Below are positions 1-40,785 of a stretch of 40,785 nt of DNA, piece by piece (positions within the stretch are counted from its first letter, which is position 1; each line of letters starts with the position of its first letter). The position numbers were made by a program, and so were the translations under genes. The notes under the pieces were generated by a model, which was given only the letters and a program-made list of their open reading frames with translations, searched no databases and was not told the DNA's origin. This stretch comes from a virus, in IMG/VR virus record IMGVR_UViG_3300027822_000007, positions 1-40,785 of that record, one strand, 5' to 3'.

Positions 1-127
1 AAATACATTACGAGAACCAACAAAAATTCCCATTGATCCTGAAAAAGTAAGTCCAGCTGAAATGATACTACCCCAAAGCGTATCAGTGATTTGTGAAGCA
101 GTTACTCCAGCTAATGTTCCAATTGTA
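1..127. repeat. Terminal direct repeat, copy 1 (circular-contig overlap)
   Basis: Bases 1-127 are identical to 40659-40785. The repeat lies inside one open reading frame that continues in frame across the join, so the ends belong together. A 127-base exact overlap equals a common maximum assembly k-mer, so it most likely shows that the contig closes into a circle rather than a genuine terminal repeat. The unique genome is then 40,658 bp. Confidence 0.95.
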
Positions 128-885
128 TCGCATGACGTAACGGTAAGATTAGTTAATTCAAATACAGACGATCCTGCAGAAATTGCGATATCAAATAAAG
201 TTCCATTTGGTGCGTCAAGAGTTAGCAGTGTTATTTTTGCACTAACATCTGTACCAGTAAACATTGTACCAGTGCCAGTGTACTGTAGCCCTGCGACTCT
301 ACTTCCAGCGCCATATACAATTGTATTATCTCCAAGTACAAACCTATTCGCAGTTGTTAAAAAGGCGCTTACAAGATATGCTGAGTCATTTCCTAATGTT
401 ATAACGCCACTTACTGCTGTAGGAAAATCGGCCATTGAGTTAACAACAACTACATTCGACGCCGGGGTCGCTCCAGATAAATCTATGACAAGGTTGTTTC
501 CAGAAGGAGCAATAGTTACACCTGTCCCAGGAACAAGATTTCTTATGACTGGTTGATCGTCTGTTGGATTATACAAAATTGGAGAACCTGCGTCACCCTG
601 TGCAAAATTGTGGGAAAGTAGTATAGCATCTTCAGAATCCAATGTGGGTAATATACCTGCACCTGGTTCTATATTCCTGATTTCATTAACAGTACCAGAT
701 TTATTCAAAATTGGGATACTGGTTAACCCGCCCTTTTGAATAAGTGTTCCTGTTACACCCAAAGAAGCAAGAAAATTCGTAATTGTCATTTTAAAATTTT
801 GACCGTTCCTAACAAAATCAACTGTGTCTGAACTATCTAATGACGTTTGCGCACTGAAATTGCTTTTCTTTACACCTGGTCTCAT
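1..885 (-). CDS. Tail-associated beta-structured protein, N-terminal 295 residues (gene crosses the contig join)
   Basis: The gene starts at the ATG at 885-883, after a good AGGAG site, reads to base 1 and continues in frame from 40658 to the stop at 39996, giving 515 residues (1548 nt including stop). The N-terminal part reads MRPGVKKSNFSAQTSLDSSD, then a segment with NEIRNIEPGAGI and PVIRNLVPGTGV (two related motifs), then DFPTAVSGVITLGNDSAYLV and repeated short beta-strand patterns rich in N, T, G and V. This looks like a phage family of parallel beta-helix or beta-prism virion proteins; I recognise the family style but not a characterised member. It lies between the gp4-like and gp10-like tail genes, where P22 has no gene. 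An extra tail or head-decoration protein is my inference. Confidence 0.8.
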   Translation of the reverse strand, partial: MRPGVKKSNFSAQTSLDSSDTVDFVRNGQNFKMTITNFLASLGVTGTLIQKGGLTSIPILNKSGTVNEIRNIEPGAGILPTLDSEDAILLSHNFAQGDAGSPILYNPTDDQPVIRNLVPGTGVTIAPSGNNLVIDLSGATPASNVVVVNSMADFPTAVSGVITLGNDSAYLVSAFLTTANRFVLGDNTIVYGAGSRVAGLQYTGTGTMFTGTDVSAKITLLTLDAPNGTLFDIAISAGSSVFELTNLTVTSCDTIGTLAGVTASQITDTLWGSIISAGLTFSGSMGIFVGSRNVF

Positions 886-893
886 AATTACTC

Positions 894-1364
894 CTATGTT
901 TCGTCTTCGACTGAAATAAAACCGCTTGTCTCAGTTAGAATAGCCTCATCCAATTCTGGATAATATTTTGCTCTAAAAGTTCCATTAGACCAACCAGAAC
1001 CAACCGGAAGATCAGAAGGATAGTTCATGGATGACATTTCCCAAGTTAGGTCCAGTATTGCGTCCCAACCTTCCTTAGCCTCTTGTAAGATAATTGAAGA
1101 AACTTCTCCTCCAAATTTTGGAGCAAGTGATACTGAAAGAAGGCGTTTAATACCAAATATAGCTCCGTCTGGAACGGTCAACTCTTTACCAAGGTTTGTT
1201 ATTCTAGTATAACCAAGGCTAATGCCCTTGGCGTCCCACATAAACATCATATCATTTAAGTAGCGTAAAGCAGCTTGTCCATCTGAAGCGTCAATACTTT
1301 CCTCAGCAGCGTTAGCAAAAATATCTTCCAATGCATCAGTCACAACTTCTTTAGCTGTAGTCAT
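894..1364 (-). CDS. P22 gp4-like tail accessory factor / head completion protein
   Basis: This 156-residue protein has an N-terminal helical segment, DALEDIFANAAEESIDASDGQAALRYLNDMMFMWDAKGISLGYT, that matches the P22 tail accessory factor gp4 family. In P22, gp4 multimers sit under the portal and close the channel after packaging. The position fits: downstream of coat and upstream of the gp10 homologue. The length is close to the family norm (about 160 residues). The Shine-Dalgarno (TGAGGTGAGC before ATG) is adequate. The next gene starts nine bases after its stop, so the two are probably translated together. Confidence in family is high; any role beyond adaptor or plug is not visible. Confidence 0.85.
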   Translation of the reverse strand: MTTAKEVVTDALEDIFANAAEESIDASDGQAALRYLNDMMFMWDAKGISLGYTRITNLGKELTVPDGAIFGIKRLLSVSLAPKFGGEVSSIILQEAKEGWDAILDLTWEMSSMNYPSDLPVGSGWSNGTFRAKYYPELDEAILTETSGFISVEDET

Positions 1365-1389
1365 AGCTCACCTCATTTATGATTATAAG

Positions 1390-1416
1390 ATTGTGCAGAA
1401 GTTATTTCTGCACAAT
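1390..1416 (-). terminator. Hairpin downstream of the 57-residue gene
   Basis: ATTGTGCAGAA (1390-1400) pairs perfectly with TTCTGCACAAT (1406-1416) around a 5-base loop. It lies between the stop at 1432 and the next start at 1364. There is no long T-run, so an attenuator or RNA-stabilising/processing hairpin is as likely as a full terminator. Confidence 0.6.
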
Positions 1417-1431
1417 ATTACAAGCATAAAT

Positions 1432-1605
1432 TTAATCCTCGTCTTCGTCATCAGCAACAAAAACATCGCACTCTTGTTCAGCTTCATACTGCGTTAGAAG
1501 TGCTCCTTTTTCTTCAAAGAATTCAATCTTGTCCTCTGGTACAATAGCCTTTGTATACTTATACTCTCCATTTCTCTCTGGAAAAAATACAGTTCTTAGT
1601 GCCAT
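1432..1605 (-). CDS. Small acidic protein downstream of the coat gene
   Basis: ATG at 1605-1603 follows a strong GGAGG site (TGGAGGTTTTTT). It encodes 57 residues, MALRTVFFPERNGEYKYTKA..., ending in a very acidic tail (ADDEDED) and TAA at 1432. It lies between coat and the gp4-like gene and is bracketed by two perfect 11-bp hairpins, so it probably has its own mRNA level. Small acidic proteins right after coat genes are often head decoration or assembly proteins, but I do not recognise this family and the role is inference from position only. Confidence 0.75.
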   Translation of the reverse strand: MALRTVFFPERNGEYKYTKAIVPEDKIEFFEEKGALLTQYEAEQECDVFVADDEDED

Positions 1606-1628
1606 AAAAAACCTCCAGTAATTGTTAA

Positions 1629-1657
1629 TTGCGCACCAGAATACTACTGGTGCGCAA
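1629..1657 (-). terminator. Strong hairpin after the major capsid gene
   Basis: TTGCGCACCAG (1629-1639) pairs perfectly over 11 bp with CTGGTGCGCAA (1647-1657), with a 7-base loop. It begins 34 bases beyond the coat stop on the minus strand. The stem is GC-rich but the following bases on that strand (TTAACAATTACTGG) are not a run of T, which suggests partial termination or protection of the coat mRNA 3' end rather than complete stop. Confidence 0.7.
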
Positions 1658-1690
1658 AGATTATTGTGTTATTGTAGGGTTAACTAATTG

Positions 1691-2968
1691 TTACGCTGCT
1701 CCAAAGCCTTTTCCAGCAAAGAACGGATTCAGTGTTCCAAATGCAGGAAGCATGTCAAAGCGGATATTCTGCTCATTCTTATCTCCATCAGAGTACTTTG
1801 TAACTCTAATTGCAATTCCGTCCTTTGACACTACACGAGCATCCGTTGCGTGCAATTTTGGAAGTTTTACCGTTGTAATGGTAAACGCATTTTTGTGATA
1901 AAAAAGATTTGGTTGATACAGCGTGCTTGCTGTACCAAGAACCTTGATTACTGCTCCAGAAACAGGTGCAACATCAACATTATTGTACTGTCCAGCAGCA
2001 CCGGCTTCATAGACTGCAGGTCCTGTAACAACAAGTGTTCCTTCTCCAGACGCTCCTAAAGTAACGTCTGCTGTCACTGTTGCTCTAAATGGAACTGCAT
2101 TGCCTGCCTGATCAAGAAAAGCCCTGCGTGTACGCTGATGGATATAATGCGATGCAGGTAGCTCAATAACTGAACCAGCTTTGATTACTGCAGCGGCAGT
2201 AAACGCTGTAACGGCCAACTGCTGTGTCATTGTGTCTTTTGCATTTGAGTACGTGACAACAGGACTTGCAGACAATGTGCCTTCTCTGTCAGATGCCGCA
2301 CCAGTTGTGAAATTGGATAAGCTGTCGCAAGAAAATGCATTCAGGCCTGCAAAATTGTTTGAGATCTGAGCTTTCTTCCAAGCAAGGTTTACAAGTTCAT
2401 TGTCACCCGATGCAAGACCAGACTGCGTATCAGCCAAGTTCGTTGCAATGTAAGGGTTCATTGCGTAATTCAGTTCGTTTCCTGGTACACCAATAGATTT
2501 CATCAGTGCCATTGGACCGGCAAGATGGCTCCATTTTGTAACGGCTACATCAGGATCGCCCCATGCAAGACCAGTGTTCAAAAGCATATAATCTGCAAAA
2601 GAAGTCTCAAGCTCTGTTACGCATTCTTCTGCTGCAGGTTTTGTAATTTCGCTCAACTGGTTTAATTCCAGAGCCTCCTCATAATTCGTATAAGGAATTT
2701 TGACAGTGATATAGTTCTGAACTGTTGCTGTAGCCTTTCCTGAAATGATTGTATTCGGTGTTTCTGCGCTGATGTCGCCACCAGATGTTCTAAGCGCTTT
2801 ATACCTATGCGGTCTCTTAACATCAATGACTGGTCCAGAAGACGGATTAAATTTTCCAGAGAAAAGTTGTGTGTTTACAGATTTGGAAAGCACACGCTGT
2901 GTTTCCATATCTATCAAAAACTGTTCTAAAAGTTTTCGTGCATAATTGCTTGTTAAGCTGTTAGCCAT
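1691..2968 (-). CDS. Major capsid protein, P22 gp5-like coat
   Basis: The 425-residue product matches the P22 coat family: N-terminal MANSLTSNYARKLLEQFLIDMETQRVLSKSVN, then VIDVKRPHRYKALRTSGGDIS and the E-rich NYEEALELNQL segment. The length equals that of P22 gp5 (430). A central beta-rich stretch (about residues 220-350) fits the telokin-like insertion domain of this family. The start follows TTAGGAGAATAAATT, and the gene sits 11 bases downstream of the scaffold gene, the standard scaffold-coat pair. A strong hairpin follows the gene. Confidence 0.93.
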   Translation of the reverse strand: MANSLTSNYARKLLEQFLIDMETQRVLSKSVNTQLFSGKFNPSSGPVIDVKRPHRYKALRTSGGDISAETPNTIISGKATATVQNYITVKIPYTNYEEALELNQLSEITKPAAEECVTELETSFADYMLLNTGLAWGDPDVAVTKWSHLAGPMALMKSIGVPGNELNYAMNPYIATNLADTQSGLASGDNELVNLAWKKAQISNNFAGLNAFSCDSLSNFTTGAASDREGTLSASPVVTYSNAKDTMTQQLAVTAFTAAAVIKAGSVIELPASHYIHQRTRRAFLDQAGNAVPFRATVTADVTLGASGEGTLVVTGPAVYEAGAAGQYNNVDVAPVSGAVIKVLGTASTLYQPNLFYHKNAFTITTVKLPKLHATDARVVSKDGIAIRVTKYSDGDKNEQNIRFDMLPAFGTLNPFFAGKGFGAA

Positions 2969-2979
2969 AATTTATTCTC

Positions 2980-3831
2980 CTAATCGAAGGTTGCTCCATT
3001 TAATGCCGGATGCTTTCCTTTTGGCGAGCCTTTTCGCTCCGGCGTATTAACTGGCGCAGGGGTTTTTGGTGTTTTTGGCCGACTTCCTTCGGCCTTTTTA
3101 GAGACTTCAGTGGCTAAGTATACAGCTGCATCTAACGGTTGCATTGCCGCCACAGCCTCTAATTCAATTGGATTCTCTGCCAGGTACTTAACCAACAAGG
3201 GTCCGTCTTTATGAGAAAGAAGGTACTCCCCTGTTTGAGCATTGCTTGGTGTTATGAACTTAGAAACAGTATCTTCATATTTCTTAGCTTCATCAGGTGC
3301 AATGCCTATGGCATCGTTTCTTTCTACGTACTTTTGTTGTTTTTCACGAAGCATTGTTTTACGATCTTCGATGACTTGCTGCTGCACGGATTCTTGTTGC
3401 CTTTTTGCAAAAAGAATATCCTGATCATATTTTGCTTGATCACTGATAGCCTTGTCACGTAAAGCGATTTTTGAATCGTAGTCAGTGTCAAGTGCATCTG
3501 GAAAATCCGGAATCTCTGGGCGTTTTGGAGCAGTTGCTTTTTGCAATGCTTCTTCAGCCTTTCTGGCTTTTTCTTCAGCAGCTTCACGCTTGTTGCGTTC
3601 TTGCTGAAGTTGAAACGCTTTCTTTTTGAAAGCGAATTCCATTTTACTTTGCTTTTCCGAATCTTTGTCACCATCTTTATCTGTTTCACCTGAGGTATTT
3701 GATGATGAACTATCGTCGTCTTCGTTACCCGAGTTTTCACCCTCGTTGGTGTTTTCCGCAGAATTTTCATTTCCTTTATTTTCAAGGTCCTCGTTCTCAG
3801 CTGCGTTCTGATTTTCATTGCCATCGGTCAT
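2980..3831 (-). CDS. Capsid scaffolding protein
   Basis: This 283-residue protein begins with about 65 residues of highly acidic, N/E/D/S-rich, probably disordered sequence, followed by long charged coiled-coil segments (about 65-110, KKAFQLQQERNKREAAEEKARKAEEAL; and about 135-165) and a basic, proline-rich C-terminus (PKTPKTPAPVNTPERKGSPKGK). An acidic, helical protein with a positively charged tail that contacts coat, encoded directly upstream of coat, is the pattern of P22 gp8-type scaffolds. Sequence alone gives no catalytic motif. The start is preceded by a GGAGATAAA ribosome site. It is about the size of P22 gp8 (303). Confidence 0.82.
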   Translation of the reverse strand: MTDGNENQNAAENEDLENKGNENSAENTNEGENSGNEDDDSSSSNTSGETDKDGDKDSEKQSKMEFAFKKKAFQLQQERNKREAAEEKARKAEEALQKATAPKRPEIPDFPDALDTDYDSKIALRDKAISDQAKYDQDILFAKRQQESVQQQVIEDRKTMLREKQQKYVERNDAIGIAPDEAKKYEDTVSKFITPSNAQTGEYLLSHKDGPLLVKYLAENPIELEAVAAMQPLDAAVYLATEVSKKAEGSRPKTPKTPAPVNTPERKGSPKGKHPALNGATFD

Positions 3832-3903
3832 TTTATCTCCTTTCGTAGTTAACGCCTACGCTGCGTATTCGCTATTCGGTAGCGCTCCGGTTAAAGGTTA
3901 ATA

Positions 3904-5379
3904 TTACTCTTTATATGCTGTATTGGTAACTTTGTCAACAGAAATATCTTTTGGATTAAACACTACATAGTTGCGTCGTCCTGGTCGAGATAATCCACGA
4001 ATAGATCCTTGTGGATATTCTATACCACTGACGCCAGCTTCTTGAAGACGCTTAGAAGCTTTATCTGGGGAACCTTCAAGCTTTACAAGTTCGTTATATA
4101 GATCTTCTCCTTTAAGAGAAGATAATGGAACTTGTTTCTTATCTACGTAAAGCTTGTCAGTGTTTACTGCGTCATCTAAAAAAGCAATGGCATCTGTATT
4201 TGCTTTTTCTAATAACGCAGTTGAAGCTTTTCCTGGCTCTGTTTTTACTAAGTCTGCGTTATTTAAAAATGCTTCCAATTCATTTTGCAAATGGTACTTT
4301 GTACCCTTAAGCAATTCATTCGGTGTCCTATCGGGGTTTATTTCAATTTGATCGTGTAGTGTATTTAATGCTTTTCGCTTATGAATTGGCATCATGTTAA
4401 CTTCATCAGGATTAAGTTCTAATCCGTTATAGTACGCTTTTGTCTGATTTGTAACTTCATCAGCAATTCCAGACTTATCTAATTTCTCAAAGAGCTTGCT
4501 TGTAGTACTTATATCGTCAAGGTTTTTATCCCAATTAAGAAATTGATAATCTTTTGGATCTTTACCCTTCATTGCTGTCAATTTATAAGTGTATCCACCA
4601 CGTGTTACTTCAAAGTCTTGCGGCTTAAGTTTACTTGCAGCCATTCTAGCATTTAGAACAGCGTCTCGTTCATCAAACTTTCCCTCAGAAGAGAATTTTG
4701 AAATTTGCTTATCGAAGAAGTTTTTAGTTCTTTCTAATGCAAATTCTGGTCCTGCTCCAATTTTCATTTCTTGTAAAACACCAGACACTGCAGTAAATGT
4801 ATTAGGATCATCAATAGCAATTTTCTGCAAATCTCCGCCAACCCAATCTACAGTTTGCTTTCCCAAGGTATCTGCATACCATTTGGCAACACCTGGGCTA
4901 TCTGTTATATAATGCCCATGGCCAAAAAGTTGTGCGCCTTCTCCACTACCTATTGCTTTGTCTGCAAATTCTGTAAATTTATGGGGTGATCCATGAAATG
5001 CAGGAAATTGTGTCACGACATTCTCAGATACTTTTCCACCAGCTTTTGCTATTCCTGCAGTGGCACCAGTTCCAGCGAACTCCATATTTCCTTGCGTAAT
5101 GTTAACAAGATCTTGAATTGTAAGCGGTTTGCCTGTAACGCCTTTATCAATAGAAGATGCGTATTGTCTAATAGGCTCAACTACTGCTTCTCTCAAGTAC
5201 TTTCCCATTAACGATTGAAAATTGTCGTAATCACGATCAGACGCTTCTTTTGCAGTTGCCTGTGTTATGAAGTTAGATTCCATAACAGAATCCCTTGAGA
5301 AACTGGAAAGCATGCCTTTAACTTTGTCTAAATGACTTAGTGGCTTTGCTATTTGATTAGGATTCGTTGTTAACTGCAT
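3904..5379 (-). CDS. ADP-ribosyltransferase-like (ART-PolyVal type) virion-operon protein
   Basis: The 491-residue protein starts inside the portal gene (23-nt overlap, Shine-Dalgarno AAAGGA). Residues 1-125 have no clear family. Residues 126-170 read FPAFHGSPHKFTEFADKAIG, SGEGAQLFGHGHYITDS, then VAKWYA, which is the hallmark of the ADP-ribosyltransferase domain found in polyvalent phage proteins: H129-G-S for NAD binding and the Y157 strand. The C-terminus (GIEYPQGSIR...NYVVFNPKDISV) matches the end of that fold, where an acidic residue usually completes the active site. In between lies an approximately 280-residue insert, longer than the minimal domain. The place between portal and scaffold suggests a protein packaged in the capsid and injected. 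The catalytic acidic residue is not unambiguous, so activity is inferred. Confidence 0.75.
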   Translation of the reverse strand: MQLTTNPNQIAKPLSHLDKVKGMLSSFSRDSVMESNFITQATAKEASDRDYDNFQSLMGKYLREAVVEPIRQYASSIDKGVTGKPLTIQDLVNITQGNMEFAGTGATAGIAKAGGKVSENVVTQFPAFHGSPHKFTEFADKAIGSGEGAQLFGHGHYITDSPGVAKWYADTLGKQTVDWVGGDLQKIAIDDPNTFTAVSGVLQEMKIGAGPEFALERTKNFFDKQISKFSSEGKFDERDAVLNARMAASKLKPQDFEVTRGGYTYKLTAMKGKDPKDYQFLNWDKNLDDISTTSKLFEKLDKSGIADEVTNQTKAYYNGLELNPDEVNMMPIHKRKALNTLHDQIEINPDRTPNELLKGTKYHLQNELEAFLNNADLVKTEPGKASTALLEKANTDAIAFLDDAVNTDKLYVDKKQVPLSSLKGEDLYNELVKLEGSPDKASKRLQEAGVSGIEYPQGSIRGLSRPGRRNYVVFNPKDISVDKVTNTAYKE

Positions 5380-7429
5380 TATTATCCTTTGATTTCCTGG
5401 TCATCATGTCTATTACTTTGCTTTGATTGTCCAGTTTCACGCCAACAGTTTCAGCCTCTGTCTTTGGGATGCTAAGTCCAAGACGCTTAGCATCCAATTG
5501 TATTTTCATTCTCTCTGTCGATGCTTTATAGGTATTTATATACTGATCAGATTGCTTAAGCTCTATCTCCATTTGTACTTTTTTCCAAGTTAACTGTTCC
5601 TTAAGAACATCTGCATCGGCTTTTTTCATCTCTGCTTGAGCAAGTAGCACAGCAGCATCTGGTTCTTTTGGAGCGCTCTTTGAAGCTTCTACTTCCTTAA
5701 GTTCCTCCTCTGTCAACTGATCCTCTGGAAGAACTCCACTCTGGAACAGTTGTCGTCTTTTTCTCTCAGCAACTTTGTCCATACCTGGAGAAGGAATATT
5801 AGACAACAGTATATCAGATCCAATTTGAATAACGGATGGATCAACTTGTCCTGCTTCAAGTAAACTCTTAACTGTCTCCTGTTGTTTTGTGTAGTACGCA
5901 GGGCCACTCTTACACACAACATCATATTGGCCTTGCGCCAAATCATTTATCTCCACAGGCTTTCTTGTCTGCTCGTCTATTATTACATCTTTTGTTACAA
6001 AAGAAGAAAACGAACCGTCCGCATTAAGTATTCTTAGCTCTTGACGTGTAGCGTAAACTTTTGGATAAGATTTAACAAGTATACGAGCAGTGTGCGTTAG
6101 CGCAAGTTCAATAGACTTAAAATATTTGAAATTTGTTGAAGATCCTTTATTCTGTAAAAGTCTAATAGTCTCTTCTGCCTGGCCAGCTAATCCAATACCT
6201 TTTTGAGCGTCATACAAATTAGCAGCTTTGTCTATGAAAGCTGATGCTGATGTAGCAGTCTCTATTAAAACAGAGTCAGGTTGATTCGCTTGTGGTTTAA
6301 AAGGAGGCAATTGCCCATCTACATGGGTGTACAATTGAATTGGTTTGTTGTTCGTATTCTGAGTCTCAAGATCAGCTTTTACTGCTGAACCTTTGGCTTG
6401 ATCTGTTGTCATCCAAACCTTTTCTATAGGTTTAAGCGCAGACTCGGCAATCTTTTTAGATTCAGCATAATTCAAAACACGCTGTGGATCCATTAATTTT
6501 TCAATAGCTCCCCAGTAAGTCACTTTATTTTCCATGATTCGAAAATTAGCATAACAGGGAATAATTGGAAGAAATTCAAATACAGTTTTGTTATCTTTGG
6601 TCAAAAAGTCCTTGCCATCGAACAAACGTTGATAAACAGTGTAAGCTTTTCGCACACGAGTCTGCTCGACAGTAATACCCTTTGCAAACATTTCGTCACG
6701 AACTGAATCGAATTTCTCGTCAACCACAACTACTTGATTGTTACTAAGCAAGGCTAATTCACGAGAAGTTTCTTTTCTATGAAACCACTCACCAATTAAA
6801 ACGCCCTCTTTTTTATAGTAATAACGGTTATTTGTAATGGGACTTCCAATAGAAGCCTTTGATCCTTTTGGAAAATCGTGTTTATAATCGTCCATAGACA
6901 ATTCGGTCAATACCCAACACTCATTTGCATCCTCCATTGTCTGCTTAACAGCGCCAGGATCAAACCAAACACGTTCTTTAAAATTACTTATACTGTCGAT
7001 TAATAAATCCTGTTGAAATGAATCGGAATCACGAAAAGCTTGCTTTATACGCCAACCAGATAACCCTGTTCCTGCCATAATCCTTGCAGCATCATTATAA
7101 ATAAACCGTGCACCAGAGATACTTTCAGTGTTTCTTATTAAACCCTCGTATTGCTCAGCACTTTCCTTGGTTGTTCCTCCTCCTTTTGGGAGCACTTGAA
7201 TAGCAAAATCGGTCTCTTCCATGTCGCCCATAATACTATCAACAACTGGATTGCACTGATCAAATGTGTATCTTGGACGTTTGTCCCAAGAAGAAAGCAC
7301 AAAGTCTTCCCATTGCCCGCCACGAGTGTTTAAGAACTCATCAGCTTCTTTGACCATCTCTCTGTTGTCTTCCTCAACATCGATAGCTGCGTCAAGGCGG
7401 TCTATTATCTCTTTATGCTTATCAACCAT
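5357..7429 (-). CDS. Portal protein, P22 gp1-like
   Basis: 690 residues, close to P22 gp1 (725). The N-terminus (REMVKEADEFLNTRGGQWEDFVLSSW, then PRYTFDQCNPVVDSIMGDME) and the segment RFIYNDAARIMAGTGLSGWRI are typical of the P22-like portal family. The C-terminal 110 residues are strongly helical and charged (LLAQAEMKKADADVLKEQLTWKKVQMEIELKQ), consistent with the barrel region of this family. Its ATG at 7429 overlaps the end of the large terminase gene by 8 bases, implying translational coupling. It forms the dodecameric ring through which DNA is packaged and ejected. Confidence 0.93.
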   Translation of the reverse strand: MVDKHKEIIDRLDAAIDVEEDNREMVKEADEFLNTRGGQWEDFVLSSWDKRPRYTFDQCNPVVDSIMGDMEETDFAIQVLPKGGGTTKESAEQYEGLIRNTESISGARFIYNDAARIMAGTGLSGWRIKQAFRDSDSFQQDLLIDSISNFKERVWFDPGAVKQTMEDANECWVLTELSMDDYKHDFPKGSKASIGSPITNNRYYYKKEGVLIGEWFHRKETSRELALLSNNQVVVVDEKFDSVRDEMFAKGITVEQTRVRKAYTVYQRLFDGKDFLTKDNKTVFEFLPIIPCYANFRIMENKVTYWGAIEKLMDPQRVLNYAESKKIAESALKPIEKVWMTTDQAKGSAVKADLETQNTNNKPIQLYTHVDGQLPPFKPQANQPDSVLIETATSASAFIDKAANLYDAQKGIGLAGQAEETIRLLQNKGSSTNFKYFKSIELALTHTARILVKSYPKVYATRQELRILNADGSFSSFVTKDVIIDEQTRKPVEINDLAQGQYDVVCKSGPAYYTKQQETVKSLLEAGQVDPSVIQIGSDILLSNIPSPGMDKVAERKRRQLFQSGVLPEDQLTEEELKEVEASKSAPKEPDAAVLLAQAEMKKADADVLKEQLTWKKVQMEIELKQSDQYINTYKASTERMKIQLDAKRLGLSIPKTEAETVGVKLDNQSKVIDMMTRKSKDNNAVNNES

Positions 7430-8882
7430 TATTGCTCCAAGGATCTGAAAAATTAAGCGTTTTTGTATCGTCTTCTATGATCTCCTGCGTGAGAAAACTC
7501 ATCATTGCAGGGTCTGCAAGGTTAGGGCTGTCTATTTCAATAGCCTTCATCTCAGGTTTACTCATTATTTGAATAAAGCCGTTTGCATTTCGTTTTCGTG
7601 GAATCTTACTCATCTCGGCAAGAAACTGTTCCAAATCTGTTATATCAGATGAGAATGAAATCAATTGCTCCACAGGCACATTTCTAAAATTCACATTATT
7701 TAACGCAAGAAAAGTTGTATAAACACGTGTCCGCAGTTCCCAATACTTCTGCGCTCTAAGATTTCTTAACGCTTGTTTATTAGTGCGCTGCCGTTGTTTA
7801 TCAATAACGTACTTATATTCAAAATCTTCAAATGGTTTATTAGGCTCTTCAACACTCTCGGAACCTCTAAACGGTGCCCAATCAATGCTTTCGCCCTTCA
7901 AATAGTCCTTGACTTGCCGTTTAAGACTAAGGCCCATACCCTCTGCGTCCCAAACAAAGAAATCAGCTCCAACACCAAGAGCATACTCTAAAGCCCAATC
8001 AAGACCATCATTGACATCACCTGTCTTATTGAGCTGTGCTTCTTTGATAACAGAACCGTGCCTAAATACAAGACCCTTGTCATCATAACCAGTGTCAGAT
8101 GGATCGTGCGCAACAATTTTACTGCCTACAGCTTCAAAACCCAATTTTTTATGAGCATCAACACAAGCCTCAAGCCACTCCATTTTCATAATAGCGTTCT
8201 CAACAGTATCATCAAAATGACCCCGCCAAATATGATTATATTCAACCACAGGCAGATATTTCTTATCAAAAAGACGCTCCTGGTTCAGAGTATCAGGAAA
8301 CCAAGGATTCTCATCAAAATTAGTCCAGACAATATAATGCAGATCGTCTTCATAAAAACCGTCTCTACGCAATTCTTTTATGAACGGCATAATAAACCGC
8401 TGTGAAATAGGATCCAACCGTGACCCTGGATTGAATGTAAACCAGAATTCAGAATCACTTTCACGCAATGTAGGTGTTAAAATTTTAAGAGATTTTTTGG
8501 ATATAAACTGAGCTTCTTCAACCCAAAAGACTTTAAAACCATGAAAAGACTTAATACCACCAGTATTCTTAGACAATCCACGAAATTTGAATTGACCACC
8601 CGACGCATGTCTTATGGAGGTATCCAAAATGTCAAACCCAGGAACACCCATTCGCTTTATTTCTTCAGACAATAGTGAATGGACTGAATCCTCGATTGTA
8701 TTCTGGTGCTCTCTAAAGCAACCAACTTTGATTGCTTCCATCTGCACTTTATGCAATAGGATATCAGTTATCGACTGTGATTTGGTACCACCTCTCCCTC
8801 CAAATGCACCTTTAAACCGTTTATGCTGGAACAGAAACGGTGCAAGTTTATCAGTGATTTTGAGTTTGAGATCGTCTTTCAT
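7422..8882 (-). CDS. Terminase large subunit
   Basis: The 486-residue protein has a Walker A-like motif GGRGGTKSQS (about 28-37), Walker B KVFWVEEAQ (117-125) and the coupling motif FWFTFNPGS (about 146-154) of phage terminase ATPases. The C-terminal nuclease half shows acidic segments VAHDPSDTGYDDKG and DFFVWDAEGMG that fit the RNase H-like fold. The ATG at 8882 overlaps the stop of the preceding small gene by one base (TGATG). It powers DNA translocation and cuts the concatemer. It is of the PBSX/Terminase_3-like type; the packaging strategy (headful is expected for the P22 group) cannot be proved from sequence alone. Confidence 0.95.
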   Translation of the reverse strand: MKDDLKLKITDKLAPFLFQHKRFKGAFGGRGGTKSQSITDILLHKVQMEAIKVGCFREHQNTIEDSVHSLLSEEIKRMGVPGFDILDTSIRHASGGQFKFRGLSKNTGGIKSFHGFKVFWVEEAQFISKKSLKILTPTLRESDSEFWFTFNPGSRLDPISQRFIMPFIKELRRDGFYEDDLHYIVWTNFDENPWFPDTLNQERLFDKKYLPVVEYNHIWRGHFDDTVENAIMKMEWLEACVDAHKKLGFEAVGSKIVAHDPSDTGYDDKGLVFRHGSVIKEAQLNKTGDVNDGLDWALEYALGVGADFFVWDAEGMGLSLKRQVKDYLKGESIDWAPFRGSESVEEPNKPFEDFEYKYVIDKQRQRTNKQALRNLRAQKYWELRTRVYTTFLALNNVNFRNVPVEQLISFSSDITDLEQFLAEMSKIPRKRNANGFIQIMSKPEMKAIEIDSPNLADPAMMSFLTQEIIEDDTKTLNFSDPWSNNG

Positions 8883-9055
8883 CAGTCAAATTTAGCTCCT
8901 TTGAGCTTTTTCTTTTTGGCAGTGTACTCTTTAAGCGTAAGTCCTTCTGCAGCAGCCTCCTGTTGCATTCTACGCTTAGCAACGTTTTTAAGCAATCCTT
9001 TAGGATTCAACTTAAAAAGCTTCTTAGCAGTCTTTTTAGCGGTTTTCTTTGGCAT
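8882..9055 (-). CDS. Small basic protein between the terminase subunits
   Basis: ATG at 9055-9053 follows AGGACACACT; the product is 57 residues, MPKKTAKKTAKKLFKLNPKG..., with 17 lysines, ending at TGA 8884-8882, which overlaps the large terminase start. The lysine-rich N-terminus suggests nucleic-acid contact, perhaps as a terminase accessory, but I recognise no family. Coding is supported by tight packing between two known genes, a ribosome site and the one-base overlap. Confidence 0.8.
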   Translation of the reverse strand: MPKKTAKKTAKKLFKLNPKGLLKNVAKRRMQQEAAAEGLTLKEYTAKKKKLKGAKFD

Positions 9056-9063
9056 AGTGTGTC

Positions 9064-9624
9064 CTATACTTTTGATTTTGTTTCAACGTGTGTAACTTCA
9101 ACTTCCCATTTCCCAGAGTTACTGTCCGTAGACAATGTGGTTTCCAAGATGCCTTTCTTGGTATATTTCTCTGGGTAAATTTTCTCAAGGAATGCAATAG
9201 TAGCGCCCTTTTCGGCAGATGTATCTAAATGTTTTAAATGACGTCCTTTCGTCTCGGCAGAGATAAACAATTCAGATTTAGCAATCTCAATTAGCTTGTC
9301 TAATGAAATGCCTTCACCCTCCATGACCTTTGTCATTAGCGAATTTGTCACTCCAGCAGCATGTGCCGCTTCTGCAATAGACATACCAAGAGATCTGTAA
9401 TAGCCATACATCTCAAGTACATATTCACCAAGTTTTTCCTCAAAGACATATGTTTGATCGTCCTCTTTAAAGGATGGGAAAAGGCTCTTGACCGACTCAA
9501 GAGCCTTTTCCCTTGACAAAGGAGCTTCCTGCATGACATGTACTAACAAGTCATATCTGGCGACCAATGACAGGCTGGTTACGCTATTCTCACGTTTTTC
9601 TTTTGTCTTTACACATTTTTTCAT
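9064..9624 (-). CDS. Probable terminase small subunit
   Basis: 186 residues. A helix-turn-helix-like segment (about 85-105, SIAEAAHAAGVTNSLMTKVMEGEGIS) is followed by a helical middle and a linker GATIAFLEKIYPEKY that is common in small terminase/phage DNA-binding proteins; the charged tail would meet the large subunit. It is the first gene of the late operon and lies upstream of the large terminase, as expected. An in-frame TAA two codons before the ATG rules out a longer form. No Shine-Dalgarno is visible (AAATAAAGCACT before ATG), and the best promoter places transcription start 1-3 bases from the ATG, so the message may be leaderless. Family assignment is by context plus HTH. Confidence 0.75.
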   Translation of the reverse strand: MKKCVKTKEKRENSVTSLSLVARYDLLVHVMQEAPLSREKALESVKSLFPSFKEDDQTYVFEEKLGEYVLEMYGYYRSLGMSIAEAAHAAGVTNSLMTKVMEGEGISLDKLIEIAKSELFISAETKGRHLKHLDTSAEKGATIAFLEKIYPEKYTKKGILETTLSTDSNSGKWEVEVTHVETKSKV

Positions 9625-9632
9625 AGTGCTTT

Positions 9633-9661
9633 ATTTTTACAAATTTTTATATAAGAGTCAA
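9633..9661 (-). promoter_or_regulatory. Candidate late-operon promoter
   Basis: On the minus strand TTGACT (9661-9656), a 17-base spacer, then AAAAAT (9638-9633), preceded by TGT (extended -10 like). The same hexamers and spacing occur at 10420-10448 and 12244-12272 on the plus strand. Predicted start is about 9625-9627, next to the small terminase ATG. A copy of the 19-bp upstream motif lies 19 bp further upstream. Confidence 0.5.
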
Positions 9662-9680
9662 GTATAAAAATAAAAAAGTG

Positions 9681-9701
9681 AAGACGCTATACAGTGTAGC
9701 G
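9681..9701 (+). promoter_or_regulatory. Upstream 19-bp motif copy at the late promoter; also a palindrome
   Basis: AAGACGCTATACAGTGTAG (9681-9699) matches the repeat consensus GAGACGATAGCCAGTRTAG at 15 of 19 positions. Its GAGA end faces the late promoter, with a 19-bp gap to the -35 box. Bases 9685-9701 also form an imperfect dyad (CGCTATAC-A-GTGTAGCG), typical of a dimeric regulator site. Confidence 0.5.
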
Positions 9702-9702
9702 A

Positions 9703-9830
9703 TTTGGTGGTGGTTTGGTCAATTTTGTGGTGGTTTTGGTCAAAATGTTAATTGACTGTGGTTGTGGTGGGTTGTGGTTGATGGTTCGTGTGAAGTGGGT
9801 TGTGGTTGGTTATTGGTTGTGGTTGGTTAA
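9703..9830. repeat. GT-rich simple-sequence tract
   Basis: About 130 bases composed mostly of GGTTGT, GGTGG and GGTT runs on the plus strand (CA-rich on the minus strand). It lies upstream of the late promoter and does not look coding: the open frame through it is dominated by V, G and W. It may be a melting or protein-binding element near an origin, or part of a CA-rich leader if the late transcript starts further upstream (a TTGACA on the minus strand lies at 9838-9833). Confidence 0.6.
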
Positions 9831-9938
9831 GATGTCAAAAAACGATTTACGTTGGTCTGGGGTAAAAGCGTCTTTGTCACAAGAATGTATGTACCGGAGG
9901 TGGGTGGCACCAGGGGCATATCGTCATATGTGAATGTA

Positions 9939-10020
9939 CTGATACCTAACCCATCAACGAACACTGATACCTAACCCATCAACGAACACTGATACCTAAC
10001 CCATCAACGAACACTGATAC
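9939..10020. repeat. 25-bp tandem repeat, 3.3 copies (iteron-like)
   Basis: Three perfect 25-bp units at 9939-9963, 9964-9988 and 9989-10013, each beginning CTGATACCTAACCCATC, followed by a partial unit CTGATAC to 10020. Perfect identity and direct orientation in a gene-free region point to initiator-binding iterons or a multi-site operator. There are no spacers, so it is not CRISPR. Confidence 0.85.
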
Positions 10021-10057
10021 ATAGACTACTATGTATCGTCCTGCTTCGATCTATTAC

Positions 10058-10143
10058 ATCGTTACCTATCGATACTTGTATTCATCTATGACGATATGCT
10101 ATGTATCGTTACCTATCGATACTTGTATTCATCTATGACGATA
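10058..10143. repeat. 39-bp direct repeat, two copies, with internal palindromes
   Basis: Bases 10058-10096 and 10105-10143 are identical (39 bp, period 47). Each contains the palindrome TATCGATA. The arms GTATCGT (10104-10110, also 10033-10039) and ACGATAC (10138-10144) are inverted. Together with the neighbouring 25-bp array this forms the densest repeat cluster of the genome, the best candidate for a replication origin or master operator. Confidence 0.8.
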
Positions 10144-10161
10144 CAGTGCACCAGTGGTTAC

Positions 10162-10176
10162 TACCACAATGTGGTA
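10162..10176. promoter_or_regulatory. Perfect 15-bp palindrome
   Basis: TACCACA-A-TGTGGTA is a perfect dyad with 7-bp arms. It lies between the 39-bp repeats and the first plus-strand promoter and has the form of a site for a dimeric DNA-binding protein. The binding protein is unknown. Confidence 0.5.
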
Positions 10177-10270
10177 CCATACGATTAACGGCGTTTTTGA
10201 TGCTTTTTAGACAGGTTTTCCATGGGTGCTGACTACCACACTTAAACTTTCTGTATCAGGATTTTCGTCC

Positions 10271-10383
10271 GAGATCGTAGCCAGCATAGCGTCTCTGGTC
10301 GCTCACTTTTTATCATCTTTTTTTAAAGCTGCCCAGCAGTCCGTACCAGGTAGTCCAAAGTCCAGAGACAGTAGCCAGTGTAG
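10271..10383 (+). repeat. Two copies of the 19-bp motif upstream of the 164-residue gene
   Basis: GAGATCGTAGCCAGCATAG (10271-10289) and GAGACAGTAGCCAGTGTAG (10365-10383) match the consensus GAGACGATAGCCAGTRTAG. They point in the same direction as transcription, and the nearer copy is 36 bp from the -35 box at 10420, so the geometry differs from that at 9681 and 12206. Confidence 0.65.
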
Positions 10384-10419
10384 GCGTTACAGATTATTTT
10401 ACGATAATCGAAAAAGTGC

Positions 10420-10448
10420 TTGACTTCTCCGAGATGATAGTAAAAAAT
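10420..10448 (+). promoter_or_regulatory. Candidate early promoter for the 164-residue gene
   Basis: TTGACT (10420-10425), 17 bases, AAAAAT (10443-10448). Start would be near 10455, giving a leader of about 60 bases with an AAGAAGGAG ribosome site. The hexamers and spacing equal those at 12244 and on the minus strand at 9661. Confidence 0.5.
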
Positions 10449-10516
10449 GGACCTACGATCGGCAAGGGCTGATCCAACCGGGCAGAAGCCCAAAACTTTA
10501 AAGAAGGAGAAAGACC

Positions 10517-11011
10517 ATGACAAAATCCATCAAGACCGACACACCCAACACAGACGAAGCCATCAAGACCGTAGCAGAGACAGCCGAAGACAAGAAAGCT
10601 GATGCTCAGAAAGCGCTGAAACTCAAAAATCAGAAAGAGATGAAAGCTGCAAAGTCTACCGTGTCTAAGTTTTTGGCGTCAGACGAGTCCAAAAACCTGT
10701 CAGACGAGATGCGGGCTGCCATCACACGTATCTGTGGAAAACAGCGCTCAGGTAGCACAGGTGTAGATTCTATCGTTGGCACCCTGAAAACCATGTTTAA
10801 AAAGGTAGGGGACAAAGTTGATGAACTGGCCATTTTCAAGGCTACCAAGATGGGACGGGGTGAGATTCGTAAAAAAGTTCGTGAGACTTTGAAAAAAGCC
10901 ATGCCGGAAGACAGATTTTGGCTTGAGTTTGATGAAAAATCAGAATCGTGGGTATGGTTAGCAACCGGCGAAAAACAGCCAAAAGGTTGGTTAGGTAAGT
11001 CTATAGACTAA
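10517..11011 (+). CDS. Early phage protein of unknown function, lysine-rich
   Basis: 164 residues with a strong ribosome site (GAAGGAGAAAGACC before ATG). The N-terminal 60 residues are charged and helical (K, A, E, D-rich); residues 65-165 look globular, with a helical KVGDKVDELAIFKATKMGRGEIRKKVRETLKKA segment and an aromatic C-terminus (FWLEFDEKSESWVWLATGEKQPKGWLGK). It is monocistronic: its own promoter is at 10420 and a strong terminator follows 24 bases after the stop. A separate, strongly expressed first transcript is typical of host-takeover or transcription-control proteins, but no family is recognised. Base composition is richer in C than in neighbouring genes. Confidence 0.85.
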   Translation: MTKSIKTDTPNTDEAIKTVAETAEDKKADAQKALKLKNQKEMKAAKSTVSKFLASDESKNLSDEMRAAITRICGKQRSGSTGVDSIVGTLKTMFKKVGDKVDELAIFKATKMGRGEIRKKVRETLKKAMPEDRFWLEFDEKSESWVWLATGEKQPKGWLGKSID

Positions 11012-11034
11012 GCTACACACGGAACAGGTAACAC

Positions 11035-11072
11035 AGGCCCGGTAGATCATTCTACCGGGCCTTTTCTTTTTC
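11035..11072 (+). terminator. Rho-independent terminator
   Basis: AGGCCCGGTAGA (11035-11046) and TCTACCGGGCCT (11051-11062) form a perfect 12-bp GC-rich stem with a TCAT loop, followed by TTTTCTTTTTC. It closes the 10517-11011 transcript. Confidence 0.92.
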
Positions 11073-11420
11073 TTCACCCTTCCATGGTCAACCATCGTTC
11101 CAACTACCGTTTCTGGCCAAACTGCCCGGTTAACGTCCATTTTGGGCCGTTTTTAGGCGGTTTTTTGGGCGTTTTGGACATGCCCGTAGGTACAAGCCTA
11201 CCTTGAAAAAACGTCGATTTTTGATGCCTTTTTCGGCTCCGTACCATCTCGTCCGTTTTTAACCTGTTTTTAGGCGTGTACGTCGATTCGTAGGTGTTTA
11301 CATAGACTTTCGTCAAAAATCCCAAAAACGGACGATTTAGGGCCTTTTTGGGCGTTTTTGGGCCAGTTTTTGGGGACGATCCGTCCGGGCCTGTCTTGGA
11401 TGCATGTGACTTAGATCTGC
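11073..11420. other. Gene-free stretch with T/G-rich imperfect repeats
   Basis: No credible gene is seen. The plus strand is rich in blocks such as GGGCGTTTTGGAC, GGCCGTTTTTAGGC and GGGCGTTTTTGGGCC, imperfectly repeated between 11130 and 11370; the complementary strand reads as CCAAAAACGCCC-type blocks. The only open frame (11104-11325, minus) needs a TTG start without a ribosome site. Likely a regulatory or structural region; function unknown. Confidence 0.6.
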
Positions 11421-11488
11421 CTATGATTACTATGGGTTATGTTCAAAGTTAAGCGCTGTTGACTTTTTGTTAAGTGAAGCGTCATAGT
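11421..11488 (+). promoter_or_regulatory. Weak candidate promoter with degenerate upstream motif
   Basis: TTGACT at 11459-11464 with a poor -10 (TCATAG at 17 or CATAGT at 18 bases). At 11421-11439, exactly 19 bp upstream of the -35, the sequence matches the inverted 19-bp motif at 11 of 19 positions, against about 5 expected by chance. If real, it would transcribe the gene-free region towards 12.3 kb. Confidence 0.3.
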
Positions 11489-11733
11489 CTTGTACACAGT
11501 GAGTGGACAAGCGGAAATGAAGGGTGGATCATAGGTCTGTTCTGACGTGTTGGTGGCGTTGAACAGTGTAGATAGTTTCTTTGTGCATCTGCTTCTCTTT
11601 TAATGCTTTCCGTTTCTTTTTCTTTGTTACAACAACACCTTACTAAACCACTTAATCCCCCTAACAAGCGAGACCACACTGTGGAACGTGGAATCCATTA
11701 CTTTTACAGCTCCCGAAAAATCCCGTTGACGCC
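11489..11733. other. Gene-free stretch
   Basis: No gene with a ribosome site is seen on either strand. A C/T-rich run (CTTCTCTTTTAATGCTTTCC and onwards, 11590-11630) and a C/A-rich run (11630-11665) stand out. It could be an untranslated leader or small RNA; no hairpin was strong enough to name one. Confidence 0.45.
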
Positions 11734-11734
11734 A

Positions 11735-12087
11735 GAGACCGTAGCCTGGACAGGACTGTGTACAAAAGTGACGAAACACGCGTACGGAGACGATAGCCAG
11801 ACTACAAACGGGACTTGGACAGCTTAAAAGTGCCGTTTTTTACACTTTTTTGACAAAAGTGACGTCAAAACGCGTCCAACGTCCATTTGGCCCCGAGACC
11901 GTAGGCAACAGACCCTCCCAGCGCGTGACGTACTTTTTCAAGTTACGTCCCGTACGTACACTCGTCTATACTGGCTATCGTCTCCGGTTTTACGAGTTTC
12001 GTCCACTTTTAAAGTTCCGTACACAATCCTACACTGGCTATCGTCTCCGTACAAAAATCACCGAGATCCTATACTGGCGACCATCTC
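11735..12087. repeat. Cluster of six copies of the 19-bp motif, both orientations
   Basis: Copies at 11735-11753, 11787-11805 and 11895-11913 (plus orientation; the last is poor) and 11966-11984, 12029-12047 and 12069-12087 (minus orientation). 11787 and 11966/12029 share the 16-mer CTGGCTATCGTCTCCG or its complement exactly. Between copies further similarity extends: TTTCGTCACTTTTGTACACA (minus, below 11787) resembles TTTCGTCCACTTTTAAAGTT (plus, after 11966), so the repeated unit is larger than the core and partly degenerate. No gene is seen here. Confidence 0.8.
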
Positions 12088-12199
12088 CAACGTTAAACAA
12101 ACGTAACCACCATTGTCTTCCATTTTCCATTTTTACCTAAAGCATTTATCCTTTGGTCAAAGTTTAACAAACAACAGTCCTCTTCACCCAAAAACTCCC

Positions 12200-12224
12200 G
12201 AGATCCTATACTGGCTAGGATCTC
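12200..12224. promoter_or_regulatory. Motif copy forming a perfect 9-bp hairpin upstream of the early-operon promoter
   Basis: GAGATCCTA (12200-12208) and TAGGATCTC (12216-12224) pair perfectly around TACTGGC. The core motif (12206-12224, inverted) has its GAGA end facing the promoter and a 19-bp gap to the -35 box, the same as at the late promoter. It is most simply read as an activator or repressor site. Confidence 0.6.
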
Positions 12225-12243
12225 CGTTTGACCAAAAAATCGC

Positions 12244-12272
12244 TTGACTTTTTTGCCCGGACGTGCAAAAAT
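12244..12272 (+). promoter_or_regulatory. Candidate promoter of the early/replication operon
   Basis: TTGACT (12244-12249), 17 bases, AAAAAT (12267-12272) with TGC just before (extended -10 form). Start near 12279 gives a leader of about 60 bases carrying four ACCGACA repeats and the ribosome site of the gene at 12341. Confidence 0.55.
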
Positions 12273-12300
12273 GCACACATAATACATTGTGTTCCGGACA

Positions 12301-12328
12301 ACCGACAACCGACAACCGACAACCGACA
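12301..12328 (+). repeat. Four tandem ACCGACA units in the operon leader
   Basis: A perfect 7-bp repeat, four copies, directly before the AAAGGAG ribosome site. It leaves an unstructured, CA-rich leader that may favour ribosome loading. Confidence 0.85.
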
Positions 12329-12340
12329 AAGGAGAACAAG

Positions 12341-12703
12341 ATGGGAACAAGATGCTTAACAATACTACATGACGACAACGGACAAGAGCTTGCTGTACTT
12401 TACAATCGTTTAGACGGTTACACAGATGCTTTTGGACAATCGCTTGCAGACTTTCTGGCAGGTAAAAAGATCAAAGACGGCAGGACTATGTGCACTTTGG
12501 CAATGGACATCGTAGCCTACTTTAAAGACTCTGACTGGAAAGTGTCCTTACACCGTGCGGGGACAAGAGATCTTGACGAAGAGTATACTTACTACGTAAG
12601 AGGAAACTATGGAGAAGAGACGACTATAGAAGTGGAAAGTGGTAGCGACGAAGAAGAGTTCATTGGTTACGCTACTGACTACGGTTGCTTTTACGAAGAG
12701 TAA
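12341..12703 (+). CDS. Conserved phage protein of unknown function (MGTR...LYxxxDGY family)
   Basis: The ATG at 12341 is chosen over an upstream ATG at 12263 because it has AAAGGAG at the right distance and because the upstream frame would run through the leader repeats and the promoter. The 120 residues begin MGTRCLTILHDDNGQELAVLYNRLDGYTDAFGQSLADFL, a pattern seen in many phage and bacterial hypothetical proteins, and end with a very acidic tail (SGSDEEEFIGYATDYGCFYEE). The function of the family is unknown to me. It is first in the early operon, so high early expression is expected. Confidence 0.85.
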   Translation: MGTRCLTILHDDNGQELAVLYNRLDGYTDAFGQSLADFLAGKKIKDGRTMCTLAMDIVAYFKDSDWKVSLHRAGTRDLDEEYTYYVRGNYGEETTIEVESGSDEEEFIGYATDYGCFYEE

Positions 12704-12781
12704 CCAAAACCAAAACCAAAACCAAAACCAAAACCAAAACCAAAACCAAAACCAAAACCAAAACCAAAGCCAAAACCAAAG
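12704..12781 (+). repeat. Hexanucleotide array, 13 units of CCAAAA/G
   Basis: Ten perfect CCAAAA units (12704-12763), then CCAAAG, CCAAAA and CCAAAG. It begins at the base after the stop codon of the preceding gene and ends 45 bases before the next start. It is prone to copy-number change by slippage. All frames translate to N/Q/P/K/T repeats, so apparent open frames across it are not genes. Confidence 0.95.
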
Positions 12782-12826
12782 CCGCAATGAAAGAGAACCG
12801 ACAAACATTAACCGAAGGAGACAACC

Positions 12827-13492
12827 ATGGCAAAATGCAAGAACAAAGTAGATCAATACGTTCCTTGGCACTATGGTTACAAGAAAGTAACCTTACCATG
12901 CGGATCGACAGCAATAGATGGAAATCCGATCTATTGTAAGGATTGTATTGAAAAGTTTGAAAAGCAATACCCACAAGTCTGGCGCCATGTGCCAGGAGAC
13001 AAATGCAAACATGGTACTTACATTGGAGATAACAATGGCCCAGATTGTATATGTGGACAATGTGAGTATGAAGAATTAGAACTCCCGCATCAAGATGCCC
13101 AAACCAGGGCACAGAACAAAACTAAAATCTGTTACACATGTGATCATTTATGTTGTAACAAGCACTATAGAAATGATCCATATGCTAAATTCTGGTGCGA
13201 CCAACAAGCCTGGTTGTGTATGCAAAAAACATTCGTGCTAAAACACACCTGCGAACACTGGTGTCCATTGTCAATAGACAAGACGCTAAAATCCTCATCA
13301 ACACCAACACCCATACCAACACCAAACACTGTGAAAGAGTACCAACTCTTCAAGGACGGTAGGCTATTAGGCACTGTGTTTTCACACGATACTGCCAAAC
13401 GTATTGCTGACAAGATAACATACGTTGCTATTGTCCCAGTGCTTTTTGACGAGCCAACCAATGAGCCAACCAACCAACGATCCAACCAATAA
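12827..13492 (+). CDS. Cysteine-rich, probably zinc-binding protein
   Basis: 221 residues, start after GAAGGAGACAACC. About residues 25-150 contain many Cys/His clusters: CKDCIEKFE, CKHGTYIG, CICGQCEYEE, CYTCDHLCCNKHY, WCDQQAWLC and HTCEHWCP, which suggests several structural zinc sites. A P/T/S-rich linker (SSSTPTPIPTPN) joins a small C-terminal domain (EYQLFKDGRLLGTVFSHDTAKRIADKITYVAIVPV) and a tail of PTNEPTNQ repeats encoded by CCAACCAA-type DNA repeats. No family recognised. Intracellular zinc protein acting in early infection is inference. Confidence 0.8.
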   Translation: MAKCKNKVDQYVPWHYGYKKVTLPCGSTAIDGNPIYCKDCIEKFEKQYPQVWRHVPGDKCKHGTYIGDNNGPDCICGQCEYEELELPHQDAQTRAQNKTKICYTCDHLCCNKHYRNDPYAKFWCDQQAWLCMQKTFVLKHTCEHWCPLSIDKTLKSSSTPTPIPTPNTVKEYQLFKDGRLLGTVFSHDTAKRIADKITYVAIVPVLFDEPTNEPTNQRSNQ

Positions 13493-13509
13493 TTAACCAA
13501 GGAGCTACA

Positions 13510-13764
13510 ATGCCAGTTAATAAAAAGTACGCTTACCTGTACAAACCGATACATCATTCATTGACTTTTAAGCGTAAAACGCTTACCGAGGCTCTGGTTG
13601 AAGCTCACAAAGCTAAGACTAAAAGGCAATGGGCAACGGCCAAAAGACAGGCAGCGAAGGGTTTAGAAGCTGCATTTACATCGACTGAGAGTGCTGGATC
13701 GTTCTTTCACCCTGTTGGGACGCACCATAATAATGCGTTTAGATTGGAGGATGACGATGAATAA
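13510..13764 (+). CDS. Small basic protein of unknown function
   Basis: 84 residues, start after CCAAGGAGCTACA. The middle is helical and basic (TLTEALVEAHKAKTKRQWATAKRQAAKGLEAAF), the end acidic (RLEDDDE). No family recognised. The stop overlaps the start of the next gene by eight bases. Confidence 0.75.
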   Translation: MPVNKKYAYLYKPIHHSLTFKRKTLTEALVEAHKAKTKRQWATAKRQAAKGLEAAFTSTESAGSFFHPVGTHHNNAFRLEDDDE

Positions 13765-13936
13765 TACTGCAAAAACGGTATTGACCAGTTATATTTATCC
13801 GACGATAGGCGGTTTGGCGTGGGTTGGAGGACTGATTTGCACTATGTCAGATAGCGTTGTAGTGGTTACATCAGGCATCTTGATCTTTGCCGGTGCTAAC
13901 TTATTCACGGCGTACAACCTTAAAAGTAAAAAATAA
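13757..13936 (+). CDS. Small membrane protein with two predicted transmembrane helices
   Basis: Start at the ATG 13757, behind GGAGG, rather than the longer frame from 13691, which has no ribosome site. 59 residues: hydrophobic segments YIYPTIGGLAWVGGLICTM (about 11-29) and VVVVTSGILIFAGANLFTAY (about 33-52), and a basic end (NLKSKK), giving a hairpin in the inner membrane. Overlaps the preceding gene, so they are coupled. Function unknown; superinfection exclusion or membrane remodelling are possibilities only. Confidence 0.75.
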   Translation: MNNTAKTVLTSYIYPTIGGLAWVGGLICTMSDSVVVVTSGILIFAGANLFTAYNLKSKK

Positions 13937-13947
13937 AGGAGTATAAC

Positions 13948-14598
13948 ATGAAAATTACAAAACAATGGCTCAGAGACCGTGGTGCATGTGACAGCAGTTT
14001 TAATCACGTATGTGAGAATAATTATATTGGGCTTGATGGAACTGTTTTTGTTAAAAAGCTTATCCAGAATAACCGTTTATCGGATGCAAATTGGCTCATC
14101 GTGAGAATAATGAATAAAAAGCAGCTTGTTAACTATGCAATTTTTGCCGCCGAACAGGTTCTTGATATTTATGAGAAAAAATGCCCTAAAGATAACAAAC
14201 CTAGAAAAGCAATTAAATCCGCAAAAGAATACTTAAGAAATCCGTGTAAGAAAACAGAAGATGCTGCTGCCCATGCTGCTGCCCATGCTGCTAAGGCTGC
14301 TTATTCTGCTGCTAAGGCTGCCTATGACGATGCTTCCTATGCTGCTTATTCTGCTGCTTATTCTGCTGCTAAGGCTGCTTATTCTGCTGCTAAGGCTGCC
14401 TATGACGATGCTTCCTATGCTGCTTATTCTGCTGCTAAGGCTGCCTATGACGATGCTTCCTATGCTGCTTATTTTGCTGCTGAAGCTGAAGCTGATGCTA
14501 CAATAAAAAGAAACAAACTATTAAATATTTTAAACAATGGTTTGGATCTTTTAAAGGCTTATCACTACAACACAAATAATATTAACATACAACCTTAA
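13948..14598 (+). CDS. Alanine-rich repeat protein with Imm5-like N-terminal domain
   Basis: 216 residues after AAAGGAGTATAAC. Residues about 45-95 (ANWLIVRIMNKKQLVNYAIFAAEQVLDIYEKKCPKDNKPRKAIKSAKEYLRNP) match a domain known from putative Imm5-type immunity proteins and many phage proteins. Residues about 105-180 are a helical repeat with unit AAYSAAKAAYDDASY, three copies, encoded by perfect 45-bp DNA repeats, then a short helical C-terminus. The family's role as immunity protein is itself a prediction from comparative genomics; in phages the function is unknown. Confidence 0.8.
   Translation: MKITKQWLRDRGACDSSFNHVCENNYIGLDGTVFVKKLIQNNRLSDANWLIVRIMNKKQLVNYAIFAAEQVLDIYEKKCPKDNKPRKAIKSAKEYLRNPCKKTEDAAAHAAAHAAKAAYSAAKAAYDDASYAAYSAAYSAAKAAYSAAKAAYDDASYAAYSAAKAAYDDASYAAYFAAEAEADATIKRNKLLNILNNGLDLLKAYHYNTNNINIQP
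14296..14463 (+). repeat. 45-bp coding repeat, three identical copies
   Basis: Units at 14296-14340, 14374-14418 and 14419-14463 are identical at the DNA level, separated in one place by a 33-bp partial unit. Lack of silent differences indicates recent expansion, so length may vary between isolates. Confidence 0.9.
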
Positions 14599-14617
14599 AA
14601 ATAAAGGAGAATAGATA

Positions 14618-15202
14618 ATGGAGCCAAGTACTAATTATATTGCTTTTGATAGGGAGTTGGACGTGCTGAACCCTGATACATGGGAACCGGATATGGAGGA
14701 CGTGTATAGAGCATTGCCCAAGATTAACCGTTTTAATGGTCAAACGAGCGAACCATACTCTGTTGCACGGCATTGTCTGAATTGTTTGCACGCCGCTGAG
14801 CAGTTGTACGGGCAAGCTGATCATGAATTTTTGCTTGCTGTCTTGTTGCACGATGCCTCTGAAGCTTACATTGGTGACATTGTGAGACCTATTAAGCAGC
14901 GTTTTAATGGCGGACTCAAAGTCTTAGAGGACACCATTTTAAAGACAATCTACAAATCTGTTAATGTGAATCCTTGGTTTGTTTACAGTGAGACAGTTAA
15001 ACACATTGACACCTCCATGGCGTTGACCGAGATTAATATGTTAACTTCTATGAAGGCATCGTCGCTGATGGAAGGTGTACAGTACTACCCGGACAATTAT
15101 TGTGAACCCACAGTCACTTGGCAAGATGATGAGCATGAATTTAGAGTTGCTGTAAAGTCATTAGCAGTACGATTAGATGACAAGCGCTATGAAAAGAGAT
15201 AA
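14618..15202 (+). CDS. HD-domain 5'-deoxynucleotidase, YfbR-like
   Basis: 194 residues after AAAGGAGAATAGATA. The HD metal site is complete and spaced as in E. coli YfbR: H52 (SVARHC), H78-D79 with E82 and D87 (LLHDASEAYIGD) and D131 (KHIDTSMALTE). YfbR-type enzymes remove phosphate from deoxynucleoside 5'-monophosphates in the cytoplasm. In this phage it could shift the dNMP pool in favour of the nucleotides made by the synthase/deaminase fusion at 24075. Substrate preference cannot be read from the sequence. Confidence 0.85.
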   Translation: MEPSTNYIAFDRELDVLNPDTWEPDMEDVYRALPKINRFNGQTSEPYSVARHCLNCLHAAEQLYGQADHEFLLAVLLHDASEAYIGDIVRPIKQRFNGGLKVLEDTILKTIYKSVNVNPWFVYSETVKHIDTSMALTEINMLTSMKASSLMEGVQYYPDNYCEPTVTWQDDEHEFRVAVKSLAVRLDDKRYEKR

Positions 15203-15225
15203 ACTAATTAAAAGGAGAATGACAA

Positions 15226-16473
15226 ATGACACTAACACGTAACCAATTAATTCATCGAATGGCTCGGGATGATATTAAACTGCCAAACCTTGACAGAAAA
15301 ATAGTAAACAAGGACCTGGAAGACGCTATAGGCGATGCATTTATGGTCGAGAAGTATAGAGACGATCCTATTAGGATGCAACATTGTCGGATGAGACGTG
15401 CCTGTCCTCCTCAGAAAGCCTACAGGTATGACAAACTAAGCGACGACGTGAAAGAGACTATCTGGGATGATGACGACTGGGTTGCTGAGGAGAAATTCAA
15501 TGGGTGGTCTATGATTTTAACTTATATTCCTGGTGATGGATTTGCCTTCTGGGGAGGGAACATATCTGACATTGATCTGCTTCCAGTTGATTATACGGAG
15601 CATATTGTACTGAAGAATTATACCAGTTCGTATTATAAACACGAGTCTTGTAGCATTGAAAACCCAATGAAGGATAGTTTTAAGGTGCCGTTTATCTTAG
15701 TTACAGAGGCTGTGTGTTATGATGAGACGACAAACTTTGATGGCATGATAGCTACAAATACATTGGACGCCGTTAAAAATATACTCAGTTGTGATTCAAA
15801 GCTGGCTTTAGATAAGCAGTTAATCGACGCCACAATCATTTTTCAATGCTATGATTTCATTGCAGTAAAAGATATAGCTTTACCATTGCATATACGGAAA
15901 ATGGCTACCGCTGCTGTTGTTAAAGAGCTTAGTCGTTGTGATAACTTTAAGTTCGTTCGTGGAGTGACCAAGGACAAGAAGCAATTGTTGAATAAACTGT
16001 GGTCAGATGGCAAAGAAGGATGTATATTGAAGAATAAATATCAGCCTTACGTACCGGGGTCACGGCTTAAAACTCACGCCATTAAGGTCAAAAGAACCAT
16101 GTCAGGTGAGATAGGTGACGATTTAGATTGCTTTATTGGTGGTATTCGATTGACTAAAGAGTGGTCTAAGAAGAATCTTGTTGGTGCGCTCGTACTATAT
16201 GTCGTTATTGGCGATGGTGAGTTTCATGAGATTGCAGTAGTTAGTGCAATGCCTGACAGTGTGCGAGAAGAGATTAGCCGGTGTGTAAACGGCGTCATTA
16301 GCCTTAAACCTGGGTATAATAAGCGTGTGGTTGTGGTCGATGGGCAGGAGTTGTCTGCCAGGAACACCAAGATCATGCATGCTAAAGTAGACTGGAGTAG
16401 AGGATTTAGAGCTGACAAATCATGGAGAGATTGCAAATTTTCCATGGAAAATATAGAAACAGAACGATTTTAA
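15226..16473 (+). CDS. ATP-dependent DNA ligase
   Basis: 415 residues after AAAAGGAGAATGACAA. Motif I is EEKFNGWS (about 88-95; K90 is the adenylation lysine), motif IV EGCILKNKY (about 266-274) and motif V AIKVKR (about 287-292), the nucleotidyltransferase signature. The C-terminal 100 residues would be the OB-fold. An N-terminal extension of about 85 residues precedes the catalytic domain, as in many phage ligases. It seals nicks left by replication and recombination and belongs to the replication operon. Confidence 0.88.
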   Translation: MTLTRNQLIHRMARDDIKLPNLDRKIVNKDLEDAIGDAFMVEKYRDDPIRMQHCRMRRACPPQKAYRYDKLSDDVKETIWDDDDWVAEEKFNGWSMILTYIPGDGFAFWGGNISDIDLLPVDYTEHIVLKNYTSSYYKHESCSIENPMKDSFKVPFILVTEAVCYDETTNFDGMIATNTLDAVKNILSCDSKLALDKQLIDATIIFQCYDFIAVKDIALPLHIRKMATAAVVKELSRCDNFKFVRGVTKDKKQLLNKLWSDGKEGCILKNKYQPYVPGSRLKTHAIKVKRTMSGEIGDDLDCFIGGIRLTKEWSKKNLVGALVLYVVIGDGEFHEIAVVSAMPDSVREEISRCVNGVISLKPGYNKRVVVVDGQELSARNTKIMHAKVDWSRGFRADKSWRDCKFSMENIETERF

Positions 16474-16483
16474 GGAGGATTAA

Positions 16484-16804
16484 ATGGCAAAGACACAGCA
16501 GTATTTAACGGTTAATGAGTTTGCAAAACTCACTGGACGTCGAGTAAACAATGTTTATCAGTGTATGAACGACGATAATAGAAAGGAAAAACTGCCGTTC
16601 ATTCGGGTCAATGGCAAGGCTGTCATTGACAAAAAGTACGTGGCAGCATTTACTTACGTTTCAAAGGACGCTTTTACAGAGGAAATGGAGATTAAACTAT
16701 ACGCTCTTGAGAGATCTGTGCATATGATTCTTAAGGTCTTGGCTAAGTACATTGACAAAGAGCTTAAGTTTAAAAAGGAGAGCGCTGATGCAATTCAAGA
16801 CTAA
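16484..16804 (+). CDS. Helix-turn-helix DNA-binding protein (MerR/excisionase-like)
   Basis: 106 residues after AAGGAGGATTAA. Residues 6-60 (YLTVNEFAKLTGRRVNNVYQCMND...LPFIRVNGKAVIDKKYVAAF) have the winged-helix form of excisionase/MerR-type small proteins; the remainder is a helical, probably oligomerising tail. With no integrase present it is more likely a transcription factor or a replication accessory than an excisionase. The 3' end overlaps the helicase start by 17 bases. It is a candidate for binding the repeated motif of the control region, which is a guess. Confidence 0.75.
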   Translation: MAKTQQYLTVNEFAKLTGRRVNNVYQCMNDDNRKEKLPFIRVNGKAVIDKKYVAAFTYVSKDAFTEEMEIKLYALERSVHMILKVLAKYIDKELKFKKESADAIQD

Positions 16805-18404
16805 TCCGTATCCTCATCAGCAAAAAGCCTTTGACAAATTCAAGAATGAACCATTTGGAGCGTTGTTGGCTGACATGGGTACAGGCAAGTCTAAGATTGC
16901 TATCGACTTGGCATCGTATAAATACGTTAATGGTCTACACGACAGTGTGCTTGTTGTCGCTCTTAACGCTGTACATCCTCAATGGATTGATGAGCAATTT
17001 GCTGAGCATTGTCCTGTGCCATGGGTTGGCTTTAGTTATTCATCAAAGAAGACAATCAAATTCTTGAGAAAGATGGACGCCTTTCTACAGACACCTACAC
17101 CTGGCAAACTACGTGTCTTCACAATGAATTTTGAAGCTTTCAGCTACAAGGCAGGGATTGAGATGGCAAAACGGTTCTTTAAACTATCAGACAAACCACC
17201 AATTATTGTTGTTGACGAGGCGTCAAGGATAAAGAACCCTGCTGCTAAGACTACACGTAGCCTGATAAAGCTTAGGAAGATGTATCCTCATAGCTTTAGA
17301 ACAGTTCTTACTGGTACTCCAGCTGCCAAATCACCTGTGGACATGTGGTCTATTTACGAGTTCTTAAAGGACCGTTACATGGGTTGCAGTTATGCTGCAT
17401 TCAAGATTGAATACAGTGTCCTTGTTAAAAAGAAAATAGACGTAAAAGGACGATTGATTACAATAGAATCAGTGCTTGATCAGTATTCATTCTTTAAGAT
17501 AAAGAAGCTGATTGCAGAGAATTTAATAGGCGGAAAGCTCAGGATGCCGGTCATTAGTGCTATTCGCTCACGGTTTGGTTTATCTGAGCAGGATTTTTGG
17601 TTCATTTATTCGTCACCTGAGTTTGCTGCATTTAAGCATCTGGACGATCTTTTAAAGCACATTAAGCCAAATACATTCTCTATAAAGAAGGAGGATTGTT
17701 TGGAATTGCCTGAGAAGATCTATAAAAAGATTGAATTAACATTGAATGCAGAGCAGAAACGTATCATTAAGAACCTGTCAAAGTACGCTGTTGCACATTA
17801 TAATGGAGAAGAGTTAACACTTAATATGAAAGCGATGCTTGGAATGCGGGTGCTTCAAATCTGTGGTGGGTTTTTTAGTCACCATACTGACATTGAAGGT
17901 AAGTACGAACAGAAAAAGATAGCAGGTGCTAACAGTAAACTTGAATACATTAAACAGGATCTACCTGAGTTGGGCAATCAGCAGTTTATGATATGGGCTG
18001 TGTTCACAGCGGAGATAGATTTACTGTGTGAAGAATTGTCAAAGAATTATGCTGTTGGACGTCTGGATGGTACGACACCCAAAGATGTTCGGGCAGAGAT
18101 AATAAACGATTTTAAGGCTGGACGTCTACAAGGGCTGATTAGTAATCCTGAAGTAGGTGGTTATGGTCTTAATTTACAAGGCGCTGGGGTTCAATATTGG
18201 TACTCCAGAAATTTTAGAACAGAAGCAAGGCTACAGGCTGAGGACCGTAGCCACCGTATTGGCGTTACCAAATCACCGGTCTATAAGGATTTGGTATATG
18301 ATGTAAAATTTGAGCACGCTGTGTTGGAGTCTCTTAAACAAGGACTTAATATCAACGCTCAATTTATGTCTAACGAATTGACAGAGTTGTTTGAACTAAT
18401 TTAA
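16788..18404 (+). CDS. SNF2-type superfamily 2 helicase/ATPase
   Basis: The ATG at 16788 (after AAAAAGGAGAGCGCTG) is preferred to a frame from 16752. 538 residues. PYPHQQKAFDKF (Q motif-like), ADMGTGKSK (motif I, about 28-36), VVDEASRIKN (motif II, DEAS variant), LTGTPAAKSP (motif III), then in the second RecA lobe GLISNPEVGGYGLNLQGA (motif V) and AEDRSHRIG (motif VI), all typical of the SNF2 family. Such phage enzymes remodel DNA-protein complexes or branched DNA during replication or recombination. No nuclease domain is attached. Confidence 0.9.
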   Translation: MQFKTNPYPHQQKAFDKFKNEPFGALLADMGTGKSKIAIDLASYKYVNGLHDSVLVVALNAVHPQWIDEQFAEHCPVPWVGFSYSSKKTIKFLRKMDAFLQTPTPGKLRVFTMNFEAFSYKAGIEMAKRFFKLSDKPPIIVVDEASRIKNPAAKTTRSLIKLRKMYPHSFRTVLTGTPAAKSPVDMWSIYEFLKDRYMGCSYAAFKIEYSVLVKKKIDVKGRLITIESVLDQYSFFKIKKLIAENLIGGKLRMPVISAIRSRFGLSEQDFWFIYSSPEFAAFKHLDDLLKHIKPNTFSIKKEDCLELPEKIYKKIELTLNAEQKRIIKNLSKYAVAHYNGEELTLNMKAMLGMRVLQICGGFFSHHTDIEGKYEQKKIAGANSKLEYIKQDLPELGNQQFMIWAVFTAEIDLLCEELSKNYAVGRLDGTTPKDVRAEIINDFKAGRLQGLISNPEVGGYGLNLQGAGVQYWYSRNFRTEARLQAEDRSHRIGVTKSPVYKDLVYDVKFEHAVLESLKQGLNINAQFMSNELTELFELI

Positions 18405-18419
18405 GCAAAGGAGATTAAG

Positions 18420-18704
18420 ATGAATGAACGAGAAGTGTGTGGTTCAAGTGCGCCGCAGAGAGAACGGCAAGTCACTGAGTATCTCAGCCGCTTAAGAATG
18501 GAAATTGATTCAGTTGAAAATACAATTGAAATTCTGGCTAATAGGCTTTCACTTGTATTAACTCTTGTACCAGCGCAAGCAGCTGGCGAGCCCAAAAAAT
18601 CATTGGAATTAGTGCCGTTAGCTTCGGAGATTGGGGAATCTGTTGATCGTATTTTACATGTTAATGGAGTGTTAGCATCCTTCTTGCAACGACTTGAAAT
18701 TTAA
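18420..18704 (+). CDS. Small helical protein of unknown function
   Basis: 94 residues after AAAGGAGATTAAG. Mostly helical (YLSRLRMEIDSVENTIEILANRLSLVL; ASEIGESVDRILHVNGVLASFLQRLEI), suggesting a coiled-coil oligomer. No family recognised. Lies between helicase and recombination genes in one operon with short spacing. Confidence 0.75.
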   Translation: MNEREVCGSSAPQRERQVTEYLSRLRMEIDSVENTIEILANRLSLVLTLVPAQAAGEPKKSLELVPLASEIGESVDRILHVNGVLASFLQRLEI

Positions 18705-18718
18705 ACAAAGGAGACAAA

Positions 18719-19285
18719 ATGACAGAAGACTTAAGTTATTTAACAGAAGTTGAAGATACAGAAAGTGACGGTGATACCTTAAAGAGAATCGCTGCGCTGG
18801 CTGAGAAGTTTAAGGAAAAGAAATTAGCTCTTGACTCAGCTACCGCTGCACTGAAGGAAGCAAAGGAGGAGTTCAATACGTACTCACAAAAATTGCTTCC
18901 GGACGCAATGAATGAAGTTAGTATGGCGTCGTTCACATTGAACAGTGGAGAAACTGTATCTTGCAATGAAGAGATTAACGTATCTGTTCGTGACTATGAG
19001 AGCTTTTATTCGTTCCTTGAAGAACGTGGCGATGCAGCAATAATAAAGATCAATCTGCTCATCGGAAAAGTGCCAAAAACAATTCTTGCAAAGATTGTTG
19101 AGATGATACAGGAGGAATTTGGCTTATTTGCAGAAGCCAATATGGCTTGTCACCCAATGACATTAAAGAGTTACGTCAAAGGACTTGTTGGCTTGAAGAA
19201 GGGCGTTGACGCAGAGATGCCTATCGCCGATATTGACGAAGAGATGTTGAATATTTTTCAGTACTACAAAACAACTATTAAATAA
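18719..19285 (+). CDS. Phage protein with N-terminal coiled coil, replication-region family
   Basis: 188 residues after AAAGGAGACAAA. Residues about 20-60 (DTLKRIAALAEKFKEKKLALDSATAALKEAKEEFNTYSQKLLPDAMNEV) are a coiled coil leading into a small beta domain (MASFTLNSGETVSCNEEINVSV). This arrangement recurs in proteins next to single-strand-binding and recombination genes of podo- and siphophages; I know no tested function. Likely a replication or recombination accessory protein. Confidence 0.75.
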   Translation: MTEDLSYLTEVEDTESDGDTLKRIAALAEKFKEKKLALDSATAALKEAKEEFNTYSQKLLPDAMNEVSMASFTLNSGETVSCNEEINVSVRDYESFYSFLEERGDAAIIKINLLIGKVPKTILAKIVEMIQEEFGLFAEANMACHPMTLKSYVKGLVGLKKGVDAEMPIADIDEEMLNIFQYYKTTIK

Positions 19286-19296
19286 GGAGAAAGAAA

Positions 19297-20070
19297 ATGA
19301 CGAAGAAAGAAAAAATTGAAGCCCAGAAGATGGAAGAAATGTTCGCAGAATTTGAAGGCGACAATGAGGGTTACGAAGGATTGACCATGGACGTTCAGGC
19401 TATTCCTTTCATTAAGATTATTCAACAGTTAAGCCCTCAGTTGTCAAAGAAGAAACCAGAGTATCTGCCTGAAGCCGAAGAGGGTTTCATCTACAATTCT
19501 GTTACAAACAGGTTATATGAGCCTCCTGTTCGCTTTGTCATTGGAAAATTTGAGCGTTACTATATTGAATGGAAACCTAACAGGGGTGGTTTTGTTGATA
19601 CGCATCTTGTAGAAGAGATTGAAGGAGCCAGGGCAGGACAGCTAATGCGGGATGAAAACTACCGTTTAATTGATCCCAACACTGGAAATATATTCTCAGA
19701 TACGTACGTGTATTACATCATTTTTCCCGACCATTTAGAGGATGGCGTATGTATTTTGAGCTTGACATCCAGCCAGCTCAAAGAAGCTAAAAAGCTCAAC
19801 AGAAACCTCACCAATACGGTCATTCCTGGCACTACAAAAAAGGCCCTTCCGTATTTCATGATTTGGAATTTGGAAGTTCATCAAGTGTCTAATGACAAAG
19901 GTGACTGGAGCGCTCCTAAATTTACCTTTGACTCGTTTGTTACAAAACAGATTCTTTTGTCCGTATCAGAAGAGAGAAAGGCTCTTCCAAACAAACGTCT
20001 TGACCTTGCCTTATTGTCAGATGACGCTGGACAATCCAACATGTCCACTGATGGTAACACACAGTATTAG
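19297..20070 (+). CDS. Probable single-stranded DNA-binding-type phage protein
   Basis: 257 residues after AAGGAGAAAGAAA. The pattern GLTMDVQAIPFIKIIQQLSPQLSKKKPEYLPEAEEGFIYNSVTNRLYEP...VRFVIGKFERYYIEWKP recurs in phage replication modules; a beta-rich core follows and the C-terminus is acidic/polar (LLSDDAGQSNMSTDGNTQY), as SSB proteins often are. Its neighbours (coiled-coil protein, two nucleases, primase, helicase, polymerase) support a role in covering or annealing single strands. Assignment is by pattern and context only; I see no decisive motif. Confidence 0.65.
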   Translation: MTKKEKIEAQKMEEMFAEFEGDNEGYEGLTMDVQAIPFIKIIQQLSPQLSKKKPEYLPEAEEGFIYNSVTNRLYEPPVRFVIGKFERYYIEWKPNRGGFVDTHLVEEIEGARAGQLMRDENYRLIDPNTGNIFSDTYVYYIIFPDHLEDGVCILSLTSSQLKEAKKLNRNLTNTVIPGTTKKALPYFMIWNLEVHQVSNDKGDWSAPKFTFDSFVTKQILLSVSEERKALPNKRLDLALLSDDAGQSNMSTDGNTQY

Positions 20071-20453
20071 TGTTTGAACAAAATTATAAACTCTTTAATT
20101 CGGTGCTGGCTTGTGACGTATTTAAAGTCGGCACCGACTTTAAGAAAGAAACGCAGGTCTATGAGTTCTTAACTAAGCACTTCAGTGCGTTGGGCTGGAA
20201 ATGCGCTCGTGTTGAGACAGTGGATCAAGACGGTTTTCCTGATATGCTTTTACTTAGCAAGCACAGTTACTTGTTAATAGAAGCAAAGCTGCTTCATAAA
20301 GACAAACTCGAAAATATTAAGGACGATTTAGTATGGCAGTTTGGGCAACTTGCAACGTTTGCAAGAGCACTTACACTTGAATTAAAGTACATTCTTGTGG
20401 TTGGAAAACATAATCAATTAGCCTATATAAAAAGACAGGAGACAATAAAATAA
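20070..20453 (+). CDS. VRR-NUC/Holliday-resolvase-like nuclease (PD-(D/E)XK)
   Basis: 127 residues, starting at GTG 20070, which overlaps the preceding stop (TAGTG). ETQVYEFLTKHF (E in first helix), then GFPDMLLLSKHSYLLIEAKL gives PD followed by E-A-K, the catalytic core of the PD-(D/E)XK fold in the small VRR-NUC type; QFGQLATFARAL follows as the conserved helix. It probably cuts branched or flap DNA during replication and packaging. The ribosome site is weak, consistent with coupling to the upstream gene. Confidence 0.8.
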   Translation: MFEQNYKLFNSVLACDVFKVGTDFKKETQVYEFLTKHFSALGWKCARVETVDQDGFPDMLLLSKHSYLLIEAKLLHKDKLENIKDDLVWQFGQLATFARALTLELKYILVVGKHNQLAYIKRQETIK

Positions 20454-21115
20454 TGGAAAAGCTACTTGTAACAACATCATTACTGGACTCTTTTGAATTT
20501 GCAATGAACGCCCCTCCTTCATGGAAATCACGAGCGATGGCGGACTTAACAGGAAAAGTTCGTAGAGAGAAGATGGATTTTCCTGATTGGGTTAAGAAAG
20601 GTATTGCCTTTGAGGATACAGTCTATCGTGTGTGTAGAAAAGCTAAATACCTTGGAAAGAATGAAGTTACGTCTGGATCAGACATATTCAATGAATTGTC
20701 TACAATGTGCATTGGCGGGGCATTTCAAGAGGTATATAAAATAATAACAGAAGTCAATGGAAATTATGTTGAGATTTACACAAAGCACGATGTCAACATG
20801 CCGGACAGGATATTTGACATAAAGACCACACTCCGTTGGAGAGGTGAGGACAAGTACCTTAAAGGATGGCAACACAAGGTGTACACTGTTGCAGCTAAGA
20901 AGGCTATTTTTGTCTATCTTGTTGTTACATGGGAAGATACTTACTCTGATAAATTGAAGAGTTTTGACATTGTACCTTATTACAATGAATTAGATTCTCA
21001 TCCTGAAAAACTAAAAGAGATTCAAAATGCAATATCTGAAATGAGTCTCTTCTTTCAGAATAACGGACTATGGTTAGATTACTGCAATGTGTTTTCACGG
21101 AATGTGAAGGGCTGA
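20453..21115 (+). CDS. RecB/Cas4-like PD-(D/E)XK exonuclease
   Basis: 220 residues, ATG overlapping the previous stop by one base (TAATG). GIAFEDTVYRV supplies the acidic helix, DRIFDIKTT the D-x-K catalytic strand, and GWQHKVYTVAA the QxxxY motif found in RecB and Cas4 nucleases. With the AEP primase and UvrD-like helicase that follow, it may form an exonuclease-helicase recombination or end-processing set. No Cys cluster of the iron-sulphur type is evident. Confidence 0.8.
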   Translation: MEKLLVTTSLLDSFEFAMNAPPSWKSRAMADLTGKVRREKMDFPDWVKKGIAFEDTVYRVCRKAKYLGKNEVTSGSDIFNELSTMCIGGAFQEVYKIITEVNGNYVEIYTKHDVNMPDRIFDIKTTLRWRGEDKYLKGWQHKVYTVAAKKAIFVYLVVTWEDTYSDKLKSFDIVPYYNELDSHPEKLKEIQNAISEMSLFFQNNGLWLDYCNVFSRNVKG

Positions 21116-21117
21116 TT

Positions 21118-22692
21118 ATGGTAAACGCTCGTACTTACGTGGAGAAATTCTCAGAGCTTTTTAAAGGGAACGAAGACGTTTACGGAGTGCATGTTCCAGA
21201 AAAACCAAAGCCAGGTGAGAAAGCTGTAGGAAAGTCATTTTCCAAACGTGCTAAGTTAGACGTCAAAGGCTACATGAAGCATTTACTTGGGAATGAGTCT
21301 ATTGGCGTGGTGCCATTAGACGCATCTGGCGCTGTTAATTTTTCTGTTATTGATGTTGATGAATACCCATTAGAACCCACTAATATAATGGCTGCTATAA
21401 AGCGTGCCAAACTACCTTTAATGGGTTTTAGAAGTAAATCTGGAGGACTCCATCTGTATTGCTTTTTTAGAGTCTCTTCAGCAGCTTCTCAAGTACTTCC
21501 TATAACGCGAACAATACGTCGAGCATTGGGATTAAAGCCAGACACAGAGATATTTCCAAAGCAAACTAAGCTTCTTGGTGACGCTGTTGGAAGTTGGATA
21601 AACCTGCCGTACTTTAATTTCGAAAAGACAGTCAGATATGCCTACGACGAAAATTGTCAACCAATGTCATTAAAAGAAGCATTAGCTCAGGCATTCGCAT
21701 CAAGAACAACAATACAAGAGCTTCAAGGCATGATCAAAGAGTTGCCATTAGCTCAAGCTCCGCCGTGTCTTCAGACATTGTTTCTAAAAGGTGGTGCAGG
21801 TGAAGGTGCAAGAAATGCGTTCTTGTTTAACTGCGCTACGTATTTAAAAGCTCGATTTGGTGAAGGCTTTTCAGAGCACTTACACGTGCTAAATAGACAC
21901 ATGCAAATACCATTAGAATATGAAGAGCTTGACAGAACAATAATATCATCACATAATAAAGGAGATTACAACTACCAGTGCACAGATGGAACACTAATGC
22001 TCCATTGTGACAAAGAAGAATGCGGTACAAGAAAATTCGGCAAGGGTGTAGGATTAGTAAGTGATTTGTCATTCGAGCAATTGACACAAATACAGTGCTC
22101 AAAGCCGTATTACAGGTGGAAAATTAATGGCGAGGAAATGATATTCCAGAGTGAAGCTGATCTTATGAATCAAAATAAATTTAGGGAATTGTGTTTACGT
22201 TACTTGCACAAAGTTCCTGAGCGATTAAAAGATAATTCTTGGACAAGTATACTAAATCGTGCGTTAATAAATGTTGAAGTGCTCAACTCTGATGCGTCTG
22301 ATGGAATGAGCGAAGACTCTCTATGGATGTCAAAAGTTGGAGAGTTCTTATCATTAAGGCGGGCAGTAAGAGCCAGCCAAATTGAGGATGGTTTAGTTTA
22401 CAACAACGGAAATGGTTGCCTGCACTTCAAAGGCAACAAGCTGCTTGAACATCTTGAAAAGACAAACTTGTTTAGAAATTTTAAGTCCTCTGATCACCGA
22501 CATTTGTTAAAGAAGCTCGGTGCAAGACAAGCGAAACTTCGGTATACCGATATAGGCAAGACTGCAAGGACTTGGGAAGTAGATTTGAATTCATTGCATG
22601 CTCGTAACATCTTCACCGAGATAGAAATAGACGAAGAGGACTATACCAAAGAGATGAAACCTTTAGACTTTATTGGAGAGGAGAAATACTGA
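21118..22692 (+). CDS. Archaeo-eukaryotic-type (AEP) DNA primase
   Basis: ATG at 21118 (behind GTGAAGGGCTGATT) is preferred to a frame from 21070 that overlaps the nuclease gene. 524 residues. NFSVIDVDEYPL (D79-x-D81) is the metal site; FRSKSGGLHLYCFFRV (S107...H112) is the sxH motif; AVGSWINLPYFNF follows, all as in AEP primases of the type linked to TOTE systems and many phages. The C-terminal half (residues about 240-524) includes Cys/His positions LHCDKEECGTRKFG and a helical end, perhaps a primase-C-like domain. No helicase motif is present, so it relies on the separate helicase. Confidence 0.85.
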   Translation: MVNARTYVEKFSELFKGNEDVYGVHVPEKPKPGEKAVGKSFSKRAKLDVKGYMKHLLGNESIGVVPLDASGAVNFSVIDVDEYPLEPTNIMAAIKRAKLPLMGFRSKSGGLHLYCFFRVSSAASQVLPITRTIRRALGLKPDTEIFPKQTKLLGDAVGSWINLPYFNFEKTVRYAYDENCQPMSLKEALAQAFASRTTIQELQGMIKELPLAQAPPCLQTLFLKGGAGEGARNAFLFNCATYLKARFGEGFSEHLHVLNRHMQIPLEYEELDRTIISSHNKGDYNYQCTDGTLMLHCDKEECGTRKFGKGVGLVSDLSFEQLTQIQCSKPYYRWKINGEEMIFQSEADLMNQNKFRELCLRYLHKVPERLKDNSWTSILNRALINVEVLNSDASDGMSEDSLWMSKVGEFLSLRRAVRASQIEDGLVYNNGNGCLHFKGNKLLEHLEKTNLFRNFKSSDHRHLLKKLGARQAKLRYTDIGKTARTWEVDLNSLHARNIFTEIEIDEEDYTKEMKPLDFIGEEKY

Positions 22693-24062
22693 TGAAGCGC
22701 CACACTGTATTTGGCCCACCTGGGACAGGAAAAACAACAAGATTAATGGAAATGCTTGAGGAGCGAATAGCTATATTACACGCAAGCAATATAGCCTTTT
22801 GCTCATTTACAAAGCAAGGAACAAATGAAGGCGCAGGAAGAGCAAAGAAGCGTTTTAAATTAAGCGATTTTGACCTACGATTTTTTAGAACGCTTCATTC
22901 TCTTTGCTTTAGAGAATTAGGAGCTAACAGGGCTGACATGATATCCAGAAGACACTACTTGTTGTTTTCAAAACAAACAGGTATCAACTTCTCTGGCTTT
23001 TACAACTCTGACTTCTCGTCAACTAATGATGTGTACTTACATTTATTGTCAATGGAGAATCACAATGAGGCTTGTGCTAATTTGATGTTCAAGCAAATAA
23101 ACAAAAAGAAATATGAGTATGTTAAATATCAATATAAAGAATTGAAGAAACAACTTGGAATAATGGATTTTGATGACCTGCTTCTTGACTATCTTAAAAA
23201 GGGTAGACCATTGCCTGTAAAGTGTGCTTTGATTGATGAAGCACAGGATTTAACTCCGCTTCAATGGAGAGTTGCAATGAAGATGTTTTCAGCAACAGAC
23301 GAAATAATCATTGCCGGTGACGACGATCAGGCTGTTTACGAATGGTCAGGCGCCGATGTAAATATCTTTTTAAACTTTTCAAAATCACAGACTGTACTTT
23401 CAAAAAGTTATCGCTTGCCAAAGACTGCGTTGAACTTTTCTGCTAAGATAGCAAAAGAGATCTTTACTCGAAAGGACAAGTACTTCATATCAAATGGAAG
23501 ACAAGGAAAATTGTCAACAGCCAGGTCTCTTGATAAAGTTAGATTAAAGGGAGGTGAACTTGTTTTAGCAAGAACAAACAAGATACTGCAAGAAATGACA
23601 ACAGCAATGTTAGAGAAAGGACTGCCGTACAAGCTTAAAGGTAAGCTCAGCTGGGACAGACAAATTGTCAGTGCAATAAAACTTCACAGACGATATATTG
23701 CTGGAAAGATTCCAGAAGAGCTGTTAAATCCAGTCAGGCATTTATTTGAACATATTTCAATAAAATCACCTTGGATGGCTTCAATAAAATTGCCTACTCA
23801 TGAAAAGCAATACTACGGAAATTTAATCGACAATATTGACAAAGAACCTGTTTTGTTTGAAACATTCCATAGTTGTAAAGGTAGTGAAAATAAACACGTG
23901 ATTATCTCCACAGACTTATCGAAGAAAGTTTACGACAATTTTGCAGAATCGAGAGATGCTGAATTAAGATGTCTGTACGTTGCATCAACAAGGACACAAG
24001 ATAGAATGACTATTCTTAAACCGTCAGGTAAATTATATTATCCGACAAAATATATAAATTAA
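22692..24062 (+). CDS. UvrD/Rep-like superfamily 1 DNA helicase
   Basis: 456 residues, ATG overlapping the primase stop by one base (TGATG). Motif I GPPGTGKTT (about 8-16), motif II ALIDEAQDLTPLQW, motif III GDDDQAVYEWSGA, motif IV-like SKSYRLPK, motif V FHSCKGSENKHVIIS and motif VI LYVASTRTQDRM are all intact. At 456 residues it is a minimal UvrD-type enzyme without the large 1B/2B domains. It is the likely replicative or recombination helicase of the phage, cotranslated with the primase. Confidence 0.93.
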   Translation: MKRHTVFGPPGTGKTTRLMEMLEERIAILHASNIAFCSFTKQGTNEGAGRAKKRFKLSDFDLRFFRTLHSLCFRELGANRADMISRRHYLLFSKQTGINFSGFYNSDFSSTNDVYLHLLSMENHNEACANLMFKQINKKKYEYVKYQYKELKKQLGIMDFDDLLLDYLKKGRPLPVKCALIDEAQDLTPLQWRVAMKMFSATDEIIIAGDDDQAVYEWSGADVNIFLNFSKSQTVLSKSYRLPKTALNFSAKIAKEIFTRKDKYFISNGRQGKLSTARSLDKVRLKGGELVLARTNKILQEMTTAMLEKGLPYKLKGKLSWDRQIVSAIKLHRRYIAGKIPEELLNPVRHLFEHISIKSPWMASIKLPTHEKQYYGNLIDNIDKEPVLFETFHSCKGSENKHVIISTDLSKKVYDNFAESRDAELRCLYVASTRTQDRMTILKPSGKLYYPTKYIN

Positions 24063-24074
24063 GGAGATTTTAAA

Positions 24075-25295
24075 ATGAATAACCCTGTAGTTAGGAGCAA
24101 TTTTGACTTAATCTATGTAAAACTCATAAGTCTGCTTTTTGATGGTGAGCAATCTACTAATAGAAAAGGAGACACTATACGAGAAGTTTTTGATCAAGCG
24201 TTTACGCTGACAAAACCTTTGGACTGTTTAGCTTTTAGCCGAGAATTCTCAGAAAAATACTTGAAAAACGAACTTCTATTTTATGCTGGAGGCTCAAACA
24301 GTGTTAAAGAAGCTTCTAAGTTAAGTAAATTTTGGGAGAAGTGCTCAGATGATAACTTAACAATAAATAGTAATTACGGTCGTCTGCTTTTTCATTTAAA
24401 GAATTCTCATGGGTTTACTCAATTTGAGCACGCTATAAATTGCTTAAAGAATAATCCAAGGAGCAAAAAGGCGGTTATGACATTGTACAATAACGAGAAT
24501 GCTTATATCAGTAACGATAATCCATGCACTATGTACATTCGTCTAAGAATAGATAAAGCTTGGAAGCTTCACGCAACTGTGTGTATGCGATCAAGCGACA
24601 TCTACTATGGTCTTCCATATGATGTTCCGTTTTTTATATTCGTTCAATGGTGCGCATTACAGGTATTAGTAACAGAATATGATCAATTGGAATTGGGCAC
24701 CTACACACATATGGCGAATTCTTTGCATTTCTATGAAAGCAAAATAGCGCCATTAAGCAGAGCGCTTCTTGAAGGCGCACGGATTATTCAAAAACATGAA
24801 CAAGAATGGCTCTTAAACACTTATAACAAAGCAAGAGATAAATTGGTTGAAGAGAGGGTTCCGTGCTTTGAAAAATTGCATTTTATGAAACTTGCATGGG
24901 AAGCGTCGCATAACAGCAAATGCTTAAAAAAGAAAGTAGGCGCTTGCTTAACAATTACAAGAAACGGAAATGAGCGCTTAGTTAACGCTTACCATGGTGG
25001 CGCTGAAAAAGAGTGTAAAACATGTGCCAGAGAAGATGACAATGATCCATTTTTTGGTGACGAATGTCCATCGATTCATGCAGAGATGCGCTGTATATTC
25101 AGAGCCTTAAAAGCTGGAGTACAACGCAGAGGATCTGAGGACTATTTTACACTGTACACTACACATGGCCCATGTGATGCTTGTTTAAAATTAGCTGATT
25201 ATGCTGGCGTAAAGTATACATTCTACGATAAACCGTACAAAACGAACTATAATCATTGGCCAAACATTACTATCCGACAACTACATTGTAAATAA
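24075..25295 (+). CDS. Fusion: thymidylate synthase-fold (dCMP hydroxymethylase-like) + dCMP deaminase
   Basis: 406 residues after AAGGAGATTTTAAA. Residues about 30-245 have the synthase fold: NPRSKKAVMTLYN (phosphate site), NDNPCTMYIRLRI with nucleophile C151, MRSSDIYYGLPYDVPFF (171-187) and LGTYTHMANSLHFYE (207-221). In true thymidylate synthases the third motif reads RSxDxxLGLPFN; here the Asn that recognises uracil is D183, the change known in T4-type dCMP hydroxymethylase. Residues about 265-406 are a dCMP deaminase: KKVGACL, H335-A-E337, and P366-C-D-A-C370 for zinc. One chain thus combines C5-modification and deamination of dCMP-type nucleotides. Product (dTMP, 5-hydroxymethyl-dCMP or -dUMP) is not fixed by sequence. 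Confidence 0.85.
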   Translation: MNNPVVRSNFDLIYVKLISLLFDGEQSTNRKGDTIREVFDQAFTLTKPLDCLAFSREFSEKYLKNELLFYAGGSNSVKEASKLSKFWEKCSDDNLTINSNYGRLLFHLKNSHGFTQFEHAINCLKNNPRSKKAVMTLYNNENAYISNDNPCTMYIRLRIDKAWKLHATVCMRSSDIYYGLPYDVPFFIFVQWCALQVLVTEYDQLELGTYTHMANSLHFYESKIAPLSRALLEGARIIQKHEQEWLLNTYNKARDKLVEERVPCFEKLHFMKLAWEASHNSKCLKKKVGACLTITRNGNERLVNAYHGGAEKECKTCAREDDNDPFFGDECPSIHAEMRCIFRALKAGVQRRGSEDYFTLYTTHGPCDACLKLADYAGVKYTFYDKPYKTNYNHWPNITIRQLHCK

Positions 25296-25307
25296 GGACG
25301 TAACAAT

Positions 25308-27122
25308 ATGCTTACAGATAATGAACTAAGCGCGCTTATCTCTGCTGACACTATAGCAGTTGATTTAGAGACAAAAGATCCTGAATTACGTGAGAAAGGT
25401 CCAGGTACACATCGTGGTGAAGGTTACATTTGCGGCATGTCAGTTGCACGGGACGGATTAAGTGCGTATATCCCTTGGAGGCACCCTGATGTAACTGCGG
25501 AGTGTGCTAATAGAAACATTCTCATTGCTAAGGACATTTTGAAAGCGAACAATGCCAAGATTGGCGCTAATATAATGTACGATCTTGAATGGCTCGCACA
25601 TGAGAATTTTAAAGTTAATGGAGTGATCGAGGACGTTCAATACGCTGAACCGTTATTAAATGAGTACAAGCGGAAGTATAACTTGAACGCTATTGCAAGA
25701 GGGTACGGACTACGTGAAAAGGCGACAAGTGTTCTTGAAGACTACAATAGTATGATGGGTTGGAAAGAAAAGGCTATCCAGAATATTTGGAGAATGCCTT
25801 CGAGAATTGCAGGTGACTATGCAAAAATTGACGCAGAGCTTCCATTAGAGATATTTAAAAAGCAAAAGACTGCGCTTGAATCACAAAATTTATGGGAACT
25901 ATACAGAATGGAAATGGATCTGATACCGCTCTTATTAAAGATGAGAAAACAAGGTGTCAGGCTTGACATGGAACAATTAAATAGGACAACAATAAAAGTT
26001 ACAGATCAACATTTTAAATTAAAGGAGAAAATCTATTCATGGGCGGGTAAGGAATTCAACATCGGTTCCTCGCAGCAGCTTGCTAAGATTTTTGACGTTA
26101 AAAATATTGCCTACCCCAGAAATGCCCCAACGCTCAAAATGGCCGAAAAGGGACTCAGGGGCAACGCAAACCTGGACAAAATGGCGCTTTCCAGGATCGC
26201 AAAAATTGAGCCTATTTGCAAGACGATATTGGACTATAGGCATTACGACACGCTTATAAATATGTTCCTGTATCCGTATTTAAAATTTGCTGTTGATGAT
26301 AGATTATATTGTTCCTTTCATCCACTACGAACAGACGAGTACGGAACAGTGTCTGGAAGATTTTCTGCATCAAAGCCAAACCTTCAACAAGTACCAGCAA
26401 TGTCTGAAGATTCTGATGATGAAAATATAAAAGGACAAATAATTCGATCGTTGTTCATTCCAGAAGAAGGACACTTATGGGCAAAACTTGATTACTCACA
26501 AGTTGAGTATAGGATACTTGCGCATTATGCAACTGGACGAGGGGCAAGAGAATTACGTGAGAAGTATAACAATGATCCTACAACGGACTTCCATAAACAT
26601 ATACAGGATTCAACAGGATTTGCTCGTAGAACATCAAAACGCCTTAATTTTGGAGGCGTATACGGTATGGGAGTGAAGACAGCCTGCAATCTCTTTGAGT
26701 GGACTCAGGATGAAGGAAATAACTTTATGACAACATATCACACAAACGCCCCTTACGTGAAAGCAACAAGAAGCGCAGTATCTAAAACTTGTTCAAGACG
26801 TGGATACATATTTACAATCCTTGGAAGAAAGGCAAGGGCTCATTCCAGTAGAAAACTTCACAGCATGTTCAATCGCTTAATGCAAGGTGGTGCAGCAGAC
26901 ATAATGAAAAAAGCTATGGTAGACAGTTGGAAGGCAGGTGTATTTGAAGTTCTTGATCCGCATATAACGGTTCATGACGAATTAGACGTATCTTTTGAAG
27001 ATACAAAAATAGAGAAGGAGGCGCTTGAAGAATTAAAAAATATAATGGAAAATTGTGTAAAGCTTGATGTGCCAGTGCTTGTTGATTGTCATACTGGAAA
27101 GAATTGGGCTGAGGCCGATTGA
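25308..27122 (+). CDS. Family A DNA polymerase with 3'-5' exonuclease
   Basis: 604 residues after AAGGACGTAACAAT. Exonuclease: AVDLET (D19, E21), ANIMYDLEWL and a Y-x3-D (DYAKID) motif. Polymerase: motif A LDYSQVEYR, motif B RRTSKRLNFGGVYG (Phe at the position that disfavours dideoxynucleotides), motif C VHDELD. At 604 residues it resembles the Klenow part only, with no 5'-3' exonuclease domain. It is the replicative polymerase, in the same operon as primase, helicase, ligase and nucleotide synthesis. Confidence 0.96.
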   Translation: MLTDNELSALISADTIAVDLETKDPELREKGPGTHRGEGYICGMSVARDGLSAYIPWRHPDVTAECANRNILIAKDILKANNAKIGANIMYDLEWLAHENFKVNGVIEDVQYAEPLLNEYKRKYNLNAIARGYGLREKATSVLEDYNSMMGWKEKAIQNIWRMPSRIAGDYAKIDAELPLEIFKKQKTALESQNLWELYRMEMDLIPLLLKMRKQGVRLDMEQLNRTTIKVTDQHFKLKEKIYSWAGKEFNIGSSQQLAKIFDVKNIAYPRNAPTLKMAEKGLRGNANLDKMALSRIAKIEPICKTILDYRHYDTLINMFLYPYLKFAVDDRLYCSFHPLRTDEYGTVSGRFSASKPNLQQVPAMSEDSDDENIKGQIIRSLFIPEEGHLWAKLDYSQVEYRILAHYATGRGARELREKYNNDPTTDFHKHIQDSTGFARRTSKRLNFGGVYGMGVKTACNLFEWTQDEGNNFMTTYHTNAPYVKATRSAVSKTCSRRGYIFTILGRKARAHSSRKLHSMFNRLMQGGAADIMKKAMVDSWKAGVFEVLDPHITVHDELDVSFEDTKIEKEALEELKNIMENCVKLDVPVLVDCHTGKNWAEAD

Positions 27123-27123
27123 T

Positions 27124-27300
27124 ATGGCTATTAACGTACACGAGAATGAAAAATCTGCTGGAAAAAGCATAGAATGTGTTTGTCCAAGATGTAAAAAGAA
27201 ACATACTAAATTTTTATTTTATACAGGTCGTCTTCCAGCTAGATTTCATTGTGAATCTTGCTTAAAGATAATAGAGAAGATAGACGCTAAATACGCTTAA
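27124..27300 (+). CDS. Small zinc-ribbon protein
   Basis: ATG at 27124, one base after the polymerase stop. 58 residues: CPRCKKKH (about 19-26) and FHCESC (about 42-47) make a two-knuckle zinc ribbon. Such small ribbons often bind nucleic acid or polymerase. No ribosome site stronger than GAGG, so translation is likely coupled to the polymerase gene. Confidence 0.7.
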   Translation: MAINVHENEKSAGKSIECVCPRCKKKHTKFLFYTGRLPARFHCESCLKIIEKIDAKYA

Positions 27301-27311
27301 AGGAGAATAAA

Positions 27312-27737
27312 ATGGAAGAAGAAAAATTCGACAAAATTGTTGCAATACGGTTACATAAGATAGAAGAACTTTTACTGCGCAAGTCTAAAGAGTACGCATT
27401 TAACGGCGACAGGCTCTGGAATTTTAAACAAGCAGCAAGATTCACTGGACAATCTCAACAAAAAGCTCTTTGGGGAATTGCAGCAAAACACTTTGCATCA
27501 GTCGATGATCTTGTAAATAAGCGACTGGCGCCAAGAAGAGAGATGATTGACGAAAAGATAGGCGATTTGATTAACTATCTTATAATCTTAGAAGCAGTTT
27601 TTATTGAGGAGAATAATCATGGACCTATGGATACTGATCGATCGGATAATAGCAATACTCGAACAGCTACTGAAGTAACAAGCGCTGCCGATACGGCAAT
27701 AGAAAAAATAAGCGATATTTTTAGCAGGATGGAGTGA
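27312..27737 (+). CDS. Conserved phage protein, DUF1599/nucleotide-modification-associated-like helical family
   Basis: 141 residues after AAAGGAGAATAAA. KSKEYAFNGDRLWNFKQAARFTGQSQQKALWGIAAKHFASVDDLVNK...EKIGDLINYLIILEAVF (about 24-100) is a recurrent all-helical phage pattern that resembles proteins annotated as nucleotide-modification-associated or DUF1599; the assignment to that family is uncertain. The last 40 residues are low-complexity and polar. If the family link holds, it would fit with the dCMP-modifying fusion upstream. Confidence 0.65.
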   Translation: MEEEKFDKIVAIRLHKIEELLLRKSKEYAFNGDRLWNFKQAARFTGQSQQKALWGIAAKHFASVDDLVNKRLAPRREMIDEKIGDLINYLIILEAVFIEENNHGPMDTDRSDNSNTRTATEVTSAADTAIEKISDIFSRME

Positions 27738-27739
27738 AC

Positions 27740-27823
27740 ATGAATTGGATGGAATGGACGGTAGTATTGTTTATTGTCTGGATAGTTGCTCAATGCGTTG
27801 GCTACTGTTTAGGAAAAGATTAA
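27740..27823 (+). CDS. Putative 27-residue membrane peptide
   Basis: ATG at 27740, two bases after the preceding stop, behind AGGATGGAGTGAAC. MNWMEWTVVLFIVWIVAQCV plus GYCLGKD is one hydrophobic helix with a charged end. It is the last plus-strand gene before the convergent terminator. Such mini-proteins are common at operon ends in phages; coding is supported by ribosome site and composition only. Confidence 0.5.
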   Translation: MNWMEWTVVLFIVWIVAQCVGYCLGKD

Positions 27824-27831
27824 AATAAAGA

Positions 27832-27854
27832 GCAGTGTTAAGCATCAACACTGC
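27832..27854. terminator. Hairpin between convergent operons
   Basis: GCAGTGTT (27832-27839) pairs perfectly with AACACTGC (27847-27854), loop AAGCATC. T-rich sequence follows on the minus strand (TCTTTATTTTAAT) and A/T-rich on the plus strand, so it can stop both the early operon and the late lysis transcript. Confidence 0.7.
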
Positions 27855-27866
27855 CCTAATTAATTA

Positions 27867-28322
27867 TTAATTAGACTTATTCCCTCCAAATTTTGACAAT
27901 GCTCCACCAACAATAGAACTCATATGCGGTGCTGCAAAATAGAAAGCCAGCACTAACATCATTGCGCCATTCATTCTTTCAGCGTACCCACCAATTACAG
28001 TTGCAGAATCCATATAATTCTCAGGATTTGAAACCCAAACAGACGCAACAGATAATATCATCATTGTAACATATTGAGTAACCCACACAATTGTAACAAT
28101 TAAAGCTATTATTCTTCGTGCCAAATTTTGACCGCTTGTAGCTTTCATCCAATCTATAACCATTGCCCTGGCTTCTGAAGCAGCTTTAGCTTTATCCTCA
28201 GCTTTCTCCTCATTAGTGTATACCAATTTATCGAGAGCATTGGAAGCATGATCCACCACATTACTGATTGCTTTGTCAGTACCAAATAATTTACCAACCG
28301 TTGTTGCTATTGCACCAAACAT
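27867..28322 (-). CDS. Holin (three-helix, GTA/3TM-like type)
   Basis: 151 residues after TAGGAGAGAAGTAT. A basic-acidic helical N-terminus (about 1-75), WMKATSGQNLARR just before hydrophobic helices ARRIIALIVTIVWVTQYVTMMILSVASVWV (about 69-97) and NGAMMLVLAFYFAAPHM (about 118-134). This arrangement fits the 3TM holin family (holin of gene-transfer-agent type). It is last in the late operon, next to the endolysin, as expected of the protein that times membrane permeabilisation. Confidence 0.8.
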   Translation of the reverse strand: MFGAIATTVGKLFGTDKAISNVVDHASNALDKLVYTNEEKAEDKAKAASEARAMVIDWMKATSGQNLARRIIALIVTIVWVTQYVTMMILSVASVWVSNPENYMDSATVIGGYAERMNGAMMLVLAFYFAAPHMSSIVGGALSKFGGNKSN

Positions 28323-28333
28323 ATACTTCTCTC

Positions 28334-28711
28334 CTACTTATTGATTTGAAAATGTACGTGATCAGTCATTTTAGGCAGCGCATGGTATTCCGACACAGCT
28401 TGAGCAATTCCAATAACTTCTCCTTGATGAACGTACTTTCCTATTTTTAAGTAATCCGGCTCGAAATAAAACAGTCTTCCGTTTGATTTTTTAGTTGCCC
28501 ATTTAATTCCGCTCATCTTTTGGCCATTTTGTTCTTTATCTCCGTATGGCTTTGCTTCTCTATCAATTTTCATATCGAATGGAGCAACGATTGCTTGAAA
28601 TTGAACACAGATATAATCTACACCATTGTGCACCCGGTCCCCTCTTCTTGATCCGTATTCACCTGAGCCCTCTGAGTCGGATCTAATTCCTTTTCCTGTT
28701 GGACTTATCAT
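28334..28711 (-). CDS. Endolysin, M23-family metallopeptidase
   Basis: Start ATG 28711 is chosen because it has AAAGGAGG five bases upstream and overlaps the previous stop as ATGA; the longer frame from 28747 has no ribosome site. 125 residues. RVHNGVDY supplies H28 and D32, and TDHVHFQ supplies H118 and H120, the zinc ligands and catalytic His of M23 (lysostaphin-type) peptidases. No signal peptide, so it needs the holin to reach the wall. It cuts peptide cross-links of peptidoglycan. Confidence 0.88.
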   Translation of the reverse strand: MISPTGKGIRSDSEGSGEYGSRRGDRVHNGVDYICVQFQAIVAPFDMKIDREAKPYGDKEQNGQKMSGIKWATKKSNGRLFYFEPDYLKIGKYVHQGEVIGIAQAVSEYHALPKMTDHVHFQINK

Positions 28712-29106
28712 TGAGCCTCCTTTAAATTTAAATATTGGCTCCGGCATTCTTTTTGATGATCAGATAGCGAATGCAAAAGTTCTTTGTAATCACCACTCAT
28801 ACTTCTTTGTATTTCAGCTAATATTGTTAGTGTTTTTGATATTTCACGTTGTGTTTCAATAAATTCTTTTGGAACATACACAAACGGCCTTCCTGTATCA
28901 TCAGATGCCCTATGAAACTTAGCCAATTCTTTTACAAGAGCGTGCGTTTGTCTTGTACGCTCGATATGCGGTTGAAAGTCTTTTATTGCTTTCGCTATGG
29001 CTTGTACAACTTGCATATTATCCTTTTTCTCTATCCACTTTAAAAGTATTAAAACTAATGCGAACGCAGCGATAACAACTTGAGACCAGAAAGTTACAGA
29101 TTGCAT
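28708..29106 (-). CDS. N-terminally anchored membrane protein of the lysis cassette (possible i-spanin-like)
   Basis: One hydrophobic helix near the N-terminus (FWSQVVIAAFALVLILLKWI) followed by about 105 charged helical residues in coiled-coil style, an inner-membrane anchored layout like Rz-type i-spanins. Start: ATG 29106 (132 residues) or a TTG at 29115, both served by AAAGGA. Its place next to endolysin and holin supports a lysis role, but no o-spanin gene was seen within or beside it, so this call is tentative. Confidence 0.55.
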   Translation of the reverse strand: MQSVTFWSQVVIAAFALVLILLKWIEKKDNMQVVQAIAKAIKDFQPHIERTRQTHALVKELAKFHRASDDTGRPFVYVPKEFIETQREISKTLTILAEIQRSMSGDYKELLHSLSDHQKECRSQYLNLKEAQ

Positions 29107-29120
29107 TTCCAACAATTCCT

Positions 29121-29459
29121 TTAATTTAGTAGATGAACAATCATCTTTTTAAAAATCCACGTGCACTGCTCTTTGAGGGATTCAAAATCTGTGGCGAATG
29201 CCATTCGTGCATCTATAATCGATTTAGCGTCTTGAACGGTAATATTCTTTATACCAGAATTCTCTTGTTCAGTCTTAACAGCTTTAATACGATCTTCTTC
29301 ATAGTTCGCTGCAATATCAGAAATCCATGTTCCAGTGCCGTCTCCATTGTCTTGACATACGTGATTGTCAGGCGGTCTTAGCTCCTGCATCAAAATTCCA
29401 TTATCTGGTTTTTTACCAATATGCTGAATGTTAGAACCAGGGACTCCATATATTTTCAT
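29121..29459 (-). CDS. Small protein after the tailspike (possible fibre chaperone)
   Basis: 112 residues. The ATG shares one base with the tailspike stop (TAATG) and has GGAGG upstream. MKIYGVPGSNIQHIGKKPDNGILMQELRPPDNHVCQDNGDGTGTWISD then a helical C-terminus. Position after the fibre gene suggests a small fibre-assembly or tip protein. I do not recognise a family. Confidence 0.6.
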   Translation of the reverse strand: MKIYGVPGSNIQHIGKKPDNGILMQELRPPDNHVCQDNGDGTGTWISDIAANYEEDRIKAVKTEQENSGIKNITVQDAKSIIDARMAFATDFESLKEQCTWIFKKMIVHLLN

Positions 29460-32400
29460 TAGAACGTCCTCCTTAGTTTAAGTTTATAGAATCCGTCATT
29501 TCCCCAATTAAAATCTCCTGTATCTGTAAAGAATCCATAAGTTCGTGTCCCAACTTGTACTGTTATTTTATTAGGTTCTATTTTGAGTAATGCACCAACT
29601 TCATCCCAAATGCTTGTGTAAGAAGCAAACCAAACTATAGGTTGAATAATATCAGAATCTATAGCACGTTTATGAAATGTCTCTATTGTCACATTATTAA
29701 TTCCAAAAGGATTATCAAATGTAAAAACAGAATTAGTTAACGCTGCAAACCAGGGAATTTCGTACAACTCACCCTTAGCATACGTCTTGATGTCATATAC
29801 ATTCCCAAGGTTATCGAGCATGCATTCACCAATGAATACCGCTGGAGTTACCGCATCTGTTGTAACTTCTTGGATATCATATACTTGTACAACAGCAGTA
29901 ACCCCAGGTTCACAACGCATTCGTATATCAGGATAGAGATGATCAGAATCTATATAATCAAACTCCCCAGGTGAATTTTGTAAATGTAATGCGGTTCTGT
30001 AAGGTAGATAAACACTTCCACCTGATACTGCCATAACATTACCACGAACTCTGTACGATTTTGTAATGTCCCATTCATTAATATTGATCACCCGTTGGCT
30101 TGAAGAACCATCAAATGTTATAATCTGCCCTTCTATGACTGCACCTTCATATCCGGTTAAGTCTGTCCAGGCTCCAAGAATTGATGAGCTATACCCACTG
30201 GCATTATACATCAACGCCTTATCAATATCATAGACAAAGTTATCCTTCACATAAGGCGTGTATCCTCTAATATACTCAGGACGCTCACCACTGAAGTACA
30301 ACAGACCGTCAGACTTCATGTAGATTAACTTCTTGCCTTCGTCACCAGTTACATTCAATGTCTGACTTGCAGCGACTTTTTCAATTATATCAATATTTCC
30401 GTATTCATTAAACCCATTAGCCATTGTAGCAATCGTGGGTTCACTTACTGAACTTGGTAGGATTACATCATTGTCTACTCCTGAATCGGCTTTTGAACCG
30501 AAGACCATAAATTCAAGTGTATTCGTTTGTCCTGCAAAAGATACTACAGAACCTTCCACTGTGTATGTACCAACTACTTCTACCGTAGTATCATTCAATA
30601 CATAATATGTACCGGAACTTAAATTAATAAAGCTCCAGCCACCAACGGCTGAAGATTGTTTAGATATTATAGCCGTTATATTCCCAATCCCTGTATCAAC
30701 AGACATTGCACCAGATCCACCGGCGTACTGAAAGAAGGCACTCACACCAAGTTCGCCACTTACGGTTACATCAGGATCAACAGTGAGATCATCTCCGAAC
30801 CAGCCATAGAAGATGTGCTCTTTAGTATTTTCATTAACTCCTGTGTCTGTACCAAGTATGATTAAAGTATCAGTGGTCTCTGTATCATTCCATGACGTTG
30901 AATCAGTAAGTGCAGTATTTGTTAAATCAAGATACATTCGTTTAGTATAACCAAGTGAAGCTAAATACACTCTCCAACTTATTACTGTATCCAGATTCTT
31001 GAACCATCCCATCCTAAGTTTCTTGCCCATTGGGTGAGTCAGTGTTCGACCAGCAACGCCATCCCCAATATACTTACACATGGCGAACCCGGTAAGTGGA
31101 TTATAGCTCCACGCAAGGCCATCACCTGTGGTTGTCTTGTGAGTTGTGTTGAAGGCTGTGTATTGATTCATGTACGTTAGAGAATTCATACCAGTACTAC
31201 CCCCAAGAGTTACACCCGTAGTAGTAAAACCTTCAATTGCATCAGCATCAACAAATTCTATAGCATCTGTACCAGTAAGAATAGTATTGGTGGCCCCACG
31301 AATTGTATCAGTTACTCTGGTATTTTTAGCAGACTCAACAGCCCTACCGAACACCATTCCACCGTTGTCACCTCCACTGAATGCAGCACCAAGATCAACT
31401 CTATGCCCAGTAGTCTCCGTCCCAATCTTCCGCAAGACCTTAGTCCCAGCCTTAAGTTTATTATCAGGTGCATCTGCTGTCCCACCAACGACTATCACAA
31501 GGTAGTCCAGAGAATGACTTGCAAAGGTTACTTCTGATCCAGACACAGTAACAATAGACTGAGTAGTCTCTGCATCTGTATCATTCAGGATCGTGAAATT
31601 ACCGAAGCCACTTGCCTTATTCAGAATTGCCCAGTCACCAACTGAAGTTGTATCCTTGAAGATAATAGTCTGGATATCAGTGATTCCTGTATCAACTGTC
31701 TGTCCACCTGTAGAGATCCATGAAGCAGTAACTCCACGTTCACCAGACATCCCAACTTCAAGGTCATCGAGGGGATCACCGAACCAACCAAAGAGGAAGT
31801 GTTCATTAGTAGTATTTACACCAGTAGAAGTTCCTAAAGTTATATATGTGTTTGTATGGGCTGCGGGCCACACAGAGGTTGCACTAATTGAAGAACTTGT
31901 TAAATTAAGATTCATCATTCTGGTAGGTTCAAATATATTAGATGTGTACCAATCAAGAGTTCCCGGTAGGCGTTTTATGGCGAACCATAAAGGCTCTTTA
32001 CCCATAGGATGCTGTAGATTAAATGCTGCGCCTGTTCCAATGTACTTACACATGGCAAACCCTGAACTCGGATTGTAATGCCATTCGTTCCCATCAAGGA
32101 CTGTCTTGTGTGTTGTCTGGAAGGCAGCAAGATTTGCATCCGTTAGAACTGTATCTGCGCCATACTGTATACCAGAAGCAGTAAATTGCTGTAACCAATC
32201 AGCGTCATCAGCCATTACATCAGTGGTATTTGTTCTTAGTCTGCTTCTTGCGTTGGTTAAAATAGACGCCTGTACCACTTGATTGCCTCCAGCAGCAGTA
32301 CCTTTAGCAATAACCATCCCACCCCTACTACCAGTCAGCATGTCCATCCCAAGATCATGATAAGCACTCCTGAGATCACCAGTCTTGGTTGCAGCAGTCT

Positions 32401-33331
32401 CGATTGTACTTGGAGTTCCCTCAAGATCAGGGCCTGTGAGTACAGTCTGGCGTACTGATTTATTAACAGCAGCGCCAACGTTTATTAATCTTGTGTACTG
32501 CGTGTCACCCTCAGTTTCTACCCTGGCATCTTGTGTGTCGCCCTCTGACAATACACGAGCAACTTGAGTGTCTCCTTCAGCGATAACACGAGCGTCCTGA
32601 GTGTCTCCTTCAGCTATAACACGAGCATCCTGAGTGTCTCCTTCAGAGATTACTCTTGCTTCTTGCGTGTCTCCCTCTGCGATTACTCTCGCAACTTGAA
32701 TATCTCCCTCTGCAGCTACAGGCGCTGCTGAAGCCTTTATTGCGAAGTTATCCCATTTAAGAGGTGTTGCAGATGGAATATTGTTTAAATTGATCCCTGC
32801 AATAGAAATGTAGTCGAATCCGTCAACTGGATCAGTAACTCTATCTCCAGCGTCGTATGTTCTATACTCATTCCATACATAAATGAAATCCAATTGTTCC
32901 CAATAATTTGTTGCTGTTGTTGGGTCTTGATTTGAATTGTCATTAGCTAAAGATTCATAGAACTTGTTGTCTGAACCCTTTACAACATCACCAATATTGT
33001 AAGTAGCCAATGCATTCCATTCTGTAAAATCTGCTGTGCCTGATACGCCACCAACAGGGTCAAACACCTGAATCTGCTCTAATGGCGTGTTTAACAAAGG
33101 ATCATTTGTATAAAGAATAGCTCTATAACTTCCTGATCCAAATACATTAGGACATCGGCCTTCTGCATCTAATTGCAATGGATTGGTGTTCGCAAAACTT
33201 TCCTTAGAATCAACGTAAGTTTCCTTTAACGTGTTATTAGTTCCAGATTCCAAAAAGCTAATCCAGCCGTTTGATAATGGATCTCCAGCGCCATCAAAAA
33301 ATTGTGCGAAAGCTTGAATTACTCTACTCAT
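29459..33331 (-). CDS. Tailspike/tail fibre with P22-type head-binding domain
   Basis: 1290 residues after AGGAGAATCGA. Residues 1-95 (QFFDGAGDPLSNGWISFLESGTNNTLKETY...LYTND) are like the P22 tailspike particle-binding domain. Residues about 100-200 hold two carbohydrate-binding-like modules (WNALATYNIGDVVKGSDNKFYESL; WNEYRTYDAGDRV). About 205-285 is an eight-fold 11-residue repeat (VIAEGDTQDAR), a hendecad coiled coil. About 310-970 contains two related copies of a domain with GFAMCKYIG, HPMGK and FGWFGD motifs (DUF7483-like), each followed by a beta module (VDTGI...NDT). The C-terminus is a unique beta-rich region, probably receptor-binding. It determines host range. Confidence 0.85.
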   Translation of the reverse strand: MSRVIQAFAQFFDGAGDPLSNGWISFLESGTNNTLKETYVDSKESFANTNPLQLDAEGRCPNVFGSGSYRAILYTNDPLLNTPLEQIQVFDPVGGVSGTADFTEWNALATYNIGDVVKGSDNKFYESLANDNSNQDPTTATNYWEQLDFIYVWNEYRTYDAGDRVTDPVDGFDYISIAGINLNNIPSATPLKWDNFAIKASAAPVAAEGDIQVARVIAEGDTQEARVISEGDTQDARVIAEGDTQDARVIAEGDTQVARVLSEGDTQDARVETEGDTQYTRLINVGAAVNKSVRQTVLTGPDLEGTPSTIETAATKTGDLRSAYHDLGMDMLTGSRGGMVIAKGTAAGGNQVVQASILTNARSRLRTNTTDVMADDADWLQQFTASGIQYGADTVLTDANLAAFQTTHKTVLDGNEWHYNPSSGFAMCKYIGTGAAFNLQHPMGKEPLWFAIKRLPGTLDWYTSNIFEPTRMMNLNLTSSSISATSVWPAAHTNTYITLGTSTGVNTTNEHFLFGWFGDPLDDLEVGMSGERGVTASWISTGGQTVDTGITDIQTIIFKDTTSVGDWAILNKASGFGNFTILNDTDAETTQSIVTVSGSEVTFASHSLDYLVIVVGGTADAPDNKLKAGTKVLRKIGTETTGHRVDLGAAFSGGDNGGMVFGRAVESAKNTRVTDTIRGATNTILTGTDAIEFVDADAIEGFTTTGVTLGGSTGMNSLTYMNQYTAFNTTHKTTTGDGLAWSYNPLTGFAMCKYIGDGVAGRTLTHPMGKKLRMGWFKNLDTVISWRVYLASLGYTKRMYLDLTNTALTDSTSWNDTETTDTLIILGTDTGVNENTKEHIFYGWFGDDLTVDPDVTVSGELGVSAFFQYAGGSGAMSVDTGIGNITAIISKQSSAVGGWSFINLSSGTYYVLNDTTVEVVGTYTVEGSVVSFAGQTNTLEFMVFGSKADSGVDNDVILPSSVSEPTIATMANGFNEYGNIDIIEKVAASQTLNVTGDEGKKLIYMKSDGLLYFSGERPEYIRGYTPYVKDNFVYDIDKALMYNASGYSSSILGAWTDLTGYEGAVIEGQIITFDGSSSQRVININEWDITKSYRVRGNVMAVSGGSVYLPYRTALHLQNSPGEFDYIDSDHLYPDIRMRCEPGVTAVVQVYDIQEVTTDAVTPAVFIGECMLDNLGNVYDIKTYAKGELYEIPWFAALTNSVFTFDNPFGINNVTIETFHKRAIDSDIIQPIVWFASYTSIWDEVGALLKIEPNKITVQVGTRTYGFFTDTGDFNWGNDGFYKLKLRRTF

Positions 33332-34811
33332 TCGATTCTCCTTGCTTTATTCTTTCAGGTAAGATAAGTCCAAGGGCAATAGCTTGTCTTGTTGGACGTA
33401 TTTTAACTCCTTTGTTCTTAAGTTTGTCTAAGACAATAGCCAATTTTGCCTGTATTGTTGGTCCACTTAGCAAGCCGGCAGTAAAACCAGATGCAGCACC
33501 AATAGGACCGCCAAGAGCTCCACCTGCCATAGATCGGGCTGAAGCATTAAATGGTATTAGGCTACCTTTTGAAATTGTAGACACTCTTGAATTTATGGCT
33601 TTTCTTAGATCAATAAGAGATTTTTCGCTCGCATTCAATTGTTTTATCTCAGGTATAACTTCTTCCAAAGAATCCTTAATACCACGAGCAATCGCCATTT
33701 TAGCTTCAGTCGATATTGGTTTGGCTGTTAATTTATTATATGCTGTCTCTAATTCGCTATACAGCTTCTGCTTTAACACTTGAGCTTCTTTTGGAGTTAC
33801 AGTTAACCGTCCTTTGTTTACAGCTTGTTGTTTTACGAAATCGTCAACAACACGATTTATTGCTCGTTCATCAGATGCATACAAAGCATTTTTTCTAAGT
33901 TTTTTAATGTGTTTTAAAAAAGAGCTTATTTTTAAACGAGAACCAGACGCTTCTGATACAGCAATCATATCTGTTATCTCTTTATTAAAGACATTTATCT
34001 TTGATCTAAGTTTGTACAGTCCTCCAGCAGTTGGCAATATTTCATTCTTGAGAGCTGTCTTTGTAAAGTCGCTTACTTTGTCTTCAGGAATAGCAGAGCT
34101 GAACTTAACTGCCCTCTTATATAAATTTGAAGGCAGCGTTTTTGGAATTAATGGCTTAACAGATCCAATTATTCCTCGTTTCGCAAGGTTTAATGGATCT
34201 AATACTGCTCCTGACTCAGATAGAACTTGTCCAATTTTTCCAAGTATTCTTGTCTTACTTCCAACACTTAAGCTTTTTAATGCGGCTCCTCCTGGAATAA
34301 GAAAAGTTGACACATCTGCCAGAACTTCAATGGGCTTATTGGCTACAGTACGTTTAAATCCTGCTAAGCTACCATATTTATTTTTAAGATAGTCAACAAG
34401 CATGTCAACGTTTTGCTCCTGTGGTTGCACGCCTTCAGTGAATTTTTGCACTGCTCCTGCTGCGAGTCCTGCCACGCCTTTCATCGTATCGATTGGATGC
34501 AAAACTGTATTAAATACGTCCTTGACGTACTCAAAACCACTATTTGGAGCGCTTTCGACACTTTTGGACAAAACTTCAAGCCAAGGCGTATTTTCGTCAA
34601 CTTGTACGTCTTCAGTTAAGACGTTAGGTGTTCGTTTTTCAAGGCCCATCAATTGTTTATATACGCTAAGTTTGTCAGGCATCACAAAACCCTGCTGATC
34701 GTTCTTTACATTTGAACTTACAGTTTTTGGTTCGGCGTTTTCTAGTTCAAAACCCTCTGGTAAACTTTGCTCGATTTCAAAACCCTCTGGCAGATTCATA
34801 TTTTCTTCCAT
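33324..34811 (-). CDS. Ejection (internal virion) protein, C of the P22 gp16/gp20-type group
   Basis: 495 residues. LPEGFEIEQSLPEGFELE gives two short N-terminal repeats; a glycine/alanine segment (GVAGLAAGAVQKF; ALGGPIGAASGFTAGLLSG) and long helices follow. It lies in the gp7-gp20-gp16 position, just upstream of the tailspike. Such proteins leave the capsid and make a conduit in the cell envelope. Start at 34811 has AGGAGG only three bases away; ATG 34799 (overlapping the previous stop as ATGA) is a good alternative. Assignment is by position and composition. Confidence 0.65.
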   Translation of the reverse strand: MEENMNLPEGFEIEQSLPEGFELENAEPKTVSSNVKNDQQGFVMPDKLSVYKQLMGLEKRTPNVLTEDVQVDENTPWLEVLSKSVESAPNSGFEYVKDVFNTVLHPIDTMKGVAGLAAGAVQKFTEGVQPQEQNVDMLVDYLKNKYGSLAGFKRTVANKPIEVLADVSTFLIPGGAALKSLSVGSKTRILGKIGQVLSESGAVLDPLNLAKRGIIGSVKPLIPKTLPSNLYKRAVKFSSAIPEDKVSDFTKTALKNEILPTAGGLYKLRSKINVFNKEITDMIAVSEASGSRLKISSFLKHIKKLRKNALYASDERAINRVVDDFVKQQAVNKGRLTVTPKEAQVLKQKLYSELETAYNKLTAKPISTEAKMAIARGIKDSLEEVIPEIKQLNASEKSLIDLRKAINSRVSTISKGSLIPFNASARSMAGGALGGPIGAASGFTAGLLSGPTIQAKLAIVLDKLKNKGVKIRPTRQAIALGLILPERIKQGESNE

Positions 34812-36172
34812 TGGCCTCCTGTCATTTGCATTCTTTCCTTGGTACTCTTATTGATTATAATTATACCTTCTGGAAGAGCCGTACTTTTTGGTTTAGTTGC
34901 TTTAGGTTTTAATATTGACTCTCCTTGTGATTGTATGTTATTAATCAAAGACTCATTTGTAGCAGATCTTAACTCTTTTGCAACAGTCCCATTTCCATAA
35001 GCCTCATCAAGAACAACAATAGCAGCTATATTTGATTGAATATCTGTCTTTTCATCAGTAGCTGCACGCATGTAGAATTCAAGCTCTTTTTCACTATCTA
35101 ATCCACGTGCGCCCATATTTGTTGACTGACGAATTTCCTGCAAAATGAGAGGTTTCAGCTTAACAATAGAAGAACGTATTGATTGCGCTTTATCTCCAGT
35201 TATTCGTCCAATTGCCTGACCAACTGTAGACGCTTTTAAAGATGCAAAGACATTTTCAGAAGTTGAGTTATCAACATTTGTAATTGCACCAATGTTATCA
35301 AGATTAACGTAGTGATTTGCCAACTTTGCAAGTCCGCCTGCAAGACGCTTCTTAGCATTTGTTTTCTTTTGTAAGGGTGTAATTTCGCCTTTCGCTTCTA
35401 TCAGCAATGGTTCTGTTGCAATCTCAGCTAATCTGGTACCCATTTTGGTATTGTTTGCTATTCGTTCAGCCGTGTCTGCTTTTGCATTTCCTTTCGCCAA
35501 GGTATTAATTCGAATTTCTTTTTCTTGTGCACGCTTTATTTCAAGAGCTGCAGCATTTAATTTCTTTGGCGGCGGCTCTTTTCCAGAATTATCAAGTTTA
35601 AATTGTTGGCGGGCCCGCTGAACATACCGCTCTATGTCAGTTCCACCTCCTTGATTTGAAATAATGCTCCTGGTGATCTTATCTGCAGGGCTCTCATCCA
35701 AAAAACCTTGTTGAACTCCGGCATCAGACAATTCTTTAAGAAGTTTTTGCCCTTGTTCAAGTGAAGAATCTTTTATAGTTTTAATAAGAAAAGAAGCCAT
35801 AGGATTGCTCTTAACTTTTGGTATAATCGTATCAAGATACTGATTACGTTGACCAATATCCTGCATTGCTGATGCAGTGTTGGCAAGCCGAAATGAATCG
35901 CCTAAATCTTTTGAAGCTATTCCTTTTGTCAAGGCTTGTATTTTGGTAGCAGCTTCAGGAGCAACAACACTATATTTTTGCAGTTCTGAAGAGTATCCTG
36001 GAGTACCAATTGATGAGAGCACATTTTGCTGCTGTGCAGCAGCAAAATGTTGAGCTTTTAAAGAGTTCTCAAGAATGCTCTTTTCTAAGGAGCCCTTAGC
36101 GCCCTGTTGAAAAGAAGCATACGGACTTGCTATATTTGGTTGCGCAATAAGTCCTAAGATGCTATCAGCCAT
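34796..36172 (-). CDS. Ejection (internal virion) protein, helical, P22 gp20-type group
   Basis: ATG 36172, behind AGGAGG, is preferred to the GTG at 36181. 458 residues, almost entirely helical (AQHFAAAQQQNVL; ARQQFKLDNS; AALEIKRAQEKEIRINTLAKGNAKADTAERIANNTKMG), with no signal peptide. The N-terminus (MADSILGLIAQPNIASPYASFQQG) is like phage ejection proteins. It precedes the third ejection protein and the spike. No enzymatic motif seen. Confidence 0.65.
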   Translation of the reverse strand: MADSILGLIAQPNIASPYASFQQGAKGSLEKSILENSLKAQHFAAAQQQNVLSSIGTPGYSSELQKYSVVAPEAATKIQALTKGIASKDLGDSFRLANTASAMQDIGQRNQYLDTIIPKVKSNPMASFLIKTIKDSSLEQGQKLLKELSDAGVQQGFLDESPADKITRSIISNQGGGTDIERYVQRARQQFKLDNSGKEPPPKKLNAAALEIKRAQEKEIRINTLAKGNAKADTAERIANNTKMGTRLAEIATEPLLIEAKGEITPLQKKTNAKKRLAGGLAKLANHYVNLDNIGAITNVDNSTSENVFASLKASTVGQAIGRITGDKAQSIRSSIVKLKPLILQEIRQSTNMGARGLDSEKELEFYMRAATDEKTDIQSNIAAIVVLDEAYGNGTVAKELRSATNESLINNIQSQGESILKPKATKPKSTALPEGIIIINKSTKERMQMTGGQWKKI

Positions 36173-37193
36173 TATATACACCTCCTATTCCTTCAGCTAA
36201 TAATTCAGATAATGGAATTCCATGTATCTTTAATGTTGGTATGAGCGCCTTAAAGTCTAAGTCGTTTGGAGTTAAGCTATTTTTATTTACAGAAGAACCG
36301 CCAGTAGCCAAATTAGAAGGAGCTATGTTTTGTGTAGTTACTGGTTGTATTCCTGGTCCAGCAGGTCCACCGCCTTCTCCACCAATTCCATTTGGACCAG
36401 CACCAAATCCGTCTCCAGATTCGCCACCAAGAACGCCTTGTCCTGTTATCGCTCCTAATGCAGAAGCAAGCGCAAGGCCCTCATTTACTGGCATCCCAGC
36501 GAGAGCTAAGCCTGTTCCTAATCCAGAAGGCATCCCTCCTGTTAATGCACCAAAATTTGCAGCCATTGTATTTCCAAGTCCAAGATTTGCGTTAGCTATC
36601 GCTTGATTTGCAAAAGAAGCTGTAATTTGATCAGATAGCACTTGCTGTCCAAGTTCGCTACCAAATCCTTCAGCTGCTGCGGCACTTAAACCGCTTAAAC
36701 CTGTAATTCCAGAAGCTAAATTTCCACTTCCTATTTGACCAGCTAATCCAATTCCAAGATTTGCTGCTTGATTGCCAAGTGCGTGAGAAAAAGCTCCTTC
36801 TCCAGATAGTCCTCCAGTGACCGTACCCATTCCAAGTTGTCCACTACCAAGTTGCCCAGCAAAACCAATTCCAAGATTTGCTGCTTGATTGCCGAGTGCC
36901 GGATTGTCGCTTGATTGTGCGTAACCGCCTTGTCCCATTCCGGTTGCAGCACCTGACACTGTTGTACCAGTGTTTGCTTGTGATCCATCAACAGTGGTAT
37001 TACTTCCAACAGTAACTCCTGACATACCTCCTCCGCCAAGACTGCCTACATTTCCGCTACCACTCATTCCGCCCATACCATTCCCTAAACCTTCCGGACC
37101 AAGACCTGGATCTCCGCCTCCATCTCCGCCTCCACCACCGCCTGAGAAAAATACTTTTGAAATTGCTCTTACACTATTTCTTGTCCAAAACAT
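36165..37193 (-). CDS. Glycine-rich ejection-type protein with internal repeats
   Basis: 342 residues, start after GGAGGATTAGCG. The N-terminus MFWTRNSVRAISKVFFS is followed by GGGGGGDGGGDPG and some 230 residues rich in G, A and N. The motif ALGNQAANLGIGxAGQxGSG occurs twice (DNA copies about 36739-36783 and 36861-36906). The last 50 residues are conventional (NDLDFKALIPTLKIHGIPLSELLAEGIGG). Between GNAT-like and ejection genes; a flexible, injected protein is likely. No family recognised. Confidence 0.65.
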   Translation of the reverse strand: MFWTRNSVRAISKVFFSGGGGGGDGGGDPGLGPEGLGNGMGGMSGSGNVGSLGGGGMSGVTVGSNTTVDGSQANTGTTVSGAATGMGQGGYAQSSDNPALGNQAANLGIGFAGQLGSGQLGMGTVTGGLSGEGAFSHALGNQAANLGIGLAGQIGSGNLASGITGLSGLSAAAAEGFGSELGQQVLSDQITASFANQAIANANLGLGNTMAANFGALTGGMPSGLGTGLALAGMPVNEGLALASALGAITGQGVLGGESGDGFGAGPNGIGGEGGGPAGPGIQPVTTQNIAPSNLATGGSSVNKNSLTPNDLDFKALIPTLKIHGIPLSELLAEGIGGVYNG

Positions 37194-37581
37194 CGCTAAT
37201 CCTCCTACCGTACACAGTCCAAAGCTTATTTAATTTTGTAGCTTTAATAAATTTATCTTCAGGTAAAGCGGATTGTGCACTTATAAAAACGATACCCATT
37301 GAGTCTAATTTTTCATAGAATTTAGTAAGAAACAAGTCTAAGCAGCCTCTGGCACTAACACCAACAACCCAAACGCTATAGTTTTTAATTTCAAATAAAA
37401 CAATGCCCTTTGTCTTTTCGTCAATATCACCAAACAAAACTGAATATTGTCCTATTAAGCAACGAGCAAGCATTGTTTCAGTTGTAACATCCAATGTAGG
37501 AATTTCTTTAATCAAATCATAATGATTCAAGATTTCTTCCTGTGTATTTGCTTCTCGTACTCGGATATTATGGCGTTGCAT
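37174..37581 (-). CDS. GNAT-like small protein in the ejection cluster
   Basis: 135 residues, start after AGGAACTATTT. The strand-helix order (GIVLFEIKNYSVWVVGVSARGCLDLFLTKFYEKLDSMGIVFISAQS...LNKLWTVYGRRI) is like the C-terminal part of GNAT acetyltransferases, and a similar small gene stands here in relatives, but the acetyl-CoA loop (R/Q-x-x-G-x-G/A) is not seen clearly. It overlaps its neighbours at both ends (14 bases with the upstream gene), so it belongs to the operon. Confidence 0.55.
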   Translation of the reverse strand: MQRHNIRVREANTQEEILNHYDLIKEIPTLDVTTETMLARCLIGQYSVLFGDIDEKTKGIVLFEIKNYSVWVVGVSARGCLDLFLTKFYEKLDSMGIVFISAQSALPEDKFIKATKLNKLWTVYGRRISDVLDKK

Positions 37582-38308
37582 AAATAGTTCCTAATGTATT
37601 AGAGATGTTTCCAATTCCTTGTTGTACTGCACTTCCTTGTCCTAAAATACCTGCTGATTGTGCTTTTCCAGCTGAAGAGTATAAAGGAATTTGTTGAGAA
37701 GCGCCACCAAAAGCTACGTTCGCTAAATTAGCCCCAAGTCCGGATCGATAAGTTGCTAATTGCTGTCCTCCACCTGACAATTGATTAGCAATGTTCGTTG
37801 CTCTTGTGCTCTCTGGATTGATGAGAGACATGATGTTTTGGAAATACTGCTGTTGGTTCTGTGCAGCATTTCCATAAGCTTGCTCCTGAAGTGCACTTCT
37901 TACTCTACCACCGCCAATACCTCCAATAGCAGATGCGTTGTTTAGAAGCGCTTCTTGTTGCTGATCTCTTAAATACTGCTGTCCTGGAGAAAGATTGAAC
38001 TCATTTTGAGCTTGCTGTTGTAGTTCAGGTCCAAGCGCTCCAGATAATGCTAAAGCTTTTTGCTCAGCCGGGCCTTTTTCTTGAAGAACATTCACGGACC
38101 CTTGGTACCCAGAGATAATATCCTCTATTCCTGGATTTCCTGCAGCAAGTAAATCTTTTCGTGCTCTTGCTATAGCTTCTTGAGAAATTTGTGTTCCCTT
38201 ATTAAGCGCAGAAACTTGTGCGTCAGCGGCCTTTCCAGCTGTTTGACCACCAATATACGCACTTGCAATATCTCCACCAACTCCTATTAGCGTATCCCAT
38301 AAACCCAT
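37568..38308 (-). CDS. DNA ejection protein, P22 gp7-like
   Basis: 246 residues after AGGAGAAATC. MGLWDTLIGVGGDIASAYIGGQTAGKAADAQVSALNKGTQISQEAI is the glycine/alanine, membrane-like N-terminus and helix typical of gp7-type DNA transfer proteins; then Q/N/A-rich helices and a G/S-rich end. First of the three ejection genes, and in the order of P22. It travels in the capsid with DNA. Confidence 0.72.
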   Translation of the reverse strand: MGLWDTLIGVGGDIASAYIGGQTAGKAADAQVSALNKGTQISQEAIARARKDLLAAGNPGIEDIISGYQGSVNVLQEKGPAEQKALALSGALGPELQQQAQNEFNLSPGQQYLRDQQQEALLNNASAIGGIGGGRVRSALQEQAYGNAAQNQQQYFQNIMSLINPESTRATNIANQLSGGGQQLATYRSGLGANLANVAFGGASQQIPLYSSAGKAQSAGILGQGSAVQQGIGNISNTLGTIYATP

Positions 38309-38317
38309 GATTTCTCC

Positions 38318-38575
38318 TTATATTAGTATCCAACCTTTTGTTTTGTCACCAAGTATATCCGTGTCTCTTTTAATATATTTAATTGCTCCAGCTACACCAG
38401 AGGTGTCCATATATTCTTGTCCTTGCTGCGCTTCAAAAACACCCTCTGGACTGCCTGTTCCAGATAAAATGTCTAATTTAATAACGCTATTTAAAAATGT
38501 GATATAGGGTTGCGTCAAAAAGCCCCCTTCCGTCGCAATGGCTACACTATAAGGAGGAAGACCAGATAATATCAT
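38318..38575 (-). CDS. Small tail protein with GSPEGxxxA module (in tail-needle position)
   Basis: 85 residues; ATG shares bases with the gp10-like stop (ATGA) and has GGAGGCGTT upstream. SGTGSPEGVFEAQQGQEYMDTSGVAGAIKYIKRDTDILGDKTKGWILI matches the short C-terminal module often seen in phage tail proteins (GxGSPEGxVxAxxGSLYxRTDGG...YVKxxGxGxTGW). In P22 the tail needle gp26 is encoded here; this is far shorter and has no coiled coil, so a different tip or plug is likely. Confidence 0.7.
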   Translation of the reverse strand: MILSGLPPYSVAIATEGGFLTQPYITFLNSVIKLDILSGTGSPEGVFEAQQGQEYMDTSGVAGAIKYIKRDTDILGDKTKGWILI

Positions 38576-39999
38576 AACGCCTCCAATTTAGCAAATACCT
38601 TTTTAACGCAGTCTGCTACTGTAAATCTCAATACAAGAAGTCGCCTTGCTTTTCCATTTCTACGCCATATTATAAGTTTATTAAATTCTCCAGCTCTTCC
38701 AATTGAACGATTTCTTGGATCACCAAATATTTTTCCATTATTAGAGATCTCCAATGAAACTTGAGGATCTTCAGACACAGAGTTTCCAACACCTGATTCC
38801 ATTGTCAATTCCAAGTAAGGAATATTAAACGGCTTTAATGAAGAAAAAGGTTGCAATGAAAAAGAGCTAATTATGTTTTCAGAGTATTCGCTATAAAATT
38901 TGTCACTTAATTCTCCAATTCTTCCGTCCTCTGAATCGCCTACAATAACTTTGCCGTACGCTGTTATTATTGAATTTACTCTCCAAGCAGTCAATTCATC
39001 ACTTATTAAGGATCTTCTCTCGTGCCATTTTTTAGTGACTAAATCATACACGAATGAAGTGTCCGGTAACGTGTAAATTAAAAAGAATTCTCCTTTATTG
39101 GCGTAGTACATTCCAAAAACAGCTTTTATCTCTTCATCAGTGTACGATCTTAGAGCCGCATCAATTGCGATTGTTGATATTTTCTGAAAACTTGTTCCAT
39201 CATACTGCCAAACTGATGGGCTTTCGTTATTGCCATTACCAATCATAAAAAATGCTTGGTTAGCTTTTATCAATGAAAGCGGAGCTATGCAACCTTTATC
39301 TAAGAACACATTGTTCCTTTGAAAATTAAAACCAACACCGCCAATGTTTTGAAATCCCTCTGTAGTAACTGTTCCAGTGATCCAAAGTTGATTATTTGCA
39401 GTGACAGGAGCAACTGTTGCATCTGGGTCAGACTCCGCAGAACCAAACGCAAGCGCATCATAAGAAAGACCGTCATTTAAATCGCTTCTAATAATTTTAT
39501 TTGTGTCAGTTGTGAATACAAAAAAGTTGTCGATACTTACAACATACATAGGATTTCCATTGGCACGAAAATCTAAGTCCGTTATTTCTTGAAACGGTGT
39601 TGCATCATTTTCATTATATACATAACCTTTTCCTCCAGGAACAAGAATTAACAACTGAGTTGTATTATTGGCAATAGATACACGTCCAGTTCCTTCAATG
39701 ACCCCTAATAATGTTGTTCCAAATAAAGGACTACCTTCGACATCAAATGTACGATCAAGACTATATAAAGCGCCCCCGTTAACAAAATAAGCGATGTCGT
39801 TCTTTGTATGAGCACCTCTGTTTGCTTGTAAAACTACACCAGTAGATGTAAGTTCTTCTACGCCTGGTGTTCCAAAAAGATTATCTTGATTTAACGCCGG
39901 TGCTTGCTGTGCAACAGGGTATAAGTTTACACACTCTTGATTGCTTATTGGCAAAGATTCAGACTGATAAAAGCCGTTGGCTAATGGAAGTACTGTCAT
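38572..39999 (-). CDS. Packaged DNA stabilisation / tail hub protein, P22 gp10-like
   Basis: 475 residues, close to P22 gp10 (472), with GAGGT ribosome site. N-terminus LPLANGFYQSESLPISNQECVNLYPV and repeated beta patterns (VSIANNTTQLLILVPGGKGYVYN; DNFFVFTTDTNKIIRS; WHERRSLISDELTAWRVNS) fit its beta-propeller hub family. It lies after the gp4-like and 515-residue genes, and its ATG overlaps the previous stop. It holds packaged DNA and joins portal to needle and spikes. Confidence 0.85.
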   Translation of the reverse strand: MTVLPLANGFYQSESLPISNQECVNLYPVAQQAPALNQDNLFGTPGVEELTSTGVVLQANRGAHTKNDIAYFVNGGALYSLDRTFDVEGSPLFGTTLLGVIEGTGRVSIANNTTQLLILVPGGKGYVYNENDATPFQEITDLDFRANGNPMYVVSIDNFFVFTTDTNKIIRSDLNDGLSYDALAFGSAESDPDATVAPVTANNQLWITGTVTTEGFQNIGGVGFNFQRNNVFLDKGCIAPLSLIKANQAFFMIGNGNNESPSVWQYDGTSFQKISTIAIDAALRSYTDEEIKAVFGMYYANKGEFFLIYTLPDTSFVYDLVTKKWHERRSLISDELTAWRVNSIITAYGKVIVGDSEDGRIGELSDKFYSEYSENIISSFSLQPFSSLKPFNIPYLELTMESGVGNSVSEDPQVSLEISNNGKIFGDPRNRSIGRAGEFNKLIIWRRNGKARRLLVLRFTVADCVKKVFAKLEAL

Positions 40000-40785
40000 A
40001 TGCGTACCTCAATAATAGCGTTATTTATTGTTATATTGGAATCGTCTGAAGCGTTTTCAACAAACAATTCTATATAATCGCTTGTATTTAGTTCAAAGGC
40101 CCAAAACATTGAGATACTTCCTGCTGATGTAGATGAGAATGTTCTTGTGATCTTTGACGCAGAAACTTGTGCTCCATTCAAGTATACATAAAAATTAAAT
40201 ACATCCTCAGAAACACTTCCTCCTGTTGCCGAAATAGCAACAGCAATTGACATCCGTTCTCCAAGACCAGTATAAGTAAATCTCCCATTAGATTCTGTAA
40301 ATCTTGATGCACCAACAACCGACCAATTTGTATTTATCAAGACTGGAGTATTTACAACTGCAATTGTAATTAATGAATTAGTGTTCGTAGCCAACAGTCC
40401 TGAAGCGCTGTTTTCAATCACGCTATTTGCAAAGAAGATCCATCTTATATCAGAAGTAGTTATTCCAATCAAAGGAGCTGTCGTGTTAAACACTCTACAA
40501 TTAACAATTGAGCCCAAAGCTCCAACAGCTATGTTTGCAGAGTCTACTGCTCCATTTAACACTGCAGCAGGAGCACCAAAAGAAAACGTGCTTGTCTCTA
40601 AAATAAAACCAAGAGAAAATGTTGATGATCCAAAATCAAATACGTCTACATCGGATGTAAATACATTACGAGAACCAACAAAAATTCCCATTGATCCTGA
40701 AAAAGTAAGTCCAGCTGAAATGATACTACCCCAAAGCGTATCAGTGATTTGTGAAGCAGTTACTCCAGCTAATGTTCCAATTGTA
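39996..40785 (-). CDS. Tail-associated beta-structured protein, C-terminal 220 residues (continues at 127-1)
   Basis: Continuation of the gene that begins at 885. Bases 40658-39996 encode the last 220 residues; 40659-40785 repeat bases 1-127. Motifs such as FGSSTFSLGFILETSTFSFGAP, VNCRVFNTTAPLIGI and SVIENSASGLLAT look like turns of a parallel beta-helix; the final domain (about 150 residues, RFTESNGRFTYTGLGERMSIAVAIS...VYLNGAQVSASKITRTFSSTSAGSISMFWAFELNTSDYIELFVEN) is a jelly-roll type module seen at the ends of phage tail proteins. Open frames starting at 40691 are internal Met codons, not a gene start. Confidence 0.8.
   Translation of the reverse strand, partial: TIGTLAGVTASQITDTLWGSIISAGLTFSGSMGIFVGSRNVFTSDVDVFDFGSSTFSLGFILETSTFSFGAPAAVLNGAVDSANIAVGALGSIVNCRVFNTTAPLIGITTSDIRWIFFANSVIENSASGLLATNTNSLITIAVVNTPVLINTNWSVVGASRFTESNGRFTYTGLGERMSIAVAISATGGSVSEDVFNFYVYLNGAQVSASKITRTFSSTSAGSISMFWAFELNTSDYIELFVENASDDSNITINNAIIEVRI
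40659..40785. repeat. Terminal direct repeat, copy 2
   Basis: Identical to 1-127. See the first copy. Confidence 0.95.

Follow-up and report, generated by a model that had tools for sequence, protein, structure and literature searches.

We found that the window, i.e., the whole stretch of DNA analysed here (40,785 bases), encodes a single protein in which a putative dCMP hydroxymethylase of the thymidylate synthase (TS) fold is fused to a domain of the dCMP deaminase family. Our favoured reading, to which we assign about an even chance, is that dCMP is hydroxymethylated by the first half and that the resulting 5-hydroxymethyl-dCMP (hm-dCMP) is deaminated to 5-hydroxymethyl-dUMP (hm-dUMP) by the second. 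What the analysis shows directly is the fold, the signature residues, the fusion itself and the gene neighbourhoods.

The fusion gene, its genome and its relatives

The window appears to be a whole podovirus genome, which gives the absence of a gene from it some weight. It has a 127-base direct repeat at its ends and P22-type coat and portal genes, and its replication block comprises a ligase, an SNF2-type helicase, a primase, a UvrD-type helicase, the fusion and a family A DNA polymerase (Table 1). The HD-domain phosphohydrolase further upstream may be tied to the base-modification pathway.

Both domains lie in one open reading frame, as the preliminary description had stated. Above the curated cut-offs of Pfam, PF00303 (thymidylate synthase) matches aa 20-231 of the fusion (E = 1.7e-23) and PF00383 (dCMP/cytidine deaminase) matches aa 269-381 (E = 6e-11). 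An AlphaFold2 model of the fusion had a mean pLDDT of 79.9 and a pTM of 0.64. When this model was used in Foldseek, the CMP hydroxymethylase MilA was the best match by E-value, and the T4 dCMP hydroxymethylase target had a TM-score of 0.77.

Table 1. Positions of the fusion gene, its domains and key residues, and of selected other genes in the window.
Feature	Position	Strand	Basis or remark
Fused pyrimidine hydroxymethylase-deaminase gene (predicted)	24075..25295	+	ATG start, 406-aa ORF; same fusion in L038, L039, L040
TS-fold domain (T4 gp42-like, putative dCMP hydroxymethylase), aa 1-233	24075..24773	+	PF00303, Foldseek
Ser99-Asn100-Tyr101, counterpart of the water-positioning S-x-Y pair Ser94/Tyr96 of T4	24369..24377	+	In all clade members
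Lys131-Lys132, at phosphate-binding Arg126/Arg127 of E. coli TS	24465..24470	+	Alignment
Asp148-Asn-Pro-Cys151-Thr152: hydroxylation Asp (T4 Asp145), catalytic Cys, Thr at position 147	24516..24530	+	Alignment
Asp183, base-specificity residue (E. coli Asn177, T4 Asp179)	24621..24623	+	Alignment
Deaminase domain, aa 264-406	24864..25292	+	PF00383; nearest solved structures are dCMP deaminases
His307, at the GYNG Asn of canonical dCMP deaminases	24993..24995	+	Alignment
His335-Ala-Glu337, zinc ligand and catalytic Glu	25077..25085	+	Motif
Cys367-x-x-Cys370, zinc ligands	25173..25184	+	Motif
UvrD-type helicase	22692..24062	+	Directly 5' of the fusion gene in all fusion loci
Family A DNA polymerase	25308..27122	+	3' of the pair in all fusion and separate-gene loci
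HD-domain phosphohydrolase	14618..15202	+	PHROG deoxyribonucleoside 5'-monophosphate phosphatase; weak YfbR match

Three other regions of the window were recorded. Short direct repeats with 25-base and 47-base spacing occupy positions 9938-10143, a region without a clear gene between gene blocks on opposite strands, which is possibly an origin or a regulatory region. The protein encoded at 13948-14598 contains alanine-rich repeats in an array (about 14250-14500); its Imm5-like match is weak. A conserved small helical protein (phrog_6802) is encoded 3' of the polymerase at 27312-27737; visual inspection suggests a likeness to all-alpha pyrophosphohydrolases, and as a dCTPase/MazG candidate it gave a single-sequence model with a pLDDT of 53.

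The preliminary description had suggested searching for the fusion in other phage genomes. With the window protein alone as query against viral contigs there was no match, and relatives in IMG/VR were reached through a DNA polymerase query. Three further fusions were found in contigs from different metagenomes (L038, 412 aa; L039, 401 aa; L040, 410 aa). They are 49-53% identical to the window protein, retain the catalytic residues, and each is encoded between UvrD and DNA polymerase. Because these contigs carry the same fusion, it is confirmed as real, and is neither a chance event nor a local assembly error. Among 50,697 phage records there was no match to a single-gene form; the two records that matched at least 80% of the fusion have separate genes side by side.

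The relatives with separate genes number seven: L011 (=L043), L012 (=L042), L041, L044, L045, L046 and the MAG contig L118. The hydroxymethylase and deaminase genes overlap in four of them, are a few bases apart in two and 261 bases apart in one. In the tree, the fused proteins group together as a single clade (support 100/99), nested within a joint clade of fused and separate-gene forms (100/96). In genome contigs, a search with the TS alignment gave no match, and a search with the fusion alignment found a single MAG contig, which has separate genes and is probably phage DNA that was misplaced. Xp15 and the uncultured marine phage S28-C10 likewise have adjacent genes for an Asp-type (D-type) TS and a deaminase, but in both the genes are separate, and the S28-C10 enzyme lacks the hydroxylation Asp.

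Substrate and chemistry of the first half

The TS-fold half was aligned with E. coli TS, T4 gp42 and phage enzymes. Asp183, within the segment RSSDIYYGLPYDV (aa 172-184), aligned with Asn177 of E. coli TS and Asp179 of T4 gp42, which bears out the Asn-to-Asp switch noted in the preliminary description. E. coli position 143 is Asp in the window protein (Asp148, three residues before Cys151), and position 147 is Thr, which the protein shares with the remaining Asp177-type phage enzymes aligned. The Arg pair with which the partner subunit of T4-type enzymes binds phosphate is replaced by Lys131-Lys132, of which the first Lys is peculiar to the window clade among the phage sequences aligned. The C-terminal tail of TS is absent: the Pfam and PDB matches end near aa 232, and are followed by a linker and the deaminase.

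These residues set the window protein apart from thymidylate synthases, as Asn177 and Leu143 are both replaced by Asp and the tail is missing. They also differ from the dUMP hydroxymethylases of the SPO1/PhiW-14/YuA type, which share the fold and the hydroxylation Asp and whose genomes usually include a deaminase gene as well, but which have the uracil-type pair Asn177 and Asn147 in place of the Asp and Thr of the window clade. This Asn pair was present in all ten hmU-type (5-hydroxymethyl-uracil) phage enzymes aligned (PaMx11, PhiW-14, YuA, Pam3, SH-Ab 15599, RHph_TM26, LysYB1, Montesquieu, SPO1 and ViI).

In the structure of T4 dCMP hydroxymethylase, the hydroxymethylation signature consists of an Asp three residues before the Cys and a Ser-x-Tyr pair, and the missing C-terminal tail is stressed (PMC6400193). 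The window protein has Asp at position 177, Asp148/Cys151, Ser99/Tyr101 and no tail. It thus resembles T4 gp42 in Asp179, Asp145, Cys148, Ser94-x-Tyr96, the Thr after the Cys, the tail-less end and the fold, and differs from it in the fusion to a deaminase and in Lys131 at the first phosphate-binding Arg. Judged by these residues and the fold, the first half is very probably a dCMP hydroxymethylase. The preliminary description had proposed dCMP as its substrate, which is supported, and had left the choice between methylation and hydroxymethylation open. Hydroxymethylation is favoured and methylation to dTMP disfavoured, because Asp148, Ser99-x-Tyr101 and the tail-less end match the published signature.

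The CMP preference of MilA also involves Ala176, and in this active enzyme the first phosphate-binding Arg (Arg126) is likewise a Lys (PMC5175136). As Ser173 stands in place of Ala176 in the window protein, unlike in MilA, a deoxy substrate is expected for the first half.

Proposed pathway and gene neighbourhoods

In the favoured reading, a P22-type podovirus that builds modified bases would have the fusion as a two-step nucleotide enzyme. The first half would convert dCMP and methylene-tetrahydrofolate into hm-dCMP, like T4 gp42, and the second half, a re-specialised domain of the dCMP deaminase family, would most likely convert hm-dCMP into hm-dUMP; hm-dCMP may be handed from one site to the other within the polypeptide. 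Host thymidylate and nucleoside-diphosphate kinases could bring hm-dUMP to the triphosphate, which would be incorporated in place of T. The window ORFs scanned include no recognisable nucleotide kinase. The route from dCMP via hm-dCMP to hm-dUMP would be the reaction pair of SPO1 and PhiW-14 in reverse order; the order reported for PhiW-14 and SP-15 starts with dUMP to hm-dUMP (PMC5977210). Human DCTD deaminates hm-dCMP, CMPK1 cannot phosphorylate hm-dCMP, and DTYMK phosphorylates hm-dUMP (PMC10305735). Since DCTD and DTYMK perform them, the later steps, i.e., deamination of hm-dCMP and phosphorylation of hm-dUMP, appear chemically reasonable by analogy. Of the outcomes suggested in the preliminary description, hm-dCMP to hm-dUMP is supported as one; we infer the order of the steps from gene neighbourhoods, and likewise infer the substrate of the deaminase half and hmU in virion DNA.

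In all seven separate-gene relatives, PF18723, a TAGT glycosyltransferase and a YfbR-like HD gene are found near the pair, and several also have a radical-SAM gene nearby. PF18723 and the HD gene count in favour of the two-step reading, together with the residues D177/T147/D143/S-x-Y shared with T4 gp42. Among phage records, homologues of PF18723 occur in thymidine-hypermodified phages and their relatives, e.g., PhiW-14, PaMx11, YuA and Pam3, and among the matches listed an alignment search returned already-known loci only. The biochemical role of PF18723 is taken from its annotation, as HMUDK_hel in Pfam and as aGPT-Pplase1 in Pam3. TAGT glycosyltransferases act on hm-cytosine in T6-type phages (PMC13390438), and their presence in the separate-gene relatives points to hm-cytosine, in the opposite direction to PF18723. 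TAGT thus counts against the two-step reading, as does the absence of both PF18723 and the 5-hmdU DNA kinase PF18748 from the window. PF18723, PF18748 and TAGT were all absent from the sequence of the four fused contigs, three of which may be fragments.

Independent evidence came from another lineage of D-type enzymes, represented by contig G035. Its sole TS is of the D-type, a bona fide 5-hmdU DNA kinase (PF18748) lies two genes upstream, and its deaminase gene overlaps its PF18723 gene. On the G035 contig, the kinase near the D-type hydroxymethylase and, elsewhere, the PF18723/deaminase overlap are located at L066:5113-6551 and 16886-18681. Apart from G035, PF18748 was confined to Asn-type phages in a survey of 40 records. 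The relatives of the G035 TS are all Asp-type by motif. A PF00383 gene was present in 6/6 relatives with PF18748 on contigs of at least 12 kb (G035 included), and in 0/12 relatives without PF18748 on contigs of at least 17 kb (Fisher 5e-5); Fisher values overstate the evidence, because the tree yields only two supported independent contrasts for the association of kinase and deaminase. Two contigs with a deaminase but no kinase (L148, L149) are shorter than 10 kb, too short to judge. Across 41 D-type entries, all 13 with a hypermodification gene had a deaminase, against 13 of the 28 without one.

The two halves may instead compete for dCMP at a branch point as in T4, one yielding hm-dCMP for hm-cytosine DNA and the other dUMP for dTMP, with the fusion setting the ratio. 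We hold this possible but rather unlikely. T4 has D-type hydroxymethylase and deaminase as separate enzymes (gp42 and Cd), and D-type TS, deaminase and carbamoyltransferase co-occur on modified-cytosine contigs (PMC8670742) and in Xp15; the pairing of a D-type enzyme with a deaminase in T4 and on these modified-cytosine contigs also counts against the hm-dUMP route, and TAGT in the separate-gene relatives fits the branch point as well. On the other side, the deaminase gene of the G035 relatives occurs only alongside the 5-hmdU kinase where contigs are long enough to judge, none of the window ORFs scanned was recognisable as an hm-dCMP kinase or a glycosyltransferase, and the GYNG region that is intact in T4 Cd is altered in the window deaminase.

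The deaminase half and the final base

The preliminary description had called the zinc site of the deaminase half complete. Its motifs are indeed all present (H335-A-E337 and P366-C367-D-A-C370), but the canonical GYNG Asn is missing. The nearest solved structures are the dCMP deaminases 4p9c, 2hvv and 1vq2. With T4 Cd and other phage dCMP deaminases, which are its best PDB sequence matches, the window domain shares the HxE...PCxxC zinc site; it differs from them in lacking the GYNG Asn and in having a CxxC...C loop. This loop-3 Asn is replaced in 11/11 clade members, by Ser in L012, by Gly in the others and by His307 in the window, a placement that depends on a short alignment. Cys283, 314, 317 and 331 are conserved across the clade as a Cys cluster, and the CxxC...C loop and Cys283 could form a second zinc site. 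In Acinetobacter phage Effie (L009:3737-4567), a D-type TS gene is directly followed by a sequence for a deaminase domain that is extended at its C-terminus by a long segment.

The loop-3 Asn is spatially conserved among reportedly active zinc deaminases, inactive domains typically have Gly in its place, and the N244G substitution abolishes the activity of APOBEC3G (PMC4683357). The replacement throughout the clade counts against deamination of hm-dCMP, and would fit a deaminase half that is catalytically dead or regulatory, in a protein that yields hm-dCMP only. We consider such a loss of function improbable, since the zinc ligands and the catalytic Glu are kept in 11/11 clade members, and the Cys cluster and the THGPCDxC motif (THNSCDAC in L040) are conserved. 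RibD-type deaminases have a different residue at the loop-3 Asn site, which also weighs against a dead domain. Activity of the deaminase half is plausible but not assured; as the loop-3 Asn is missing, activity on dCMP or hm-dCMP is not to be assumed.

An alternative thymidylate route, with dCMP methylated to 5-methyl-dCMP and deaminated to dTMP, is very improbable: Asn177-to-Asp mutants of TS methylate dCMP according to work cited in PMC8670742, but the hydroxylation signature and the absent tail of the window protein speak against a plain methylase. Two other loci (L002:5986-7182, AP013540.1; L062:4207-5425) encode a D177 TS-like enzyme in which position 143 is hydrophobic and Ser-x-Tyr is missing, beside a dCMP deaminase gene, and are candidates for such a pair of dCMP methylase and deaminase (dCMP to 5-methyl-dCMP to dTMP).

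With comparable chances of being true or not, some phages make 5-hydroxymethyl-uracil DNA by hydroxymethylation of dCMP followed by deamination, with both activities fused in the window clade. If so, this would be a second route to hmU, via hm-dCMP, a metabolite that is deaminated in human cells. The coupling of the two steps is directly testable with one purified fusion protein. The Asn/Asp residue of phage TS-like enzymes serves as a guide to the modified base, cytosine versus uracil (PMC8670742, PMC5175136). If a D-type enzyme together with a deaminase makes hmU, relying on this residue alone would lead to the wrong final base.
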